Shown: piece after piece, positions 1-64,000 of the stretch
Position numbering within the stretch: position 1 is the stretch's first letter
Layout: each line of letters begins with the position of its first letter
Assembly (NCBI GenBank): GCA_021850485.1
Contig: JAJZLY010000007.1
Span: forward strand, 90,973-154,972
Length of the DNA: 64,000 bases
Direction: 5' to 3'
DNA from: Bacillota bacterium
GTDB taxonomy: Bacteria > Bacillota > Sulfobacillia > JAJZYS01 > JAJZLH01
Position numbers and translations under genes: made by a program
Notes under the pieces: model-generated
The model's input: the letters and a program-made list of their open reading frames with translations, nothing else
What the model was told of the DNA's origin: nothing
The model's database searches: none

Positions 1-1
1 C

Positions 2-262
2 TCAGGTCTTGGTGAAGTGATCGACTGGCACCACCAACAATTCGCTCTCCCCGCTCACCTTGGCGGCTTGGATCACCATTCGCAGCAACGCCGTAGCGTC
101 GTCGAGGCGTGGTTCATCGATCACCATCAAGACGGTGGCAAGCTTACCATCTCGACCGCTGGCGGTCGCCTCCAAGATGGTGGCGGCGAAGGTCTCTTCC
201 TCCAGCCGCCGATGAATGGCCGCCCAGGTGGCGGCCGGCGTCACCAGCACCAACAGCTGCAT
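2..262 (-). CDS. DarA/PstA-like cyclic-di-AMP receptor family protein, short form
   Basis: Small PII-like protein of 86 residues. The N-terminal strand (MQLLVLV), a central strand followed by an acidic turn (TVLMVIDEPRLDD) and the C-terminal VVPVDHF resemble the c-di-AMP receptor family (DUF970/DarA), whose members usually run to about 109 residues and end in a similar VxPVxxF. The segment between the second helix and the last strand, which in DarA carries the long ligand-contacting B-loop, is nearly absent here. The ATG has a GGGGGGTAGG ribosome binding site, and the gene lies 26 bp downstream of the aminotransferase on the same strand, so the two are probably cotranscribed. Family assignment is from remembered motifs; c-di-AMP binding is uncertain because of the missing loop. 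Confidence 0.6.
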   Translation of the reverse strand: MQLLVLVTPAATWAAIHRRLEEETFAATILEATASGRDGKLATVLMVIDEPRLDDATALLRMVIQAAKVSGESELLVVPVDHFTKT

Positions 263-288
263 GGCCTACCCCCCTGCCGGACGGTCGA

Positions 289-1602
289 TCAGGCGGTCGG
301 GCGAAGTTCGGGGTGGGCCAGGGCGATGTCGGCCAAAGACTCGGCCATGGCGGTCAACGCCTCTTTGAGTTCTGAATCGGTAATGGTGAGCGGGGGCGAG
401 ATACGGGCCACCTGGCCGTCGATGCCGCCCTTGCCGACCAAGACGCCGCGTCGCCTAGTGCCTTCCATGAACTCTTTCAAGAGGTCAGGAGCCGGCGCCT
501 TCTCGGCCCGAACAAATTCGATGGCCTGCATCAGGCCCTTACCGCGCACATCTCCCACGAACGAGTAGCGCGCTTTCAAGTCATCAAGCCCTTGGCGCAA
601 CGCCTCGCCCCGCACCCGGGCCCGCTCGACCAGACCCTCATCTTCGATCACATCCAAGGTGGCCACAGCCGCCCGCATGCTGATCGGGTTGCCGCCGAAG
701 GTGGAGATGACCGGGCCGGTAAACGCCTCTCCCACTTCGCGGATGGCGACGGTGGCGCCGATCGGGGCGCCGTTGGCCAGGGCCTTGGCAAAGGTCATCA
801 GGTCCGGGTTGACGCCCCAGTGCTCGATGCCGAACATCTTGCCGGTACGGCCGAATCCGGTCTGCACCTCATCGGCGATAAACAGTCCGCCGTAGCGCTT
901 GATGATCTCGTGAACGATCTGGAAGTACTGCTCGGGCGGCGTGATGAAACCGCCTGCCCCCTGGATCGGCTCGGCGATAAAGGCAGCGATTTGGCCGCTG
1001 GTGGTGGTGCGGATCACTTCCTCGACATCCTTGGCACACTCGTAGTTGCAGGTGTCTGGCGTACGGTGGAAGGGACAGCGGTAGCAATAGGGGGCATGGG
1101 CATGACGGATGCCCGGCACTTCCACGGTCGGCCGCCAGCTGGCCAGACCGGTCAGCGACCTGGTGACGGTGGAATGACCGGAATAGGCGTAGCGCAACGC
1201 CACCACCTCTTGGCGGTGGGTGGCCAGACGGGCCATGTGCAGGGCGCTTTCATTGGCCTCGGTGCCGGAGTTGGTGAAAAACGACATCTCCAAGGCACCG
1301 GGCGTGATGGCGGCCAGCCGCTCGGCCAGCTCGATCATCGGTGCGGTCAGGTAAAAGGTGGACAGGTGGTTCGCCTCATCCAGCTGGCTCGCCACTGCGG
1401 CCTTGACCTGTGGGTGGTTGTAGCCCACCGAAACGGTCAGGATGCCGGCGTAAAAATCCAAGTAGCGCTTGCCCTGGGCATCGATCAGGTGGGTACCTTC
1501 AGCACGCACCAACAGCAATGGGTGATCGTAATACAGGGCCACCGCTGGCACGATGAACTTGCGCTGCCGTGCCAGCGCCTCTTCCGGAGTCAACTTCGCC
1601 AT
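289..1602 (-). CDS. PLP-dependent class III aminotransferase (AGXT2/4-aminobutyrate aminotransferase-like)
   Basis: Cytosolic fold-type I aminotransferase of 437 residues. The PLP-binding features are SGTEAN (112-117), the cofactor-contacting Asp in ADEVQTGFGRTG (Asp244) and the Schiff-base Lys in FAKALANG (Lys273). The closest family by motif is the alanine-glyoxylate/omega-amino-acid group rather than acetylornithine aminotransferase, so the amino donor (GABA, beta-alanine, ornithine or alanine) is not fixed. Four cysteines (173, 176, 185, 189) sit together in a surface insert. An upstream in-frame extension to 1710 exists, but the ATG at 1602 has an AAGGAG site and matches the normal N-terminus. 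A TetR gene is divergent and a short DarA-like gene follows. Confidence 0.9.
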   Translation of the reverse strand: MAKLTPEEALARQRKFIVPAVALYYDHPLLLVRAEGTHLIDAQGKRYLDFYAGILTVSVGYNHPQVKAAVASQLDEANHLSTFYLTAPMIELAERLAAITPGALEMSFFTNSGTEANESALHMARLATHRQEVVALRYAYSGHSTVTRSLTGLASWRPTVEVPGIRHAHAPYCYRCPFHRTPDTCNYECAKDVEEVIRTTTSGQIAAFIAEPIQGAGGFITPPEQYFQIVHEIIKRYGGLFIADEVQTGFGRTGKMFGIEHWGVNPDLMTFAKALANGAPIGATVAIREVGEAFTGPVISTFGGNPISMRAAVATLDVIEDEGLVERARVRGEALRQGLDDLKARYSFVGDVRGKGLMQAIEFVRAEKAPAPDLLKEFMEGTRRRGVLVGKGGIDGQVARISPPLTITDSELKEALTAMAESLADIALAHPELRPTA

Positions 1603-1708
1603 GATTCGGGCTCCTTCCCAAATGGAACCGATCGCGCCACCCGATTCGCTTCCTCCAGGCTTGGCACCTTGTGGGAGGGAACGAGGCAAGCGTGTGGTAG
1701 TGTCCGGC

Positions 1709-2308
1709 ATGCAGTCACCAAACGGATCACCCTCCCGCCGCCAGCGACTGGTCGACGCCGCTCACGATGTGTTCTCTGAGTCCGGCTACGACGGTGCCAC
1801 CGTGGCGGCCATCACAGCCAGAGCCAACATCGCCACCGGCAGTTTCTACCGCTACTTTCCGTCCAAACAGGCGTGCTTTCTGGACCTTTTGGACACTCTC
1901 TACGGAGAGTTGATGCGGGCGGTGCTGGCGGCACGCGCTGTGGCCACCGATGGTGAGGCCAAGCTACTGGCCTCAGTGGAGGCGGCCGTCGCGTCTTTCC
2001 TGGCCCAGGGTCCGCTGGCACGCTTGGTGGCCGGTTCGCGCCACGGCCCCGAACCGGCGGTGCGGGCCCGGGTGGAGGCGGTTGCCAACGAGATGGCCCG
2101 ACTGCTCGCCAAAGACTTCGCTGAGTTAACGGATGGACAGCGCTCGCCGACGGAGGCCCATGCCGCCGGCCAGTTCTTGGTTGGTGGCTTGGAAAAACTT
2201 TTAGACAGCGCTTTGACCCAAGATCCGTTGCCGTCTCCTGGTGCGCTCTTGCCAGTGGTGCGGCAATTGACCGTCGGCATGGTGGTCGGACTGCGCGACG
2301 TTAGATAA
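1709..2308 (+). CDS. TetR family transcriptional regulator
   Basis: Repressor-type protein of 199 residues. The N-terminal helix-turn-helix spans about residues 12-56 and has the characteristic GSFYRYFPSK recognition-helix end. The rest is an alpha-helical ligand and dimerisation domain of usual length. It is divergent from the aminotransferase across about 106 bp, so control of that gene and autoregulation are likely, although no convincing palindromic operator is visible between them. The start is uncertain: ATG 1709 is used here, but GTG 1694 in the same frame sits about 7 bp after a CGAGG. The stop codon overlaps the 3' end of the convergent small gene by 8 bp. Confidence 0.85.
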   Translation: MQSPNGSPSRRQRLVDAAHDVFSESGYDGATVAAITARANIATGSFYRYFPSKQACFLDLLDTLYGELMRAVLAARAVATDGEAKLLASVEAAVASFLAQGPLARLVAGSRHGPEPAVRARVEAVANEMARLLAKDFAELTDGQRSPTEAHAAGQFLVGGLEKLLDSALTQDPLPSPGALLPVVRQLTVGMVVGLRDVR

Positions 2309-2471
2309 AGACGCTGAGCAGCCACAAGAAGGCGGCGAAGGTGGCCACAAACAACAGTGCCACGTCGACCAGAGATGGGCCGCCTGTGGCGGCCGGGGCG
2401 GCGGCGAAGGCGGCGGACGGGACGGCCATGGCAGCGAGTAAGGTGACGAGAAAGACAACTCGACGGCGCAC
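2301..2471 (-). CDS. Small secreted or membrane peptide (56 aa)
   Basis: A 56-residue frame begins with GTG preceded by a strong GGGAGGGAGAA site. Its N-terminus is a classic signal peptide: a basic start (RRR), a hydrophobic core, and an AFAAA region suitable for signal peptidase. It ends in a hydrophobic helix (VDVALLFVATFAAFLWLL), so the product is either a membrane hairpin or a tail-anchored exported peptide. Its TAA lies inside the last codons of the TetR gene (convergent, 8 bp overlap). I do not recognise a family. Coding is inferred from the ribosome binding site and the signal-peptide architecture. Confidence 0.6.
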   Translation of the reverse strand: MRRRVVFLVTLLAAMAVPSAAFAAAPAATGGPSLVDVALLFVATFAAFLWLLSVFI

Positions 2472-2545
2472 GCTTCTCCCTCCCCAGCGGATCTGGAACT
2501 CATTCTATCCGACCGCCAGACCTCTCGCTAGGCGGTGCGCATGCC

Positions 2546-2554
2546 TTATCCACA
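2546..2554 (+). promoter_or_regulatory. Perfect DnaA-box sequence TTATCCACA
   Basis: The nonamer matches the consensus DnaA box exactly and lies in the non-coding stretch between the small peptide gene and the DUF2203 gene. It is isolated: I saw no cluster or AT-rich unwinding region, so this is not an origin. It could titrate DnaA, regulate a neighbour or be chance. Confidence 0.3.
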
Positions 2555-2611
2555 GATTCTTGGCGACGGGCAGGAAGGACTTTCGGCTTGGTGAACTAGC
2601 CAATTCATGAG

Positions 2612-2629
2612 CCTCGCCCGCGGGCGAGG
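2612..2629. repeat. Perfect 18-bp palindrome
   Basis: CCTCGCCCG is followed directly by its reverse complement CGGGCGAGG, with no loop. It lies about 70 bp upstream of the DUF2203 start and has no T-tract, so an operator or protein-binding site is more likely than a terminator. The cognate protein is unknown. Confidence 0.4.
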
Positions 2630-2697
2630 GAACCCTGGTCCAGGTGACGCGGGTCATCACTACAGGGTCGGCCGGGACCGACCAAGGGGGGATCGAT

Positions 2698-3150
2698 GTG
2701 GCCAAGCGGCAGTTCACGATCGATGAGGCGAATGCCCTGCTGCCCCTCTTCCGGCAACGTCTGGACCGCCTCCAACATCTTCAGTCCGTCGCTCAAGAGA
2801 AGTACGCCGAGGTGGAGCAGTTAAAGGGCGTGGGCCGGGCGGAAGACGGACGCCCCATCTTGCGCTACGACATAGAGCTGGCCCAGGGCGTGTTCACCCA
2901 GACCATCGCTGAGGCCAACTCGCTGGTGCAATCGATCACCGATCATGGCTGTGAGCTGAAAAATGTGGCGCTCGGCCTGATCGACTTTCCCTCTGAGATC
3001 GACGGCCAACCAGCTCTGCTCTGCTGGCAGCTGGGGGAAGCGGAGATCTTGTTCTTCCATAGCCCACACGCTGGCTTCCAGGGTCGTCGGCCCCTGTTCA
3101 GCAGCGAGGGCGTGGGCAACGGCGACGGCCCCGACCAAAGCCACCACTGA
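2698..3150 (+). CDS. DUF2203 family protein
   Basis: A 150-residue cytosolic protein. It opens with FTIDEANALLPLFRQRL, the hallmark of the DUF2203 family, continues through a helical, Gln/Glu-rich segment and has the family's GLIDFPSEIDG and CWQLGE motifs near residues 95-115. No enzymatic function is established for this family. The GTG start is chosen because AAGGGGGG lies 6 bp upstream and the family begins at this point; an upstream in-frame extension to 2644 has no support. The C-terminal 20 residues (Gly/Asp/Ser/His-rich) go beyond the usual domain. The gene stands alone, with a palindrome upstream and a strong terminator downstream. Confidence 0.85.
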   Translation: MAKRQFTIDEANALLPLFRQRLDRLQHLQSVAQEKYAEVEQLKGVGRAEDGRPILRYDIELAQGVFTQTIAEANSLVQSITDHGCELKNVALGLIDFPSEIDGQPALLCWQLGEAEILFFHSPHAGFQGRRPLFSSEGVGNGDGPDQSHH

Positions 3151-3177
3151 GTCTGCCCTGACGGACTTGCGCATCTG

Positions 3178-3216
3178 AGGCCTGGCAGCACGCGGCTACC
3201 AGGCCTTTGTTTTGAT
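3178..3216 (+). terminator. Rho-independent terminator after the DUF2203 gene
   Basis: An 8-bp perfect stem (AGGCCTGG/CCAGGCCT) with a 13-nt loop is followed by TTTGTTTTGATTT on the plus strand. It lies 28 bp after the DUF2203 stop and just before the 3' end of the convergent MOSC gene. Confidence 0.85.
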
Positions 3217-3229
3217 TTGGCCGGTTGCC

Positions 3230-3940
3230 TCAGTCCAGCTGGATCTGGGCACCAACCTCAATGGCGCCGGTCTGAACCACCCTCGCCACGACTCCGAGGC
3301 AGGCGTCATGACGGTCGGCGAGCACCGACAAGACCCGAAGATCGGGTGGCGCCGTCACACTTCGCATCGTGATCATCACGCAGCGGGTGATGCGACTCAC
3401 CACCTCAAGGCGCAGCCCGCTGGCAAACACCAGGCGGTGTCCGACCCAGTCGTCCTCGATGCACCCGTCGCCTGGCGCGTCGATCAATACGTTGGCCCGA
3501 AACCGGCTGGGCTCCACCGGCCCTTGGTCCAACCAGCCAGCCACCTGGTCCAGGGCGGCGGTGGTGAGCAGGCTGACCGGGAGCTCATCGAAGTGGGAGA
3601 TCTGGGTCTCTTTGGCCAGGGTCAGCGGCTGGCCGAACCAGTTTGAGATGCGCTCATGCACCTGGGGGTCAGAGACGGCCACGGACTCTTGGCCGCGATG
3701 CAAGATCACGTCTTGGCCCTGGGTGCGGGCCGACGCCATCAGGAGGCCCGGGATGCGGCAAAAGCGGCGGGTCTCTTTGCCGCTTGCGATCTTGCCGTCT
3801 GGGTTGTAAATCGCCAGCTGACGGTCTCGGGCCAGGCCGCGCCGGTCCACCTCGATGTGATCCATCTCTTCACCGCACAGCGACTTGACCGGGTAGCGCC
3901 AGATCCGGCGCACCGTGCCGCCGGCGCCCTGACTCTGCAC
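3230..3940 (-). CDS. MOSC domain-containing protein
   Basis: A 236-residue protein. The N-terminal MOSC beta-barrel motif (RRIWRYPVKSLCGEEM, about 11-26) is followed by the MOSC core with EPSRFRANVLID and a conserved-type cysteine in SRITRCVMIT. MOSC proteins bind molybdenum cofactor through cysteine, and several (YiiM, mARC) reduce N-hydroxylated compounds or transfer sulfur. The GTG start directly follows the TGA of the HD-domain gene (TGAGTG), with GGAG just upstream, so the two are translationally coupled. The divergent neighbour is a sulfite-oxidase-fold molybdoenzyme, which supports a Moco-related role. The substrate is unknown. Confidence 0.88.
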   Translation of the reverse strand: MQSQGAGGTVRRIWRYPVKSLCGEEMDHIEVDRRGLARDRQLAIYNPDGKIASGKETRRFCRIPGLLMASARTQGQDVILHRGQESVAVSDPQVHERISNWFGQPLTLAKETQISHFDELPVSLLTTAALDQVAGWLDQGPVEPSRFRANVLIDAPGDGCIEDDWVGHRLVFASGLRLEVVSRITRCVMITMRSVTAPPDLRVLSVLADRHDACLGVVARVVQTGAIEVGAQIQLD

Positions 3941-4501
3941 TCAGGCTCCACTCAACCCGAGGGCGGGGGCAACCTTGGTCAGATCGGCGATCACATGGCC
4001 GATGTGCGTTTCCAGCGGCAGGCCAATCTCGTCGGCGCCGTCCACCACGTCTTGGCGGTTGACACCGCGGGCAAAGGCCTTGTCCTTCATCTTCCGCAAG
4101 ACGGAGCCCGCCTCAACCGCCGTGAGATCGCGCCCCTTGACCATGGCGACCGCCATCACCAGACCGGTCAGTTCGTCCACCGCGAACAGGTGATGTGCCA
4201 TGGCCGTGGTGCGCGGGACTCCGGTGTGATTGCCGTGGCCCAAGATGGCCACGACCAACTCTTCCGGGTACCCCTCTTGGCGCAAGATCGCCGACCCTTT
4301 GAACGGATGGTCGTCCAACGTCGGAAACCGCTCGTAGTCGAAGTCGTGCAAAAGGCCCGTTGCGCCCCACAGCTCCACATCCTCACCCAGCCGCTCGGCG
4401 TAGCCACGCATCGCCGCCTCCACGGCCAGGGCGTGGCGGATCAGGTGTGGCTCTTGGGTGTAGGTGGTCAATAGGGTCCAAGCGTCTTCCCGGCTCTTCA
4501 T
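3941..4501 (-). CDS. HD-domain hydrolase
   Basis: A 186-residue predicted metal-dependent phosphohydrolase of the HDIG type. The ligand set is visible as His23 (LIRHALAV), His52-Asp53 (GLLHDFDYE), a HGNH stretch near residue 90 and Asp109 (FAVDELTG). Proteins of this size and pattern are common in Firmicutes and their nucleotide substrate is usually unknown. The start at ATG 4501 has a GAGGAGG site, whereas the longer upstream frame has none. Its stop abuts the GTG start of the MOSC gene, and it is divergent from the molybdoenzyme gene across 109 bp. Confidence 0.85.
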   Translation of the reverse strand: MKSREDAWTLLTTYTQEPHLIRHALAVEAAMRGYAERLGEDVELWGATGLLHDFDYERFPTLDDHPFKGSAILRQEGYPEELVVAILGHGNHTGVPRTTAMAHHLFAVDELTGLVMAVAMVKGRDLTAVEAGSVLRKMKDKAFARGVNRQDVVDGADEIGLPLETHIGHVIADLTKVAPALGLSGA

Positions 4502-4610
4502 CAGCTGCCTCCTCGCAGGGCGAGACTCTGCTAGGAGCCTACCACAGCCTGCCCGCCTTGCACGGTGGCACGATATACTGGGGGACGAGATCGTGATCGG
4601 AGGTAACGCC

Positions 4611-5177
4611 ATGCCCGAACGGCTGCCGCCCAACCAGCGCTTGGTCACCAACTGGCCGGTGCTGCACTACGGGACTGTGCCGAGCGTGGATCCCGGACGC
4701 TTCACCCTATCCATCGGCGGCATGGTGGAGGCGCCGTTCGCACTCTCCTGGGACGAGCTGCTGGCGCTACCCCAACACGAGGTGACGGTGGACATCCACT
4801 GCGTTACGGGCTGGAGCCGTTACGACAACCACTTCAGCGGTGTACGGGTGGCAGACCTGTTGACTCGAGCCCGTCCCAAGCCGGGCGCCGCCTTTGCCGT
4901 GGCGGCCTGTGCCCAGGGCTTTACCACCAACCTGCCGCTGGCTGACCTGATGCGCCCCGACGTGCTGTTCGCCCATTCCCACGGGGGACAGCCGCTGACG
5001 CCAGAGCATGGCGGGCCCTTGCGCCTGATGGTGCCGCACCTGTACTTCTGGAAGAGTGCGAAGTGGGTACACGGACTTGACCTGGTCGCAGAGGACGAGC
5101 CCGGGTTCTGGGAGCGGGCCGGCTACCATATGCGGGGCGACCCCTGGCATGAACAGCGGTTTCAGGACGACTTCTGA
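4611..5177 (+). CDS. Sulfite oxidase-like molybdopterin-dependent oxidoreductase
   Basis: A 188-residue protein with the sulfite-oxidase/YedY molybdopterin fold. The molybdenum-ligating cysteine is Cys64 in DIHCVTGWSR, and GGPLRLMVPHLYFWKSAKWV is the typical C-terminal Moco-binding stretch. There is no signal peptide, no dimerisation or heme domain, and the length fits the short cytosolic subfamily, whose substrate is not known. ATG 4611 has an ideal GGAGGT site. A TATACT at 4574-4579 could be the -10 element, but no good -35 is seen. It is divergent from the HD and MOSC genes. Confidence 0.88.
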   Translation: MPERLPPNQRLVTNWPVLHYGTVPSVDPGRFTLSIGGMVEAPFALSWDELLALPQHEVTVDIHCVTGWSRYDNHFSGVRVADLLTRARPKPGAAFAVAACAQGFTTNLPLADLMRPDVLFAHSHGGQPLTPEHGGPLRLMVPHLYFWKSAKWVHGLDLVAEDEPGFWERAGYHMRGDPWHEQRFQDDF

Positions 5178-5238
5178 ATTGGAAGTCCCCGCGGACCGAT
5201 TTGCCAAGCCAGTGTCCAGAACTGTTCACAGGCCAACG

Positions 5239-7197
5239 TTATGGAGCCTGTATCGGCCCAGTGGCCACCAGCGCCCAACTCCGACCGCCGTTGGCTGTGT
5301 GGTAGATGGCTTGGCCGGTGAAGATTTCGATGTTCTGCGCGGAGATGACGGATGGCGGGCTCTGCAGATAGATGTTGCCTGGCAACCGAATCTCGACCGG
5401 GCTTGAGTTCTTTGGCCAGAGCCAAATTCCACTGGACCCTTCGGCCCATACGGTGCCGTCGTCGGCCTGTCCGATCGCCACGAGGTCAGCTGCGGCCGGG
5501 AGCGATCGCATCGTCTGCCAGGTCCGGCCGTTGTTGGCGCTATGTACAAGATCGGTCGTGCCACCGCTGGTGCGCGTGGCGAGCAGGGTTCCGTCCAGTG
5601 CCCAGGCGGCCGTCCGGACCCCTGAGAGCACCGTATGCCAGGTCTTGGCGCCGTCGGTCGTGATGTCTAAGACGCCCTGCCCGCCTTTTTGCGGGTCGAT
5701 GACCAAAATGCCGTGACTGGGGCTGGCAAACGCCGCCGCCACAACGAAACCGTTGGGCAAACTGTGCCCGATCCAACTCCGCCCGCGGTCCGTCGTCAGG
5801 TACACATGTCCTGGGCTCACTACCCAGCCGTCGGTCGGGCTCGAGAAGCCGGACCAATTGAGGTTGACCATCTGGCCCGTGGGGAAGAGGGCCAGCGTTT
5901 GCCAGGCGGTGCCCCCGTCCGAACTGCTCATGAATTCCGGACCGCTGGGACCTGCGCCGACGCCCCAGCCCTGGGATCCGTTCCAGAAGCCGATGGCATC
6001 TTCTGGAAAGAGCCAGTTGGCGGTAGCTGATACGGTCTGCCAGGAAACTCCGCCGTTAACGGTGCTAAAGACCTCGCCACCGGTGGGTCCGTTTGCCATC
6101 ACCAGAGCTGAGCTCACGGAGATCGGCACCAGGCCGGTCGGTGTGACACCTCCGGGCAGGGCGTGGACACGCACCTGCACCTTGCCGTTCCGTACGCTGA
6201 GCGCTGCTGCGCCGATCTCACACCCCGCGCAGCCCGTAGTGACGACTGGAGCGAGTGCCCATGGACTGCCGTCTGGTGCCACTGCCACTTGAAAAACAGA
6301 CTCGGCAGGACCGGTGCCGCGAAGAGTCCACCTGGCACCGCCATCGGTGGTTTGGAAGAACTCCATACCGGTTCCGGCCTGCGAGAACTCGCTGGCCCAA
6401 CCGAGGCCGGAGGGCGCAATCACGGCCTGTGGCGCGGTGCCGGTAAGGGAGAGGCTCGTTTTCCAGGTTCGACCGCCATCGGTGCTCACCGCTACAGTTC
6501 CTACGGGAAGACTGGAGAAGACGGCCACCTGATCCGCCCCGAAGGCGGTCACGAGGGCCGGCTCCGGCAGCGGAATGGCGCCTATGCCGCTCGCAGGCTG
6601 TGCCAAGACTGATCCGAGGGCGTTTTGGGCGACTTCTGTCCAAGTGTGTCCGCCATCGCTGGTCCGAAACAGGGCATAGGGCCAGGACTGCGTGGCACCC
6701 GGACCCACCTCACCGACATAGCCAACGGACGGTGAGGTGAACACCACCTGTAGCGAAAGCCCAGGCTTGCTCGAAAAGATCCGCTGCCAGCTGTTACCGC
6801 CCTGGGCCGAGCGATAGACCTGATTGGGCGTCCAGCCAATCACGCCACCGCCAGACAGGACTTGAATTCCGACGAATGGTGGCAATCGTGTGGTAATGCT
6901 GGTCCAGCTGGTTCCCTGGTTCTTGGCAAGAAACCAGACCATACCCGTGCATCCTTGCCGCCTGCAAAGCCCAACAGCCAGGGCGCCGGAGCCGGAGGGC
7001 GAGAATGACGCGCCGTTGACGGTGATTGTAGTCGGCGCGTCCGGCGCCGGGAAACGGGCATTGATCAGCACCGACCGGCTCGACGCAGAACTCTGGCCGC
7101 CCCGGGCCGACATCGGGCTACAGGCCGCCAGCAGCGCACAGATGCCCACCACCAGGGTCCACCGCATCTGAGGGCCGATCAGGCGACTTACCAGCAT
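5239..7197 (-). CDS. Lipoprotein with multiple Asp-box (BNR/Ycf48-like) beta-propeller repeats
   Basis: An exported lipoprotein of 652 residues. A signal peptide is followed by the lipobox LAAC with Cys26, then a low-complexity Ser/Gly linker. The mature part carries about eleven Asp-box-like motifs of the form DGGxTW or NGGxSW (for example SDGGHTW, STDGGRTW, TTDGGARW, NNGRTW, NGGRSW), spaced as expected for blades of one or two beta-propellers. Such proteins act in cell-surface carbohydrate binding or, in the Ycf48 branch, in complex assembly; no sialidase catalytic residues are evident. ATG 7197 has a GGGAGGAGAGG site; the extension to 7230 does not. It forms its own unit, divergent from a GNAT gene. 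Confidence 0.85.
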   Translation of the reverse strand: MLVSRLIGPQMRWTLVVGICALLAACSPMSARGGQSSASSRSVLINARFPAPDAPTTITVNGASFSPSGSGALAVGLCRRQGCTGMVWFLAKNQGTSWTSITTRLPPFVGIQVLSGGGVIGWTPNQVYRSAQGGNSWQRIFSSKPGLSLQVVFTSPSVGYVGEVGPGATQSWPYALFRTSDGGHTWTEVAQNALGSVLAQPASGIGAIPLPEPALVTAFGADQVAVFSSLPVGTVAVSTDGGRTWKTSLSLTGTAPQAVIAPSGLGWASEFSQAGTGMEFFQTTDGGARWTLRGTGPAESVFQVAVAPDGSPWALAPVVTTGCAGCEIGAAALSVRNGKVQVRVHALPGGVTPTGLVPISVSSALVMANGPTGGEVFSTVNGGVSWQTVSATANWLFPEDAIGFWNGSQGWGVGAGPSGPEFMSSSDGGTAWQTLALFPTGQMVNLNWSGFSSPTDGWVVSPGHVYLTTDRGRSWIGHSLPNGFVVAAAFASPSHGILVIDPQKGGQGVLDITTDGAKTWHTVLSGVRTAAWALDGTLLATRTSGGTTDLVHSANNGRTWQTMRSLPAAADLVAIGQADDGTVWAEGSSGIWLWPKNSSPVEIRLPGNIYLQSPPSVISAQNIEIFTGQAIYHTANGGRSWALVATGPIQAP

Positions 7198-7431
7198 GGC
7201 CTCTCCTCCCGACCTAGGCGCAGACCGCATCGATAAGACGCCGCGACGGCCCTAGAAGGTTCCACGCCAATCCGGTGCGCCCCTCCGCTACTGCGGGCCA
7301 CCTAGGGTCATGGCACGGCGAAGGGACAGATACCCACCGCGTCCTGTCTACGGCACGACTCCCTCCATTGGGGACGGCTTGCGTCCCTTGGCGACACAGG
7401 TTGATCTGGCCGGGCAGCGAATGCAAACCAC

Positions 7432-7842
7432 ATGAAACTCGAGCTCAGGATCGACCTGCCGCCACCCGATCAACTCTTTGCGCTGTTCGAGTCCACCGGC
7501 TGGAACGAGCGTCGTCAACTGAGCGAGGCGCAGGTCCACCAGGCCATGAGCCAGAGCTGGTACACCGTCAGCGCGTATCGTGGGAACGATCTTGTCGGCT
7601 TTGGCCGACTCGTCTCGGACGGCATTTATCAGTGCTTCGTCTGTGACATGATCGTGCTCCCAACCCATCAGGGGCAAGGCATCGGCCAGGCGGTCTTAGA
7701 GCACCTGGTGGCGTACGCCCAAAGTTCAGGCATCAAGTGGCTTCAACTTACCTGTGCTACGGGAAAACAGGGATTCTACGAGACCATGGGGTTCACACCG
7801 CGGCCAGCTGACGCGCCAGGCATGGAGCGCTGGCTGGACTGA
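7432..7842 (+). CDS. GNAT family N-acetyltransferase
   Basis: A 136-residue acetyltransferase. The acetyl-CoA pyrophosphate-binding motif A is IVLPTHQGQGIGQAVLEHL (about 74-92, Q/RxxGxG form), and the terminal YETMGF (about 115) is the usual motif B tyrosine. Substrates of this small GNAT group (YjaB/PhnO-like size) range over amines, antibiotics and protein N-termini and cannot be predicted here. The ATG lacks an obvious Shine-Dalgarno sequence, unlike most neighbours. It is a single gene, convergent with a methyltransferase. Confidence 0.88.
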   Translation: MKLELRIDLPPPDQLFALFESTGWNERRQLSEAQVHQAMSQSWYTVSAYRGNDLVGFGRLVSDGIYQCFVCDMIVLPTHQGQGIGQAVLEHLVAYAQSSGIKWLQLTCATGKQGFYETMGFTPRPADAPGMERWLD

Positions 7843-7964
7843 CCGGCTGGCCTCGCCGACGCATTGCAGCGAAGGCGCATGGTGTCGCCAGATCGCAGCT
7901 ACTGGCTGGGCGGTGGATCCCTTGTCGACGGCAGCTTGCAGCAGGACGACCCCCTCCCCAAGGC

Positions 7965-8786
7965 TCACTGGTCATCGGCGAGCACAGATTCCCTTTGCGG
8001 CTCAGCGCCTTTCACCGCAACGATCAGGAAGCGGTGGCTCTCCACCAAGAAGGGACCTTGTGTGCTCATCTCCCAGTGCAGAGTCTCCAGCACCTGGCGA
8101 TAGCGGCTGACTGAGAAGTCCGCCACCTGCCAGGGCACTGCCTTCAGGTAATAGACCAGCGCCCCGACGTCTTGAAAGCCCGCTGACGTCAGCGCTTCTT
8201 GGGCCTGCACCACGCCCAGTCCCGCTTCTTGCACTTGCTGTTTGGCCCCGGTCAGGGACCACTGGGCGAATTGCCGGGGGCTTCCCAGGCGGCGGTTCAC
8301 GGTCTCAAAATTGCGAGCCCCCACCTGCTGGGTCACGAAGCGGCCTCCCGGTGCCAGCACCCGCGCCACCTCTCGTGCGTCAAACGACTCATGGCGATTG
8401 ATCACCAAGTCCACCGACCCATCGGCCAGCGCAAGCGGGTACACGGCGTCCTGCAGCGGCTGCGGATGCATCGCCTGTGCCGGGATGCCCAAAACCGTCA
8501 CGCCCCACGGTGCCAGCGCTTGGCGGGCCATCTCAATGTTCGGCTCATACGCTTCGGTGGCAACGGTCCGGGCCGGGAGATGCGGGCCCAGGGCAGCCAG
8601 AAACTCTCCGCCGCCGGTACCCATATCGAGCAGGCTGGTCGCCTGCGCCAACATCCCGGTCACAATTTCCTGATAGTCCCACGGGCAAGAAGACTCCCAC
8701 CAGCGGCCCTCGATCCACGAGAAATCCCAACCGCTGAAGGCGGCCGACTCGGCCTCAGCCACCAGCTGATCAAAGGTCTTCGCCAT
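7965..8786 (-). CDS. Class I SAM-dependent methyltransferase
   Basis: A 273-residue protein with a Rossmann methyltransferase core. Motif I is LLDMGTGGGEF (about 52-62), the acidic end of strand 2 is ATEAYEPN, and LALADGSVDLVINRHESF is motif IV. The methyltransferase-11 style VLAPGGRFVTQQVG completes the core. The N-terminal 45 residues are Trp-rich (SGWDFSWIEGRWWE), a pattern common in Firmicutes and actinobacterial methyltransferases of unknown substrate. It begins at ATG 8786 and stands alone between non-coding gaps. Confidence 0.88.
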   Translation of the reverse strand: MAKTFDQLVAEAESAAFSGWDFSWIEGRWWESSCPWDYQEIVTGMLAQATSLLDMGTGGGEFLAALGPHLPARTVATEAYEPNIEMARQALAPWGVTVLGIPAQAMHPQPLQDAVYPLALADGSVDLVINRHESFDAREVARVLAPGGRFVTQQVGARNFETVNRRLGSPRQFAQWSLTGAKQQVQEAGLGVVQAQEALTSAGFQDVGALVYYLKAVPWQVADFSVSRYRQVLETLHWEMSTQGPFLVESHRFLIVAVKGAEPQRESVLADDQ

Positions 8787-9135
8787 GCCCTTAGTCTACA
8801 GCGTTGTGCTGCAGGCTGTGCCTGGTCCACACTCCACCATAACCCGAGCGATCGGATCGCGGGCCAGATCGCTTGCGGACCACACCCTCACGGCGCCCGC
8901 GGAGGCCTCACTTCGAGGTGGCGCACAGAAGAGACGGCTCAGCCCAGCCCGGCCGAGCCAGACCCCAGGTCAGCCGCCTCACCTGCTCGTGGTCTTTGGC
9001 AACGGCCAGATCCGGCTGATGCCCAAGCAGGGTAGCGGTACTAGGGTCCTACCCTCTTAGCGTCGGCCCGGCGTTGCCCCGTGCGCCCGCGGCCGATCAG
9101 ACCAGATGCGGCTGGCTCGACAAAGACCCTATCAA
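8787..9135. other. 349-bp stretch without a supportable gene
   Basis: Both flanking genes are minus-strand methyltransferases. Reading frames here lack ribosome binding sites and conserved motifs. GGGTAG...CTACCC can pair around 9028-9055 but has no T-tract. One minus-strand frame (about 8930-9030) looks mildly protein-like but is closed by stops, so a decayed gene is possible but unproven. Confidence 0.3.
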
Positions 9136-9867
9136 TCAGCGCCCATAGACAGAAACAGCGTTACGGCTGGAAGAGGCAAACGGCTGTTTGTCCCAGCCCG
9201 CCCAGCGCTCCTTCAGACGTAGTCCGGCGATGCGCGCCATCAGATCTAGCTCGCTGGGCCAGATGTAGCGGGTGACGATTGGGTACAGGCGCACCCCTTG
9301 CGCCGACAGGACCACGTGGCTTTCCTCAAGTTGCTGAGTCAGCGGGTCGTAGCGGCCCACATCCAACGTCACCTCTCGCGTACTAATCTGCTCGGCGTCC
9401 ACGTACTGGCCGTCGCGCAGCTGGCTGAGGTAGGTCGGAACCAGGGTCTCCACAACGAAGCACCCGCCTTCGCTGAGATGGCTCGCCACATTCACAAAGC
9501 AACGCACCTGATCGTCTTGAGTCAACAGGTTGAAGATCGTGTTGTAAACCAGGTAGATCAGAGGGTATGTGCCATCGACCGGCACGTCCGCAAAGTCGCC
9601 CATGGTGATCGACAGTCTCTCACCGCCAGGCTTGGCGCGAAGCTTCTTGACCATTGGCTCGGACAGATCGACGCCATCGACCCGGATGCCCTGGGCGGCG
9701 AGAGGCAACGCGATGCGTCCGGTGCCGATGGCCAGTTCCAATGCCGGTCCGCCGCCAGCCAGGGCGGCCAGGAAGCTAACGGTCGACGTCTCGTCCCCCC
9801 GCGGCTCGTCGTCGTAGATGGCAGCGCCGTCCTCGTCGAAGCTGTCCATCGGCTTGTAGTCTTTCAT
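9136..9867 (-). CDS. Class I SAM-dependent methyltransferase
   Basis: A 243-residue methyltransferase. Motif I is ALELAIGTGRIALPLA (about 42-57), followed by GVDLSEPMV (motif post-I) and YPLIYLVYNTIFNLLTQ (motif IV region). The N-terminus, with PMDSFDEDGAAIYDD, is typical of a widespread family of small-molecule methyltransferases. Substrate unknown. Start choice: ATG 9867 or ATG 9879, neither with a clear ribosome binding site; the much longer upstream frame (to 10050) overlaps non-coding DNA and is rejected. It is divergent from the alkylation-repair genes. Confidence 0.85.
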   Translation of the reverse strand: MKDYKPMDSFDEDGAAIYDDEPRGDETSTVSFLAALAGGGPALELAIGTGRIALPLAAQGIRVDGVDLSEPMVKKLRAKPGGERLSITMGDFADVPVDGTYPLIYLVYNTIFNLLTQDDQVRCFVNVASHLSEGGCFVVETLVPTYLSQLRDGQYVDAEQISTREVTLDVGRYDPLTQQLEESHVVLSAQGVRLYPIVTRYIWPSELDLMARIAGLRLKERWAGWDKQPFASSSRNAVSVYGR

Positions 9868-10105
9868 GTCGCTGACCATACTACGGCAGATCGGACGGCA
9901 CAACAGACCGCAGCTGTGCGGCGGTGCCTGACAGCCCACAGGGGCGTCGTGACGGTCACCTCCGGGCTCTGTCCAGTGCGGTGGCTCGACTCGTGCTTTT
10001 CGGTCGCATGTCGAGGTGCGTCGCCCACGGGGGCTAGCATCTTCTTGCAATGTTCATGACCGAAATCCGCCAGCACGATGTGCCTCAGCCTGATATGGTG
10101 GCGCT

Positions 10106-11629
10106 ATGCTCGATCATGACATTTGCTACCGGGCGGTCCAAAGCAGAGATGCTCGCTTTGACGGCATGTTCTTCACCGCGGTGCGCACCACCGGCATCTA
10201 CTGCCGGCCGAGTTGTGGTGCCAGGACGCCGCTGCGTGACCATGTGCACTTCTATCCGACGGCCGCGGCGGCTCAGCAGGCTGGATACAGGGCCTGTAAG
10301 CGGTGCCGTCCGGATGCCACCCCCAACTCTCCGGAATGGAACAGCCGGTCCGACGTCGTGGGCCGGGCGATGCGCCTGATCGCCGACGGCGTCGTCGATC
10401 GCGAGGGCGTGGCCGGACTCGCCAAGCGGCTGTCCTACAGCCCCAGGCAGGTCAACCGTCAACTTTTGGCGGAACTGGGCGCCGGCCCTCAGGCCTTAGC
10501 CCGGGCCCAACGCAGCCGCACCGCCCGCATCTTGCTGGAGACAACGGCTCGCCCGATGACGGACGTGGCATTCGCAGCGGGATTTCGCAGTGTGCGCCAG
10601 TTCAACGAAACCATCCGGGCTGTGTATGCGCTCACGCCCAGTGCCGTACGCTCTCGGGTGCACCCCCGCACGGCCGCTCCCCAAGGCCCGAGCGCCGATG
10701 TGATCCGACTTCGGCTGCCCTATCGGCCGCCGCTCGATTTCCGGGGTCTCTTGGAGTTCCTGGCGGCCCGGGCTATCCCCGGCGTCGAGGAATGCACTAG
10801 CGACACCTACAGACGGGTGTTGGCTCTGCCACACCAGCTGGCCGTTGTATCTCTGCAGGCACCCCAACGGTCGCTCCAGACAACGCCATCGGTCCGTTCG
10901 CCCTACATCGATTGCGCGATCCGCTTGCAAGACTTGCGCGACCTAACCGCCGCCGTGCAGCGCTGCCGCCGGCTGCTCGACCTGGACTCTGATCCGCAGG
11001 CCGTCGCCGCCGTGCTGATGGGTGATGCCCGCTTGGCTCCGCTCGTCGCTGCCAACCCGGGCCGCCGGGTAGTAGGTCACGTCGATGAGCATGAACTGGC
11101 GGTGCGAGCGGTGCTCGGCCAGCAGGTCTCGATCGCCGCCGCTCGCTCGCTTGCCGGCAAACTCTCCGTCCGCTATGGCGAAGCTCTGCCTGCTGCCGAC
11201 GGCACGCTCACCCATGCCTTTCCGACGGCCGCGGCCTTGGCCGCGGCGGCGCCGCTGGATCTGCCCATGCCGAATGCCCGCCGGCAGGCGTTAGGCGCCC
11301 TGATCGCGGCGCTGGCCGAGGGCAGGATCAGACTCGATGCCGGTGCCGACCGCGACGCGGTGTCAGCGCAGCTAGAAGAGTTGCCTGGGATCGGTCCTTG
11401 GACTGTCGCCTACATTCGCATGCGTTCGCTGTCTGATCCGGACGCCTTCTTGGCGACCGACTTGGGCCTGCGGCAGGCCATGGCCAAGCTCGGCCTGCCC
11501 ACCGGCCGTAAGGAGGTGTTGGCCCTGGCCGACAAGTGGCGACCGTGGCGAGCCTACGCCCAGCAATACCTGTGGGCCGTGACCGGGACCAGGTTAGCGC
11601 CTCAGTCGTCTGATGGTGTGCGAGCGTAG
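10106..11629 (+). CDS. Ada-AlkA fusion: methyl-responsive activator and 3-methyladenine DNA glycosylase
   Basis: A 507-residue adaptive-response protein. Domain 1 (about 1-75) is the Ada zinc domain with Cys33, Cys37, Cys64 and Cys67; the first is equivalent to the methyl-phosphotriester acceptor. Domain 2 (about 84-170) is an AraC-type double helix-turn-helix. Domain 3 (about 185-290) is the AlkA N-terminal fold, and domain 4 is the HhH-GPD glycosylase with LPGIGPWTVAYIRMR and the catalytic Asp in FLATDLGL. It lacks the C-terminal O6-methyltransferase of E. coli Ada, which is encoded by the next gene. Methylated protein would activate its own operon and remove 3-alkyladenine from DNA. This architecture is known in other bacteria. 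Confidence 0.93.
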   Translation: MLDHDICYRAVQSRDARFDGMFFTAVRTTGIYCRPSCGARTPLRDHVHFYPTAAAAQQAGYRACKRCRPDATPNSPEWNSRSDVVGRAMRLIADGVVDREGVAGLAKRLSYSPRQVNRQLLAELGAGPQALARAQRSRTARILLETTARPMTDVAFAAGFRSVRQFNETIRAVYALTPSAVRSRVHPRTAAPQGPSADVIRLRLPYRPPLDFRGLLEFLAARAIPGVEECTSDTYRRVLALPHQLAVVSLQAPQRSLQTTPSVRSPYIDCAIRLQDLRDLTAAVQRCRRLLDLDSDPQAVAAVLMGDARLAPLVAANPGRRVVGHVDEHELAVRAVLGQQVSIAAARSLAGKLSVRYGEALPAADGTLTHAFPTAAALAAAAPLDLPMPNARRQALGALIAALAEGRIRLDAGADRDAVSAQLEELPGIGPWTVAYIRMRSLSDPDAFLATDLGLRQAMAKLGLPTGRKEVLALADKWRPWRAYAQQYLWAVTGTRLAPQSSDGVRA

Positions 11630-11680
11630 GCCGCAGATCGTCTCGCCCCAGTCTCATGTCAGCACAGCGAGGTGACGGCA

Positions 11681-12217
11681 GTGTCAGTACATATCGATCT
11701 TGTCGACGAGACAGAATTGGCCAGCCCTGCGGCCAGGAGCCGATTTTACGCCACGGTGGCGAGTCCGGTCGGGGAGTTGCTCCTGCTCTCCGACGGGGTC
11801 GCGCTGACTGGGCTCTACATGTCTGCAAACCGGTTTTCGCCCCAGATCTCAGCCGCCATGCGCCAGGACCGGGCCCCTTTTGGCGAGGCGCTCCGTCAGC
11901 TTAGGGCCTACTTCGACCATCAGCTGACCGCCTTCGAGCTGCCCATCGCGCCCTACGGCACCCCGTTCCAGCGACGGGTCTGGCAAGCGCTGTTGGCGAT
12001 TCCCTATGGCCAGACCACAAGCTACGGACAACTGGCTCACCTCCTGGGCGATGCCAGAGCGGGGCGCGCCGTCGGGCACGCCAACGCGAGAAACCCGCTC
12101 GCCCTGATCGTGCCCTGCCACCGGGTGATCAGTTCGTCTGGCCGGCTGACCGGCTATGCCGGCGGCGTAGAGCAAAAGCAGTGGCTGCTGGCCCACGAGG
12201 CGGTCGCAGCGCGATGA
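11681..12217 (+). CDS. ogt: Methylated-DNA--[protein]-cysteine S-methyltransferase
   Basis: A suicide repair enzyme of 178 residues that removes O6-alkyl groups from guanine. The acceptor is Cys146 in the signature IVPCHRVI, and the DNA-binding helix and asparagine hinge (RAVGHANARNP) precede it. The N-terminal domain is the usual Ogt/MGMT ribonuclease-like fold. GTG 11681 is preferred because GAGGTGA lies 5-6 bp upstream; GTG 11672 in the same frame would overlap that site. It lies 51 bp after the Ada-AlkA gene on the same strand, so it is almost certainly part of the same alkylation response. Confidence 0.93.
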   Translation: MSVHIDLVDETELASPAARSRFYATVASPVGELLLLSDGVALTGLYMSANRFSPQISAAMRQDRAPFGEALRQLRAYFDHQLTAFELPIAPYGTPFQRRVWQALLAIPYGQTTSYGQLAHLLGDARAGRAVGHANARNPLALIVPCHRVISSSGRLTGYAGGVEQKQWLLAHEAVAAR

Positions 12218-12221
12218 CGAC

Positions 12222-12240
12222 CATCGCTGTTGCAGCGATG
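12222..12240 (+). other. Perfect 8-bp hairpin without T-tract
   Basis: CATCGCTG-TTG-CAGCGATG lies just after the ogt stop and 40 bp before the EamA gene. With no following U-run it is more likely an RNA stability or attenuating hairpin than a terminator. Confidence 0.35.
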
Positions 12241-12279
12241 CCAGCACCAAGCACCGGCACCGGCACTTTCGACTAAGGC

Positions 12280-13188
12280 ATGCGTAAGCTCACCTGGCCC
12301 ACGCAGTTGGCCCTGTTGGTCATGATCTGGGGATTTTCGTTCTTCTTCATCAAGGTCGGCGATCAGGGGCTTTCCCCGCTGCTGGTGGTATTTGGGCGGA
12401 TGGCCTTTGGCGCCGGCACGATCTGGATCGTGATGGCTATCCGCAAGGAGCGCCTGCCACGCCAGTGGCGAGTGTGGGGTCAGATGGCTGTGATCGCCTT
12501 GTTGTTCAACGCCGCGCCGTACGCCCTGTTTGCCTATGGCGAGCTGCGAGTGTCCTCTGTGCTGGCCGGTATCCTCAACGCCACCACGCCGCTGATGGTC
12601 GCGCCGCTCGCCATGCTCCTGTTGCCCGATGAGCCGCCGACCGCCAGCCGGCTGAGCGGCCTGCTGATCGGTTTCGTGGGCGTCTTAGTGGTGCTCGGGG
12701 TGTGGACCGGCTTAGGCGGCGGGCAGGCGGCGGGCAGTCTGATGTGCCTTGGCGCTGCCCTGTGCTACGCCATAGCCACCATCCTCGCCCGCCGCCTGCT
12801 AACAGGCCGGCAAGACGGTGTCATCGCCCTGGCCACCTGTCAACTGATCTGCGGCACGCTCGAGGTGGCCATTTTCTTGCCGTTTTTCGCCCGTCTGCCA
12901 ACCAGCCTGCCAGTCGGCCCGATCGCCAGCGTCCTGGCGCTGGGCGTGCTGGGCACCGGCATTGCCTTCATTCTTCAGTACGCCATCATCCGCGAGGCGG
13001 GTGCCATCATGGCGTCGATGGTCACCTATCTGATCCCCATCGTCTCCACCTTGGCCGGCGTGGTCCTGCTCGGCGAGGTGATGACCTGGAACGAACCGCT
13101 GGGTGCGGTGGTGGTCATGGGCGGCGTTGTGATCTCACAGGGTACGATGCAAAGGCTCCGCCAGCGCCGTCTCTCAGGCTTGCCCTAG
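12280..13188 (+). CDS. EamA/DMT family transporter
   Basis: A 302-residue inner-membrane protein with about ten hydrophobic segments arranged as two EamA repeats (about 8-135 and 150-290). The second repeat ends in the typical MVTYLIPIVSTLAGVVLLGE motif near residue 265. Relatives such as YdcZ, RhaT-like and RhtA export metabolites or amino acids; the substrate here cannot be told. The start ATG is preceded by CTAAGG with short spacing. It follows the DNA-repair pair on the same strand but is separated by a hairpin, so cotranscription is possible but not certain. A convergent SIS gene follows. Confidence 0.88.
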   Translation: MRKLTWPTQLALLVMIWGFSFFFIKVGDQGLSPLLVVFGRMAFGAGTIWIVMAIRKERLPRQWRVWGQMAVIALLFNAAPYALFAYGELRVSSVLAGILNATTPLMVAPLAMLLLPDEPPTASRLSGLLIGFVGVLVVLGVWTGLGGGQAAGSLMCLGAALCYAIATILARRLLTGRQDGVIALATCQLICGTLEVAIFLPFFARLPTSLPVGPIASVLALGVLGTGIAFILQYAIIREAGAIMASMVTYLIPIVSTLAGVVLLGEVMTWNEPLGAVVVMGGVVISQGTMQRLRQRRLSGLP

Positions 13189-13363
13189 AAGCCGCCCAGG
13201 GCGCCAGCACCTGAGTGAGCACAGCCAGCCCATACCGTCTCCACGGGCTGTGATCTTGAAGCGCACCGCAGACGAGGGTGCGCCTTTGGATCTTGGCTGG
13301 GCCGTCCGCAACCGTCTTTGCCAATCGCATCGCGGTCGTCGACAGCGGGAATCGGTGCACCGT

Positions 13364-13395
13364 GGTGCGCTTAGCGGTGCGCCTAGCGGTGCAGC
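13364..13395. repeat. Imperfect 12-bp tandem repeat spanning a stop codon
   Basis: GGTGCGCTTAGC, GGTGCGCCTAGC and a partial third copy GGTGCAGC stand in tandem on the plus strand. On the minus strand the copies provide the TAG stop of the SIS gene and, 12 nt later, an in-frame TAA, so the 3' end has been locally duplicated. Confidence 0.5.
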
Positions 13396-14411
13396 TGACG
13401 TGCTTTCAGGTACTTCGGATCCTCCCGCCGCAACAGATCTGGATTGGTGCCCCTCTGGATAGCTGCGCCCAGGGTGATCAGGTGCATGGCGTAAAGCGCC
13501 AGCCAGGGAAAGAGCACTTCTGCCCCGCTGTCCGAGCCCAGGCCGACAGCTGCCGGATCCACCACCTTGCCCTGAAAGCCTACTGTCCGCCTGACCAGTT
13601 CGAATTCGGCTGCCCGCCGCTGGTCGCTCTTGGCGCTGAGCAGCGCGACCACCGCCGTGTCCGGGTTGGTGAGCGGAATGTAGCCATGGAAGAAGGTCTC
13701 AAAGGGGATGGCCAGGGCTGGTAGGTAGGCGGCTTCGGCCAGCTTCAGCGACCCCTCCTCGGCCACCGGCCAGACCCGGTCGGAGGCCACCAGCAAGGCA
13801 TGCGTAACCTGCGTCCAGTTGATCCACTCGGCGATCTCCTGGCGTCTGGCGTACAGTGCCTCCAGACCGCTGGCCAGGCGAGCGCGATCGGGCTGCAACA
13901 CGCTGCCTGATGTACCGCGCCGGCGGTCGCTGCTGGCCGCCACTTCCAGCGCCAAAAGACTAAGTACCATCACACTGACCGTATGACACAGCGACTGATC
14001 CTCGCCAAAGCCGTTGTCCACCACCACGCTCGCCAAGGACGCCGCCTCAGATTCCGGGTGACCGGTGATCAGCACCACCTGGTCCCCTTGCCGCTGGCGT
14101 CGGCGCATCAGCTCCAGGACCGTCTTGGTCTGACCGCTCTGGGTCAAGACCACCAACAAATCCTCATTGGACAGCGGCACCGCCTCCGTCAGCAGATCGC
14201 CCGCTTCCTGGCAGCCGACCGGGAATCCTTGAGCCTGAAGGTGCGTGGCGGCCAGATGGGCGGCGAAATACGAACTGCCGCAACCGGCCAACACCAGACG
14301 ACGAAACGGGCGCAACCCCTGATCGCGCAACTGCGTGCGCACCCGGTCTGGAGCGGCTAGCGACGCCACCAGCTTGGGTGTGAGACCGAGCTCGACTTCC
14401 ATCCGACTCAT
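13383..14411 (-). CDS. SIS-domain sugar isomerase-like protein
   Basis: A 342-residue cytosolic protein with two SIS domains and no glutaminase domain. The first has LVLAGCGSSYFAAHLA (about 39-54) and LLVVLTQSGQTKTVLEL (about 85-101); the second has VAEEGSLKLAEAAYLPA and a HGYIPL element, resembling the isomerase half of GlmS, AgaS or FrlB. It probably interconverts or deaminates an aldose/ketose phosphate or amino sugar phosphate. ATG 14411 has an AGGAGGG site. It is the last gene of a packed minus-strand run with a thioesterase and two nitrilase-fold proteins, a context not typical for GlmS-like enzymes. Confidence 0.88.
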   Translation of the reverse strand: MSRMEVELGLTPKLVASLAAPDRVRTQLRDQGLRPFRRLVLAGCGSSYFAAHLAATHLQAQGFPVGCQEAGDLLTEAVPLSNEDLLVVLTQSGQTKTVLELMRRRQRQGDQVVLITGHPESEAASLASVVVDNGFGEDQSLCHTVSVMVLSLLALEVAASSDRRRGTSGSVLQPDRARLASGLEALYARRQEIAEWINWTQVTHALLVASDRVWPVAEEGSLKLAEAAYLPALAIPFETFFHGYIPLTNPDTAVVALLSAKSDQRRAAEFELVRRTVGFQGKVVDPAAVGLGSDSGAEVLFPWLALYAMHLITLGAAIQRGTNPDLLRREDPKYLKARQLHR

Positions 14412-14416
14412 CTGCT

Positions 14417-14815
14417 TCAGCCCTCCTGCCGTCTCGCCAGAAACGTGCCCTCGGCCTCGGCCAGGATCTCCTCACCGTGACATAGGCGAGATTTAGCCCT
14501 ACCCAGCCGGCGGTGCAGCTGGATGCGCTCTGCTGTCAGCGAGAGCTCCACGCCGAGCGGCACCGGTTTCAGGAAGCGAACCGTCATCTGGGCGGTCATG
14601 CCTCGCCAGCCCTCCTCGGCCAGCGCGTAAAACATGGCTTCGTCCAGCAAGGCGCTGACCACGCCGCCGTGCGCCACCTGCCGCCAGCCCTGCACCAACT
14701 CCGGCAGCACCAGGTGAGCACTGCAGCGGCCGCCGTCCACCGTAAAATGCACCTGCAGACCGATCGGGTTGTCCGCACCACAGATCAGACAGCCCCGGTC
14801 ATCGACGAGTTGCAC
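14417..14815 (-). CDS. PaaI-type hotdog thioesterase
   Basis: A 132-residue hotdog-fold protein. HGGVVSALLDEAM (49-61) is the conserved active-site helix of PaaI/YbgC-like acyl-CoA thioesterases, and a CLICG motif (Cys9, Cys12) followed by NPIGLQ marks the N-terminal form with a CxxC. It is likely to hydrolyse an acyl or aryl thioester. GTG 14815 is preceded by GAGGAGGGG, so the longer frame to 14923 is rejected. The start overlaps the 3' end of the upstream nitrilase gene by 17 nt, and the SIS gene begins 5 nt after its stop, indicating one transcript. Confidence 0.9.
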   Translation of the reverse strand: MQLVDDRGCLICGADNPIGLQVHFTVDGGRCSAHLVLPELVQGWRQVAHGGVVSALLDEAMFYALAEEGWRGMTAQMTVRFLKPVPLGVELSLTAERIQLHRRLGRAKSRLCHGEEILAEAEGTFLARRQEG

Positions 14816-15869
14816 CGCTCGCCCCTCCTCGCCAGAATCCGCGGTAAATCGCCGGAAAGTAGGCCCGAATGAAGGCGGCGTTGGCCCGGATCGGCTCCTC
14901 CTTGCGAAAGGCGCGCAGCGCATCCATGTCCAGATCGGCCAGCACGATCTCCTCGTCGTCGGACAGCGCCTGAGCCAAGACCCCGTCTCCAGTCGGCGTC
15001 AGATCCAACGGCGCGTAGATGCCACTGCGGCCGGTGAAGGTCAGATCCAAGGCGCTGCCCACCATGCAGGACTGGATACCGTAGACGCCGCTCTCCTGCA
15101 CCCTCGGCCACAACCCGCGCAGGGACTTGAACGGGTTGCCCGAGGGGTCTGGATCGGCCACGGGCAGGCAGACCACCTCCGCGCCCTCGGCGCTCAGGAT
15201 GCGAAACGTTTCGAAGTAGGTGGCATCCATACAGATCGGCTGGGCCACCCGCCCGATCGGCGTGTCCAAGACGACCAGTTCGTCGCCTGCGGCAAAGCCC
15301 CACTCGGCTTCCAGCGGCAGCAGGTGGCACTTGAGTTGGGTGCCCATCAGTTGGCCGCGCGGTCCAAACAAATAGGCGATGTTGTACACGCGCCCGTCAC
15401 GGCTCATCACCGGCATCGATCCGGCCTGAATCATCATGCCGTAGTCGCGGGCCAGGCGGCTGAATACCGACAAGTAGATCCGCTCCGCCGACTTGCCGAC
15501 CAGCTCCACGATGCTGGAGACACTGAGATCCGGGCCAATGCGGGCCAGTGCCTCCTCCATCGACCCCGTGGCAGTGATCCGCTCGAAGCGGGGCAAGATG
15601 CCAAACAGCATCATGCCCACATCCTCCGGGAAGACGACCAGTTCCGCGCCGCCGGCAGCAGCCTGGTTCACCAGTTGCGATACCGTACGGGCGAAGGCGC
15701 CGGCCGAGGTCAGAAAGCGAAAGCGCATCTGGACGGCAGCCACCCGCACCACGCCCACCCGCGGCGTGGCGACGGCGCCCCGCTTCGGCCGACCCAGCGC
15801 CCGGTGCGCCTTGCCCGGACGCGAAGCCAGCCACAGGCGAAAGCGCACCATCCACAGGTCAAAGCTCAT
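14799..15869 (-). CDS. Carbon-nitrogen hydrolase (nitrilase superfamily), catalytically intact
   Basis: A 356-residue member of the nitrilase/amidase superfamily with the full Glu-Lys-Cys triad: Glu82 in VVFPEDVG, Lys180 in TQLKCHLL and Cys213 in PICMDATYF. It acts on a C-N bond (nitrile, amide or carbamoyl group) of unknown substrate. A basic N-terminal stretch of about 35 residues precedes the domain. The start codon overlaps the stop of the upstream gene (ATGA), which encodes a second, triad-less nitrilase homologue, so the two are translationally coupled and may form a mixed assembly. A thioesterase overlaps its end. Confidence 0.9.
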   Translation of the reverse strand: MSFDLWMVRFRLWLASRPGKAHRALGRPKRGAVATPRVGVVRVAAVQMRFRFLTSAGAFARTVSQLVNQAAAGGAELVVFPEDVGMMLFGILPRFERITATGSMEEALARIGPDLSVSSIVELVGKSAERIYLSVFSRLARDYGMMIQAGSMPVMSRDGRVYNIAYLFGPRGQLMGTQLKCHLLPLEAEWGFAAGDELVVLDTPIGRVAQPICMDATYFETFRILSAEGAEVVCLPVADPDPSGNPFKSLRGLWPRVQESGVYGIQSCMVGSALDLTFTGRSGIYAPLDLTPTGDGVLAQALSDDEEIVLADLDMDALRAFRKEEPIRANAAFIRAYFPAIYRGFWRGGASGATRR

Positions 15870-16747
15870 GGCCGAGCCTCCGGTCGTTCCTGCCAGTGCC
15901 GGCGGTACAGATCCGGATTCAGGTGCCGAAGCAGCGGATAGCGTTCCCGCAGTGCATACAAATCGGCCGGCTCGAGCTTGGCTGAGCGCACCTGCTGGGA
16001 TAGGACATAGCCCGCTTCGCCAAAAAATCCGGTCTCACCGGGGGTCAGCTCACACGGGGCGAATACCGCCAGCTTCCCATCGACGCCCAGATCGAAAAAG
16101 GTGCCGCTAAGCCCGGTCTCCAGACCGAACGTCTGGTTCTGCTGCACCTCTTGCCACAGCCCGGCCATCGCCCGCGCCGAGCCGTAGGGGGCGATCGGCG
16201 CCAATGGCGCCACCAGCAAGTCGGCGCCTTGCAAGGTGAGCACCCTGGACACCTCGGGCACCCAGGGGTCAGCCCCGAGCAACAGTCCGACCCGCATCGG
16301 GCCCACCTGCCACACGGCCACCTCGGCCGCAGCGATCAGCTCCGCCTCCCACAGGTAGGCATGGGTCTGCTCCTGCCAGCCCAGCAGGCGTCCTTCCGGG
16401 TCGAACAGGGCAGCCCGATGGGTGTAGCCGATCGGTGCCGGCAGCCATACCGATCCCGGCACCAGGTAGATGTGGCGTTCTCTGGCCAGTTCCTCGCCGA
16501 TGGCCAGATAGCTGGCCTCCAGGTCCGCTCCGGCTTGGCGCAGGCGCTCGGCCAGGCCGACCGGCACCATCGACAACTCAGCGGGCAGAAGGCCCATCGC
16601 CATCAGACCAGGAAACACTACCAGTGACTCTGTGGGCACGCCGGCGCCAGCGATGTGGCTCAGCATGACAGACTTCAGTTGTGCCGGGTCGGAGAAATGG
16701 CGAAACGGCAGACGAAAGCCAACCACCGTCAACTCGGCTGCGCTCAC
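15866..16747 (-). CDS. Nitrilase-fold protein lacking the catalytic triad (pseudoenzyme)
   Basis: A 293-residue homologue of the neighbouring nitrilase, recognisable from VVFPGLMAMGLLP, GYTHRAALFDPEGRLLGWQEQTH and the VGLLLGADPWVPEVSRVLTLQGAD stretch. Aligned to the intact copy, the catalytic Glu is Gly47, the Lys is Gln127 and the Cys is Gly158, so all three active-site residues are gone while the fold-defining motifs remain. The frame is open over full length, which argues for a selected non-catalytic role (partner, scaffold or sensor) rather than decay. GTG 16747 has a GAGGAGGTCGAC site. It is the first gene of the four-gene operon. Confidence 0.85.
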   Translation of the reverse strand: MSAAELTVVGFRLPFRHFSDPAQLKSVMLSHIAGAGVPTESLVVFPGLMAMGLLPAELSMVPVGLAERLRQAGADLEASYLAIGEELARERHIYLVPGSVWLPAPIGYTHRAALFDPEGRLLGWQEQTHAYLWEAELIAAAEVAVWQVGPMRVGLLLGADPWVPEVSRVLTLQGADLLVAPLAPIAPYGSARAMAGLWQEVQQNQTFGLETGLSGTFFDLGVDGKLAVFAPCELTPGETGFFGEAGYVLSQQVRSAKLEPADLYALRERYPLLRHLNPDLYRRHWQERPEARP

Positions 16748-16810
16748 CGTCGACCTCCTCGTCCTGCAGGCCGCATCTCACACCGCCGTCGAATTCCAGA
16801 TGCCAAGGGA

Positions 16811-18166
16811 GTGGTCCATCTGGCAGTCTCCGCCGCTGGCGCCCAATCGCCCGCCGGCGATCGCTTTTTGTCCTTGTTCTCCCCGGCTCTGCGGCTGGTC
16901 GGGGAAGACTATGTCGGGCTGGGCCGGCTGAGTCAACTGATGGTCGCCGGCTCCTCCATCGCCGGCGCCGTCAGCGGCCAGCGCCATGACTACTGGGTGG
17001 TGCTCACCGAGGAAAGCGCCCATTGCTCACATTGTAGCCGACCGTGTCGCCATGGGGCGGCGCTTGCCGCGGCCTGGCAGCGCACACCCCAAGACTTCGT
17101 CGATATCGTCGCCCTGACCGACCGGCTGCTGCAAACCCAAGACAGCGCGCCGCTGGTCGCCGGATTGCTTGAGGATCGGGTCCTGGACACCCTTCTAGCC
17201 TTCACCGACCTGCCCTTCATTCCTCCTTCAGACCCAGTCTTGGACCTGGCACGCCTGCCCCAACTGCAGCCGTCGGAGCAGGCGGGTGCCCTGCGCCGTC
17301 TGCTCCAGCGCTTCCCGGCTGATCCGCTCATGGTCACCCAAGCGCTCCAGCAGTTGGCACGCCTGCTCCTCACCGATCTGGCCGACATCGCCCTGCACAC
17401 TGAGGGTCCTAACCTGCTGCCTCTAGCCACGGCGCTGGCCAGCCGGCTGGACGAAGACACCATGGCCACCTTCTTGGACCGGATCTTGGTCCACTTCCAC
17501 GATCTGCGCTCTCGGGGCCAAGATGCCGGCCCTTTGCTGTTGCGCGCCGCCCAAATTCTGGCCCTACGCCCGAACGACACCCTGGCGTTGGCCTATCTGG
17601 CCGGCCTTCCCCAGGCGCCGCTGGCTCTTTTTGAAACTGCGGCTGAGCTGGCCCTCCTGGCTGGCTCCCCCCGTCAGGCCCTGTCCCTGCTTGATCAAGC
17701 GTTGCTCACCGCCGAAGGCGGCTCCCGGCTGCAACTCAGCGTGCGGGCCGCCGAAATCGCCGCAGCCAGTGGCAGTGCCCGCGAAGCGACACTGTGGCTC
17801 GGTGCGCTCACGGAAGGCAGTCAGCTGGCGCTCAGCCAACTCACGCGCCGCTTCCCGCATGTGCTGCGGGCGGCGCATGGCGAGGTGGTGGCCGCACTGC
17901 TGGCCCGAGATCCAGACCTTGCCTGTCGGACGGCCCTGGCTGCTAGCGATCTGGCTCTGGCCTTTTCACTCGCCACCGATCACGACCTATCGCTGGCCAC
18001 CCTAAGGCGCCTGGTGCCGCCGGCGCTTAGACGGCAAATCGATCCCACCGTCTGGTCGGTGCGTGGACTCAGCGCCGCTGAGCAGCGCCAGTTCCACCGC
18101 CTGCGCCAGCGGCCGTTGAAGCCGGCAGCGGCCAAGGGAGGTGCCAACAGCCGTGGCCAGCGCTGA
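16811..18166 (+). CDS. SWIM-type zinc-finger-like protein with helical repeat region
   Basis: A protein of about 451 residues. The N-terminal part begins FLSLFSPALRLVGEDYVGLGRL, as SWIM proteins commonly do, and continues to a CxxCxxxCxH motif (Cys72, Cys75, Cys79, His81) followed by GAALAAA, resembling the SWIM zinc finger used in DNA or protein binding. The remainder is Leu/Ala-rich and helical with TPR-like pairs (for example PLLLRAAQILALRPNDTLALAYLAGL). The start is uncertain: GTG 16811 abuts an AAGGGA, while CTG 16820 would have that site at good spacing. It overlaps the phosphatase gene by 14 nt. Function unknown. Confidence 0.7.
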   Translation: MVHLAVSAAGAQSPAGDRFLSLFSPALRLVGEDYVGLGRLSQLMVAGSSIAGAVSGQRHDYWVVLTEESAHCSHCSRPCRHGAALAAAWQRTPQDFVDIVALTDRLLQTQDSAPLVAGLLEDRVLDTLLAFTDLPFIPPSDPVLDLARLPQLQPSEQAGALRRLLQRFPADPLMVTQALQQLARLLLTDLADIALHTEGPNLLPLATALASRLDEDTMATFLDRILVHFHDLRSRGQDAGPLLLRAAQILALRPNDTLALAYLAGLPQAPLALFETAAELALLAGSPRQALSLLDQALLTAEGGSRLQLSVRAAEIAAASGSAREATLWLGALTEGSQLALSQLTRRFPHVLRAAHGEVVAALLARDPDLACRTALAASDLALAFSLATDHDLSLATLRRLVPPALRRQIDPTVWSVRGLSAAEQRQFHRLRQRPLKPAAAKGGANSRGQR

Positions 18167-18953
18167 CTTCGGCCACCAGACCCTGCTGGCCGACGTGGCC
18201 AAGCTGCTGGGCGAGGCGGCCCAGGTTCTGGAGCAGACCTGGGGTCAGGGCGCCCAGGTCCGGCACAAGGGGCCAGCGGATTTGGTCACAGACACCGATC
18301 TGGCGGTGCAGCGCTTCTTGATCCCCCGGCTTCGCGCGTTGCTGCCAGGCAGCGTGGTGCTGGCCGAGGAGGAGGGTCAGGTGCCCACTGCCACCGACCG
18401 CCCCTGCTGGGTGGTCGATCCGGTAGACGGAACGTCCAACCTGGTGCACGGATTTCGCTACGTGGCCATCTCTGTGGCGCTCAGCGATGCTCAGGGGCCG
18501 ATCTTGGGCGGCGTCCACGATGTCTTCGCCGGCCGCCTCTACACCGCTTGGCGCGCGCACGGCGCCTGGGTGGACGGCACACCGATGCACGGCTCAAGCG
18601 TGACCTCGCTGAGCGACGCCTTGGTGGCCTGCGGCACCCCATACGACAAGAGCACACCGGCGGCCGTGTTCGCCCCAATCGCCCAGGTCTGGCAGGCCTG
18701 CCACGACCTACGAGTGCCAGGGGCGGCGGCCTTGGAGCTGGCCCAGCTGGCTGAGGGGCGGCTCGATGCCTTTTTCGAAGCGGACCTGCAGCCGTGGGAC
18801 TTCGCGGCTGGGTGTCTGCTGGTGACCGAGTCCGGCGGTCAGGTCACCGACTGGGCCGGTCGCGGGCGCACCTTGCAGCGCGGCACCATCGTCGCAGCCA
18901 ACCGCCGCCTGCATCGCCAGCTGCTGGACATCTTGACGCCAACTGAGCCGTAG
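18153..18953 (+). CDS. Inositol monophosphatase family protein
   Basis: A 266-residue metal-dependent phosphatase. The metal-binding residues are visible: Glu in VVLAEEEG (about 72), WVVDPVDGTSNLVHG (Asp89, Asp92, family motif A) and WDFAAGCLLVTESGG near the C-terminus (motif B Asp). Substrates in this family include inositol phosphates, fructose-1,6-bisphosphate, histidinol phosphate and 3'-phosphoadenosine phosphate; none can be assigned here. GTG 18153 has AAGGGAGGT about 9 bp upstream, whereas GTG 18141 would overlap that site. The gene overlaps the SWIM-like gene by 14 nt and is followed by an unknown gene on the same strand. Confidence 0.9.
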   Translation: MASADFGHQTLLADVAKLLGEAAQVLEQTWGQGAQVRHKGPADLVTDTDLAVQRFLIPRLRALLPGSVVLAEEEGQVPTATDRPCWVVDPVDGTSNLVHGFRYVAISVALSDAQGPILGGVHDVFAGRLYTAWRAHGAWVDGTPMHGSSVTSLSDALVACGTPYDKSTPAAVFAPIAQVWQACHDLRVPGAAALELAQLAEGRLDAFFEADLQPWDFAAGCLLVTESGGQVTDWAGRGRTLQRGTIVAANRRLHRQLLDILTPTEP

Positions 18954-18978
18954 CCAGACATCCTGGCCGGGAGGCTGC

Positions 18979-19500
18979 ATGACCGAGAGCGCTGACAAGA
19001 AGGAGGCGGCGAGTCAGGTGAAGGAGCTGGAAGCGCTGCGCCAGGCCCTGGATAGCCGCGCCTTCAACCGCCTGCTGGCCCTCACCGACCATGGCCGGCG
19101 CTGGCCCTTTGGCGACGACGGCGAGGAGATCTGCGACAGCTTGCTGCTCGACGCTGACGAGGACACCGTGGAATTGTTGCTCCGCTGTCAGGAGATTTTG
19201 GGCATGGACGCCCCGCCGACACTCACCCTGGATCTGCCAGAGCCGCCGGTCACCACCGAATACCTCAGTTACGACTTTGACGGTGAGGGCCCGCTTCTCG
19301 ACCACTTTCTCGGATCGCTGCGCCAAAACGGCCTGCCGGCAGTGGCGGTCGAGCAAGGCGGCGTGCGCGTCATCGTCACCGTCGCCACCACCAGTCCCTA
19401 CGAGGCGTTTCAGGTACGCCAGATGGTCCAAGAACTGCATCGCTTATCCAAGCTGGCTCTGGGCCGGCCCATGCGCGGCCACCGTCTGCCAGAACCCTAG
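18979..19500 (+). CDS. Conserved-looking hypothetical protein (173 aa)
   Basis: A 173-residue soluble protein that I do not recognise. It is acidic in the first half (ADEDTVELLL) and has a predicted alpha/beta second half (GGVRVIVTVATTSPYEAFQVRQMVQELH) reminiscent of a small ferredoxin-like fold. There are no cysteines of note and no signal peptide. ATG 18979 has a CGGGAGG site. It lies 25 bp after the inositol-phosphatase-like gene on the same strand, so it is probably the last gene of that unit, and it converges on the transglutaminase gene with a gap of 5 bp. Confidence 0.75.
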   Translation: MTESADKKEAASQVKELEALRQALDSRAFNRLLALTDHGRRWPFGDDGEEICDSLLLDADEDTVELLLRCQEILGMDAPPTLTLDLPEPPVTTEYLSYDFDGEGPLLDHFLGSLRQNGLPAVAVEQGGVRVIVTVATTSPYEAFQVRQMVQELHRLSKLALGRPMRGHRLPEP

Positions 19501-19505
19501 TCGGC

Positions 19506-21542
19506 CTAGGCCAGATACCCCAGCCAGCCCACCAGCGGCCTACCGGCGCCAAGCAGCCGGATCAGATCCCCCCGGGCAGGCCCGAATCCGGTCCGGGCCA
19601 CCCCAGATGGGGCATACAGTTGGAGCTCCAGCCATTCTGCCAGCCGCGGCGCTTCTGCCCCCAGCCACTGGCGGGCGGTGTCCTCTAAGTGCCACGGGCG
19701 ACGGGCCAACCAAGTCAGAGCCCGCAGGCGGCGGATTCGGCCAGCCCACAGCCATCCAGCCACCGCCAGCACCGCCAGCCCGCTGGCCACGCTGGTCAGC
19801 GGAAAGGGCCCGGGCCTCGCCAGCGAGGTTTGACCGGAAAGCCCATTGAGCGTCTGGTGAATTTGCACGACCTTGGTCCGCTTGGCCGCGCGTGTCGCCG
19901 CCGCGCCGGCTCCTTGAGCGGCGGCCACATAGGCCGGCAGGGACTGACCCTGGCTAGGCAGTCCGACGCCAAAGCCGGGCGTCGGGTCGATGGGCAGCCA
20001 GCTGGAGCCGGCCCGCGTCGCGGTGTACGGATCGAAGCCACCCACATAGGGTCCGGTGCCGCTGGCGGCCAGAGCCGTCCAACTCAAGGCCTGGGGGAAG
20101 CCGGGGGTGAACACCTCGACCCAGCTGTGGGCATCTGTACCACGCACCACGTCTAGGCCGCCCAGCTGCTGGCCGCCCGTGAAGCCAACCACCAGCCGGG
20201 TGGGAATGCCTACCGCCCGGGCCAGAACTGCCAGCGACGATGAAAAGGCGTTGCAGTCGCCCAGGTGCGAGACAAACAAGAAGTGGTAGACGAAGTCCTG
20301 ACCGTTATCCTGCGGGTAGTGGAGCGTGTAATGCTCGTGCGTCTGCAAATAGCGGACGATGGCCATCACCTGCAGGTAGACGTTGGGGCCGACGCCACGG
20401 ACGATCTGATGCGCCAGGCGGGTCACCGCAGGCGGCAGTTCGGCGGGCAGTTGCAGGTAGGGCGAAGACGCCCAAGCGGCCGGGTTTACGATCAGCGGGC
20501 TGGCGGCGAGAGCGGCGGCTGACAGCTCTGGCACACTCACCGTCACGGTGTAGGTCGATCCTCCAACCGAAAAAGCGTGCTGCTGCGGGAACCACAAGGC
20601 CGTGGTGGTGCCGGTCAGGCGTTCAGGCAGACCCTGGACCGGGGCGTAGGGCAGAGCGGTCAGCAAGTGCACCGTCTCGGTGGCTGCCAGTTGTTGCCCT
20701 AGGACCGCTGGGGCAGCGGCGGTCTGCAGACCGAGCGGGATCGCCTCGGGCGGCAGGGTCGCTGGGTAGATGGTGGGCGGCGGCAGGGAGTTGGTCCAGC
20801 CCTGCCCGGTGTAATAGGTTGCGCGGTACAGCGTCCAGTACAGCGGCAAGGCGCCACGGGCCGTGAACAAGATCTGCTGGCTCAACACCGGGGCCTGGGT
20901 CAACTGGCTGATCGGCACCAGCGTCGTGGTCGTCTGCGTGCCGGTGCCCCCTTGCAGCGCGCCCACGACCGAAGGAGCCGGACCGACCAGCAGGGTCACC
21001 AGAATGAGGGCCGTAGACAAGATGGCGACCCAGCTCCAGTTGCGGGCTCGACCCAGCCCGCCGAGGTCGGCACGGCGAATCGCCAGCCACAGAGCGAGGG
21101 TCACAAACAGCGCCCAGGTTACGTGGCCGCTGATTTCCTTGGCCAGGGCCAGTGCCGCCACGTTCACCAGCAACTCGATCAGCCGCACGCCAAGTCCGGC
21201 GGTCATCTCCTCGACCGCTACCAGTGCCGTGGCCGCCACTTCGAACAAGATGCTGGCCTGAGCAGCGCTCAGCTGGCCCCACTTGCCATCGGCCAAGTGG
21301 TGCAAGAGGCCAAGTGCGGTCACGGTCAGCGGTTGCGTGCCAAGGCCGACACGCAGCGCCAAGAAGACGCCGACCCAGAGTACCCGGGCGGCCAGCCGCC
21401 ACCAGGTCTGCGGAATGGCGGCGGCCGCCACGGTACCGATCGTGAAGCCCACCAGGACCAAGGTGTGTACGGCACCGCCGGCTGAAAGCAGCGCAAACAG
21501 TGCGGGCAGTGGCCAGAGCGCGCCGAGCAGCCGGCGGCTCAC
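19506..21542 (-). CDS. Transglutaminase-like membrane protein (TgpA family)
   Basis: A 678-residue membrane protein. About six N-terminal hydrophobic segments (residues 5-200) precede an exported region. It contains a transglutaminase-like cysteine protease core with catalytic Cys430 in LGDCNAFSSSLAVLARAVGIPTR, His472 in DAHSWVEVF and Asp in PIDPTPG, and then a final transmembrane helix and a cytoplasmic DUF4129-like tail. TgpA proteins occur with MoxR and DUF58 genes, as here, and are thought to act on cell-envelope proteins. GTG 21542 overlaps the TGA of the DUF58 gene (GTGA). Confidence 0.9.
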   Translation of the reverse strand: MSRRLLGALWPLPALFALLSAGGAVHTLVLVGFTIGTVAAAAIPQTWWRLAARVLWVGVFLALRVGLGTQPLTVTALGLLHHLADGKWGQLSAAQASILFEVAATALVAVEEMTAGLGVRLIELLVNVAALALAKEISGHVTWALFVTLALWLAIRRADLGGLGRARNWSWVAILSTALILVTLLVGPAPSVVGALQGGTGTQTTTTLVPISQLTQAPVLSQQILFTARGALPLYWTLYRATYYTGQGWTNSLPPPTIYPATLPPEAIPLGLQTAAAPAVLGQQLAATETVHLLTALPYAPVQGLPERLTGTTTALWFPQQHAFSVGGSTYTVTVSVPELSAAALAASPLIVNPAAWASSPYLQLPAELPPAVTRLAHQIVRGVGPNVYLQVMAIVRYLQTHEHYTLHYPQDNGQDFVYHFLFVSHLGDCNAFSSSLAVLARAVGIPTRLVVGFTGGQQLGGLDVVRGTDAHSWVEVFTPGFPQALSWTALAASGTGPYVGGFDPYTATRAGSSWLPIDPTPGFGVGLPSQGQSLPAYVAAAQGAGAAATRAAKRTKVVQIHQTLNGLSGQTSLARPGPFPLTSVASGLAVLAVAGWLWAGRIRRLRALTWLARRPWHLEDTARQWLGAEAPRLAEWLELQLYAPSGVARTGFGPARGDLIRLLGAGRPLVGWLGYLA

Positions 21543-22585
21543 TGCGCCCACCGCTGGTGGCGGCCCTGGGCGAGGAGATCCGCCAAACCAAGTACCTCCA
21601 CACCGCTGGCAGGCCCGCCCGGTTCCGAGCACCACAGGCGAAAGTGCCCACCAGGATCACTGACCCGACTGCCACTGATCAACAGCGGCAAGCTGCCGAC
21701 TCTCAGCTCAGGCAGCGGGCTCCCTCCCCCGTCTGGCCTCAGGCGAATGAACAGGTCCCACAACAGCTGTTCTTGCAACTCCTGTACGCTCACCTGGCGT
21801 CCAGCGACGAACAACGAGACCGCCAGCCGACGGCGCACCATGGCAAAGGTCACAGACGCCGCCAGCGACACGGCGACCTCAAAGCCGTCGGCACTGGCAT
21901 AGGAGCTGCGCCGGGTGTCCAGGCCGACCAGACAGGGCAGGCTGGTGCGGTGCCATGCCTCTCTGACCTGGACCTCACCGAGGCGGGCCGTCTGCGGCCA
22001 GTGCACCCGCGACAGCCGATCGCCAGGCTGCCAGGCCCTGGCGCCAGCCGGATCGTCATCGGCTGCACTGACGCTGGATCCCAGCACCGCCAGCGGCCCG
22101 AAGACGCGCAGCGGGTCCACGTCGACGGTGGCAGGCCGCACCCGCAACGGCACCCGCTCTTCGCGCACCAGTTGGCGGTCAAGCAGGCCGAAGGGGTCGC
22201 GATAGCGGTCGGATAGGTAAAAGGTGTGTTCGCCGCGTCGCAACTCGCGAAGGGGCATGGCGAAGACCGCCTGCTGACTCCACGCCCAGCCGCTGGCAAA
22301 GACCGTCTCGGTCGGCGCTTGCACGGTCACCTGGTAGTATCCGGGCACCACCGCCCGCAAGTGGGCGGTCATCCGAAATGGCCGCCCCGCCGCCGGTAGC
22401 GCAGGGTCCACTCGCAGCCGGAGTCGGCCGGCTGGTTGAAACAGGTGGCAGCAGGCTGTGAGTGCGCAGGCCATCGCCGCCACCCGCAGCAAATCGCCCC
22501 ACACTGTGCCGGGGAACAGCCGGCTGAGCAGGATCGTCAGAACCACAGCCAGAGCGACCAGCCAAGGTTGGAGCTTGGCGCTCAC
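21539..22585 (-). CDS. DUF58 domain-containing protein
   Basis: A 348-residue protein with two N-terminal hydrophobic segments (about 8-50), a beta-rich region and a C-terminal DUF58/von Willebrand A-like domain. The DUF58 hallmark is visible as YRDPFGLLDR and ARAWQPGDRLSRVHWPQTARLGEVQVRE (about 180-210). Proteins of this kind work with MoxR AAA ATPases as chaperone-like assembly pairs. Both ends are coupled: its GTG overlaps the TGA of the moxR-like gene, and its TGA overlaps the GTG of the transglutaminase gene, so stoichiometric translation is likely. The substrate is unknown. Confidence 0.92.
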   Translation of the reverse strand: MSAKLQPWLVALAVVLTILLSRLFPGTVWGDLLRVAAMACALTACCHLFQPAGRLRLRVDPALPAAGRPFRMTAHLRAVVPGYYQVTVQAPTETVFASGWAWSQQAVFAMPLRELRRGEHTFYLSDRYRDPFGLLDRQLVREERVPLRVRPATVDVDPLRVFGPLAVLGSSVSAADDDPAGARAWQPGDRLSRVHWPQTARLGEVQVREAWHRTSLPCLVGLDTRRSSYASADGFEVAVSLAASVTFAMVRRRLAVSLFVAGRQVSVQELQEQLLWDLFIRLRPDGGGSPLPELRVGSLPLLISGSRVSDPGGHFRLWCSEPGGPASGVEVLGLADLLAQGRHQRWAQ

Positions 22586-23520
22586 CCCAAGCGCCGGGCT
22601 GCTCCTGGGAGCGGCACGGCATTCACCACCTGAGCCACCACGTCTGCGGCCGTCAGGCCCTGGGCGATGGGCTCCGGCCGGAGGAGAAGACGGTGTGCCA
22701 GCACCTCGGCGGCTAGATCTCGCAGGTGGTCAGGCGTCACAAAACGCGCCTGACGAAGGTAGGCCAGAGACCGACTAGCCCGGATCCAGGCGATGGCGCC
22801 GCGCGGACTGACACCCAGCCGCAAGGCTGGATGTTGACGGGTTGCCTCGACCACCGCCTGGGCGTAGTCCACCACCTGATCAGCCACCGGCAGCTGACTG
22901 CTCTCTTCGGCGGCGGCAGCGAGCTCTGCGGCCGACATCACAGCCTCAAGGCGGGGTGGGTGCTGACGATCGCCCTCCGCTTGCATCGCCTGGCGCTCGT
23001 CGGCACCATCCGGATAGCCCACCCGGATGCGCAGCAAGAATCGATCCAGTTGCGCTTCTGGCAAAGCGAAGGTGCCCTCATACTCGATCGGGTTTTGGGT
23101 GGCGACCACCATGAATGGCCGGGCCAGGGGGTAGACCTGCCCGTCCACGGTCACCTGATGCTCCTCCATCGCTTCCAGCAGGCTGGACTGCGTCTTCGGG
23201 GAAGTGCGGTTGATCTCATCTGCCAAAAGCAGATTGCAAAATACCGGTCCGGGACGGAACAGGAAGCTCTGGGTCTTGGCGTCGTAGTAGGTAAACCCGG
23301 TCACGTCTGAAGGCAACAGGTCCGGGGTGAACTGCAAGCGACGGTGGGTCAGGTCAAGACTCTGGGCTAAGCCGCGCACTAGCGTGGTCTTGCCCACTCC
23401 CGGCACGTCGTCAATCAGCAGGTGCCCTTCGGCCAGCAGGACGACCAAGACCCGCTCGACCACAGCCTGGCGGCCCCACGCGACCTTGGACATGGCGGCG
23501 GACAACTGTGTGAGCGGCAA
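22582..23520 (-). CDS. MoxR family AAA ATPase
   Basis: A 312-residue AAA+ ATPase. The Walker A is DDVPGVGKTTLV (GVGKTT about 41-46), Walker B is LLLADEINRTSPKTQ, sensor 1 is ATQNPIEYEGTFALPEAQLDRF and the C-terminal lid domain follows. MoxR proteins act as chaperones in maturing enzyme complexes or envelope proteins and are paired with DUF58 proteins, as here. Start: TTG 23520 lies 9 nt after GAGGGGG and is preferred over an upstream TTG at 23538. It is the first gene of the moxR-DUF58-tgpA operon. Confidence 0.93.
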   Translation of the reverse strand: MPLTQLSAAMSKVAWGRQAVVERVLVVLLAEGHLLIDDVPGVGKTTLVRGLAQSLDLTHRRLQFTPDLLPSDVTGFTYYDAKTQSFLFRPGPVFCNLLLADEINRTSPKTQSSLLEAMEEHQVTVDGQVYPLARPFMVVATQNPIEYEGTFALPEAQLDRFLLRIRVGYPDGADERQAMQAEGDRQHPPRLEAVMSAAELAAAAEESSQLPVADQVVDYAQAVVEATRQHPALRLGVSPRGAIAWIRASRSLAYLRQARFVTPDHLRDLAAEVLAHRLLLRPEPIAQGLTAADVVAQVVNAVPLPGAARRLG

Positions 23521-23592
23521 ACCAGATAGCCCCCTCAAGTGCTGGCAGCCTCTGTCAGGAAGACACTTCGCCCCTGCCCACAGGTTCCCCCC

Positions 23593-24807
23593 TCAGGGTG
23601 CCGACGCCTCGACGGCCGGATCTGCTTGAATGCGGGTCGCAGCCGTCAGATAGCCAGCCACGCCCACAGCTGCGAACACAATGCCGGAGAAAAAGACGGC
23701 ACGACCAACGCCGATGGCTGCTGCCACAGGACCCGCAACCAATGTCGCGACCAAGAGCGACAGGCTGGTGGCGGCGGCGTAGATCGCCATCGCCCGGCCG
23801 CGCACCTCGGACTCGAAGCTCTGCTGATACCAGCTGAGCAGAGGCACCAAAAAGGCGATGTTGAAAAAACCGAGCACGAAATACAAGCCCAGGGCGGTCA
23901 CGAACGAGGGGACCACTCCCAGCAGGGCAGTGATCACCCCGCTGCCAGCCAGCCCGATGTTGATCAGGTGGCGGCGCGAGACGCGGCTTGGATAGCGGGT
24001 CAGCAACATGCCGCCCAGCACCATAGAGACACCTTGCACAGCCGGCAGGTAGGGGTAGAGCGTCGCCGAGACGTGGAAGACGTCGGGCAAGAGCAGGACC
24101 AACAGGGCATTGAAGGCTCCGATCGGCAGGCAGGCAATGGCGATCTGACTCAAGAGGGTGCGCGGGAGCCTCTGGCCGGAGACGGCCTTCATACCGGTCT
24201 TCAGCTCAGCCAGATAACCGGGACCGATCGTCCGCCCCGGCGCCTGAACGCGGACCGCAAAGGAGCGAATCAGCAGCGCAGAGGCGAGGAAAGTCGCCGC
24301 GTCGATCAAAAAGGCCGGACGGACCCCGGCCACTAAGATGAACAGGCCGACCAGCGCATAGCCGATCACATCGATGCCGTTGGCCAGGCTCTGGTCCAAG
24401 CCGTGCGCCCGGGTCAGCTGATCGCCCGTTCCCACCACAACGGGCAGCACGGCCTGGTAGGCAGCACGGTAGAATTCCCACACGCCGTTGGCCAAGAAAG
24501 CCAGCACCATCAAACTGATCAGGTTCGGGGCGAAGAACATGGCGCCCACAGCCACGAACCGGATGAGATCGGCGAAGATCATCGAAGTGCGCCGCTCCAG
24601 ACGATCAACCAGAGGACCAATGAACCATCCGAGCAGGGCGCTTGGAGCCAGCGCGGCTGCGCCGATCAGGGCGATATCCACTGGTGATCCGTGGCTGATC
24701 TGAACCACCAAGATCAGGAGGGCGGCCAGGGTGAAGCGATCTCCAAACCTGGAGATGTTGCGCGACAAGGTCAGGAGCAGGAAATTGCGGTTTCGCAAGA
24801 GATCCAA
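23593..24807 (-). CDS. MFS transporter (MFS_3/enterobactin-exporter-like)
   Basis: A 404-residue membrane protein with about twelve transmembrane segments and the MFS_3 style N-terminus NFLLLTLSRNISRFGDRFTLAALLILV. The loop 2-3 motif (GPLVDRLERRTSMIFADLIRF) is the conserved MFS motif A. Substrates of this group include siderophores, macrolides and other drugs; none can be assigned. TTG 24807 has a GAGGAGCG site at normal distance and no ATG competes. It lies downstream of the degenerate P-loop gene on the same strand but is 92 bp away from it, so cotranscription is open. Confidence 0.88.
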   Translation of the reverse strand: MDLLRNRNFLLLTLSRNISRFGDRFTLAALLILVVQISHGSPVDIALIGAAALAPSALLGWFIGPLVDRLERRTSMIFADLIRFVAVGAMFFAPNLISLMVLAFLANGVWEFYRAAYQAVLPVVVGTGDQLTRAHGLDQSLANGIDVIGYALVGLFILVAGVRPAFLIDAATFLASALLIRSFAVRVQAPGRTIGPGYLAELKTGMKAVSGQRLPRTLLSQIAIACLPIGAFNALLVLLLPDVFHVSATLYPYLPAVQGVSMVLGGMLLTRYPSRVSRRHLINIGLAGSGVITALLGVVPSFVTALGLYFVLGFFNIAFLVPLLSWYQQSFESEVRGRAMAIYAAATSLSLLVATLVAGPVAAAIGVGRAVFFSGIVFAAVGVAGYLTAATRIQADPAVEASAP

Positions 24808-24899
24808 GCGGTTCGCTCCTCGCCTCAGCCAACCTGATGTCTGTCACAAGAGGATCAACAGATTTCCAGATGGTGGCGAATTTCCCTGCCAGCCGACCT

Positions 24900-25709
24900 T
24901 CAGCGGATCACTGCCCAGATCCGCTCGGCTAGGCTGGATAGGGCTTCTTGGTAGTGGGCCCCACCAGGCTTCCCGACCGCCAAATCAGCATCCAGCGGCA
25001 AATCTGCGCCTAAGCGACACACCAACTCCTGTCGATCCTGTCCCTCTTCTGGCGCCGGCTCAACGGGCCCCAGCAGGCGCAGCGTCCAGCGGACAGAAAA
25101 TAATGCCGCCTGCATCGCCGCCACCTCTGGCAGATCCGGCAGATCCACCAGCAACAGGTCGAGCCCCCGCCACAGGGCATCGTCCCGATAGGTACGGCAC
25201 AACCGCTCCAAGTCCACACCCCGGGCGATCAGCGGCCGGTTGGTCGGCAAGAAGGCGGTCAGGCCGAGCAGGCGCACGCCCTGGCTCACTCTCGGCACGA
25301 TGGCCTGACCAATGACCGCTGGCTTGCCGCTCAGCTCTGCCACCTGGAACAGTCCAGGATGGCGGATGTCCAAGTCGAGCACACCTATCCGGGCCCCGCT
25401 TGCCTGCCAGTGGGTGGCCAAGTGCCAGGCCAACGTAGTGGCCCCGGTACCCCGGCCCCACACCCCGACCACCGGCGCACTGACTGCACCGCGCGCCGAG
25501 ATCAGTCGGCTTCCTTCGGCTACCGGGTCGGCGATCGGCTCAATCCGGCAGCTGTGGCCGACGGCGCCAAGGGCCGCCAGATAGGCCTGCGTTTCTGGCA
25601 GCTCGCTCTCTGGCCAGTGGAAGGTTAGTCCCGCTGCGGCCGCCTGGATCAGACCGAGTTGCTGAGGAGAGCAGCCCAATCCGCCGTGCTCCAGCTCTTG
25701 CCAACCCAC
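24900..25709 (-). CDS. MinD/CpaE-like P-loop protein with degenerate Walker A
   Basis: A 269-residue protein. The C-terminal two thirds look like the deviant-Walker ATPases of the MinD/ParA/CpaE group: a P-loop-like GRGTGATTLA (85-94), the switch I-like strand GVLDLDIRHPG (109-119) and a LLLVDLPDLPEV Walker B region. Both lysines that define the class are lost: the signature Lys is Arg86 and the P-loop Lys is Ala90. CpaE proteins share the GATT form but keep the first lysine. ATP hydrolysis is therefore doubtful. The N-terminal 75 residues have no recognised domain. GTG 25709 has an AAGGAGG site. It is divergent from the ABC exporter; its role is unknown. Confidence 0.65.
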   Translation of the reverse strand: MGWQELEHGGLGCSPQQLGLIQAAAAGLTFHWPESELPETQAYLAALGAVGHSCRIEPIADPVAEGSRLISARGAVSAPVVGVWGRGTGATTLAWHLATHWQASGARIGVLDLDIRHPGLFQVAELSGKPAVIGQAIVPRVSQGVRLLGLTAFLPTNRPLIARGVDLERLCRTYRDDALWRGLDLLLVDLPDLPEVAAMQAALFSVRWTLRLLGPVEPAPEEGQDRQELVCRLGADLPLDADLAVGKPGGAHYQEALSSLAERIWAVIR

Positions 25710-25752
25710 CCTATCGCCTCCTTCGCGACCACATCACAGACCGCTAATCCGG

Positions 25753-25758
25753 TATAAT
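25753..25758 (+). promoter_or_regulatory. Consensus -10 element TATAAT before the ABC exporter
   Basis: A perfect TATAAT lies 57 bp upstream of the TTG start of the first ABC gene, in a locally AT-richer gap. No good -35 hexamer is seen at 16-18 bp, so the promoter may depend on an activator or be of another class. Confidence 0.5.
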
Positions 25759-25814
25759 AGCGAGCGCTGTTGAGATTTGGTTCCATACCTTTGGTTTTGG
25801 AGAGGAAGGCCGCG

Positions 25815-27584
25815 TTGCGTCATTTTCGAGCCCTGATTCCGTACTTCCGCCGCCATCGCTGGTTCTACGTTTTCGGCGTGGGGGCGCTTCTCGGTGCGGA
25901 CCTCGCCCAGCTGATCCTACCGCAAGTGCTGGAACGGTTTGTGAATACGGTCCAACGGGCCGGGGCCGTCCAGTCAGACTTGTGGCCCTACGCCATCGCC
26001 CTGCTGGTGCTGGCCGTAATCATCTTCGCCACCCGCTTCCTGTGGCGCAACTTCGTTCAAGGTGCCGCTCGCCTGATCGACTACGAGATGCGCCAAGATC
26101 TCTTCCACCAGTTCACCCTGCTCTCCCCCAACTACTTCAACCACCACAAGACGGGCGACCTGATGGCTCATGCCACCAACGACCTGCAGGCCGTACGGAT
26201 GGCGCTCAGCATGGGCGTGGTGATGATCGCTGATACGGCGTTTTTGATCACGTCCACCCTGATCATCATGTTCTCCACCATTTCTCCCTCTCTGGCTACC
26301 TTCGCCCTGTTGCCACTGCCTTTGGCCGCCGTGGTCACCGGACTGCTCGGCCGCCAGATCCACCTGCGCTTTCGGGCTGTTCAAGATCAGTTTTCGACGC
26401 TGTCCGAACACGTCCAGGAAAACTTCTCGGGCATTCGGGTGGTGAAAAGCTTCGTCCAAGAGGAGCCGGAGCTAGCGCGCCTGATGGCCCACAGTCGCGA
26501 GTATTTCACCCGGAACATGAATCTGGTGCGCATCTGGGCTCTGATTCAGCCGCTGGTGCAGTTCATCCAGGGCCTGGCCTTCGTCATCGCTTTGGTCTAT
26601 GGCGGCATCTTGGTGGTGCGCGGCACCATCAGCCTGGGCGCCTTCGTGGCCTTCACCAGCTACCTCGGCCTGCTCAACTGGCCGATGCAATCGATCGGCC
26701 AACTGGTCAACCTGATCCAGCGATCCGGTGCGTCCTTGCAGCGACTGCAGGATATCTTCGCTGAGCGTCCGGAGATCACGGACCGCCCGGGAGTGACACC
26801 ACCCGCGACGCCGCTGCGCGGTGCCCTGCGCCTCAACCACCTCAGCTTCTCCTACCCCGACTCCAACCGGCCGGCGGTCGCCGATGTGTCCGTGGATTTG
26901 GCCGCTGGCCGCACCCTCGCTCTGATCGGGCGCACCGGTGCCGGCAAGTCAACCATCATCAACCTGCTGCTGCGGGTGTTCGACCCACCGCCGGGTACCA
27001 TCTTCGTCGACCAGATCGACATCTTGGACCTGCCTCTGCTCACGCTACGCGAGACCATTGCCTACGTGCCGCCTGACAACTTTCTGTTCTCGGAGTCGAT
27101 CGCTCAGAACATCGCCTTCTCGGACGCCGATCTGGGCCGGGAGATCGTCGAGCAAGCTGCCGCCGATGCGGCGGTCAAAGGGGAAATCCTGCAATTCCCA
27201 GACGGCTTCGAGACTCTGCTGGGAGAGCGCGGCGTCACCTTGTCCGGGGGTCAGAAGCAACGGGTCTCCCTGGCTCGAGCACTGGCCAAAACAGCCCAAG
27301 TCCTGATTTTGGATGACAGCTTCTCGGCGGTGGACACCTACACCGAAGAGACGATCTTGCGCGGTCTGCTCGACCTGCGTCAGAACCGGACTACGCTTTT
27401 GGTCGCGCACCGAGTCTCCACGATCAAGCACGCAGATCTGATCTTGGTCCTGGAAGACGGTCGCGTCGTCGAGTCTGGCACCCACGCCGCCTTGCTCGAT
27501 CACAAGGGCTTTTACGCCCGCCTCTATCAGCGCCAGCTGCTCGAGGACCGTCTAGGTGGAGCGCCGGAAGGACGGGGCGCATGA
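25815..27584 (+). CDS. Heterodimeric ABC exporter subunit, degenerate-site half (BmrC/YheI-like)
   Basis: A 589-residue half-transporter with six N-terminal transmembrane helices (about 15-320) and a C-terminal nucleotide-binding domain. Walker A is GRTGAGKST and the signature LSGGQKQR is intact. The residue after Walker B is Asp (ILDDSFSAVD) instead of the catalytic Glu, which is typical of the inactive-site partner in heterodimers such as BmrCD and TM287/288. TTG 25815 has an AGGAAGG site; an in-frame extension to 25770 has none. The stop overlaps the start of the next gene (ATGA). It probably exports drugs or lipid-like compounds. Confidence 0.92.
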   Translation: MRHFRALIPYFRRHRWFYVFGVGALLGADLAQLILPQVLERFVNTVQRAGAVQSDLWPYAIALLVLAVIIFATRFLWRNFVQGAARLIDYEMRQDLFHQFTLLSPNYFNHHKTGDLMAHATNDLQAVRMALSMGVVMIADTAFLITSTLIIMFSTISPSLATFALLPLPLAAVVTGLLGRQIHLRFRAVQDQFSTLSEHVQENFSGIRVVKSFVQEEPELARLMAHSREYFTRNMNLVRIWALIQPLVQFIQGLAFVIALVYGGILVVRGTISLGAFVAFTSYLGLLNWPMQSIGQLVNLIQRSGASLQRLQDIFAERPEITDRPGVTPPATPLRGALRLNHLSFSYPDSNRPAVADVSVDLAAGRTLALIGRTGAGKSTIINLLLRVFDPPPGTIFVDQIDILDLPLLTLRETIAYVPPDNFLFSESIAQNIAFSDADLGREIVEQAAADAAVKGEILQFPDGFETLLGERGVTLSGGQKQRVSLARALAKTAQVLILDDSFSAVDTYTEETILRGLLDLRQNRTTLLVAHRVSTIKHADLILVLEDGRVVESGTHAALLDHKGFYARLYQRQLLEDRLGGAPEGRGA

Positions 27585-29641
27585 TCCGCGAGGAAGAGGC
27601 CCTCGGCAAGGCCTATGACACCCGCCTGATGCGGCGGCTTCTTGGCTACGCCCGCCCTCAGTTCTGGTGGATCCTGCTGGCGCTGGTGCTCACCGTCATC
27701 GTGACCGCCTCGACCATCGTCCAGCCGTATCTGGTCAAGATCGCCATCGACAACGATATCAACACCGTCTCCTTGCCGCTGGTGGCATACCCGATCGGAC
27801 AGGCACCAGCCGGCCTGCCGGCGGTGCCCTTCGGCGGCCGACTGTACGTTCGGGTGAAGGCACTGCCAAAGGCTCCGGGCAGCAATGTCCCGATCTACAC
27901 CATCCTCGCCGCCGGCGGCCAGACCGCCATGATCCAAGGCCCGATGCCGCATCAGGCGTTTACCATCTTGCCCGGCGCACGCCAGGTCCGAGTCGGCAGC
28001 CGCCTGCTCACCGCCGTTCCGGTTTCGGCGGCCGCCATGTCTCGCTTTCGCCAGCAGGACGTGGCCGGTCTGGAGCTGATCGGCGTCATCTTCCTGGCAG
28101 CCCTGCTGCTGGCTTTTTTGGCCAACTACCTGCAGGCCTACATCTTGAATTGGGTGTCGCAGAGCTCCATCTTCGCCATCCGCAAGGACGTGATCACGAA
28201 GATCGAGCGGATGCCGGCCGCCTTCTTTGACAAGAACCCGACCGGCCGTCTGGTGACCAGGGCCACCAACGACGTGGAGGCCCTGGAGGAGATGTACTCC
28301 AGTGTGATGGTCAACATGATCCGAGATGGCCTGTTGCTGGTCGGCGTCGTGGTCATCATGTTCCAGATGAACACCTACCTGGCCTTGATCTCGATCGCGG
28401 TGTTGCCGGTCGTCTTCGTCGCCGCCAACATTTATCGGAACAAGGCCCGCACAGCGTATCGCAATGTGCGCCTGGCGCTGGCCCGGATCAACGCCTTTTT
28501 GGCGGAGAACATCTCCGGCATGCGGGTGGTCCAGACCTTTCAGCGCCAGCAGGCGCAGGAAGAAAAGTTCCGCTCCGCCAACGGCGCCTTTCGCGACGCC
28601 GGCATCCGAGAGATTCGGCTGTTCGCCATTTTCCGCCCGTTCATGGATTTCTTATATACGGGCATGGTGGCCGTTTTGGTCTGGTTCGGCGGTGGCTCGA
28701 TCATCGACAGCGCCCTGACCTTCGGGGTGGTCTATGCCTTTATCCAATACATCCAGCTGTTGTTCCAGCCGATCAATGACGTCACCCAGAACTACTCCAT
28801 CTTGCAGTCGGCGATGGCAGCATCGGAACGACTGTTCGTGCTGCTGGACCGACCGCTTGACCTGGTCGATGCGCCAAGTCCGCAGGCCCTGCCAGCTGGT
28901 AAGGGGCGGGTGGTCTTCGACCATGTGTGGTTTGCCTATGAGGAGCCAACCTGGGTCCTGCGCGATGTGTCGTTTGCCATCGAGCCAGGCCAGACGGTAG
29001 CCTTCGTGGGGGCGACCGGTGCTGGCAAGACCTCGATCATGAGCCTGCTCGCCCGCTTTTATGACGTGCAGCGTGGCCAAGTCCTGGTCGACGGCGTTGA
29101 CCTCCGTCAGGTCGCCCAGGCCGAGTTGCGCCAGCGCATCGCAGTCGTCCATCAAGATGTCTTCATCTTCGCTGGCACCATCCGCCAGAACATCGCGTTG
29201 AACAAGCCCCTGACCGATGCTCAGATCATGGCCGCCGCCCAGTTGGTGGGAGCCGACCGCTTCATCACCAGGTTGCCTCACGGCTACGACGAGCCTGTCC
29301 AAGAGCGGGGCTCCACCTTCTCCACCGGCCAGCGCCAGCTGCTCTCCCTAGCTCGGGCGGTGGCCGCCGACCCATCCATCTTGGTACTTGATGAGGCCAC
29401 CTCCAACATCGACACCGAGAGCGAGCAGCAGATCCAAGCCGCCTTGCACAACCTGGCCGGCACCCGGACCATGATCGTGGTCGCCCACCGCCTGTCCACC
29501 ATCCAAAGTGCCGACTGCATCTTCGTGATGGCCCAGGGTCAGATCCGGGAATCTGGCACCCACCAGCAGCTGCTGGCTCAGGGAGGCCTCTACTATGACC
29601 TCTACCGCCTGCAGTACAAAGAGGACTATGACGTGACCTAA
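27581..29641 (+). CDS. Heterodimeric ABC exporter subunit with extracellular insert (BmrD/YheH-like)
   Basis: A 686-residue partner of the preceding half-transporter. It has the catalytic Glu after Walker B (LVLDEATSNID) but a degenerate signature (FSTGQRQL instead of LSGGQ), complementing the other subunit so that only one composite ATP site is fully competent. Between transmembrane helices 1 and 2 there is a roughly 95-residue extracytoplasmic insert (about 60-158), matching the extracellular domain described for BmrD-type subunits. Walker A is GATGAGKTS. The ATGA overlap with the first gene ensures coupled synthesis. Confidence 0.92.
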   Translation: MIREEEALGKAYDTRLMRRLLGYARPQFWWILLALVLTVIVTASTIVQPYLVKIAIDNDINTVSLPLVAYPIGQAPAGLPAVPFGGRLYVRVKALPKAPGSNVPIYTILAAGGQTAMIQGPMPHQAFTILPGARQVRVGSRLLTAVPVSAAAMSRFRQQDVAGLELIGVIFLAALLLAFLANYLQAYILNWVSQSSIFAIRKDVITKIERMPAAFFDKNPTGRLVTRATNDVEALEEMYSSVMVNMIRDGLLLVGVVVIMFQMNTYLALISIAVLPVVFVAANIYRNKARTAYRNVRLALARINAFLAENISGMRVVQTFQRQQAQEEKFRSANGAFRDAGIREIRLFAIFRPFMDFLYTGMVAVLVWFGGGSIIDSALTFGVVYAFIQYIQLLFQPINDVTQNYSILQSAMAASERLFVLLDRPLDLVDAPSPQALPAGKGRVVFDHVWFAYEEPTWVLRDVSFAIEPGQTVAFVGATGAGKTSIMSLLARFYDVQRGQVLVDGVDLRQVAQAELRQRIAVVHQDVFIFAGTIRQNIALNKPLTDAQIMAAAQLVGADRFITRLPHGYDEPVQERGSTFSTGQRQLLSLARAVAADPSILVLDEATSNIDTESEQQIQAALHNLAGTRTMIVVAHRLSTIQSADCIFVMAQGQIRESGTHQQLLAQGGLYYDLYRLQYKEDYDVT

Positions 29642-29768
29642 AGGGCAGACGGGCGCACCCGGTGCCTTTCGAAACCTGCCGGTACTGCTGGTCACCGCCG
29701 CCACTGCGTCTTGGGCGGAACTCGGCCAGCGCTCCGGTCCGGTCCACCCGGCCGAGGAGGTGTGCTCA

Positions 29769-30443
29769 TTGCCTCGCCTGTCGTCTCCGAGGCGTCGGTT
29801 GCCCGTGATCTTGGATCTTCTGGCTGCGACCTACCCGCACGCCGGCTGCGGGTTGGACTTTCACACCCCTTTCGAATTGCTCTTGGCCACGGTGTTGTCG
29901 GCTCAGTGCACTGACCGCCGCGTGAACTTGGTGACGGCCCGGCTGTTCCCCAAACTACAGGGTCCGCAGTCGCTGGTGGACATGGGCGAGGACCAACTGG
30001 CCCAAGAAATTCGCGACGTGGGACTGTTTCGGTCCAAGGCCCGCTCCCTGGTCTCGCTCTCGATGGACTTGGTAGATCACCACGGCGGCGAGGTGCCAGC
30101 GCAGCGGGAAGCCCTGGAAGCGCTGGCCGGAGTGGGCAAGAAGACGGCGTCCGTAGTGCTCGCCAACGCCTTTTCCATTCCAGCGCTGGCGGTCGACACG
30201 CACGTGTTCCGGGTCAGTCACCGCCTGGGGCTGAGCACGGCCAAGACAGCCGATCGGACAGCCAGTGATCTGATGGCGATGGTCCCGGAATCAAGATGGA
30301 TCGACCTCCACCATCAGTTGATCTGGCATGGCCGCCTCGTCTGCCATGCCCGCAACCCCGCCTGTAGCAGCTGTCCCCTGTGCGCGCTGTGTCCAGAGGG
30401 ACGACGCCGAGTGCGTCCGTCCCCTTCACCCGCCAATCTCTGA
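29769..30443 (+). CDS. nth: Endonuclease III (DNA glycosylase/AP lyase)
   Basis: A 224-residue base-excision repair enzyme for oxidised pyrimidines. It shows LLATVLSAQCTDRRVN, the helix-hairpin-helix with catalytic Lys in LAGVGKKTASVVL, the catalytic Asp in AVDTHVFRV, and a C-terminal [4Fe-4S] ligand set of the form Cx6Cx2Cx5C. TTG 29769 lies 8 nt after GAGGAGG and is chosen over GTG 29760, which overlaps that site. It follows the ABC genes by 127 bp on the same strand and runs 18 bp into the 3' end of the convergent electron-transfer flavoprotein gene. Confidence 0.95.
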   Translation: MPRLSSPRRRLPVILDLLAATYPHAGCGLDFHTPFELLLATVLSAQCTDRRVNLVTARLFPKLQGPQSLVDMGEDQLAQEIRDVGLFRSKARSLVSLSMDLVDHHGGEVPAQREALEALAGVGKKTASVVLANAFSIPALAVDTHVFRVSHRLGLSTAKTADRTASDLMAMVPESRWIDLHHQLIWHGRLVCHARNPACSSCPLCALCPEGRRRVRPSPSPANL

Positions 30444-32207
30444 GAGCACCTCCAGCAACACGTCCAGCCCCGCTCGCCAGTCGCAGACCAGGCCAAGGTC
30501 GGCGGCCTGGAAGATCAGGGCGTCCGGGTCGGAGTTGACCGCCACCACAACGGCCGCCCGCCGAATGCCCACCAGGTGCTCGAAAGCACCGGAAATGCCA
30601 AGTGCGACGTACACCTGTGGTCCCACCGAGCGGCCGGTCAGCCCAACTTGAAACGCCTTAGGCAGATGCCCGGCGTCGGTCACGACCCGCGAGGCCGCCA
30701 AAGCGAAGCCGTGCGCCAGCGCCACCTGCTGGACCTCGGCAATGTCTTCTGCAGGCACGCCATTGCCAACGGCAAGAACCACGGACGCAGCTGCCAGCAA
30801 GCTGGCGGGGACGGCGAAGGCGGTTGTCGCCCCAACCCTCATGCCAGTGGGGACGGGCCCGGGGGCCACCTGAATCAGCTCAACCGTGCCCTGCCTGGGC
30901 TCCGCCAAGGGCATACAGACGCCTGGCCGGATCGTGGCCAAGTCTGGGCGCGTACGGGAGACGATCGGCGCCACCATCAAGCCGCCCAAGGACGGCTTGT
31001 CCATGACCAGCCCCCCCTCATCGGCGACTCGAAAGCCGATGGCGTCGCCGGTCAGCCCGAGGCCAAGCCGCGCCGCCACCCGCCCGGCCCATTCCCGGCC
31101 GTAGGTGGTGGACGGGAACAAGACGGCTGCCGGCCGATGCAGGGAAATAGCCTCACTCAGGCACACGCTCGCCTGACTGGAGTGAAAGGGCTGATTGTCT
31201 GCGACGGCGATGATGTAGATCCGGCTGGCTCCAGCCTGGGCCAGCAGTTGGCGGTTGGCAGCGCTCAGGTTGCCCCAGGTCACCGCCGCTACGCTGCCGC
31301 CGGCTGCGCTGGTCAAGCGGTAGGCATCGCCCAACAGTTCCCTGGCCAGCTGCTGACCGCTGGCCTCTAGACTGGGTAGCGCCACCCACAATTCCCCAGG
31401 CAGGCCACGGCTGACCGGCCGGGCCTGAGGCTTCGGCGCGTTCGCCACAAGCTCTCGCAGTTCCTGGTGAACCTTGGCCTGATCGCTGACCGTAATTTTG
31501 TGGCCAGCGCGCTCGATCCGTTCCTCGCGCAGCGGCAAGACGCGCGTCAAAGACCCCTCCTGGCCGTAGTCCGACAGTGTGCCACCCAGCTCCTGGGCGC
31601 CGATTCGGCGAATGGGCGGATCGGCGGCGGCGGCCACCTTCTTGCGAGAAATGTAGACCTCCTCGGCCAACTCCTCGCGCGCCGTGATCACCGCCGGCAG
31701 GGCACACTCGACCTCCTCCTGGCCATCCTCCACCGCCCGCTGCAGATGCAGGCCACCAGCCGCCACTGCGACGGAACTGACTGCCGTGACCAGAGACCAG
31801 CCGAGCAGTTCGGCAAGCATCGGTCCAACCTGTCCGGTTTCGGCGTCCAGGCTGTTGCGGCCGAGCAGGACCAGGTCGAACCCACCTGGCCGCAGGGCAT
31901 CGGCCAGGGCGTGGGCGGTCGCCAGGGTGTCAGACCCGGCCAGCGCACGATCTGAGATAAGCCAGCCGGCGTCTGCCCCGCCCATGATCGCCGCCTTCAG
32001 CACGTCTTGGGCCGACGGCGGCCCCATGCTCACGGCCACCACTTCGCCACCAACCTCAGCACGCAGGGCCAAAGCCGCCCCCAGTGCCACCATATCCAAG
32101 GAGTTAGGCTCCAGACTGACGCCCTCGCGCACGATCCGGCGCAACTGGGGATCAAAACGCAGTTCCCCTGGCGAGGGGATCTGCTTGATGCACACGGCGA
32201 TCTTCAT
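30426..32207 (-). CDS. Electron transfer flavoprotein, single-chain EtfB-EtfA fusion
   Basis: A 593-residue fusion. Residues 1 to about 255 are the beta subunit (MKIAVCIKQIPSPGELRFD, the ADAGWLISD adenine/AMP site region, and the recognition-loop-like PAVITAREELAEEVYISRKK). After a Pro-rich linker (258-268) residues 270-593 are the alpha subunit, ending in the FAD-binding TGRSVGPQVYVALGISGAFEHLVGI and NSDPDALIFQAADLGLV. ETFs are normally two polypeptides and shuttle electrons from acyl-CoA and related dehydrogenases to ETF:quinone oxidoreductase. No frameshift is visible, so this is a true fusion. No acyl-CoA dehydrogenase or ETF-QO lies nearby. Confidence 0.92.
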   Translation of the reverse strand: MKIAVCIKQIPSPGELRFDPQLRRIVREGVSLEPNSLDMVALGAALALRAEVGGEVVAVSMGPPSAQDVLKAAIMGGADAGWLISDRALAGSDTLATAHALADALRPGGFDLVLLGRNSLDAETGQVGPMLAELLGWSLVTAVSSVAVAAGGLHLQRAVEDGQEEVECALPAVITAREELAEEVYISRKKVAAAADPPIRRIGAQELGGTLSDYGQEGSLTRVLPLREERIERAGHKITVSDQAKVHQELRELVANAPKPQARPVSRGLPGELWVALPSLEASGQQLARELLGDAYRLTSAAGGSVAAVTWGNLSAANRQLLAQAGASRIYIIAVADNQPFHSSQASVCLSEAISLHRPAAVLFPSTTYGREWAGRVAARLGLGLTGDAIGFRVADEGGLVMDKPSLGGLMVAPIVSRTRPDLATIRPGVCMPLAEPRQGTVELIQVAPGPVPTGMRVGATTAFAVPASLLAAASVVLAVGNGVPAEDIAEVQQVALAHGFALAASRVVTDAGHLPKAFQVGLTGRSVGPQVYVALGISGAFEHLVGIRRAAVVVAVNSDPDALIFQAADLGLVCDWRAGLDVLLEVLSEIGG

Positions 32208-32259
32208 CGGGCCCTACCCCCTGCTCAGGTCATCGCCAAGATATTCGGTACCGTCGCGT

Positions 32260-32487
32260 TCACCCCTTGAGCGTCCGGATGGCGGCGACCACTGCCACCA
32301 CCAGAACGGCCAGCCAATAGGCGCGCAAAATCCAGAACATCACCGTCTGCCAGGGCACCGGCGTACGCCGGCCGAAATGGTGGCGCTTGGCAGAAACCAG
32401 CTGGTCTGGTTCCAAGAGCGACAGAACCTGGGCGGAGGTCAGTCCTGTTGGCACAGCTGGGTCTGACTTGGTCAATGGCTCCTCCAC
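32260..32487 (-). CDS. Small tail-anchored membrane protein (75 aa)
   Basis: A 75-residue protein. The soluble N-terminal part includes GLTSAQVLSLLEPDQLVSAKRHHFGRRTPVPW, and a single C-terminal transmembrane helix (about 50-70, MFWILRAYWLAVLVVAVVAA) ends in a short basic tail. GTG 32487 is preceded by AAAGGGGG and lies 14 bp after the NRAMP stop, so it is the third gene of the regulator-NRAMP-small protein operon. No family is recognised. Possible roles are an accessory subunit or a stability factor for the transporter. The longer frame to 32610 overlaps NRAMP and is rejected. Confidence 0.7.
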   Translation of the reverse strand: MEEPLTKSDPAVPTGLTSAQVLSLLEPDQLVSAKRHHFGRRTPVPWQTVMFWILRAYWLAVLVVAVVAAIRTLKG

Positions 32488-32501
32488 CGTGACACCCCCT
32501 T

Positions 32502-33839
32502 TCAGATCAGCCGCGGGTCTAGCACAGAGAGGGCAAACAAGAGCCCAGCCAGGGTGATCAGGGCGCCGACAGCTACCGCCGCCCAGTTCTGCCAGGTCCG
32601 GTTCACCCACTCCCCCATCACCTGGCGATCATTGGCCAGCAACAACAGAAATAAGAAGATCGGCGGCGTGGACAGCACAGCCACCACGTTCACCAGCAAC
32701 ACCACCAGCTCCAGCGGAATGTGCGGGATGAGGACCACGGCCCCCGCCACCACCGCCACTCCGATCAGGGTCAGATAAAAGCTCCAAGCTTCTTTCAGCG
32801 GCCGGTTCAGGCTGCGGGACTGACCCCGGACCTCGGCAAAGGCATAGGCCGAGGCCGTAGAGATGGCGATCGCCGCAACCAGACCCGCCTCGACGATGCC
32901 AAGGGCGAACAGCGAGGCCCCGACCCTGCCCACGAACGGGCGCAGGGCACTGGCGAAGTTCGCCGTCTGATAGTTGGCAACGCTGATGCCATGACGAAAC
33001 AGCGTGCTGGTGGCGACCACCGCTGCGATGGCGAAGGCTGCTGCTAACACGGCTCCCAGCACGGTGTCCAGCCGGCCGCGGTGCATGTCGGCCGGAGTCA
33101 ATCCCTTGTCGGCGACGGCGGCCTGTTGGAAGAAGATCATCCACGGCGTGACGGTGGCCCCGATGTCCGCCACCAGGATCAACACTGTGTTCGAGTTCCA
33201 GGCCGGCATCGGTCCAAAGCGGATCATTGCCCCCGCCACCTCAGACCACGCCGGGTGCGACAGGATCGCAATCGGCACAAACACCGCATTGAAAATGGCC
33301 AGCGCCATGATCAGTCGCTCCCAGGTCCAGTAGCGGCCGGTGGTGATCGCCACGCCAATCACCACGATCGCGGCACTCACCGCGATCGGCGGCGGCACGT
33401 GGAAGTAGCCCAGCCCGGCTCGGATGCCGATGAACTCTGTAATCAAGGTCAGCAGGTTCCCGAACAGCAGGTCGGTCAACAACAAGCCGCCCCACATGCC
33501 GCCAAACCGGTCCGCCATCAGTTCTGAAAAGCCACGGTGGGTGACGGCCCCGATCCGCATCGCCATCTCCTGAACCACCACCGCCATCACGAACGTGATG
33601 ACGATGAACGGCAAGAAGAAGCCGATGCCGAAGCGGCTGCCAGTAGCGGCATACGACAGCATGCTGGGCGCATCGTTTTCGCCCAGCATGACCAAGATCC
33701 CCGGTCCGATGCTCAGCCATAAAAGCCATAGCCAGCGCCGCGGGCCGTGGGTCTGGTAGGCGCGGCGCAAGCTTAAGCGGTCACGAGCCCGGTCCCGGTC
33801 CTCGTGTGTAACCAGTCCCGACGCCACCGGCTGCCTCAT
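32502..33839 (-). CDS. NRAMP family divalent metal transporter, non-canonical metal site
   Basis: A 445-residue membrane protein with eleven transmembrane segments, recognisable from SIGPGILVMLGENDAPSM (TM1), GFSELMADRFGGMWG and DIGATVTPWMIFFQQ (TM6). In canonical Nramp/MntH proteins TM1 carries DPGN and TM6 MPH. Here TM1 reads NDAPSM (Asp56 kept, Asn replaced) and TM6 reads TPW (231-233), so the metal-selecting Met and the His are both absent. Such divergent NRAMPs can prefer other ions. The start overlaps the regulator stop (ATGA), placing it under the DtxR-type regulator. Confidence 0.88.
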   Translation of the reverse strand: MRQPVASGLVTHEDRDRARDRLSLRRAYQTHGPRRWLWLLWLSIGPGILVMLGENDAPSMLSYAATGSRFGIGFFLPFIVITFVMAVVVQEMAMRIGAVTHRGFSELMADRFGGMWGGLLLTDLLFGNLLTLITEFIGIRAGLGYFHVPPPIAVSAAIVVIGVAITTGRYWTWERLIMALAIFNAVFVPIAILSHPAWSEVAGAMIRFGPMPAWNSNTVLILVADIGATVTPWMIFFQQAAVADKGLTPADMHRGRLDTVLGAVLAAAFAIAAVVATSTLFRHGISVANYQTANFASALRPFVGRVGASLFALGIVEAGLVAAIAISTASAYAFAEVRGQSRSLNRPLKEAWSFYLTLIGVAVVAGAVVLIPHIPLELVVLLVNVVAVLSTPPIFLFLLLLANDRQVMGEWVNRTWQNWAAVAVGALITLAGLLFALSVLDPRLI

Positions 33840-34504
33840 GGCCTGGCATCCATTTCGACCTCAACCGCCACCGCCTGCAGCAATCGCACCTGCAACCCGG
33901 CGGCCGCACGCCCTGCGACCCGCACCATCCGCCGTTTGCCGCCTGGTTCGCCAGTCAGCACCTGCACATGGGCGCCGGGCACCAGCCCGCGGCGAGCTAG
34001 ATCGGCCAGCAACACCGGGTCATCCTCGCTCACCCAGGCTATGTGGCCGCTGCCGACCGCCATCTGGGCCAGCGACACCGTCTCGCGCACCGCGACCTCG
34101 CCACTGACCGATGGAATCGGGTAGCCATGGGGGCAGCGAGCGGCGTCACCCAGCACCCGGGCGAACGACTCGGTCACCTCTTCTGGCAGGGCATGCTCCA
34201 TTTGATCGGCGACCTTATCCACCCGATCCCAGCCGATGCCCAGCATGTCCGTGAGAAATCGCTCGGTGAGCCGATGGCGGCGGACGACCTGAGTTGCCTG
34301 CAGGCGCCCGGTGGCGGTCAGGGTGACGCCAAGATACTCGCGATAACGGACCAGGCCTGCGTCGGCCATTTTATGGAACATGGCAGACGCTGACGCCGCT
34401 GACACACCCAAGCGGCGGGCCACCGCCCCAGTGGTGGCCCGGTGGGCGACCGTCTCGACGCGATAGATGGCAGCCAGATAGTCCTCCATGGTCTGGGAGA
34501 TCAC
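33836..34504 (-). CDS. DtxR/MntR-type metal-dependent transcriptional regulator
   Basis: A 222-residue regulator. A winged helix-turn-helix (about 5-65) is followed by the dimerisation and metal-binding domain with RRHRLTERFL and a MEHALPEEV motif, then a C-terminal SH3/FeoA-like domain (about 150-222). Relative to MntR, Asp8 and the His of RRHRL are kept, Glu11 is Ala, and the C102/E99 position is Asp. The protein has the three-domain DtxR layout, so manganese or iron responsiveness is likely but not decided. It is the first gene of the NRAMP operon. GTG 34504 has a GGAGAGGGGG site. Confidence 0.9.
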   Translation of the reverse strand: MISQTMEDYLAAIYRVETVAHRATTGAVARRLGVSAASASAMFHKMADAGLVRYREYLGVTLTATGRLQATQVVRRHRLTERFLTDMLGIGWDRVDKVADQMEHALPEEVTESFARVLGDAARCPHGYPIPSVSGEVAVRETVSLAQMAVGSGHIAWVSEDDPVLLADLARRGLVPGAHVQVLTGEPGGKRRMVRVAGRAAAGLQVRLLQAVAVEVEMDARP

Positions 34505-34526
34505 GCGGCTCCCCCTCTCCTCTCTC

Positions 34527-34548
34527 TGGTTTAGTCGTCTCTAAACCA
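34527..34548. promoter_or_regulatory. Probable metal-regulator operator, perfect 22-bp inverted repeat
   Basis: TGGTTTAG-TCGTCT-CTAAACCA has perfect 8-bp arms with a 6-bp spacer. It sits 22 bp upstream of the DtxR/MntR-type gene and 66 bp upstream of the divergent NAD(P)-binding gene. Its AT-rich TTTAG/CTAAA arms resemble MntR/DtxR boxes, so autoregulation of the NRAMP operon is the simplest reading. Confidence 0.7.
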
Positions 34549-34614
34549 TGTTCCTGCCAGCTGGTGTCCTGCGACTGGATCTATACTGGTGGTGTAGCGG
34601 GCGGAGGGGTGCAG

Positions 34615-35502
34615 ATGGAGATTTTCGTCAGCGGCGGCAGCGGCTACGTCGGCCAGCCGGTGGTAGAGGCATTGCTCGCCAGCGGACACCGGGTCCGTGC
34701 GCTGGTCCGGCCGGGCGGCCGTCCGTTGGCGGCGAGCGGCTGGCTGGAGCCAATCATTGGCGACCTGGCCGACTCAGACGCCTTGGCCAGAGGGGTGCGC
34801 GGTGCCGATGCCGTGGTCCATCTGGTGGGCATCATTCGGGAGCGTCCGGCTGCCGGTGTGACCTTCGCCGCCATCCATGCTGCAGGCACCCGCCGCCTAC
34901 TCCAGGCGGCCAGTGCGGCCGGAGTCAGGCGCTGGGTGCACATGAGCGCGCTGGGCGTGGGGAGCGTGTCCGGTTCTGCCTACTTTGAGACCAAGGCCCA
35001 GGCCGAAGCGGCGGTACGTCTATCTGGCCTGGACTGGACCATCTTCCGTCCGTCTGTGGTGTTTGGGCCGGGTGGACCAGGCCCTCAGTTCTTAACCGAA
35101 ATCCGCGATCAGCTGCTCAGGCTGCCGCTCCATCCGATGATCGATGGCGGCGGTCAGAAACTGCAGCCGGTGGCGGTGCAGACCGTCGCTCAAGCCTTCA
35201 CCCGGGCCTTGGACACACCGGCCACGGTCGGTGTCACCTACGATCTGGCCGGACCGGATGTCGTCACCTTCCGCCAGCTCGTGGCCGCATTGGCGTCCCA
35301 TCTGGGCCGGCCATTCCGTCCAGTACCGGTGCCGTCGCTGCTGGTTCAGGCGCTGTTGCCCCTGCTCGATCGCAAGGGAAGTTTCCCCCTGACCCGAGAT
35401 CAGTTGATCATGCTACGCGCCGGCAGCACGTCTGACAACTGGCAAGACGCGTATCAGGTGCTGGCGCTCAAGCCGTATCCTTTTTCGGTGGCTGGCGTCT
35501 AG
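34615..35502 (+). CDS. NAD(P)-binding protein of the NDUFA9/atypical SDR type
   Basis: A 295-residue protein with an N-terminal Rossmann motif (VSGGSGYVGQPVV, about 5-17). It continues with ALVRPGG, AVVHLVGII, GVRRWVHMSALG and YFETKAQAE, and then the FRPSVVFGPG element seen in NDUFA9-like and atypical short-chain dehydrogenases. The usual catalytic Tyr-x-x-x-Lys appears as YFETK. It may act as a complex I-associated or nucleoside-sugar epimerase-like oxidoreductase; the substrate is unknown. ATG 34615 has a GGAGGGG site. A TATACT at 34582-34587 is a candidate -10. It converges on the peptidase gene with a 4-bp overlap. Confidence 0.85.
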   Translation: MEIFVSGGSGYVGQPVVEALLASGHRVRALVRPGGRPLAASGWLEPIIGDLADSDALARGVRGADAVVHLVGIIRERPAAGVTFAAIHAAGTRRLLQAASAAGVRRWVHMSALGVGSVSGSAYFETKAQAEAAVRLSGLDWTIFRPSVVFGPGGPGPQFLTEIRDQLLRLPLHPMIDGGGQKLQPVAVQTVAQAFTRALDTPATVGVTYDLAGPDVVTFRQLVAALASHLGRPFRPVPVPSLLVQALLPLLDRKGSFPLTRDQLIMLRAGSTSDNWQDAYQVLALKPYPFSVAGV

Positions 35503-36260
35503 GAAAACCCAGTCTTCTGCCTGAGGACCAGTTCCAGTGCGGTGTTCACCGCCGTCACCTGTAGCCGGCTGCGCACAGCCAGCGGCTGTAATACGGGCGT
35601 TTCGATGGTCATGGCGTGACCACTGAGCTCAAAGAGCAAAAAGGCGAGCGGCCACAGGCGCCGCTGCTGGAACCGCTCGCGCAAAGGCGCCGCCGATCGG
35701 CCGCGCGGAACCAGCCCACGACGCACCGTCGGATCATCGGCCCATTCGCACACCGGCCCCACTCGGGCCATGGCGTCACGCACGCGCCGGCGAAACCACG
35801 GGCCCTGTTCGGTGGTCTCGTAGATGTAAAAGCCCGTGAAGTCGGAGTCCTCGTGCAGGTCGAGGCCGAAGTCGAAGCGCTGATCTTTAAGTTGAGCCCA
35901 CATCAAGCTGGACAAGGGGTCCTCGGGGTTTCGAAACTGCCGGTTCGGATCCACGTCGCGACCGTTGTGCCGCAGGCCACGGATATAGCCGAAGGGATTG
36001 AGGCAGGGCCATACGTCGAACTGAACGCTCCGACTCCAGTGGGCGGCCTCTGACTCCAAAAAGGCCAGGCAACCCGCTACGCCGCCGGGCTCCTCACCGT
36101 GGATTCCGGCCGCCAGCAGCACCCGGGCGCCTTGGCCAAAGCGCAGGCGGTAGATCGGCTCCGCGTCCACCTCTCCCGCCGTCTCCAGCGGCACACCCAG
36201 CTGCGCCGCCACCTGGCTGAGGCGCTGTTGCAGCTCTGGCCACACCATCCGCTCGTCCAT
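35499..36260 (-). CDS. M14 family zinc carboxypeptidase-like protein
   Basis: A 253-residue metallopeptidase-like protein. The zinc-binding HxxE is in LLAAGIHGEEPGGVAG (about 48-63) and the third ligand is the His of LDLHEDSDFTGF. PCLNPFGYIRGLRHNGRDVDPNR is the substrate-contacting NRxxxxxDxNR-like stretch of the succinylglutamate desuccinylase/aspartoacylase and carboxypeptidase M14 group, and the catalytic Glu is probably in LLFELSGH. It is likely to cleave an amide in a cell-wall or small-molecule substrate. ATG 36260 has a GAGGAGGAACCG site. It lies just downstream of the tRNA-Arg terminator. Confidence 0.82.
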   Translation of the reverse strand: MDERMVWPELQQRLSQVAAQLGVPLETAGEVDAEPIYRLRFGQGARVLLAAGIHGEEPGGVAGCLAFLESEAAHWSRSVQFDVWPCLNPFGYIRGLRHNGRDVDPNRQFRNPEDPLSSLMWAQLKDQRFDFGLDLHEDSDFTGFYIYETTEQGPWFRRRVRDAMARVGPVCEWADDPTVRRGLVPRGRSAAPLRERFQQRRLWPLAFLLFELSGHAMTIETPVLQPLAVRSRLQVTAVNTALELVLRQKTGFS

Positions 36261-36280
36261 CGGTTCCTCCTCGTGCTGAG

Positions 36281-36304
36281 AAAAACGCCCGCGTTACGCG
36301 GGCG
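36281..36304 (-). terminator. Rho-independent terminator of tRNA-Arg
   Basis: On the minus strand an 8-bp perfect stem (CGCCCGCG-TAA-CGCGGGCG) is followed by TTTTT. It starts 7 nt after the encoded CCA end of the tRNA and separates it from the peptidase gene. Confidence 0.9.
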
Positions 36305-36311
36305 CTAAGTC

Positions 36312-36386
36312 TGGCGCGCCTAGCAGGACTCGAACCTGCGCTCCTGGCTCCGGAGGCCAGTGCTCTATCCACTGAGCTATAGGCGC
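36312..36386 (-). tRNA. tRNA-Arg (anticodon CCG)
   Basis: A complete cloverleaf on the minus strand: acceptor GCGCCTA/TAGGCGC with discriminator G, D-arm GCTC/GAGC, anticodon stem CTGGC/GCCAG with loop CTCCGGA (anticodon CCG, reading CGG), a 4-nt variable loop, and a T-arm GCAGG-TTCGAGT-CCTGC. CCA is encoded at 36312-36314. A TAGAAT about 10 nt upstream (36397-36402) is a probable -10 element. A rho-independent terminator follows at once, so it is transcribed alone. Confidence 0.97.
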
Positions 36387-36495
36387 CTGTAGGTGGATTC
36401 TACCACAGCCGAGACCACGTCTTCCACGTCCGGCGCTGCCTAAACCATTGCATTGCTTGTACACTGCGATCAGGACCGAGCCGAAAGGAGCCGAC

Positions 36496-37050
36496 ATGCC
36501 ACCCGCCCTGCTGGTCGCCCTGGTGCTGGCCCTCGGCCTGGACACACTCAGCGTTTCCGCCGCATTGGCCCCCCGGTTTCCCCAGCACCGCCTGCGCATC
36601 GCTACCACGTTCGCCCTATTCGAAGCGGTCATGCCGCTGATCGGTATCGGCATCGGCCGCCTGCTCGGTCATGCTCTGGGCACAGCCGGCGACACGGTGG
36701 GGGCCGTCTTGCTGGTGGCGCTGGGCGGCTATTTTCTGTTCTCCAGCCACGCTGAGGAGGCCACACCGACAGCAGAGTCCTCTGGCTTCGCCGGCTGGCT
36801 CCTGATCGGGTTGGGACTATCCATCTCCTTGGACGAGGTCGCGGTCGGCATCTCCTTCGCGCTGTTGGGCGTGCCCATTATCCCAGCGGTGGTGGCCATC
36901 TTGGCCCAGGCCTTCATCTTCTCCTTGATCGGCTCTTCGCTGGGCCAAGGACTGAGCCGGCGCTTCGGGGGCGTGGCTGAGCCGCTCGCAGGCATCGTCC
37001 TGGCATTGCTCGGATTATTCCAGCTGGGCCGGCTGTTCTTGGGCTGGTGA
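36496..37050 (+). CDS. mntP: MntP-type manganese efflux pump (DUF204)
   Basis: A 184-residue membrane protein with six hydrophobic segments in two DUF204 repeats. The acidic motifs used for Mn2+ are LALGLDTLSVSAALA (about 12-26) and LGLSISLDEVAVGISFALL (about 108-126). These correspond to the conserved Asp-containing helices of MntP, although the first motif (LDTLSVS) departs from the usual MDAFAVS. It is likely to export manganese from the cytosol. ATG 36496 has an AAAGGAG site. A CTAAACCA octamer at 36440-36447 equals one arm of the DtxR-type operator 2 kb away. Confidence 0.85.
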   Translation: MPPALLVALVLALGLDTLSVSAALAPRFPQHRLRIATTFALFEAVMPLIGIGIGRLLGHALGTAGDTVGAVLLVALGGYFLFSSHAEEATPTAESSGFAGWLLIGLGLSISLDEVAVGISFALLGVPIIPAVVAILAQAFIFSLIGSSLGQGLSRRFGGVAEPLAGIVLALLGLFQLGRLFLGW

Positions 37051-37209
37051 CCCTGTAGCCGAACGCCCAACGGCCCACACAGACCGAATTAGCGGTCGTC
37101 GAATGGGCCCTCACCGTTCGCCAGGCCACCCCTTGGCAGCGCCCTTGTTGCCGACCAACGGTGCGTCGATCCCGGTTCTGGAAAAGCGCGGCCTCACCAG
37201 ATAGGCGCC

Positions 37210-37250
37210 GGCCCGGACCTGATCACCTGGGAGGTGTCCTAGCCCGGGCC
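37210..37250. other. Nested inverted repeat between convergent genes
   Basis: GGCCCGG (37210-37216) pairs with CCGGGCC (37244-37250), and inside lies CACCT-GGG-AGGTG (37224-37236). It sits in the 232-bp gap between mntP and the convergent coiled-coil gene. It lacks a U-run on either strand, so it could be a bidirectional stop or transcript-end structure rather than a classical terminator. Confidence 0.4.
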
Positions 37251-37282
37251 TGATTGGGTCGAACGTCAAGGCTTCAGTTGGC

Positions 37283-37702
37283 TCAGTCCTGACTGCGACC
37301 GCTTCGCAGGACCTGCTCTAGACCCAGGTCCTTGAGCAGGGCCTCATGGTGAGCAGTTAACTCACGGCTCAACGCATCCAGTTTCTTTTCAACGGCGCTG
37401 TGCTGCTTCTTCAACTTGTCATACTGCTGACTGAGCAGCCGAACCCGCCGCACCCGGACGGTGGTCGACAGATCAGAGATCGCCTTACGCGACCGTCTCC
37501 GGACACTGCCAGCGCTGCTCTGGGCATTCACTCGGTTGGCCAGCCGCCCCAGGTACAACTTGATGCTGACCGCCGAGCGATCAAGATCTGCCACGGCCTT
37601 CTCAACTGCATCGGCAAATGGCACCAACTTAGCATCGATTTGCCTAGCCAATCCGGTCAAATACTCTCGCTCCTGAGGTTCAAACTTGCCTTTTGTCGCC
37701 AC
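37283..37702 (-). CDS. Hypothetical basic coiled-coil protein (139 aa)
   Basis: A 139-residue soluble protein that I do not recognise. It is rich in Lys and Arg in the middle (about 68-90, GSVRRRSRKAISDLS), and the C-terminal half has heptad-like spacing (YDKLKKQHSAVEKKLDALSRELTAHHEALLKDL, about 90-125) suggesting a coiled coil. The composition fits a nucleic-acid- or cytoskeleton-associated small protein. GTG 37702 has AGGAGG 8 nt upstream. It is a single gene, transcribed away from the divergent side of arginase. Confidence 0.7.
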   Translation of the reverse strand: MATKGKFEPQEREYLTGLARQIDAKLVPFADAVEKAVADLDRSAVSIKLYLGRLANRVNAQSSAGSVRRRSRKAISDLSTTVRVRRVRLLSQQYDKLKKQHSAVEKKLDALSRELTAHHEALLKDLGLEQVLRSGRSQD

Positions 37703-37787
37703 GACACATGCCTCCTATTTCCGATGTTACTTCCCCATTTACTATACACCATCGCAAATAGCGTCCGGCACCAGCTCGGAGATCAAC

Positions 37788-38687
37788 TTACAAGATCACC
37801 TTGCCCAGGGCGGAGGCGATCAGCCCGGCCGCCATCTGCCCAGTCCGGTTGTGGTCGTCCAGGATCGGGTTCACCTCAACCACTGAGAGCGAACCCAGTC
37901 GACCGCTCTCTGCGATCATCTCGAGGACTAGGTGGGCTTCCCGGTAGGTTATGCCGCCGGGGACCGGAGTGCCCACACCGGGTGCCTCCTTGGGATCGAT
38001 CACATCCAAATCGATGCTGACGTGCAGATGATCGACTGCTTGCAGCGCGTCCAGCGCCTGCTCGACCACCGAACGCATCCGATCCCGATCGATCTCCGTC
38101 ATCGTCGCCACCCGCACCTCGGATGCGCTGAGTGCCTGGCGCTCCAGAGGATCCAGGTCACGCGTCCCAATCAGCCAGACGTCTTTCTCAGCGGCGAAGG
38201 GGGCCTGGGTCCAAGCCGCCAGAAGGTCCGGATGCCCACGCCCAACCGCGACCGCCAAGGGCATGCCATGGATGTTGCCGCTGGGCGTAATGCGGTCCGT
38301 ATTGAAGTCTCCATGCGCGTCCAACCAGATCACGCCAAGGCGCTTGCCAAGGCTGGCTGCGCCCGCTAGGGCGCCGATTCCGATCGAGTGGTCACCGCCC
38401 AGCACCACCGGGATCTCGCCGGCGGCACCGAGTGCTGCCACCAATTCGGCCAACTCTCGGTTAACCCGGACCACTTCGCCCAAGTAATGCAGGCGAGGAT
38501 TTTCACCACGGGGCAGGCGGGAGGCGTGATGCACCACCAGATCGCCGTGATCGTGCACAGTCAGGCCCAGGGCCACCAGGTCCTCTTGCAGTCCGGCATA
38601 GCGAATGGCCGAGGGCCCCATGTCCACGCCTCTGCGGCCCGCACCCAGATCCATCGGCACGCCGACGACCGCCACGGTCTTATTCAC
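37788..38687 (-). CDS. rocF: Arginase/agmatinase family ureohydrolase
   Basis: A 299-residue ureohydrolase. The binuclear manganese ligands are visible in VVLGGDHSIGIGA, IWLDAHGDFNT (DAHxD) and VSIDLDVIDP (DxDxxDP). The segment DAHGDFNTDRITPSGNIHGMPLA and length of about 300 are typical of arginase, hydrolysing L-arginine to ornithine and urea, rather than agmatinase. GTG 38687 is preceded by GGAGGG and lies at the very end of the CCA-enzyme gene (TAG-GTG), so translation is coupled. It ends in IASALGKVIL, the usual arginase tail. Confidence 0.9.
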   Translation of the reverse strand: MNKTVAVVGVPMDLGAGRRGVDMGPSAIRYAGLQEDLVALGLTVHDHGDLVVHHASRLPRGENPRLHYLGEVVRVNRELAELVAALGAAGEIPVVLGGDHSIGIGALAGAASLGKRLGVIWLDAHGDFNTDRITPSGNIHGMPLAVAVGRGHPDLLAAWTQAPFAAEKDVWLIGTRDLDPLERQALSASEVRVATMTEIDRDRMRSVVEQALDALQAVDHLHVSIDLDVIDPKEAPGVGTPVPGGITYREAHLVLEMIAESGRLGSLSVVEVNPILDDHNRTGQMAAGLIASALGKVIL

Positions 38688-39863
38688 CTATGGTCCCTCC
38701 TTTGCACGGTTCGATATCGCTAGCCATTCCCGCACCGCACGGCCAAGCCGCTTTGGTGTATTCTCATCAGGATTGGCCCGCACACGCTGCCACAGCCACT
38801 GTTGGCAATCTCTCAGCCAGGGCCCGCCGGGCCGCCCGCAGACGGCGGCGATCGCCTCAGGGCCTAGGGCCAGGCGCCGTACGACTCCCTCGCGTTGGAC
38901 CCGCTCCCACACCGGTCCGTAGTGTTCAGCGTCCATCATGGCGAGCCAATGGAGTTCAGTAGTAGTGAGTGCGCCGGCCAGCGTCCTCTCGGCCACTGCC
39001 CCGCCTTCCACCGCCACACCCAGGTGCTCGATAAGCTCACCCAGCCGCTGCCAGTGGCGTTCGGTCAGGCGGCCCCGGAGCCAGTTCAAGCCAGCTCTCG
39101 CCTGACCGGTCCCAGCCGCCAGGGCCAAGATGGCCAGCGGCGCCTGGGCCACCCAGGGGGTGAGATCTGCCGGCCCGGCCCATGGCCAAAGGGCACTGAG
39201 CAGCGACTGGTAGTGGTTCCACGTTTCTCCCGCTGCCTCCCCCTGGATGAGTTGCCACAATTCCAGATCTGCCCGACTGTGCGGTGTGCGCTGCAGCGCC
39301 TGGGGTTGCCAGAGCGCAATTTCGGTTTGCTCATCTGCGCTGAGGCTCCGTTCGCTGATCAGCCGGATGCCGCGCAAGATGCGCAGCGGGTCCTCGGCCA
39401 AGCGGCACACCGCCTGGGGCAGGGCACGCAGGGTGCGACGGTCCAGATCGCTGCGGCCAGAAAACGGATCGATCCACCTGCCACCCGGAGTCAGGGCGAT
39501 GGCGTTCACCGTAAAGTCGCGCCGGCTGAGGTCTTGGTCGATGGTCGCTGCGAAGTCAACTCGGCGCGGGTGACGGGCGTCCAGGTACTCGCTCTCTTGG
39601 CGTAGCCGGGCGAGATGGTAGGTGGCGTCTGGACTCTTGACCTGGACCACGCCGTAGCCTAGGTCGCGCACCCGACCGACGGGTGAGAGCCACTGCCGAA
39701 GCTCGACGGCCGAAGCCGATGTGGCGAGGTCAATCTCGCGCCAGGGCCGCCCGAGCAGGGCATCGCGGACGGCGCCACCGACCAGCACGACCAGCTGACC
39801 CCTGCGCTCCAGTTCCGTGCTGACCGGCTGGGCCTGGGTGAGTAGGGACGTTACCAGGTCCAA
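38688..39863 (-). CDS. cca: CCA tRNA nucleotidyltransferase/poly(A)-polymerase-like enzyme
   Basis: A 391-residue class II nucleotidyltransferase. The active-site motif is LVGGAVRDALLGRPWREIDLATSA (GGxVRD..DxD, with Asp and Asp positions conserved), followed by RRDFTVNAIAL and the neck motif EDPLRILRGIRL. The C-terminal body is longer and more Trp-rich than in short CCA enzymes. It adds or repairs the 3'-CCA of tRNA, although the tRNA here encodes its CCA. TTG 39863 has AAGGGTG 8 nt upstream. It lies directly after the ribosomal operon terminator and is coupled to the arginase gene. Confidence 0.9.
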   Translation of the reverse strand: MDLVTSLLTQAQPVSTELERRGQLVVLVGGAVRDALLGRPWREIDLATSASAVELRQWLSPVGRVRDLGYGVVQVKSPDATYHLARLRQESEYLDARHPRRVDFAATIDQDLSRRDFTVNAIALTPGGRWIDPFSGRSDLDRRTLRALPQAVCRLAEDPLRILRGIRLISERSLSADEQTEIALWQPQALQRTPHSRADLELWQLIQGEAAGETWNHYQSLLSALWPWAGPADLTPWVAQAPLAILALAAGTGQARAGLNWLRGRLTERHWQRLGELIEHLGVAVEGGAVAERTLAGALTTTELHWLAMMDAEHYGPVWERVQREGVVRRLALGPEAIAAVCGRPGGPWLRDCQQWLWQRVRANPDENTPKRLGRAVREWLAISNRAKEGP

Positions 39864-39904
39864 TCGACCACACCCTTAGCCAGTGAGGACTGCCAGCAAG
39901 AGAG

Positions 39905-39928
39905 CGGCGGGGCCATCTGGCCCCGCCG
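39905..39928 (-). terminator. Hairpin terminator at the end of the ribosomal super-operon
   Basis: A perfect 10-bp GC stem (CGGCGGGGCC/GGCCCCGCCG) with a 4-nt loop lies 5 bp after the rpsI stop. On the minus strand the following CTCTCTTGCT is only moderately U-rich. The stem strength and position still favour a terminator. Confidence 0.75.
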
Positions 39929-39933
39929 TCCGA

Positions 39934-40326
39934 TCAGCGCTTGGAGAACTGCGACGCCTTGCGGGCCTTCTTCAGTCCGTACTTTCGGCGTTCTTTGACC
40001 CGGGGGTCCCGGGTTAAGAGGCCAGCTTGCTTCAACTGTGGATGAAAATTGGAGTCGATGCGCAGCAACACCCGAGCCAGGGCGTGACGCACGGCGCCGG
40101 CCTGGCCGCTGACGCCTCCGCCGCGCACCGTGGCGGTGATGTCAAAGCTGCCTTGGGTCCCGGTCAGGATCAGCGGCACTTGGGCATAGGCACGCATGGT
40201 CGTGACCGGGAAGTACTCTTCGAGCGGGCGGTCGTTCACCTTAATCGTGCCGTTGCCTGGCCGCACGTAGATGCGGGCTACGGCCTCCTTGCGTCTGCCG
40301 ACCGCGAACACGGCATCACTGGCCAT
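39934..40326 (-). CDS. rpsI: 30S ribosomal protein S9
   Basis: A 130-residue ribosomal protein. It has the conserved [17 protein letters not shown]-terminus, the [19 protein letters not shown] loop and the invariant C-terminal [12 protein letters not shown] tail that reaches the P-site tRNA. It is the last gene of the cluster, paired with rplM as in most bacteria and overlapping its end by 11 nt. ATG 40326 follows GGGAGG by 7 nt; a TTG 6 nt upstream is rejected. Confidence 0.97.
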
Positions 40327-40759
40327 GGGCAACCTCCCTCAAAACTGGCTGCTGGGCCTCATGCGGATGCGTCGGCCCGACGTACACCTTCAACTTGGTG
40401 AACAATTGGCGACCTAGTTTGTTCTTCGGCAACATACCCCGGACCGCCCGTTCCACAGCCCGCTCGGGGTGCTTGGCCAAGACTTGGCCGAGCGTCTCTT
40501 GGCGCAGCCCTCCGGGGTATCCGGTATGCCGGCTGTACACCTTATCGGTCAGCTTCTTGCCGGTGACCCGTACCTTCTCAGCGTTCACCACCACCACGAA
40601 ATCGCCCATATCGACGGAAGGCGTAAAGGTGGGTTTGGTCTTGCCGCGCAGGATCGAAGCCACTTCCACTGCCAGACGACCAAGAACCTGGTCTTTGGCA
40701 TCGACCAGAATCCAGTTTCGCTCTGCAGTTTGGGTGGTCACCATCGGAGTTTGGGTCAC
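40316..40759 (-). CDS. rplM: 50S ribosomal protein L13
   Basis: A 147-residue ribosomal protein, with [46 protein letters not shown] and the [18 protein letters not shown] motif of L13. It is an early-assembly 50S protein. GTG 40759 has AAGGAGGAG 5 nt upstream, so an additional upstream in-frame segment is rejected. It follows truA, and rpsI overlaps its 3' end. Confidence 0.97.
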
Positions 40760-40795
40760 GGGTGCTCCTCCTTGTGGGCCGAAGACAGCCAACGA

Positions 40796-41575
40796 TTAGT
40801 GTCTCCCAGACTCTGGGCCGGTGTCAAGAAAGGTCGGATCCGAATAGTGGACCTGGACTAGGGTCAGTCCTCTGGCTGCTGCTGTATGGCCGGCCAGGGC
40901 CCTGTCCCGCCCGGCTAAGATGGCCTCCATGCTGTCCGCTGGCCGCTTGTGGCGGCCGACCTCAATCAGTGTGCCGGCGATGTTGCGGGCCATGTGGTAC
41001 AGAAAGCCGCTGGCTGTCATCTCGACACAGACGAGGCCGTCTGCGAGCGTCTGCACGACCACCCGCTGCATTGTCCGCTGCCCGACCAGATGCTGACGGC
41101 CGGAAAAGCTGAGGAAGTCGTGGGCACCCGTCAGTGTGCGGGCTGCCTGGGCCATCGCCTCTGTGTCCAAGGGCGGTCCTACCTGCAGGCTGAACCGACG
41201 GTAGATCGGCCGTGGTGCGCTGGCGGTGTCAATCAGGTAGCGGTAGGTCTTGGCCACGGCATGGCGCCGGGGGTCGAAACTGGCAGGTGTTGGCGCAGCC
41301 GACAGCACACGCAGATCGGCGGGCAGGTGAGCGTTCAGGGCAGCCGGCCAGCGCTCCGAGACCATCTGGGAGGTGGTGTCGAAGACGACCACCTGACCTA
41401 GGGCATGCACGCCCGCATCGGTACGGCTCGCCCCCTGGAGCACAACGGGGTGTTTGGCCAGCCGACTGATCGCTGCTTCCAAGGTTCCTTGCACCGTGCG
41501 CCCCTTGTCTGCGCTCTGCCGCTGGAAGCCGGCGAAGTCCGTCCCCTCGTAGCAGACAATCAGCTTCAGGCGCAC
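40796..41575 (-). CDS. truA: tRNA pseudouridine(38-40) synthase TruA
   Basis: A 259-residue pseudouridine synthase for tRNA positions 38-40. The catalytic Asp lies in GASRTDAGVHALGQ (about residue 53), and FLYHMARNIAGTLIEVGRHK is the conserved RNA-binding segment. GTG 41575 lies 3 bp after the rplQ stop with no strong ribosome binding site, suggesting coupling. In most Firmicutes ECF transporter genes sit between rplQ and truA; here they are absent. Confidence 0.95.
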   Translation of the reverse strand: MRLKLIVCYEGTDFAGFQRQSADKGRTVQGTLEAAISRLAKHPVVLQGASRTDAGVHALGQVVVFDTTSQMVSERWPAALNAHLPADLRVLSAAPTPASFDPRRHAVAKTYRYLIDTASAPRPIYRRFSLQVGPPLDTEAMAQAARTLTGAHDFLSFSGRQHLVGQRTMQRVVVQTLADGLVCVEMTASGFLYHMARNIAGTLIEVGRHKRPADSMEAILAGRDRALAGHTAAARGLTLVQVHYSDPTFLDTGPESGRH

Positions 41576-41578
41576 CAG

Positions 41579-41917
41579 CTAGACCAGTTCGAGGAGTACC
41601 ATCGGCGCGCTATCGCCGCGCCGCTCGCCCATTTTCAGGATCCGGGTATAGCCGCCGGGCCGGTCCCGGTACTTCGGGGCGATGCCCTCGAACAGCTTGG
41701 TCACCGTATCCTCATCGAACAGGTAGGACGCCACCCGCCGGCGATTGGTGAGATTGTCCAGCTTGGCGGTGGTGATCAGTTTTTCGGCGATTGACGAGAC
41801 CTCCTCGGCGCGCGCCGCCGTGGTCACGATCTTGCCGCTCTTAAAGAACGACGTCACCTGACTGCGGAACATCGCCCGCTGGGCCTGCCAGTTTCGCCTG
41901 AGTCGTCTCTCCGGCAT
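41579..41917 (-). CDS. rplQ: 50S ribosomal protein L17
   Basis: A 112-residue ribosomal protein with the short bacterial L17 form: RRLRRNWQAQRAMFRSQVTSF, TTAARAEEVSSIAEKLIT and the GGYTRILKMGERRGDSAPMVLLEL C-terminus. It lines the peptide exit tunnel region. ATG 41917 has a GGAGGG site and lies 2 bp after the rpoA stop. Confidence 0.97.
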   Translation of the reverse strand: MPERRLRRNWQAQRAMFRSQVTSFFKSGKIVTTAARAEEVSSIAEKLITTAKLDNLTNRRRVASYLFDEDTVTKLFEGIAPKYRDRPGGYTRILKMGERRGDSAPMVLLELV

Positions 41918-41919
41918 GA

Positions 41920-42864
41920 CTAGCCCTCCACCTTGCGGAAGCTGAGGCCCATCTGCTCCAGCTTCTCGCGCACTTCGTCCAGGGACTTGGTGCCAAGGTT
42001 GCGCACCTTCTTGATCTCTTCCTCGTCTTTTTGCACCAGCTCGTACACCGAGTTGATGCCAGCCCGCTTCAGGCAGTTGTAGGAGCGCACCGACAGGTCC
42101 AGCTCCTCAACCGGCATCTCTCGGATGCGGTCCTCGACAGTGGCTGTATGAGCACTTCCGGCACCTGTGTCGGCGGTTCCTGAGAGGCCAACAAACAGCC
42201 GCAGGTGGTTGGTCAGAATACCGGCAGAAATTGCCACGGCCTGCTCCGGAGACACAGCACCGTTGGTCCACAGCTCCAGCTCCAGGCGGTCGTAGTCCGT
42301 GACCTGACCGACCCGGGTATCGCTGATCGTGTAGTTGACCCGCCGCACCGGTGAGAACATGGCGTCCACCGGGATCAGACCGATTGGGGCGTCCGGGTGC
42401 TTGAGCTTGTCGGCACCGACATAACCCCGGCCCCGCTCGACCGTGATCTCCATCTCCAGATTCGCGCCCTTGGTCAAGGTGGCCAGCACCTGATCAGGGT
42501 TGAGCACATCGAGATCTGGGTCCTTGATCACATCGCCAGCCTTGACCTCACCTGCGCCCTTGGCCTCGATGCGGATGGTCTTTGGTTCTTCGGTGTGCAG
42601 CCGGACGTTCAATGACTTCAGATTGAGCACGATGTCGGTGGTGTCTTCGACAACACCAGGGATGGTGGAGAACTCGTGGAGCACGCCTTCGATCTTGACG
42701 GCAGTCACGGCAGCGCCCGGGATCGATCCGAGCAAAATCCGCCGCAGCGAGTTGCCCAACGTGATGCCGTAGCCTCGCTCCAGGGGCTCAACGACAAAGC
42801 GGCCATAGGTGCCACCGTTGTCCAGTTCGGCGACGGCGATGGTCGGGACGGTGGTGTCGGTCAC
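41920..42864 (-). CDS. rpoA: DNA-directed RNA polymerase subunit alpha
   Basis: A 314-residue alpha subunit. The N-terminal assembly domain has GYGITLGNSLRRILLGSIPGAAV, and the flexible linker precedes the C-terminal domain with VEELDLSVRSYNCLKRAGI and VRNLGTKSLDEVREKLEQ, which contacts UP elements and activators. GTG 42864 lies 8 nt after GAGGGGG and gives the normal length; an in-frame GTG at 42885 would add seven residues that are not conserved. It lies between rpsD and rplQ as usual. Confidence 0.97.
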   Translation of the reverse strand: MTDTTVPTIAVAELDNGGTYGRFVVEPLERGYGITLGNSLRRILLGSIPGAAVTAVKIEGVLHEFSTIPGVVEDTTDIVLNLKSLNVRLHTEEPKTIRIEAKGAGEVKAGDVIKDPDLDVLNPDQVLATLTKGANLEMEITVERGRGYVGADKLKHPDAPIGLIPVDAMFSPVRRVNYTISDTRVGQVTDYDRLELELWTNGAVSPEQAVAISAGILTNHLRLFVGLSGTADTGAGSAHTATVEDRIREMPVEELDLSVRSYNCLKRAGINSVYELVQKDEEEIKKVRNLGTKSLDEVREKLEQMGLSFRKVEG

Positions 42865-42881
42865 GCTCACAGCCCCCTCGC

Positions 42882-43508
42882 TCACCTTGAGTAAAGCTCC
42901 ACGATCATGTGCTCCTCGACCGGCGTATCGATCTCAGCTCGTTCCGGCAGGCGCAGGAAGGTGCCTTCCAGTTTGTCCATGTCGACCTCGAGCCAATCCG
43001 GGATGACCCGGCCTAACGCCAACTGCTGCAGATTCTCATAGCGAGGGTTCTTGCGGCTGCCCTCGACCACCGAGATCTTGTCTCCGGGCCGGACCAGCAT
43101 CGACGGAATCGACGCCTTGGTGCCGTTGAGCAAGAAGTGGCCGTGGCGGACCATTTGACGGGACTCTGGGCGGGATCCGCCTAGGCCCATCCGGTACACC
43201 ACATTGTCCAGTCGCCGCTCCAGAAGTTGCAACATGCGCTCGCCGGTTGCGCCGGTGGACCTCTGCGCCCGTTCGAAGTTGTTGCGGAACTGAGACTCCA
43301 TCAGGCCGTAGTAGCGCTTGGCCTTTTGCTTCTCGCGCAACTGCAGTCCGTAGCCGGACAGCTTGCGCCGACCCAGTCCGTGCTGGCCTGGCGGCACACC
43401 GCGCTTTTTCACGGGACATTTATCTGTATAGCACTTCTCAGCCTTCAGGAAGAGCTTGGTTCCCTCCCTGCGGCAGAGTCGGCAGACCGGTCCAGTCTCT
43501 CTCGCCAT
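42882..43508 (-). CDS. rpsD: 30S ribosomal protein S4 (zinc-binding form)
   Basis: A 208-residue primary 16S rRNA-binding protein and assembly initiator. The N-terminus carries four zinc ligands (Cys9, Cys12, Cys26, Cys31), marking the C+ form. The S4 RNA-binding domain shows [37 protein letters not shown] 43508 has a GAGGAAGAG site. S4 also represses translation of its operon in several bacteria; no leader structure was tested here. Confidence 0.97.
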
Positions 43509-43525
43509 GGTGTTCGCTCTTCCTC

Positions 43526-43918
43526 CTAGACCCGCCGCCGCTTGGGCGGTCGGCAGCCGTTATGTGGGATCGGTGTAACGTCCCGGATCATGGTGACTTC
43601 CAGCCCAGCCGTCTGCAGTGAGCGGATCGCCGCTTCGCGTCCGGCCCCCGGCCCCTTCACCCAAACCTCTACCTCGCGCATGCCCTGATCCATTGCCTGC
43701 TTGGCCGCCGCCTCGGCTGCCACCTGAGCTGCAAACGGGGTCGACTTCCTCGATCCCTTGAAGCCCTGCATCCCTGAAGACGCCCAGGCCAATGAATTCC
43801 CAGTGGGATCGGTAATGGTGACAAGCGTGTTGTTGAATGTGCTCTTCACATGGGCGATGCCGCGCTCCACATGGCGCCGCTCACGCTTTTTGGGACGACT
43901 TCCGGTCCGCTTAGGCAC
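43526..43918 (-). CDS. rpsK: 30S ribosomal protein S11
   Basis: A 130-residue platform protein with [44 protein letters not shown] and the C-terminal [21 protein letters not shown] 43918 is preceded by GAGGGGG. It lies between rpsM and rpsD, as in the alpha operon of most bacteria. Confidence 0.97.
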
Positions 43919-43957
43919 GAAGGGGCCCCCTCTCTCGGTTGCTGGTCGTCATGTGGG

Positions 43958-44332
43958 TCATACCTTCTTCCGCTTTACGCCGACGGTGCGCCGGGGTCCC
44001 TTGCGGGTGCGGGCGTTGGTATGCGTCCTCTGGCCGTGCACAGGCAGTCCGCGCCGATGGCGCACGCCACGGTATGCCGAGATCTCGACCAAGCGGCGGA
44101 TGTTCATCGCCGTGTCGCGCTGCAGATCCCCCTCCACCCGGTAGCCCTTTTCCACTGCATCGCGCAGCCGGGTCACCTGGTCCTCGGTGAGGTCGCGCAC
44201 CCGGGTGCTGGGGTCCACCTCGGTGTCGGTCAGAATCTTTTTGGCGAGGCTGGGGCCAATACCAAAAATGTACGGCAAAGCCGCTTCAATCCGCTTTTCG
44301 CGAGGCAAGTCGACGCCTGCGATACGTGCCAT
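43958..44332 (-). CDS. rpsM: 30S ribosomal protein S13
   Basis: A 124-residue head protein contacting tRNA and L5. It shows [25 protein letters not shown], the [22 protein letters not shown] segment and the basic tail [30 protein letters not shown] 44332 has a GGAGGG site, 11 bp after the rpmJ stop. Confidence 0.97.
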
Positions 44333-44343
44333 ATGATCCCTCC

Positions 44344-44457
44344 TTATCCCTGAGCCTGCTTGTGCTTGGGGTTCTCACAGATGACGAAGACCCGGCCCTG
44401 ACGGCGCACGATCTTGCATTTCTCACACATCTTCTTGACCGACGGTCGAACCTTCAT
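44344..44457 (-). CDS. rpmJ: 50S ribosomal protein L36 (zinc-binding form)
   Basis: A 37-residue protein encoded in a short frame between infA and rpsM. It begins [15 protein letters not shown] and ends [10 protein letters not shown]. The zinc ligands Cys11, Cys14, Cys27 and His32 identify the C+ type. The ATG at 44457 follows a GGAGGG site, and the TAA is followed directly by the rpsM ribosome binding site. Smaller than most annotation thresholds, but unambiguous. Confidence 0.97.
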
Positions 44458-44472
44458 GATTGTCCCTCCAAC

Positions 44473-44691
44473 TCACTTCAGTCGATACGTGATACGGCCC
44501 CGAGTCAGATCGTATGGAGAAAGTTCAATGGTCACTCGGTCGCCGGGCAAGATGCGAATGAAGTGCATCCGGAGTTTGCCGGAGATATGGGCCAAGACCT
44601 TGTGGCCATTATCCAGCTCAACGCGAAACATGGCGTTGGGCAACGGCTCAACCACTCGTCCCTCCACCTCGATCGTGTCCTCCTTGGGCAT
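44473..44691 (-). CDS. infA: Translation initiation factor IF-1
   Basis: A 72-residue OB-fold factor that binds the 30S A site during initiation: [29 protein letters not shown] and the [20 protein letters not shown] tail are fully conserved. ATG 44691 has AGGAGGTG 6 nt upstream; the in-frame GTG at 44700 would overlap that site. Its first 44 nt overlap the 3' end of the KOW gene in a different frame. Confidence 0.96.
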
Positions 44692-44983
44692 CCTCCGCAC
44701 CTCCTCTCCCGGTGACTTGGGTCCTGATGGCGTCCAGCTCCCGATTTAGCTCGTGGTCGTCCGGCCGATAGGATTGCGCTCGCCACTCTTGCAGCCGCTC
44801 GGTGGTAGCCTCTACCACCTCGAGATGGCGAACGTTCTTGGGCTTGGGACGGGCTACCAGATGGAGCTTGCCATCGGCGATCAGGCATCGTGCTTGGGCA
44901 TGGCCGACAACCATGAACAGTCGGTCCCGGTCACGTCCCCGCGTAGACCTTACCAAGTCGCCGTTGGCAGGCACTTCGGCCAT
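44648..44983 (-). CDS. KOW-domain RNA-binding protein
   Basis: A 111-residue protein with an N-terminal KOW motif ([23 protein letters not shown], about 4-26). It continues with [25 protein letters not shown], characteristic of the L14e-like KOW protein found between map and infA in many Firmicutes. Its function is unknown, with a ribosome-associated role likely. The last 20 residues (Gly/Thr/Asp-rich) overlap infA. ATG 44983 overlaps the TAA of map by a single step. No separate promoter is seen. Confidence 0.85.
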
Positions 44984-44984
44984 T

Positions 44985-45728
44985 TTACACCACCGTCAGC
45001 ACGATCGGCTCGTCCGCCACGGCCACCGTGTGCTCGAAGTGTGCAGATGGGCGACGGTCCCTAGTGCGGATGGTCCAACCATCGGCATCAACCTCGATCT
45101 CCGCCGAGCCCAGATTGATCATCGGCTCGATGGCCAGGGTCATCCCTTCGCGCAACACCAAGCCCTGGCCCGGGGGACCATAGTTCACCACCATCGGGTC
45201 CTCATGCATCTGGCGGCCGATGCCATGACCGGCCAACTCGCGCACGATGCCATAGCCATGGACGCGCACGGTTTCTTCCACGGCGTTGGAGATGTCCGAC
45301 AAGTGGTTCCCCGGCACCGCTTGGCGGATCGCACGCTGCAACGAGGTCTCCGTCACCTGCATCAGCCGGGCCACGTCCGCCCTCACTTCGCCCACTGCCA
45401 CCGTGGTTGCCGTGTCGCTGTGCCAGCCGTCCAGAATGACGCCGAGGTCGATCGAGACGATATCGCCATCTTTCAGGCGGCGGTCGCTGGGAATGCCATG
45501 CACGACCTCTTCGTTGACACTGGCGCAGATGTTGGCCGGATATCCCTCGTAACCCATGAACGAGGGGATCGCCCCAGCTCCCAGGATCTGCTGCTCGGCC
45601 AGCCGGTCCAACTCCAGCAGGCTGACCCCTGGACGCACTGCCTGGCACAGGGTCTCCCGCACCTCGGCGGCCAGTCGGCCAGAGCGACGCATGGTGGCGA
45701 GCTCGTCTGAGCGCTTGATCACGACCAT
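44985..45728 (-). CDS. map: Type I methionine aminopeptidase
   Basis: A 247-residue enzyme that removes N-terminal methionine. The metal ligands are visible in IDLGVILDGWHSDTATTV (two Asp), ELAGHGIGRQMHEDP (His), AIEPMI (Glu) and HFEHTV (Glu/His region). ATG 45728 has a GGAGGCG site; an extended frame to 45911 runs into adk and is rejected. The start overlaps the adk 3' end by 10 nt. Confidence 0.96.
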   Translation of the reverse strand: MVVIKRSDELATMRRSGRLAAEVRETLCQAVRPGVSLLELDRLAEQQILGAGAIPSFMGYEGYPANICASVNEEVVHGIPSDRRLKDGDIVSIDLGVILDGWHSDTATTVAVGEVRADVARLMQVTETSLQRAIRQAVPGNHLSDISNAVEETVRVHGYGIVRELAGHGIGRQMHEDPMVVNYGPPGQGLVLREGMTLAIEPMINLGSAEIEVDADGWTIRTRDRRPSAHFEHTVAVADEPIVLTVV

Positions 45729-46375
45729 CCGATCGCCTCCTTCAGGCGCGCCGCCACCTGGTCCTGGCTGCCCATTCCATCGACGGCAGTCAGTCGCTTT
45801 CCTTGCTCGTAAAACGCGATCAGAGGCGCCGTCTTTTCGTCGTAGACGGCCAACCTGCGGGCCACGGTCTCCGGTTGGTCGTCGGTGCGCTGGATCAACG
45901 TGCCACCACACACGTCGCAGATGCCGCTGTGCCGCGGCGGCTGGCTCGTCAGCTGGTAGATGCGCTGGCAGCTCTGGCAGGTCAGGCGCCCACTGAGGCG
46001 GGCGATCAGTTCAGCTCTCGCCACTTCGACCAGAATAGCTACGGCCGGCTGCCGGCCGAGGTCTGCCAGCAGTTGATCTAACATCTCAGCCTGCGGTGCG
46101 GTGCGCGGGAACCCGTCCAAGAACACCCCGCCCCGAGCATCGGGAGCAGCCATCCGCTCCTTGATCAGATCGATGATCAAGGGGTCTGGCACATATTCTC
46201 CGCGCTCCATAAACCCGTTCGCCTGTAGGCCGAGGGGGCTTTGGGCCGCGACCGCCGCTCTGAGAATGTCTCCGGTGGAGATGTGTGGCCAGTGCGATTC
46301 GGCGGCCAAACCAGCCGCCTGAGTCCCCTTGCCAGCCCCAGGTGGCCCCAGCAGCACCACGGTCTGTGCGCTCAT
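45719..46375 (-). CDS. adk: Adenylate kinase (zinc-lid form)
   Basis: A 218-residue enzyme (ATP + AMP = 2 ADP). Walker A is GPPGAGKGTQ (10-19), FLDGFPRT marks the AMP-binding core, and the LID contains four Cys (133, 136, 153, 156), the zinc-binding type common in Gram-positives. Placed between secY and map as usual; its ATG overlaps the secY stop (ATGA). Confidence 0.96.
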   Translation of the reverse strand: MSAQTVVLLGPPGAGKGTQAAGLAAESHWPHISTGDILRAAVAAQSPLGLQANGFMERGEYVPDPLIIDLIKERMAAPDARGGVFLDGFPRTAPQAEMLDQLLADLGRQPAVAILVEVARAELIARLSGRLTCQSCQRIYQLTSQPPRHSGICDVCGGTLIQRTDDQPETVARRLAVYDEKTAPLIAFYEQGKRLTAVDGMGSQDQVAARLKEAIGWS

Positions 46376-47646
46376 CGCAAGAACCCCTGGTAATTCCGCA
46401 TGATCAACTGTGCCTGGATCTGCTTGATCGTCTCCACCGTGACCATCACCACAATCAGCAGCGCCGTGCCACCGAAGTAGATATTGGGGATATTGGTGAG
46501 TCCGACCATCAAAGTCGGCATAATGGCGATGATACCCAGAAACAGTGCGCCCATCACGACCAGCCGGGAGGCCACACGCGTCAGGTATTCGGCCGTCGGC
46601 TTGCCCGGGCGGATGCCGGGGATGAAGCCGCCGTACTTCTTGAGGTTGTCGGCGACGTCATCGGGCTTGAACACGATGAACGTGTAGAAGAATGTGAAGG
46701 CGACCACCAGACAGAACTGCAACACCAGGTTCAATGGCTGGCCAAAGGCGATCGCACCAGCGATCGAGTGCAACACAGCATTATTCCAATAAGACGCCAG
46801 GGTCTGAGGCAAGATCAGCAGTGCGATCGCAAAGATGACCGGAATCACACCGGCAGGGTTCATCTTGATCGGCAGATGGGTGGTGGTGCCCTGATACATG
46901 CGCCGGCCAACCATTCGTTTCGCGTACTGCACGGGGATTCGTCTTTCTGCCTCGGTGAAGGCCACCACCCCGGCGATCACGGCGGCACCCACCACCAGTA
47001 GCAGCAGCACGCTGAAGATGCTGACCGTACCTGCCTGCAGGTAACTGAACAGGGTGCCCACGCCTCCTGGAAGCTGGGCCACGATGCCAGCGACGATGAT
47101 CAGGGAGATGCCGTTGCCGATGCCGTACTCAGTGATCAGTTCGCCGATCCACATCAGCAAGACGCTGCCGACGGTCAGGGTCAGGGCAATGATGACGATG
47201 GTGCCCAAACCAGGGGTCTTCACCACACCGGCCAATCGAGACAGGGTGATGGTCGTTCCGAACGACTGCACCAGAGCCAATGCGACGGTCAGGTAGCGAG
47301 TGTACTGCGTGATCTTCTTCTGGCCCTCTTGGCCTTCCTTGGACAACTCCTCCAAGGACGGGATCACCGTGGTCAGCAGCTGCATGATGATCGAAGCGTT
47401 GATGTAGGGAAAGATCGACATGGCAAAGATCGAAAAGGTGAAGAAGGCACCGCCGGAAAACAGGTTGAGCAAGCCGAACAAGCTGACCTGACTGGATTGC
47501 AGGGCAGCTTGTAATGTCGTTGCATCGACGCCCGGCACCGGAATCCACACACCCATTCGGAAGATCAAAAACATCAGTAGGGTGAACAGCAGCCGGCGTC
47601 TGAGATCGCCGGTGACGTGCACTGCCTGGTTCATCCCCTGCAACAT
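46372..47646 (-). CDS. secY: Preprotein translocase subunit SecY
   Basis: A 424-residue inner-membrane channel with ten hydrophobic segments; GVWIPVPGVDATTLQAAL and IPYINASIIMQLLTTVIP are conserved SecY motifs, and the C-terminus shows the typical cytoplasmic tail. It forms the SecYEG pore with SecE and SecG (not in this window). ATG 47646 overlaps the rplO stop (TAATG) and is preceded by GCGAGG; Met5 is an alternative. Confidence 0.96.
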   Translation of the reverse strand: MLQGMNQAVHVTGDLRRRLLFTLLMFLIFRMGVWIPVPGVDATTLQAALQSSQVSLFGLLNLFSGGAFFTFSIFAMSIFPYINASIIMQLLTTVIPSLEELSKEGQEGQKKITQYTRYLTVALALVQSFGTTITLSRLAGVVKTPGLGTIVIIALTLTVGSVLLMWIGELITEYGIGNGISLIIVAGIVAQLPGGVGTLFSYLQAGTVSIFSVLLLLVVGAAVIAGVVAFTEAERRIPVQYAKRMVGRRMYQGTTTHLPIKMNPAGVIPVIFAIALLILPQTLASYWNNAVLHSIAGAIAFGQPLNLVLQFCLVVAFTFFYTFIVFKPDDVADNLKKYGGFIPGIRPGKPTAEYLTRVASRLVVMGALFLGIIAIMPTLMVGLTNIPNIYFGGTALLIVVMVTVETIKQIQAQLIMRNYQGFLR

Positions 47647-48080
47647 TAGAGAACCTCGCAGCTGCCGCCGGCAGCCTCGATTTTCGCCTTGGCGGACTCT
47701 GAAAAGGCGTGCGCCCGAACCGTCAGTTTCTGACTGAGGTCGCCGCTACCCAACACCTTGACCGGTCCAGGCCGACGAACCACGCGCTTTTCCCGCAACA
47801 GGTCCGGCGTGATCTCGCTGACTCCCAGTGCGGCCAGGACTCCGACATTCACCACGTTCACGGTCTTCGGCTCCAGCGGTGTGAAACCGCGAATCGGCAT
47901 GCGGCGTTGCAGCGGCATCTGACCGCCCTCAAACCCGGGGCGGATGCTGCCGCCAGCGCGCGCCTTCTGACCCTTATGGCCACGGGTCGAGGTCTTGCCA
48001 TGGCCGGAGCCGATGCCGCGACCAATCCGCTTCCTAGGATGACGGGCGCCTTCGGCCGGATGCAGGTCACCGAGGTTCAT
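47646..48080 (-). CDS. rplO: 50S ribosomal protein L15
   Basis: A 144-residue ribosomal protein: RKRIGRGIGSGHGKTSTRGHKGQKARAG near the N-terminus and GFEGGQMPLQRRMPIRGFT in the middle are the L15 signature. Its start overlaps the rpmD stop (ATGA). It lies in the conserved spc order between L30 and SecY. Confidence 0.97.
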   Translation of the reverse strand: MNLGDLHPAEGARHPRKRIGRGIGSGHGKTSTRGHKGQKARAGGSIRPGFEGGQMPLQRRMPIRGFTPLEPKTVNVVNVGVLAALGVSEITPDLLREKRVVRRPGPVKVLGSGDLSQKLTVRAHAFSESAKAKIEAAGGSCEVL

Positions 48081-48619
48081 TTGGCCGTGGGCTCCTTTCG
48101 AGGCTTACTTTTGGCCGGAGCCTTGGCAGCGGCCGCCGCAGGGGCGACCTTGACCTTGGCCGCGGCTTCAGGCTTCTTCTTGGCCGGAGCCTTGGCTGCG
48201 GGTTTGGCTGCGGGTTTGGCTACGGGCTTGGCTGCGGGCTTTGCGGCCACCTTGGGTGCACCCACCGCCTTTGCGTCTGCCTTGGCCCCAACCGTGGTCT
48301 TGACCGTGGCTGCCGCCGTCATCTTGGGCGTCGATGCAGCTGACGCACGCGGCTTGGCGGTGACAGCGGCCGGTAGGCTCGGCTCGGCCTGGGCCGGACG
48401 ATGGCGGCGAAAGGTCGGTGTGACCTCTTGGTCCATGACCTCTTCGGTGGCCACCAGGTGTGTGATCTTGCGCACCATGCCGCGCAGCGACGGCGTGTCG
48501 CGCCGCACTACCGACTGGTGCATCCGGCGCAGACCCAGCGCCCTGGCGGTGTCCATCTGGTCTGACTCATAACCGTGCACGCTCTTGACCAGGGTGATCC
48601 TCAGCATTGCCTGTGCCAT
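48077..48619 (-). CDS. rpmD: 50S ribosomal protein L30 with long Lys/Ala/Pro-rich C-terminal tail
   Basis: A 180-residue protein. Residues 1-64 are a normal L30 ([53 protein letters not shown]). The remaining 116 residues are low-complexity and highly basic, with [16 protein letters not shown] repeats, resembling histone H1 or nucleoid-associated tails. Normal L30 is about 60 residues, so the tail nearly triples it. The frame is uninterrupted and the downstream rplO start overlaps its stop, so this is not a frameshift. The tail may contact rRNA or DNA; function unknown. Underlying DNA contains 12-bp tandem repeats. Confidence 0.92.
48192..48239. repeat. Tandem 12-bp repeat within the L30 tail coding region
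   Basis: Four copies of TTGGCTGCGGGT-like units stand in tandem (two identical, two with one or two changes). On the minus strand each encodes a Lys-Pro-Ala-Ala-type tetrapeptide. The array shows how the tail may have grown by slippage. Confidence 0.7.
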
Positions 48620-48620
48620 A

Positions 48621-49148
48621 TCAGCCGATCAGCTCCTCAACCGCGTCCTCGCGCCGACGCATGCGGGCCACTTCTTCGCGGCTGCGCAATTGCTTGAGGG
48701 CATCGACGGTGGCACTGACCACATTGTGTGGGGTGTTGGAACCCAATGATTTGGTGACGATGTCGCGCAAGCCCACCATCTCCATCACCGCCCGCACCGA
48801 GCCACCAGCGATAATGCCCGTTCCCTCACGAGCCGGCTTGATCAGGACCTGGCCCGCCCCATGGTGCCCGAGCACCTCATGCGGAATGGTCGTGCTGACC
48901 ATCGGCACGGTAAACAGGTGCTTCTTGCCCTTGTCGATGCCCTTGCGAATCGCCTCAGGAATCTCTTGCGCCTTGCCCAGACCAACGCCGACTCGGCCCT
49001 TTTGGTCCCCGACCACGACCAGCGCCGAAAAGGAGAAGCGGCGTCCGCCCTTCACCACTTTGGCAACCCGGTTGATCGACACCACTCGCTCTTGGAATTC
49101 GGAGTCCCGTTCAGAGCGGCGGTCCCGTTCACGATCTCTGCGTGCCAG
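48621..49148 (-). CDS. rpsE: 30S ribosomal protein S5 (probable CTG start)
   Basis: A ribosomal protein of about 175 residues. The conserved core [27 protein letters not shown] begins at a GTG (49085), but the in-frame upstream codons encode [20 protein letters not shown], and [13 protein letters not shown] is the normal S5 N-terminus. No ATG, GTG or TTG precedes it in frame before a TGA. A CTG at 49148 lies 8 nt after a strong AAGGGGGG site, so CTG initiation is the best reading. If the GTG were used, S5 would lack its N-terminal extension. S5 shapes the mRNA entrance and decoding fidelity. Confidence 0.9.
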
Positions 49149-49175
49149 TGCGAAAACCCCCCTTCATCGCTGCGC

Positions 49176-49541
49176 TCAAAATTTCAATCCGGCGGCTCTG
49201 GCTGCATCCGCCAGGGCAGCAACCCGGCCGTGGTACAGGTACCCGCCACGGTCGAACACCACCTGGTCGATGCCCTTGGCCAGCGTCCGTTCCGCCACCA
49301 ACTGTCCCACTTGCTTGGCTCCGTCGATGTTCCCACCGGCGGCCTTCGCCCGCAGGGCCTGGTCCAAGGAACTGGCAGCCACCAAGGTGTGCCCGCTCTG
49401 GTCGTCCACCACCTGGGCGTAGATATGTTTCAGGCTCCGATAGACCACCAGCCTGGGACGGCCAGGCATTCCGGACACCTTTCCTCTCACCCGGCGGTGG
49501 CGCATCTCCCGCCGCTCGTTGCGATCCTCTCGCTTGTGCAT
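49176..49541 (-). CDS. rplR: 50S ribosomal protein L18
   Basis: A 121-residue 5S rRNA-binding protein with [37 protein letters not shown] and the C-terminal [26 protein letters not shown]. The basic N-terminal tail is usual. Between rplF and rpsE in the conserved spc order; ATG 49541 lies 9 bp after the rplF stop. Confidence 0.97.
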
Positions 49542-49550
49542 GGGCGCCTC

Positions 49551-50090
49551 CTACTTCTTTCCGGCCTTGCCGACCTTGCGCTTGACCCGTTCACCCTGGT
49601 AGCGGATACCCTTACCCTGGTACGGCTCAGGCGGCCGCACCGAACGGATCTTGGCCGCCAGTTCGCCGACCGTCTCCCGGTTGGCGCCTTTGACCACGAC
49701 CACCGCCGGCTGCGGCACCTCGAACTGAATACCAGGCGGCGGCACGATTTCCACCGGGTGGCTGTGGCCAACGGTCAGGGTCAGGGTCTGGCCGCTCAGC
49801 GCTGCCCTGTAGCCGACGCCCTGCAATTCGAGCCGGCGCTCGAAGCCGGCCGACACGCCGGTCACCATGTTGGCAACCAGCGCTCGATTCAGCCCGTGCA
49901 TGGCCCGCACCTCGGGCGTGTCCTGACCTCTGGTCAGCTGCAGCACCCCATCTTGGTGTGAGATGCCGAGGCGGTGATCGATCGTGCGTGAGAGGTGGCC
50001 CTTCGGTCCCTTGACCGAGACAAAGCCCCCCTGCAACTCGATCTCCACGCCGGGCGGCACCGGAATGGGACGCTCGCCTACCCGTGACAT
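49551..50090 (-). CDS. rplF: 50S ribosomal protein L6
   Basis: A 179-residue protein near the factor-binding site, made of two repeats. It shows SRVGERPIPVPPGVEIELQGGFVSVKGPKG and the C-terminal PEPYQGKGIRYQGERVKRKVGKAGKK. It starts at ATG 50090, 12 bp after the rpsH stop. Confidence 0.97.
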   Translation of the reverse strand: MSRVGERPIPVPPGVEIELQGGFVSVKGPKGHLSRTIDHRLGISHQDGVLQLTRGQDTPEVRAMHGLNRALVANMVTGVSAGFERRLELQGVGYRAALSGQTLTLTVGHSHPVEIVPPPGIQFEVPQPAVVVVKGANRETVGELAAKIRSVRPPEPYQGKGIRYQGERVKRKVGKAGKK

Positions 50091-50102
50091 CTTCTCAGCT
50101 CC

Positions 50103-50498
50103 TCACCAAATGTAGGCCAAGATCTCGCCGCCGAGTCCCAGCCGACGCGCCTCTTGGTCCGTGACGATGCCGCGAGAGGTGGACACAATGGCCACACCCA
50201 AACCACCCAGCACCTTTGGCACCTCGTCCTTGCCGGCATACACCCGCAGGCCGGGGTGGCTGATCCGGCGCAGTCCCTGCACCACCCGGCTCTTGTTGGC
50301 GCCGTACTTCAGGTGCAGCCGCAGGTACGGATGGCCATCTTTGGTGGTGCGCTCGTAGCGGCGAATGAATCCCTCCGCCTGCAGGATGTGGGCGATCGCC
50401 TCCTTGACGTGAGAGGTCGGCATCTCCACCTGCTCGTGGTGCGCACCACTGGCGTTGCGGATGCGGGTCAGCATATCTGCAATGGGGTCAGTCATCAT
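50103..50498 (-). CDS. rpsH: 30S ribosomal protein S8
   Basis: A 131-residue central-domain protein of 16S rRNA. It shows [16 protein letters not shown] and the C-terminal [33 protein letters not shown], the usual S8 end. Two ATGs stand in tandem; the first fits the AGGAGGTG spacing. S8 represses the spc operon in E. coli; no target structure was tested here. Confidence 0.97.
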
Positions 50499-50511
50499 TG
50501 GCGCACACCTC

Positions 50512-50697
50512 CTACCAGCTGGACTTGGTCACGCCGGGAAGCTCTCCGCGCTGCGCCCGTTGCCGGAAGCAGTGGCGGCAAAGGCCGAACCGGCGCATAA
50601 AGGCTCTGGCCCGACCGCACCCGAGGCAGCGGTTGTAGGCCTGGGCCTTGAACTTGTGCGGCCGGGCGGCCCGGATCACCTGCGACTTCTTTGCCAT
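50512..50697 (-). CDS. rpsZ: 30S ribosomal protein S14 type Z
   Basis: A 61-residue zinc-binding S14 with ligands Cys24, Cys27, Cys40 and Cys43 ([24 protein letters not shown]) and the short KSSW ending. This zinc form is standard for Gram-positive and thermophilic bacteria. It lies between rplE and rpsH. Confidence 0.97.
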
Positions 50698-50710
50698 GCT
50701 CCTCCACCTC

Positions 50711-51250
50711 TCAGTGTCTGAACGGGAGACCGAGACTGGTCAAAAGCTCTCTGCCCTCTTCGTCGGTTGCGGCCGTGGTCACAACTGTCACATCCATGCC
50801 GCGCACCTGGTCGATCTTGTCGTACTCAATTTCGGGGAACAATAACTGCTCCTTGAGCCCGAGTGAGTAGTTGCCTCGGCCATCGAATCCGCCTTCGGAA
50901 AGACCCCGAAAGTCCCGGACCCGGGGCAGAGCGGTCGACACCAGTCGGTCCAAGAAGTCGTACATCCGCTCGCCGCGCAACGTGACCTTGACCCCAATGG
51001 CCATGCCCTCACGCACCTTGAAGGCCGAGATGGAGTGCTTGGCCTTGGTGATCACCGGCTTTTGACCGGTGATGATCGCCATGTCAGCAGCTGCAGAATC
51101 GAGTAGCTTGGAGTTCTGAATCGCCGCCCCGACCCCCATGTTGACCACGATCTTGTCCAAGCGCGGCACCTGGTGAAAATTGCGGTATCCAAACCGCTTG
51201 GTGAGCGCTGGTACCGACTCCTGGCGCCACTTGTCGCTGAGACGTGCCAC
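50711..51250 (-). CDS. rplE: 50S ribosomal protein L5
   Basis: A 179-residue 5S rRNA-binding protein with [52 protein letters not shown] and [28 protein letters not shown] 51250 has GGGGGAG 5 nt upstream; an in-frame TTG at 51268 overlaps rplX and is rejected. Confidence 0.97.
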
Positions 51251-51264
51251 CTTCGCTCCCCCTT

Positions 51265-51579
51265 TCAATCGAGCACGGTGTCACAGTTGGCGCAAAGGCG
51301 CTGGCTGTGCCCGTCCTCTTTCATCTGGCGCTTCACCTTCACCGGCTGGTGGCAGTGTGTGCAGTAGAGCATCACGTTGGAGGCATCGATGGCGCCCTCC
51401 TTGGTGATGATTCCACCTTGCATGATCTTCTGGGTAGGCTTTTGATGGTGCTTTTGCTTGTGCACACCTTCGACCACCAGCCGACCCTTGTCGGCGATCA
51501 CCTTGAGCACTTTGCCGCGACTGCCACGGTCCTTGCCTGAGATCACGACCACTGTGTCGCCCCGCTTGATGCTCGCCAT
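51265..51579 (-). CDS. rplX: 50S ribosomal protein L24 with a C-terminal zinc-ribbon-like motif
   Basis: A 104-residue assembly initiator with the KOW domain [25 protein letters not shown] and the VNIVKKH-like [11 protein letters not shown]. Near the C-terminus two CxxC pairs (Cys73/76 and Cys96/99) form a likely zinc ribbon, a feature of part of the L24 family. Between rplN and rplE as usual. Confidence 0.96.
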
Positions 51580-51580
51580 C

Positions 51581-51949
51581 TCACATCACCTCCGGAGCTA
51601 AGGAGACGATCTTCATGAACTCGCGCTCGCGCAGTTCCCGGGCCACCGGTCCGAAGATGCGGGTGCCGCGGGGCTCCCGATCGTCACGCAAGATCACCGC
51701 TGCGTTGTCGTCAAAACGGATGTGCGAACCATCTGGCCGTTGCTGCGCTGTACGAGTGCGAACCACGACGGCGTGCACGACATCGCCCTTCTTGACCTGA
51801 CCGCCGGGCGCCGCCACCTTGACCGACGCCACGATCACGTCGCCGATGCGCGCATAACGCCGGGTCGAACCTCCGAGCACCTGAATGCACATCAGTTCCT
51901 TCGCACCGGTGTTGTCCGCAACGTTGAGCCTGGTTTGGGACTGGATCAC
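51581..51949 (-). CDS. rplN: 50S ribosomal protein L14
   Basis: A 122-residue protein at the subunit interface. It shows [28 protein letters not shown] and the conserved [27 protein letters not shown]. It starts at GTG 51949 and lies 1 bp from the rplX end. Confidence 0.97.
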
Positions 51950-51960
51950 GACCTAGCCTC

Positions 51961-52233
51961 CTAACCCTTGTGGGCGGCCACGATTTGGGCTACCCGCCAG
52001 CGCTTGTCACGGGACAGTGGGCGCACCTCGACGATCTCGACTAGGTCACCGACCTTGGCCTGGTTCGCCTCGTCGTGGGCCTTCAGGCGCGTGGTCTTGC
52101 GAATCCGCCGGCCGAACACCGGGTGCTCGGTCAGCCGCTCTACCTCGACCACCACCGTCTTGTCCATCTTGTCGGACACCACCAGTCCGGTACGAACCTT
52201 GCGCTGGTTGCGCCCTGCCGCCTGGTCGCTCAT
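51961..52233 (-). CDS. rpsQ: 30S ribosomal protein S17
   Basis: A 90-residue OB-fold protein with [43 protein letters not shown] and [21 protein letters not shown], all S17 hallmarks. The start overlaps the rpmC stop (ATGA). Confidence 0.97.
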
Positions 52234-52436
52234 GCCCTCTCCTCCTCAGCCAGCTGCCGTTCGCTCCAGATGGTAGCCACTCGCGCGATGTCCTTGCGCA
52301 CCTGGCGGATTCTGGACGGGTTCTCCAGCCGGCTGGTCGCCGCTTGAAAGCGCAGGTTGAACAACTCGGTCTTCAGTTGGCTGAGCTTGCCGGTCAGTTC
52401 CGTGTCACTCAACTGGCGCACCTCAGACGCTTTCAT
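52230..52436 (-). CDS. rpmC: 50S ribosomal protein L29
   Basis: A 68-residue helical protein near the exit tunnel, with [45 protein letters not shown]. The start overlaps the end of rplP by 14 nt. Confidence 0.97.
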
Positions 52437-52860
52437 GAGCCATCTCCCCGCCCGTCTCCCGGGCCACGAACTTGGTGGCGATCGGCAGTTTGTGCCCAGC
52501 TAGCCGCATCGCCTCTTTGGCGGTGGCCTCGTCGACGCCGGCCATCTCGAACATGACCAGACCGGGCTTGACGACGGCGACGTAGTACTCGATCGGGCCC
52601 TTGCCGGACCCCATCCGCACCTCGGCCGGCTTTTTCGTGTACGGCTTGTCCGGGAAGATGCGAATCCACACCTTGCCGACCCGCTTGATGTGGCGGGTGA
52701 GCGCCACTCGGGCTGACTCGATCTGACGGTCGGTGATCCAGGCCGGCTCCATCGCCATCAGACCGTAATCGCCGAAGTGCACGGTATTGCCCCGAGTCGC
52801 CTGCCCCGCACGACGGCCACGCTGCTGCTTGCGGTACTTGCTGCGCTTAGGGGCCAGCAT
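52423..52860 (-). CDS. rplP: 50S ribosomal protein L16
   Basis: A 145-residue protein near the A-site: [30 protein letters not shown] and [24 protein letters not shown] are conserved. It lies between rpsC and rpmC; its ATG overlaps the last base of rpsC. Confidence 0.97.
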
Positions 52861-53585
52861 CAGGCACCACCTCCCGGTACCACCTGGGCCACCGGCGGCT
52901 GGAAGGTCTGGGCCTCACCAGTGGCTGCCGAAGCGGCTTGCGGCTCGCGCGGTGCCTGCCCCGGGTAGATCTCGCCCTTGTTGATCCAGACCTTGACTCC
53001 AATTTGGCCATAGGTGGTCTTGGCCTCGGCGAACCCGTAGTCGATGTCTGCCCGCAGGGTATGCAGCGGCACAGACCCTTCCCAGTACCACTCCTTGCGG
53101 TGCATCTCCGCACCACCCAGGCGGCCAGCGACCATCACCTTGATGCCCTTGGCGTTTTGGCGCATGGCCCGCTGAACGGCCTGACGCATTGCCCGCCGAA
53201 ACGCCACCCGCCGCTCCAGGGCCGTAGCCACGGACTCGGCGACCAATTGAGCTTCGACGTCCGGGCTTTTGATCTCGATGATGTTGACGAACGTCTGCTT
53301 ATCCGTCATCGCCTCCAGGCGACGGCGCAGCGCCTCCACACCTTGGCCGCCCTTGCCGATCACGACGCCCGGCTTGGCTGTGTGGATGTACAGGCGCACC
53401 CGATTGGTGGCCCGTTCGATCTCGATCTTGGCGATGCCGGCGTTAGCCAGCTGGTGCTTCACCTGTTTGCGCAAGAGGTCATCTTCGACCAGGTTGCTGA
53501 CGTAGTTCTTGCGGCCGAACCACCTGGAGTCCCAGGTGTAGATGACGCCGATGCGCATTGACTTTGGATGGACCTTCTGACCCAC
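52860..53585 (-). CDS. rpsC: 30S ribosomal protein S3
   Basis: A 241-residue protein of the mRNA entry channel. It shows [22 protein letters not shown], the KH domain [17 protein letters not shown] and [11 protein letters not shown]. The last 30 residues ([19 protein letters not shown]...) are a Pro/Ala/Gly-rich tail longer than in many homologues. It starts at GTG 53585, 5 bp after the rplV stop. Confidence 0.97.
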
Positions 53586-53590
53586 GCTGA

Positions 53591-53947
53591 CTATCCCTCC
53601 CTCTCGCTGACCACGATCGTGATGTGCGACGTTCGCTTCAAGATGGCGAACATCTGGCCGCGAAATCGAGGGTGTGCCCGTTTCAGGGTTGGGCCCTCAT
53701 CGACCATGGCCTGGGATACGACCAGATCGTCGCGATCCATCTGAAAATTGTTCTCAGCGTTGGCCACCGCCGACTTCAGTACCTTGGCCACCACCGGAGA
53801 GGCGGCCTTAGGGGTGAAGTTAAGGATGGCCAAAGCCTGATCTACCTGCTTGCCTCGGATCTGATTGACCACGATCCGCACCTTGCGAGGAGCGATCCGG
53901 ATGTGGCGGGCGATGGCCTTGGCGCTGCCGCTGACTGTCGTTGCCAT
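53591..53947 (-). CDS. rplV: 50S ribosomal protein L22
   Basis: A 118-residue protein with [62 protein letters not shown] and the C-terminal extended hairpin end. Its ATG overlaps the rpsS stop (TAATG). Confidence 0.97.
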
Positions 53948-54231
53948 TACTTCAGCGCCGAGGAACGCTCGGTGTGCGCCCCATGTCCCTTGAAGGTCCG
54001 TGTGGGCGCAAACTCGCCGAGGCGGTGGCCGACCATCTCCTCAGTCAAAAACACCGGCACGTGCTTTCTGCCGTCATGGACGGCGAGGGTGTGACCAACC
54101 ATCTCCGGCATGATCACAGCCGCCCGAGCCCAGGTCTTGATGATCCGCTTCTCGCTCTGGCGGTTCATCAAGGTAATCTTGGCCATCAGCGACTCCGGCA
54201 CGTACGGACCCTTCTTGGTAGAACGTCCCAT
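53947..54231 (-). CDS. rpsS: 30S ribosomal protein S19
   Basis: A 94-residue head protein: [50 protein letters not shown] and [17 protein letters not shown] are invariant S19 motifs. It lies 10 bp after the rplB stop. Confidence 0.97.
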
Positions 54232-54241
54232 GGCTTCCTCC

Positions 54242-55075
54242 CTACCGCTTCTTCCGACGGCTGACGATCATTCGGCTGGATGCCTTCTTCTTCTTGCGGG
54301 TGACCTTGCCCATGGTCGGCTTGCCCCAAGGCGACACCGGAGACGGCCGTCCGATCGGGCTCTTGCCTTCGCCGCCGCCATGCGGGTGGTCCACCGGGTT
54401 CATCACCACGCCGCGCACGGACGGGCGCCATCCCTGCCAGCGGCGGCGTCCGGCCTTGCCGTGCGACTCGTTCTCGTGCTCCAGGTTGCCGACCTGACCG
54501 ACGACGGCCCGGCAAGTCTCCAGCACATAGCGCTGCTCACCGGACGGCAAGCGGAGCAGGACCAACCCCTGATCCTTGGCCATGATCTGCACCGAAGCCC
54601 CGGCGGAACGGGCCATCTGGGCACCGCGGCCCGGTGCCAGTTCGATGGCGTGCACCTGGGTGCCGACCGGGATGTCCTTGAGCGCCAGAGCATTACCCGG
54701 TCGGATCTCAGCGGTGGGGCCGCTCATCACGGTGTCGCCGAGCTTGAGTCCAACCGGAGCCAAGATGTAGGCCTTGGCACCGTCGGCATAGGCGATCAGG
54801 GCCAGCCGGGCGGAGCGGTTGGGATCGTACGCCATCTCCTTGACCACACCGGGGACACCGTCATTCTTGCGCTTGAAGTCGACCAGCCGGTACTGGCGCT
54901 TATGGCCGCCACCGCGATGCCGGGTGGTCATCCGGCCCTGGTTGTTGCGGCCGCCATGACTGCCCTGGCCCTCCAGCAAAGACTTCTCAGGCTGCTTTTC
55001 CGTCAGCTGGGTGAAGTCGGGGATGGCCATCTGGCGGCGGCCAGGCGATGTCGGATTGAAGGTCTTGACCGGCAT
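54242..55075 (-). CDS. rplB: 50S ribosomal protein L2
   Basis: A 277-residue primary 23S rRNA-binding protein of the peptidyl transferase region, with [33 protein letters not shown] and the essential histidine loop [16 protein letters not shown]. Normal length and order between rplW and rpsS. Confidence 0.97.
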
Positions 55076-55078
55076 CAG

Positions 55079-55363
55079 CTACACCCCCTCGAAGAATTCG
55101 ATGGATTTGCCAGGGGCCAACTGCACGACAGCCTTTTTCCAGTCCGACTGATAGCCGGAGGTCTTGCCCTGACGACGCAGCTTGCCGTGCACCCGGCTGG
55201 TACGGACCGCCGTCACTGGCACCTTAAAGAAGGTCTCCACGGCATGGCGGATCTCCGGCTTGGTGGCCTTGGGGTGCACGCGGAAGGTATACATGCCAAG
55301 CGCCATCTGAGCGTTTGACTTCTCCGTGACCAAGGGCCGGATCAGCACCTGCTCGACGTTCAT
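55079..55363 (-). CDS. rplW: 50S ribosomal protein L23
   Basis: A 94-residue exit-tunnel protein and docking site for SRP and trigger factor: VLIRPLVTEKSNAQMALGMYTFRVHPKATKPEI and the FKVPVTAVRTSRVHGKLRR segment. ATG 55363 overlaps the rplD stop (ATGA); the longer frame to 55417 has no support. Confidence 0.97.
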   Translation of the reverse strand: MNVEQVLIRPLVTEKSNAQMALGMYTFRVHPKATKPEIRHAVETFFKVPVTAVRTSRVHGKLRRQGKTSGYQSDWKKAVVQLAPGKSIEFFEGV

Positions 55364-55977
55364 CGGCCGCTCGCCTCCCCCAGCGCCAACAGCGCATCGT
55401 CGGTCAGCACCAGGCAACGGTGGCTGATCACCGCGAAGGCGTTCAGGTCCCGCACCATCATCGCCGCAGACCCCTGCAGGTTGCGGATCGACAACACGGC
55501 CTGACGATCCAGCTGTCCGGTGACCAACAGGGCGCCGGATGCTTCAACAGCTTGGAGCAAGGCGGCCATTTGCTGCGTCTTCGGGGCCTCAAAGCTGAGT
55601 TCCGACACCACGCGCACCTGGCCCTCCAGGGCTCGCTGAGCCAAGGCGGAGGCCAGCGCCTGCCGCTTCAGCCGAGCAGGGATGCTCAGCCGGTAGTCAC
55701 GCGGCGTCGGACCGAAGACGATGCCACCCTTGCGCCAGTGCGGCGAACGGATAGAGCCCTGACGAGCCCGACCGGTGTGCTTCTGACGCCACGGCTTGCG
55801 CCCGCCGCCCCGGACCTGAGCCCGGGTCTTCACTGCCGATGTGCCCTGGCGCTGGTTGGCCATGTAAGCGACCAGTGCCTGATGCAAAAGCGCCTCGTTC
55901 ACCGTGGACTCGAACACCTCGGGCAAGGTTGCCTCTCCGATCGCTTCGCCGATGGCGCTGTAGCGCGGCGCTTTCAT
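55360..55977 (-). CDS. rplD: 50S ribosomal protein L4
   Basis: A 205-residue protein with the extended loop RGGGRKPWRQKHTGRARQGSIRSPHWRKGGIVFGP that lines the exit tunnel. Its ATG overlaps the rplC stop (ATGA). L4 autoregulates the S10 operon in E. coli; no leader was identified here. Confidence 0.97.
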   Translation of the reverse strand: MKAPRYSAIGEAIGEATLPEVFESTVNEALLHQALVAYMANQRQGTSAVKTRAQVRGGGRKPWRQKHTGRARQGSIRSPHWRKGGIVFGPTPRDYRLSIPARLKRQALASALAQRALEGQVRVVSELSFEAPKTQQMAALLQAVEASGALLVTGQLDRQAVLSIRNLQGSAAMMVRDLNAFAVISHRCLVLTDDALLALGEASGR

Positions 55978-56609
55978 GCCCTCACCCGTCCCTTGATCGC
56001 GTCGGTGATCTTCAGCAGAGTGCCGCGCGGACCAGGCACTGCGCCCTGGACCAAAATCAACTGCTGGTCGCCGTGCACAGCTACCACGACCAGATTCTGA
56101 ACGGTCACCAGTTCATGCCCATAGCGGCCAGGCATCTTGCGGCCGCGAAAGACCTTGCCGCCGCCGCCAGACATGCGGGGACCGAGCGAACCGGTCCGCC
56201 GGTGGTACTTGGAGCCGTGGCCCATGGGTCCGCGGTGGAAATTCCATCTCTTGATCACGCCGCTGAACCCTTTGCCTTTGGTCAGACCGCTGACGTCCAC
56301 CTTGGCGCCGGCCTCAAATTGGTCGACGGTCAACTCGTGACCGGCCTCGATCGAGCCGTCCAGGCCGCGCAACTCTCGGATTCGCTCTGGAGTAATCCCC
56401 AGCGCCTTGGTCTGGCCGGCCACGGGCCGGCTGGCCTTACGCCGGCTTCCGATCGCCACCACGGCGGCCTGGTAGCCGTCCTGGGCATCGGTTTTGACCC
56501 GCACCACCCGGCACGGCGGTGCGAGCAGGACCGTCACCGGCACCGCCTTACCGGCGTCGGTGAACACCTGCGTCATGCCCAACTTCTTCGCAAAGATTGC
56601 CCGGCTCAT
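55974..56609 (-). CDS. rplC: 50S ribosomal protein L3
   Basis: A 211-residue early-assembly protein: [23 protein letters not shown], the [37 protein letters not shown] loop and [12 protein letters not shown] are conserved. ATG 56609 has an AGGAGG site; the upstream frame to 56645 overlaps rpsJ and is rejected. Confidence 0.97.
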
Positions 56610-56619
56610 GTGATCCTCC

Positions 56620-56928
56620 TCAGAGCTTGATCTCGATGTCCACACCGGCCGGCATGTCGAGCCGCATCAGGGCGTCTACCGTCTTGGGTGTGGGCTCTAA
56701 GATGTCAATCAGGCGCTTGTGGGTGCGGATCTCATATTGCTCGCGGATGTCCTTCTCGCCGTTGGGGGCGGTCAGAATGGTGAACAGGCTGCGGTCGGTC
56801 GGCAGCGGAATCGGCCCCACCACCGTCGATCCGTGCCGCCTGACGGTGTCCACGATGCGCTCGGCCGACTGGTCGAGCACGCGGTGGTCGTAGGCCTTCA
56901 GTCGGATCCGGATCTTCTGCTTCGCCAC
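56620..56928 (-). CDS. rpsJ: 30S ribosomal protein S10
   Basis: A 102-residue head protein and NusB partner in antitermination, with [27 protein letters not shown] and the GVDIEIKL end. GTG 56928 lies 14 bp after the tuf stop with a rather weak site (AAGGCGG about 9 nt upstream). Confidence 0.97.
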
Positions 56929-56942
56929 CTTAGATCGCCGCC

Positions 56943-58145
56943 TTATTCCTTGATCTTGGTGACAACGCCGGCGCCGACCGTGCGGCCGCCTTCGCGAATG
57001 GCAAAACGCAGTCCCTCTTCCATGGCGATGGTGGAGATCAGCTCGATCTCCATCTTCACGTTGTCGCCCGGCACCACCATCTCGACGCCCTCCGGCAGGG
57101 CGACGGAGCCGGTGACATCCGTGGTGCGGAAGTAGAACTGGGGACGGTAGCCGTTGAAGAACGGGGTGTGACGCCCGCCTTCTTCCTTGGTCAAGACGTA
57201 GACCTCGGCAGAAAACGACTTGTGCGGCTTGATCGAGCCGGGCTTGGACAGTACCTGGCCACGCTCGATCTCTTCCTTGTCAATGCCGCGCAGCAGGCAA
57301 CCGACGTTGTCTCCGGCCACGCCCTCGTCCAGCAGCTTGCGGAACATCTCGACGCCGGTGACCACGCTCTTCTTCGGCTTCTCGGTGAAGCCCACGACCT
57401 CGATTTCGTCGCCGACCTTGACCTTGCCCCGCTCGACACGGCCGGTGGCGACAGTGCCACGGCCGGTGATGGAAAACACGTCTTCGACCGGCATCAAAAA
57501 CGGCTTGTCGACGTCGCGCTCAGGGGTCGGGATGTACTCGTCAACCGCGGCCAGCAGCTTGACGATCGGACCGCACCACTGGCAGTCTTCCTTGCCGCAA
57601 CCGCACTCCAGCGCCTTCAGCGCTGAGCCGACGATCACCGGTACCTCATCGCCCGGATAGTCGTATGCGGAGAGTTCCTCGCGGACCTCAATCTCGACCA
57701 GTTCGATCAGCTCCGGGTCGTCCACCATATCCGCCTTATTCAGGAAGACGACGATCTTCGGCACGCCGACCTGGCGGGCCAGCAAGATGTGCTCACGGGT
57801 CTGCGGCATCGGGCCGTCGGTTCCGGCCACCACCAAGATCGCACCGTCCATCTGGGCGGCACCGGTGATCATGTTCTTCACATAGTCGGCGTGTCCCGGG
57901 CAGTCGACGTGGGCGTAGTGGCGGTTTTTGGTCTCGTACTCCACATGCTGAGTGTTGATGGTGATACCGCGTGCCTTCTCCTCAGGCGCGTTGTCGATCG
58001 AGTCGTAGGAACGAAACTCGGCGCCGCCGGAGGCGGCCAGCACCTTGGTGATGGCTGCCGTCAGCGTGGTCTTGCCATGGTCGATGTGACCGATGGTACC
58101 GATGTTGACATGGGGCTTGGTGCGCTCGAACTTCTTCTTGGACAT
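56943..58145 (-). CDS. tuf: Translation elongation factor Tu with a Cys4 insert
   Basis: A 400-residue GTPase that delivers aminoacyl-tRNA. G-motifs are [10 protein letters not shown] (G1), DCPGH (G3) and NKADM (G4). After GSALKALE, the segment [12 protein letters not shown] (Cys181, 183, 188, 191) replaces the usual acidic stretch and may bind a metal. The rest of domain 1 and domains 2-3 look standard. Single tuf copy in this window, between fusA and rpsJ. Confidence 0.97.
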
Positions 58146-58191
58146 GACTCTTCTCTGCCTCCTCCCCGCTAGGGGTCAGCTTAAGGAATCC

Positions 58192-60303
58192 CTACTTTGA
58201 CTCGCCGCGGCTCTTGACCACGGCTTCGGTGATGTGACGAGGCACCGGGTCGTACTGGGCGAACTGCATGGTGTAGGTGCCGCGGCCCTGGGTCCGAGAG
58301 CGCAAGTCGGTGGCATATCCGAACATCTCGCCCAGCGGTACGGTGCCACGAATGACCTGCATGTGGCCCCTGGCCTCCATGCCTTGGATTTGGCCGCGCC
58401 GGCTGTTCAAGTCGCCGATCACGTCGCCCATATAATCCTCTGGCACGATCACCTCCACCATCATCACCGGCTCCAGCAAGGTCGGACTCGCCTTGGCGGC
58501 AGCCGACTTGACGGCCATCGAGCCAGCGATCTTGAACGCCATCTCAGAGGAGTCCACCTCGTGGTATGAGCCGTCGACCAGGGAGATCTTCATGTCGATG
58601 GTCGGATAGCCGGCCACCACGCCTGTCAGCAGTGCCTCCCGAACGCCGGCCTCGACCGGTGCCACGTACTCCCTGGGCACCACGCCGCCGACGATCTTGG
58701 ACTCGAAGACCACACCGGCTCCCCGTTCCAGGGGTTCAACCTCAAGGTAGACATGGCCGTACTGGCCGCGGCCACCGGTCTGCCGGATGTACTTGCCCTC
58801 CGCCTTGGCCGGCTGGGCAATGGTCTCCTTGTATGCCACCTGCGGCTGACCGACATTGGCGGCCACCTTGAACTCTCTGAGCAGGCGGTCGACGATGATC
58901 TCGAGGTGCAGCTCACCCATGCCGGAGATGATGGTCTGCCCGGTCTCCTGGTCCGTCATCATCCGGAAGGTGGGGTCTTCCTCGGCCAGCTTGACCAGAC
59001 TCTGGCCCATCTTGTCCTGGTCCACCTTGGTTTTAGGTTCGATGGCCACCGAGATGACTGGTTCCGGAAACTGCATCGACTCCAGAACGATGGGCTGAGT
59101 CTCGATGGTCAGCGTGTCGCCGGTGGTGGTGTCCTTGAGACCAACGGCCGCCACGATGTCGCCGGTCGCCACTTCGTGGACTTCCTCGCGGTGGTTGGCG
59201 TGCATCCGCAACAGGCGGCTGATCCGCTCGCGACGCCCCTTGGAACTGTTGTAGACGTACGACCCGGCGCTCAGCTTGCCGGAATAGACCCGGAAGAAGC
59301 ACAGCTTGCCCACAAAGGGATCAGTGGCAATCTTGAAGGCCAGAGCCGAAAAGGGCTCGTCGTCAGACGCCGCCCGCACCGCCGGCTCTTCTGTTCCGGG
59401 CAGAATTCCGTTCACCGGTGGTACGTCGAGCGGCGACGGCAGGTAGTCGACAACCGCGTCCAGCAGGCGCTGCACACCCTTGTTGCGATAGGAGGCACCA
59501 GCCAGAACCGGCGTCAGCGTGTTGTCCAGGCAACCCTTGCGCAGAGCAGCCTTGATCTCATCGGGGGAAATCTCTTTGCCTTCCAAGTAGCGCTCCATCA
59601 AGACGTCGTCGTACTCGGCAGCTGCTTCCACCATCACCTCGCGCCAGTGTGCGACCTCGTCGCGCATCTCATCGGGAATGGCCTGCAGTTCACTCTTCTG
59701 ACCCAAGTCGTCCAAAAAGATGACGGCCTGCATGTTGACCAGATCGATCAGACCGCGAAAGGTGGCTTCTTTGCCGATCGGCAGTTGGACTGGAATGGCC
59801 CGCGTGCCGAGGCGATCTTCCATCATGGCGATGGAATGAAAGAAGTCCGCACCCACCGAATCCATCTTGTTCATATAGGCGATACGGGGCACCTGATAGC
59901 GGTCTGCTTGCCGCCACACCGTCTCTGACTGCGGTTCGACGCCGCCCTTGGCGTCGAACACGGCGATGGCGCCGTCCAGCACGCGCAGGCTGCGCTCCAC
60001 CTCGACCGTGAAGTCCACGTGCCCGGGCGTATCAATAATGTTGATTCGATAGTCGCCCCACAGGCAGGTTGTGGCCGCAGACGTGATGGTGATGCCGCGC
60101 TCTTGCTCCTGCACCATCCAGTCCATGGTGGCAGTTCCCTCGTGCACCTCGCCCAGCCGATGAACGCGTCCGGTGTAGAACAACATCCGTTCCGTGGTCG
60201 TGGTTTTGCCAGCATCGATGTGGGCCATGATGCCAATGTTCCTCAGATGGACGATCTCGTCCATCCGCTCCGGGGTCATCTTCTGATCCACCGCTTGTGC
60301 CAT
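58192..60303 (-). CDS. fusA: Translation elongation factor G
   Basis: A 703-residue translocase GTPase: [19 protein letters not shown] (G1), DTPGHVDF (G3), [12 protein letters not shown] (G4) and the domain [16 protein letters not shown] region. ATG 60303 follows AGGTGGTGA at good spacing. Earlier in-frame starts (GTG 60315, ATG 60309) overlap the rpsG stop. Standard position between rpsG and tuf. Confidence 0.96.
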
Positions 60304-60308
60304 CCCCA

Positions 60309-60779
60309 TCACCACCTGTAGTGGGCGAACGGCCGGTTGGCCTCCGCCATCCGATGCACGTCTTCACGCCGGCGCACGGCTCCACCCTGGCCGATGAAGG
60401 CGTCCGCCAATTCGCCGGCCAAACGCTCCACCATCGTCCGCTCCGAACGCTGGCGGGCGAACTGCACCAGCCACCTCAAACCGAGCGAGAGGCGGCGCTC
60501 CGGTCGAACCTCGACCGGCACCTGGTAGGTTGAACCGCCCACTCGACGGGGGCGGACCTCCAACACCGGCATAATGTTCTTGAGCGCGCCATCTAAAAGC
60601 TCCGGCGCCGGCTGGCCAATCTTCTGGCCGGCCAGATTGAACGCCCCATAGACGATCTTCTCGGCCTGGGTCTTATCGCCGGAGTGCATCACCTTGTTGG
60701 TCAGGCGCGTCACCACTTCCGACCCATACAGTGGGTCCGGGGCAAAGTGCCGATCCGGAATGTGGCCTCTCCTGGGCAA
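60309..60779 (-). CDS. rpsG: 30S ribosomal protein S7
   Basis: A 156-residue head assembly protein with [36 protein letters not shown] and [16 protein letters not shown] motifs and the [13 protein letters not shown] end. TTG 60779 is preceded by AGGGGG, an unusual start for S7 but the only one in position. Confidence 0.96.
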
Positions 60780-60805
60780 GGTGGGTCCCCCTCGTGTGGA
60801 CTGTG

Positions 60806-61183
60806 CTACTTGGCCTGCGGCTTCTTGGCACCGTATCGGGAGCGTCCTTGGAACCTCTGGCCGACACCTGCGGCGTCAAGGGTACCACGGACGATGTGGT
60901 AACGCACACCGGGAAGGTCTGGGACGGCGCCGCCTCTGACCAGAACCACGGAGTGCTCCTGCAGATTGTGGCCGATGCCGGGAATGTAGGCGGTGATCTC
61001 CATGCCGTTGGTAAGTCGGACACGGGCGATCTTGCGCAGTGCCGAGTTCGGCTTACGGGGAGTGGTGGTCCTGACCTGCAGGCACACGCCTCGCCGCTGC
61101 GGCGAACCCTTGAGGGCCGGCGACGCCGACTTCACTGTCAGCCTCTTGCGGCCGTGTCTCACCAGCTGATTAATCGTCGGCAC
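60806..61183 (-). CDS. rpsL: 30S ribosomal protein S12
   Basis: A 125-residue decoding-centre protein. The streptomycin-region loops [13 protein letters not shown] and [19 protein letters not shown] are conserved, as are [20 protein letters not shown] and [11 protein letters not shown] 61183 has AAGGAGGG about 9 nt upstream and overlaps the L7Ae-like gene by 14 nt. Confidence 0.97.
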
Positions 61184-61439
61184 TCATCGAGCCCTCCTTG
61201 ATCAGGGCGGCACAAGCCGCTCCTACCTCGATCCCCACTGCTCGGCCGAGTTCGGCCATGCCTGGCACTCGCACGATCTCGCATCCCCTCATCCGAGCGA
61301 GCTCGATCAGGGGAGCGATCAGCTTGTCATCGGCGTCGACGGCCACATACAGCACCTGGACCCGGTTCTGGTGCAGTCGCTTGGTCGTTTCTCTGAGCCC
61401 AACCACCTGGCCGCTGCGGTGTTTTCCGAGGCGGTTCAC
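61170..61439 (-). CDS. L7Ae-like ribosomal protein (YbxF/RplGB family)
   Basis: An 89-residue kink-turn-binding protein related to B. subtilis Ybx[52 protein letters not shown] and the small size are typical; YbxF-type proteins bind K-turn RNAs. GTG 61439 has GGAG 9 nt upstream and gives a normal length; GTG 61454 adds five residues without a site. It is the first gene after the str promoter. Confidence 0.92.
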
Positions 61440-61469
61440 TGAGGTGCTCTCCACGCAGACACGCAGGCT

Positions 61470-61498
61470 ATTGTACCGTCCGACCCCGGTGGTGTCAA
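61470..61498 (-). promoter_or_regulatory. Sigma-A promoter of the str/S10 cluster
   Basis: On the minus strand TTGACA (61498-61493) is followed after exactly 17 bp by TACAAT (61475-61470), near-perfect sigma-A elements in a 51-bp gap after rpoC. Transcription should start about 61463, giving a short leader of about 24 nt before the L7Ae-like GTG at 61439. Confidence 0.85.
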
Positions 61499-61505
61499 AC
61501 CTGGA

Positions 61506-64000
<2,495 letters not shown>

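Follow-up and report, generated by a model that had tools for sequence, protein, structure and literature searches.

A triad-less nitrilase-fold protein kept beside an intact paralogue in Bacillota as the likely non-catalytic subunit of a heteromeric amidase

In the window, i.e. the whole stretch of 64,000 nucleotides analysed, two adjacent genes on the minus strand encode proteins of the nitrilase fold, namely NitA (15866..16747, 293 aa, GTG start; Pfam CN_hydrolase 7.6e-07), in which the catalytic triad is lacking, and NitB (14799..15869, 356 aa, ATG start; Pfam CN_hydrolase 1.4e-22), in which it is intact. Enzymes of the nitrilase superfamily are usually regarded as homo-oligomers with the triad present in every subunit. 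In our judgment, NitA is quite likely a dedicated non-catalytic, prozyme-like subunit of a heteromeric amidase, NitAB, acting on an amide-bearing sugar compound; for the unfused cases we infer the heteromer, and likewise the activation by NitA and the class of substrate. Such long coexistence of a dead copy with a live one, in dozens of bacterial families, suggests that the dead copy is needed as a non-catalytic partner and is not simply a broken gene.

Regarding the layout of the locus, transcription runs on one strand from the triad-less NitA to the intact NitB, then to a hotdog (4HBT) thioesterase (14417..14813, minus strand; Pfam 2.7e-08) and finally to a SIS-domain sugar isomerase/deaminase-like protein (13383..14411, minus strand; Pfam 4.5e-20), which is the last gene of the run. 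The stop codon of NitA (TGA, 15868-15866) and the start codon of NitB (ATG, 15869-15867) overlap as ATGA (15866..15869, minus strand). The first-pass annotation had described a packed operon with these two downstream genes and an ATGA-coupled second gene keeping all three triad residues, which is what the Pfam matches, the sequence and the alignment indicate; it had also, in one sentence, put the triad-less protein second, in disagreement with its own coordinates, by which NitA comes first. The hotdog gene, whose true start lies near 14813 within the listed ORF (14417-14923), is kept within the genus as well as in related families of this order, as seen by genome comparison. For the SIS protein, the closest NCBIfam models are GlmS-type and GlmD, all far under their cut-off. 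Divergent from NitA, an ORF of 503 codons on the plus strand (16655-18166) has no Pfam match and is kept at the same site within the genus, and weakly so in related families of its order; the listed start, which falls inside NitA, probably lies upstream of the true one.

By its fold, NitA is related to nitrilases, with a score of 29.2 bits against the curated Pfam CN_hydrolase cut-off of 23.2 and 27% identity to NitB across 302 aligned columns. The AlphaFold2 model, computed with 48 NitA sequences, displays a full nitrilase fold (pLDDT 93.9, pTM 0.92), and its best PDB hits by Foldseek are without exception CN-hydrolases (E 9.5e-20). In the alignment, Gly47 (codon at 16607..16609, minus strand), Gln127 (16367..16369, minus strand) and Gly158 (16274..16276, minus strand) stand opposite Glu82, Lys180 and Cys213 of NitB, respectively, in agreement with the Gly, Gln and Gly reported at first pass for a protein keeping the fold motifs. 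Among the 95 NitA homologues gathered, the Lys position is never Lys and is filled by Gln (91/95), otherwise by Glu, Ser or Ala; the Glu position is mostly Ala, Gly, Pro, Ser or Gln, with Glu in a single sequence; and the Cys position is Gly in 75 and Cys in 7, the remainder being Ser, Ala, Asp, Gln or His. None of the 95 has an intact triad or more than one of the three residues, and since the triad is broken at the same three positions in 95/95 homologous pairs, its absence from NitA is not a matter of chance. No alignment places the triad elsewhere in NitA; displacement by misalignment was ruled out with a NitA-only alignment, the gap that seemed to lie at the Glu position having arisen only because NitA was aligned to the NitB profile. 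The one NitA in which Glu is present at its catalytic position (E-Q-G; L107 65-1006) could be a reversion or an ancestral remnant. The residues conserved in NitA in its own right include Q125, Q127, D160, P164, R168, W198, Q202, N204 and E210, and conservation is maximal at residues 161-170 and 191-210, in and around the model helices 164-172 and 190-204. Judging by descent and fold, NitA belongs to the nitrilase superfamily (PF00795) as a member and not as an enzyme, its presumed inactivity following from the missing residues, and in annotation it should not carry the name nitrilase.

Its partner NitB scores 80.7 bits against the same Pfam cut-off of 23.2 and combines the superfamily fold match with the triad, i.e. 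Glu82 (codon at 15624..15626), Lys180 (15330..15332) and the nucleophile Cys213 (15231..15233), all on the minus strand and placed by alignment. The Glu-Lys-Cys triad is intact in 102/102 NitB from the same set as the 95 NitA, a count that is partly built in for the Cys, because the contig scan used patterns spanning that residue; the 20 loci added by profile searches are free of this selection effect. NitB also has a basic N-terminal arm (15795..15869, minus strand) with conserved L12, R17-P18 and L25, which is absent from NitA. NitB falls short of the curated equivalog cut-offs of three NCBIfam models, namely nitrilase NF040852 (69.8 bits, cut-off 500), AguB TIGR03381 (50.3 bits, cut-off 410) and deaminated glutathione amidase NF043013 (46 bits, cut-off 500).

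The pair is an ancient and widespread arrangement in Bacillota, conserved across dozens of families. In the window's own genome and its relatives, 38 of 41 genomes match NitA, most of them with two neighbouring matches whose order is unchanged. Scanning contigs with the NitB profile yielded 80 named loci, nearly all in Bacillota MAGs (including some labelled Dethiobacter, Thermaerobacter and Symbiobacterium), and wherever the contig sufficed NitA lay directly upstream of NitB on the same strand. Across the phylum, NitB exceeds 280 bits in 57 of 299 genomes, and reading the match lists by hand placed NitA immediately before NitB, on its strand, in all 54 genomes with enough contig, the locus being cut by contig ends in the other three. 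Of 90 unfused pairs, 41 have genes that overlap by 1 or 4 nt and 69 have genes no more than 30 nt apart. Two matches came from MAGs labelled otherwise, one Actinomycetes (L108) and one Acetobacteraceae, possibly misbinned (L080).

A physical partnership of the two proteins is supported by fusions, as NitA and NitB occur in one frame in at least three lineages (L087 in G040; L102 in G107; L078/L079/L138/L142/L143). The AlphaFold2 model of the L087 fusion has two well-folded halves with a disordered linker between them and a pTM of 0.89, a value that, for two equal domains and such a linker, would imply a confident relative placement. Together, the fusions and the predicted structure support a physical partnership and would be consistent with a complex. 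In nitrilases, the two helices to which NitA 164-172 and 190-204 would be equivalent form the main dimer surface. Across 91 pairs (effective number 47), inter-protein covariation puts 2 of the top 20 couplings in these two helices for 0.4 expected. An alignment that combined fusions with separately encoded NitA and NitB was left out, having placed both proteins over the same half. The NitA helix 190-205 (SARAMAGLWQEVQQNQ; 16133..16180, minus strand) is among the most conserved stretches of the protein and, by its position, would correspond to the second helix of the canonical dimer surface. The first-pass proposal that the triad-less copy is under selection for a non-catalytic role as a partner of the active one is backed by the conservation of the pair, low dN/dS, the fusions and the fusion model.

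Mechanistically, NitB carries the Glu-Lys-Cys site, and NitA, having kept the fold, would most likely stand in for the second subunit of the customary nitrilase dimer, thereby offering NitB a surface to pair with and perhaps a regulatory pocket. By this means NitA may stabilise, complete or regulate the active NitB, as prozyme does for the trypanosome AdoMetDC. The probable target of NitAB is an amide-bearing sugar compound, on which, in many lineages, a GH125-like glycosidase and an MFS_2 transporter would act as well. A broader scheme, which we put forward tentatively and at somewhat under an even chance, is that of an ancient two-subunit amidase of Bacillota in which the dead subunit is obligatory, working with the GH125-like glycosidase and MFS_2 in an undescribed amide-glycoconjugate pathway, with some doubly dead complexes now serving as sensor or scaffold.

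The evolutionary record bears on one of the rival explanations, in which NitA is nothing but a pseudogene copy decaying after a recent duplication. In a phylogeny built from 51 pairs plus 7 intact single nitrilases (quick search, SH-aLRT as the only support, outgroup not a single clade), all NitA sequences fall into a single clade with support 100 and all NitB sequences into another with support 99, with the Cys-keeping NitA branching first inside the NitA clade, so that Glu and Lys appear to have been lost first. Most simply, a single old duplication would have been followed by the loss of Glu and Lys, then by the spread of the pair and afterwards, in most lineages, by the loss of Cys. Intermediates of this kind, in which Glu and Lys are gone and Cys is kept, allow the origin of a pseudoenzyme subunit to be followed and its contribution to be tested. 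The dN/dS of NitA (NG86), a measure suggested at first pass, is well below 1, with 0.11-0.20 among three members of the genus and 0.05-0.27 in a related family, the values of NitB being similar. The missing triad and the faster evolution of NitA relative to NitB (median path ratio 1.3) are what decay would predict, but the age of the monophyletic clade, the frames open across the sampled genomes, the dN/dS and the confident fold model together rule it out, and we give this explanation practically no credence. NitA and NitB trees are also correlated (mirror-tree r = 0.71, beyond all permutations), a likeness that shared species descent alone would give.

More serious is the possibility that NitA is an independent binding protein, having kept the ligand pocket as a substrate sensor or carrier and being merely co-transcribed with NitB, which we consider unlikely, though the least so of the three rivals. 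It would account for the conservation of former active-site positions and their neighbours in NitA (Q127, H129, D160) and for the survival of pairs whose B copy has itself degenerated. Two such pairs are found in the window's order, one with the NitB nucleophile changed from Cys to Ser (G003; L018 4734-5876) and the other with Cys to Thr together with Glu to Asp (G004; L019 5757-6953), and family f55 (G064, G146, G234) has a second, diverged NitA-NitB pair in which Cys or Glu is missing from the B copy (L191 3742-5684, L192 3904-5863, L193 3916-5848), which in G064 comes besides a normal pair. Since these pairs persist, catalysis is not the sole thing selected, binding can outlive it, and a binding or scaffolding role may remain where it has gone. 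The repeated one-frame fusions, the strict adjacency and the confident packing in the fusion model nevertheless speak against independence of the two proteins. As for NitA being a new enzyme, in which Gln127, the conserved Asp160 and the Cys232 of many members would form a different active site, its QxQTH, GxDxWxPE and PCE motifs are indeed strongly conserved and Cys232 occurs in 37 of 48 aligned NitA rows; however, Cys232 is not universal and no invariant nucleophile exists, the former Cys position being G/C/S/A/D/Q/H and the former Glu position mostly A/G/P/S/Q, which makes this explanation improbable.

Complexes of two paralogous subunits have a precedent in the nitrilase superfamily, as the grass (Poaceae) nitrilases NIT4A/NIT4B are heteromeric with an activity that depends on the two-paralogue complex (Jenrich et al., 2007, cited in PMC3537687), and it is in this respect that NitAB, as proposed here, would resemble them. 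NIT4A and NIT4B, which belong to the true nitrilase branch, are plant isoforms and do not form an operon pair, and the review PMC3537687 describes no triad-less subunit, whereas NitA is without all three triad residues and forms an ancient separate clade. From an unrelated enzyme family and organism, the trypanosome AdoMetDC offers a dead paralogue, the prozyme, which according to PMC6221367 forms an active complex with its partner enzyme. Both prozyme and, to judge by its missing residues, NitA are catalytically dead paralogues kept beside an active enzyme, NitA being a homologue of NitB that has lost the triad; the active heterodimer is established for AdoMetDC and proposed for NitAB. The solved structures closest in fold to NitA and the NitA-NitB fusion include the N-carbamoylputrescine amidohydrolase MtCPA (5h8i-5h8l) and the amidases of Nesterenkonia, Pyrococcus and Helicobacter (3hkx, 6ypa, 6mg6), all of them single-gene enzymes with a catalytic Cys and about 15-24% identity. 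In the open-licence papers searched, no earlier report of a triad-less nitrilase subunit and none of an operon combining GH125 and nitrilase were found.

Besides the pair itself, the surrounding genes point to a sugar-linked pathway that is so far uncharacterised. Of the 62 loci whose flanks extend 3 kb or more in each direction, 37 encode a GH125-like glycosidase next to the pair and 21 an MFS_2 sugar transporter, the order GH125-like, NitA, NitB, MFS_2 being found on one strand in ten loci (L090, L122, L162, L164, L169, L170, L172-L175); the literature searched holds no description of the function of this cassette. NitAB is present in 41 of the 45 genomes with the GH125-like glycosidase against 57/299 overall (Fisher p = 1.3e-32, genome relatedness being uncorrected for). 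The C-terminal part of this glycosidase matches the GH125 exo-alpha-1,6-mannosidases (2nvp/3qt9/5m7i), from which the protein differs by about 200 extra N-terminal residues, and it keeps the Asp of a PSDD motif and a Glu aligned with the catalytic pair of GH125. The window's own genome has no GH125 match, and thioesterase and SIS genes follow the pair there instead. The pathway linked to NitAB accordingly looks sugar-related, as judged from GH125-like and MFS_2, rather than defined by those two genes of the window, and our guess from the gene context is that the substrate is a sugar-linked amide; mannosylglyceramide, considered as a candidate, found no support in the papers searched. In one locus (L040 2825-6550), NitB and the GH125-like glycosidase share a single open frame of 1242 codons, possibly through an indel artefact in view of the adjoining G7 homopolymer. 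Another neighbour of NitAB, presumably of the YbaK type (prolyl-tRNA editing-like), recurs in several lineages (L100, L101, L115, L118, L120, L165, L168).
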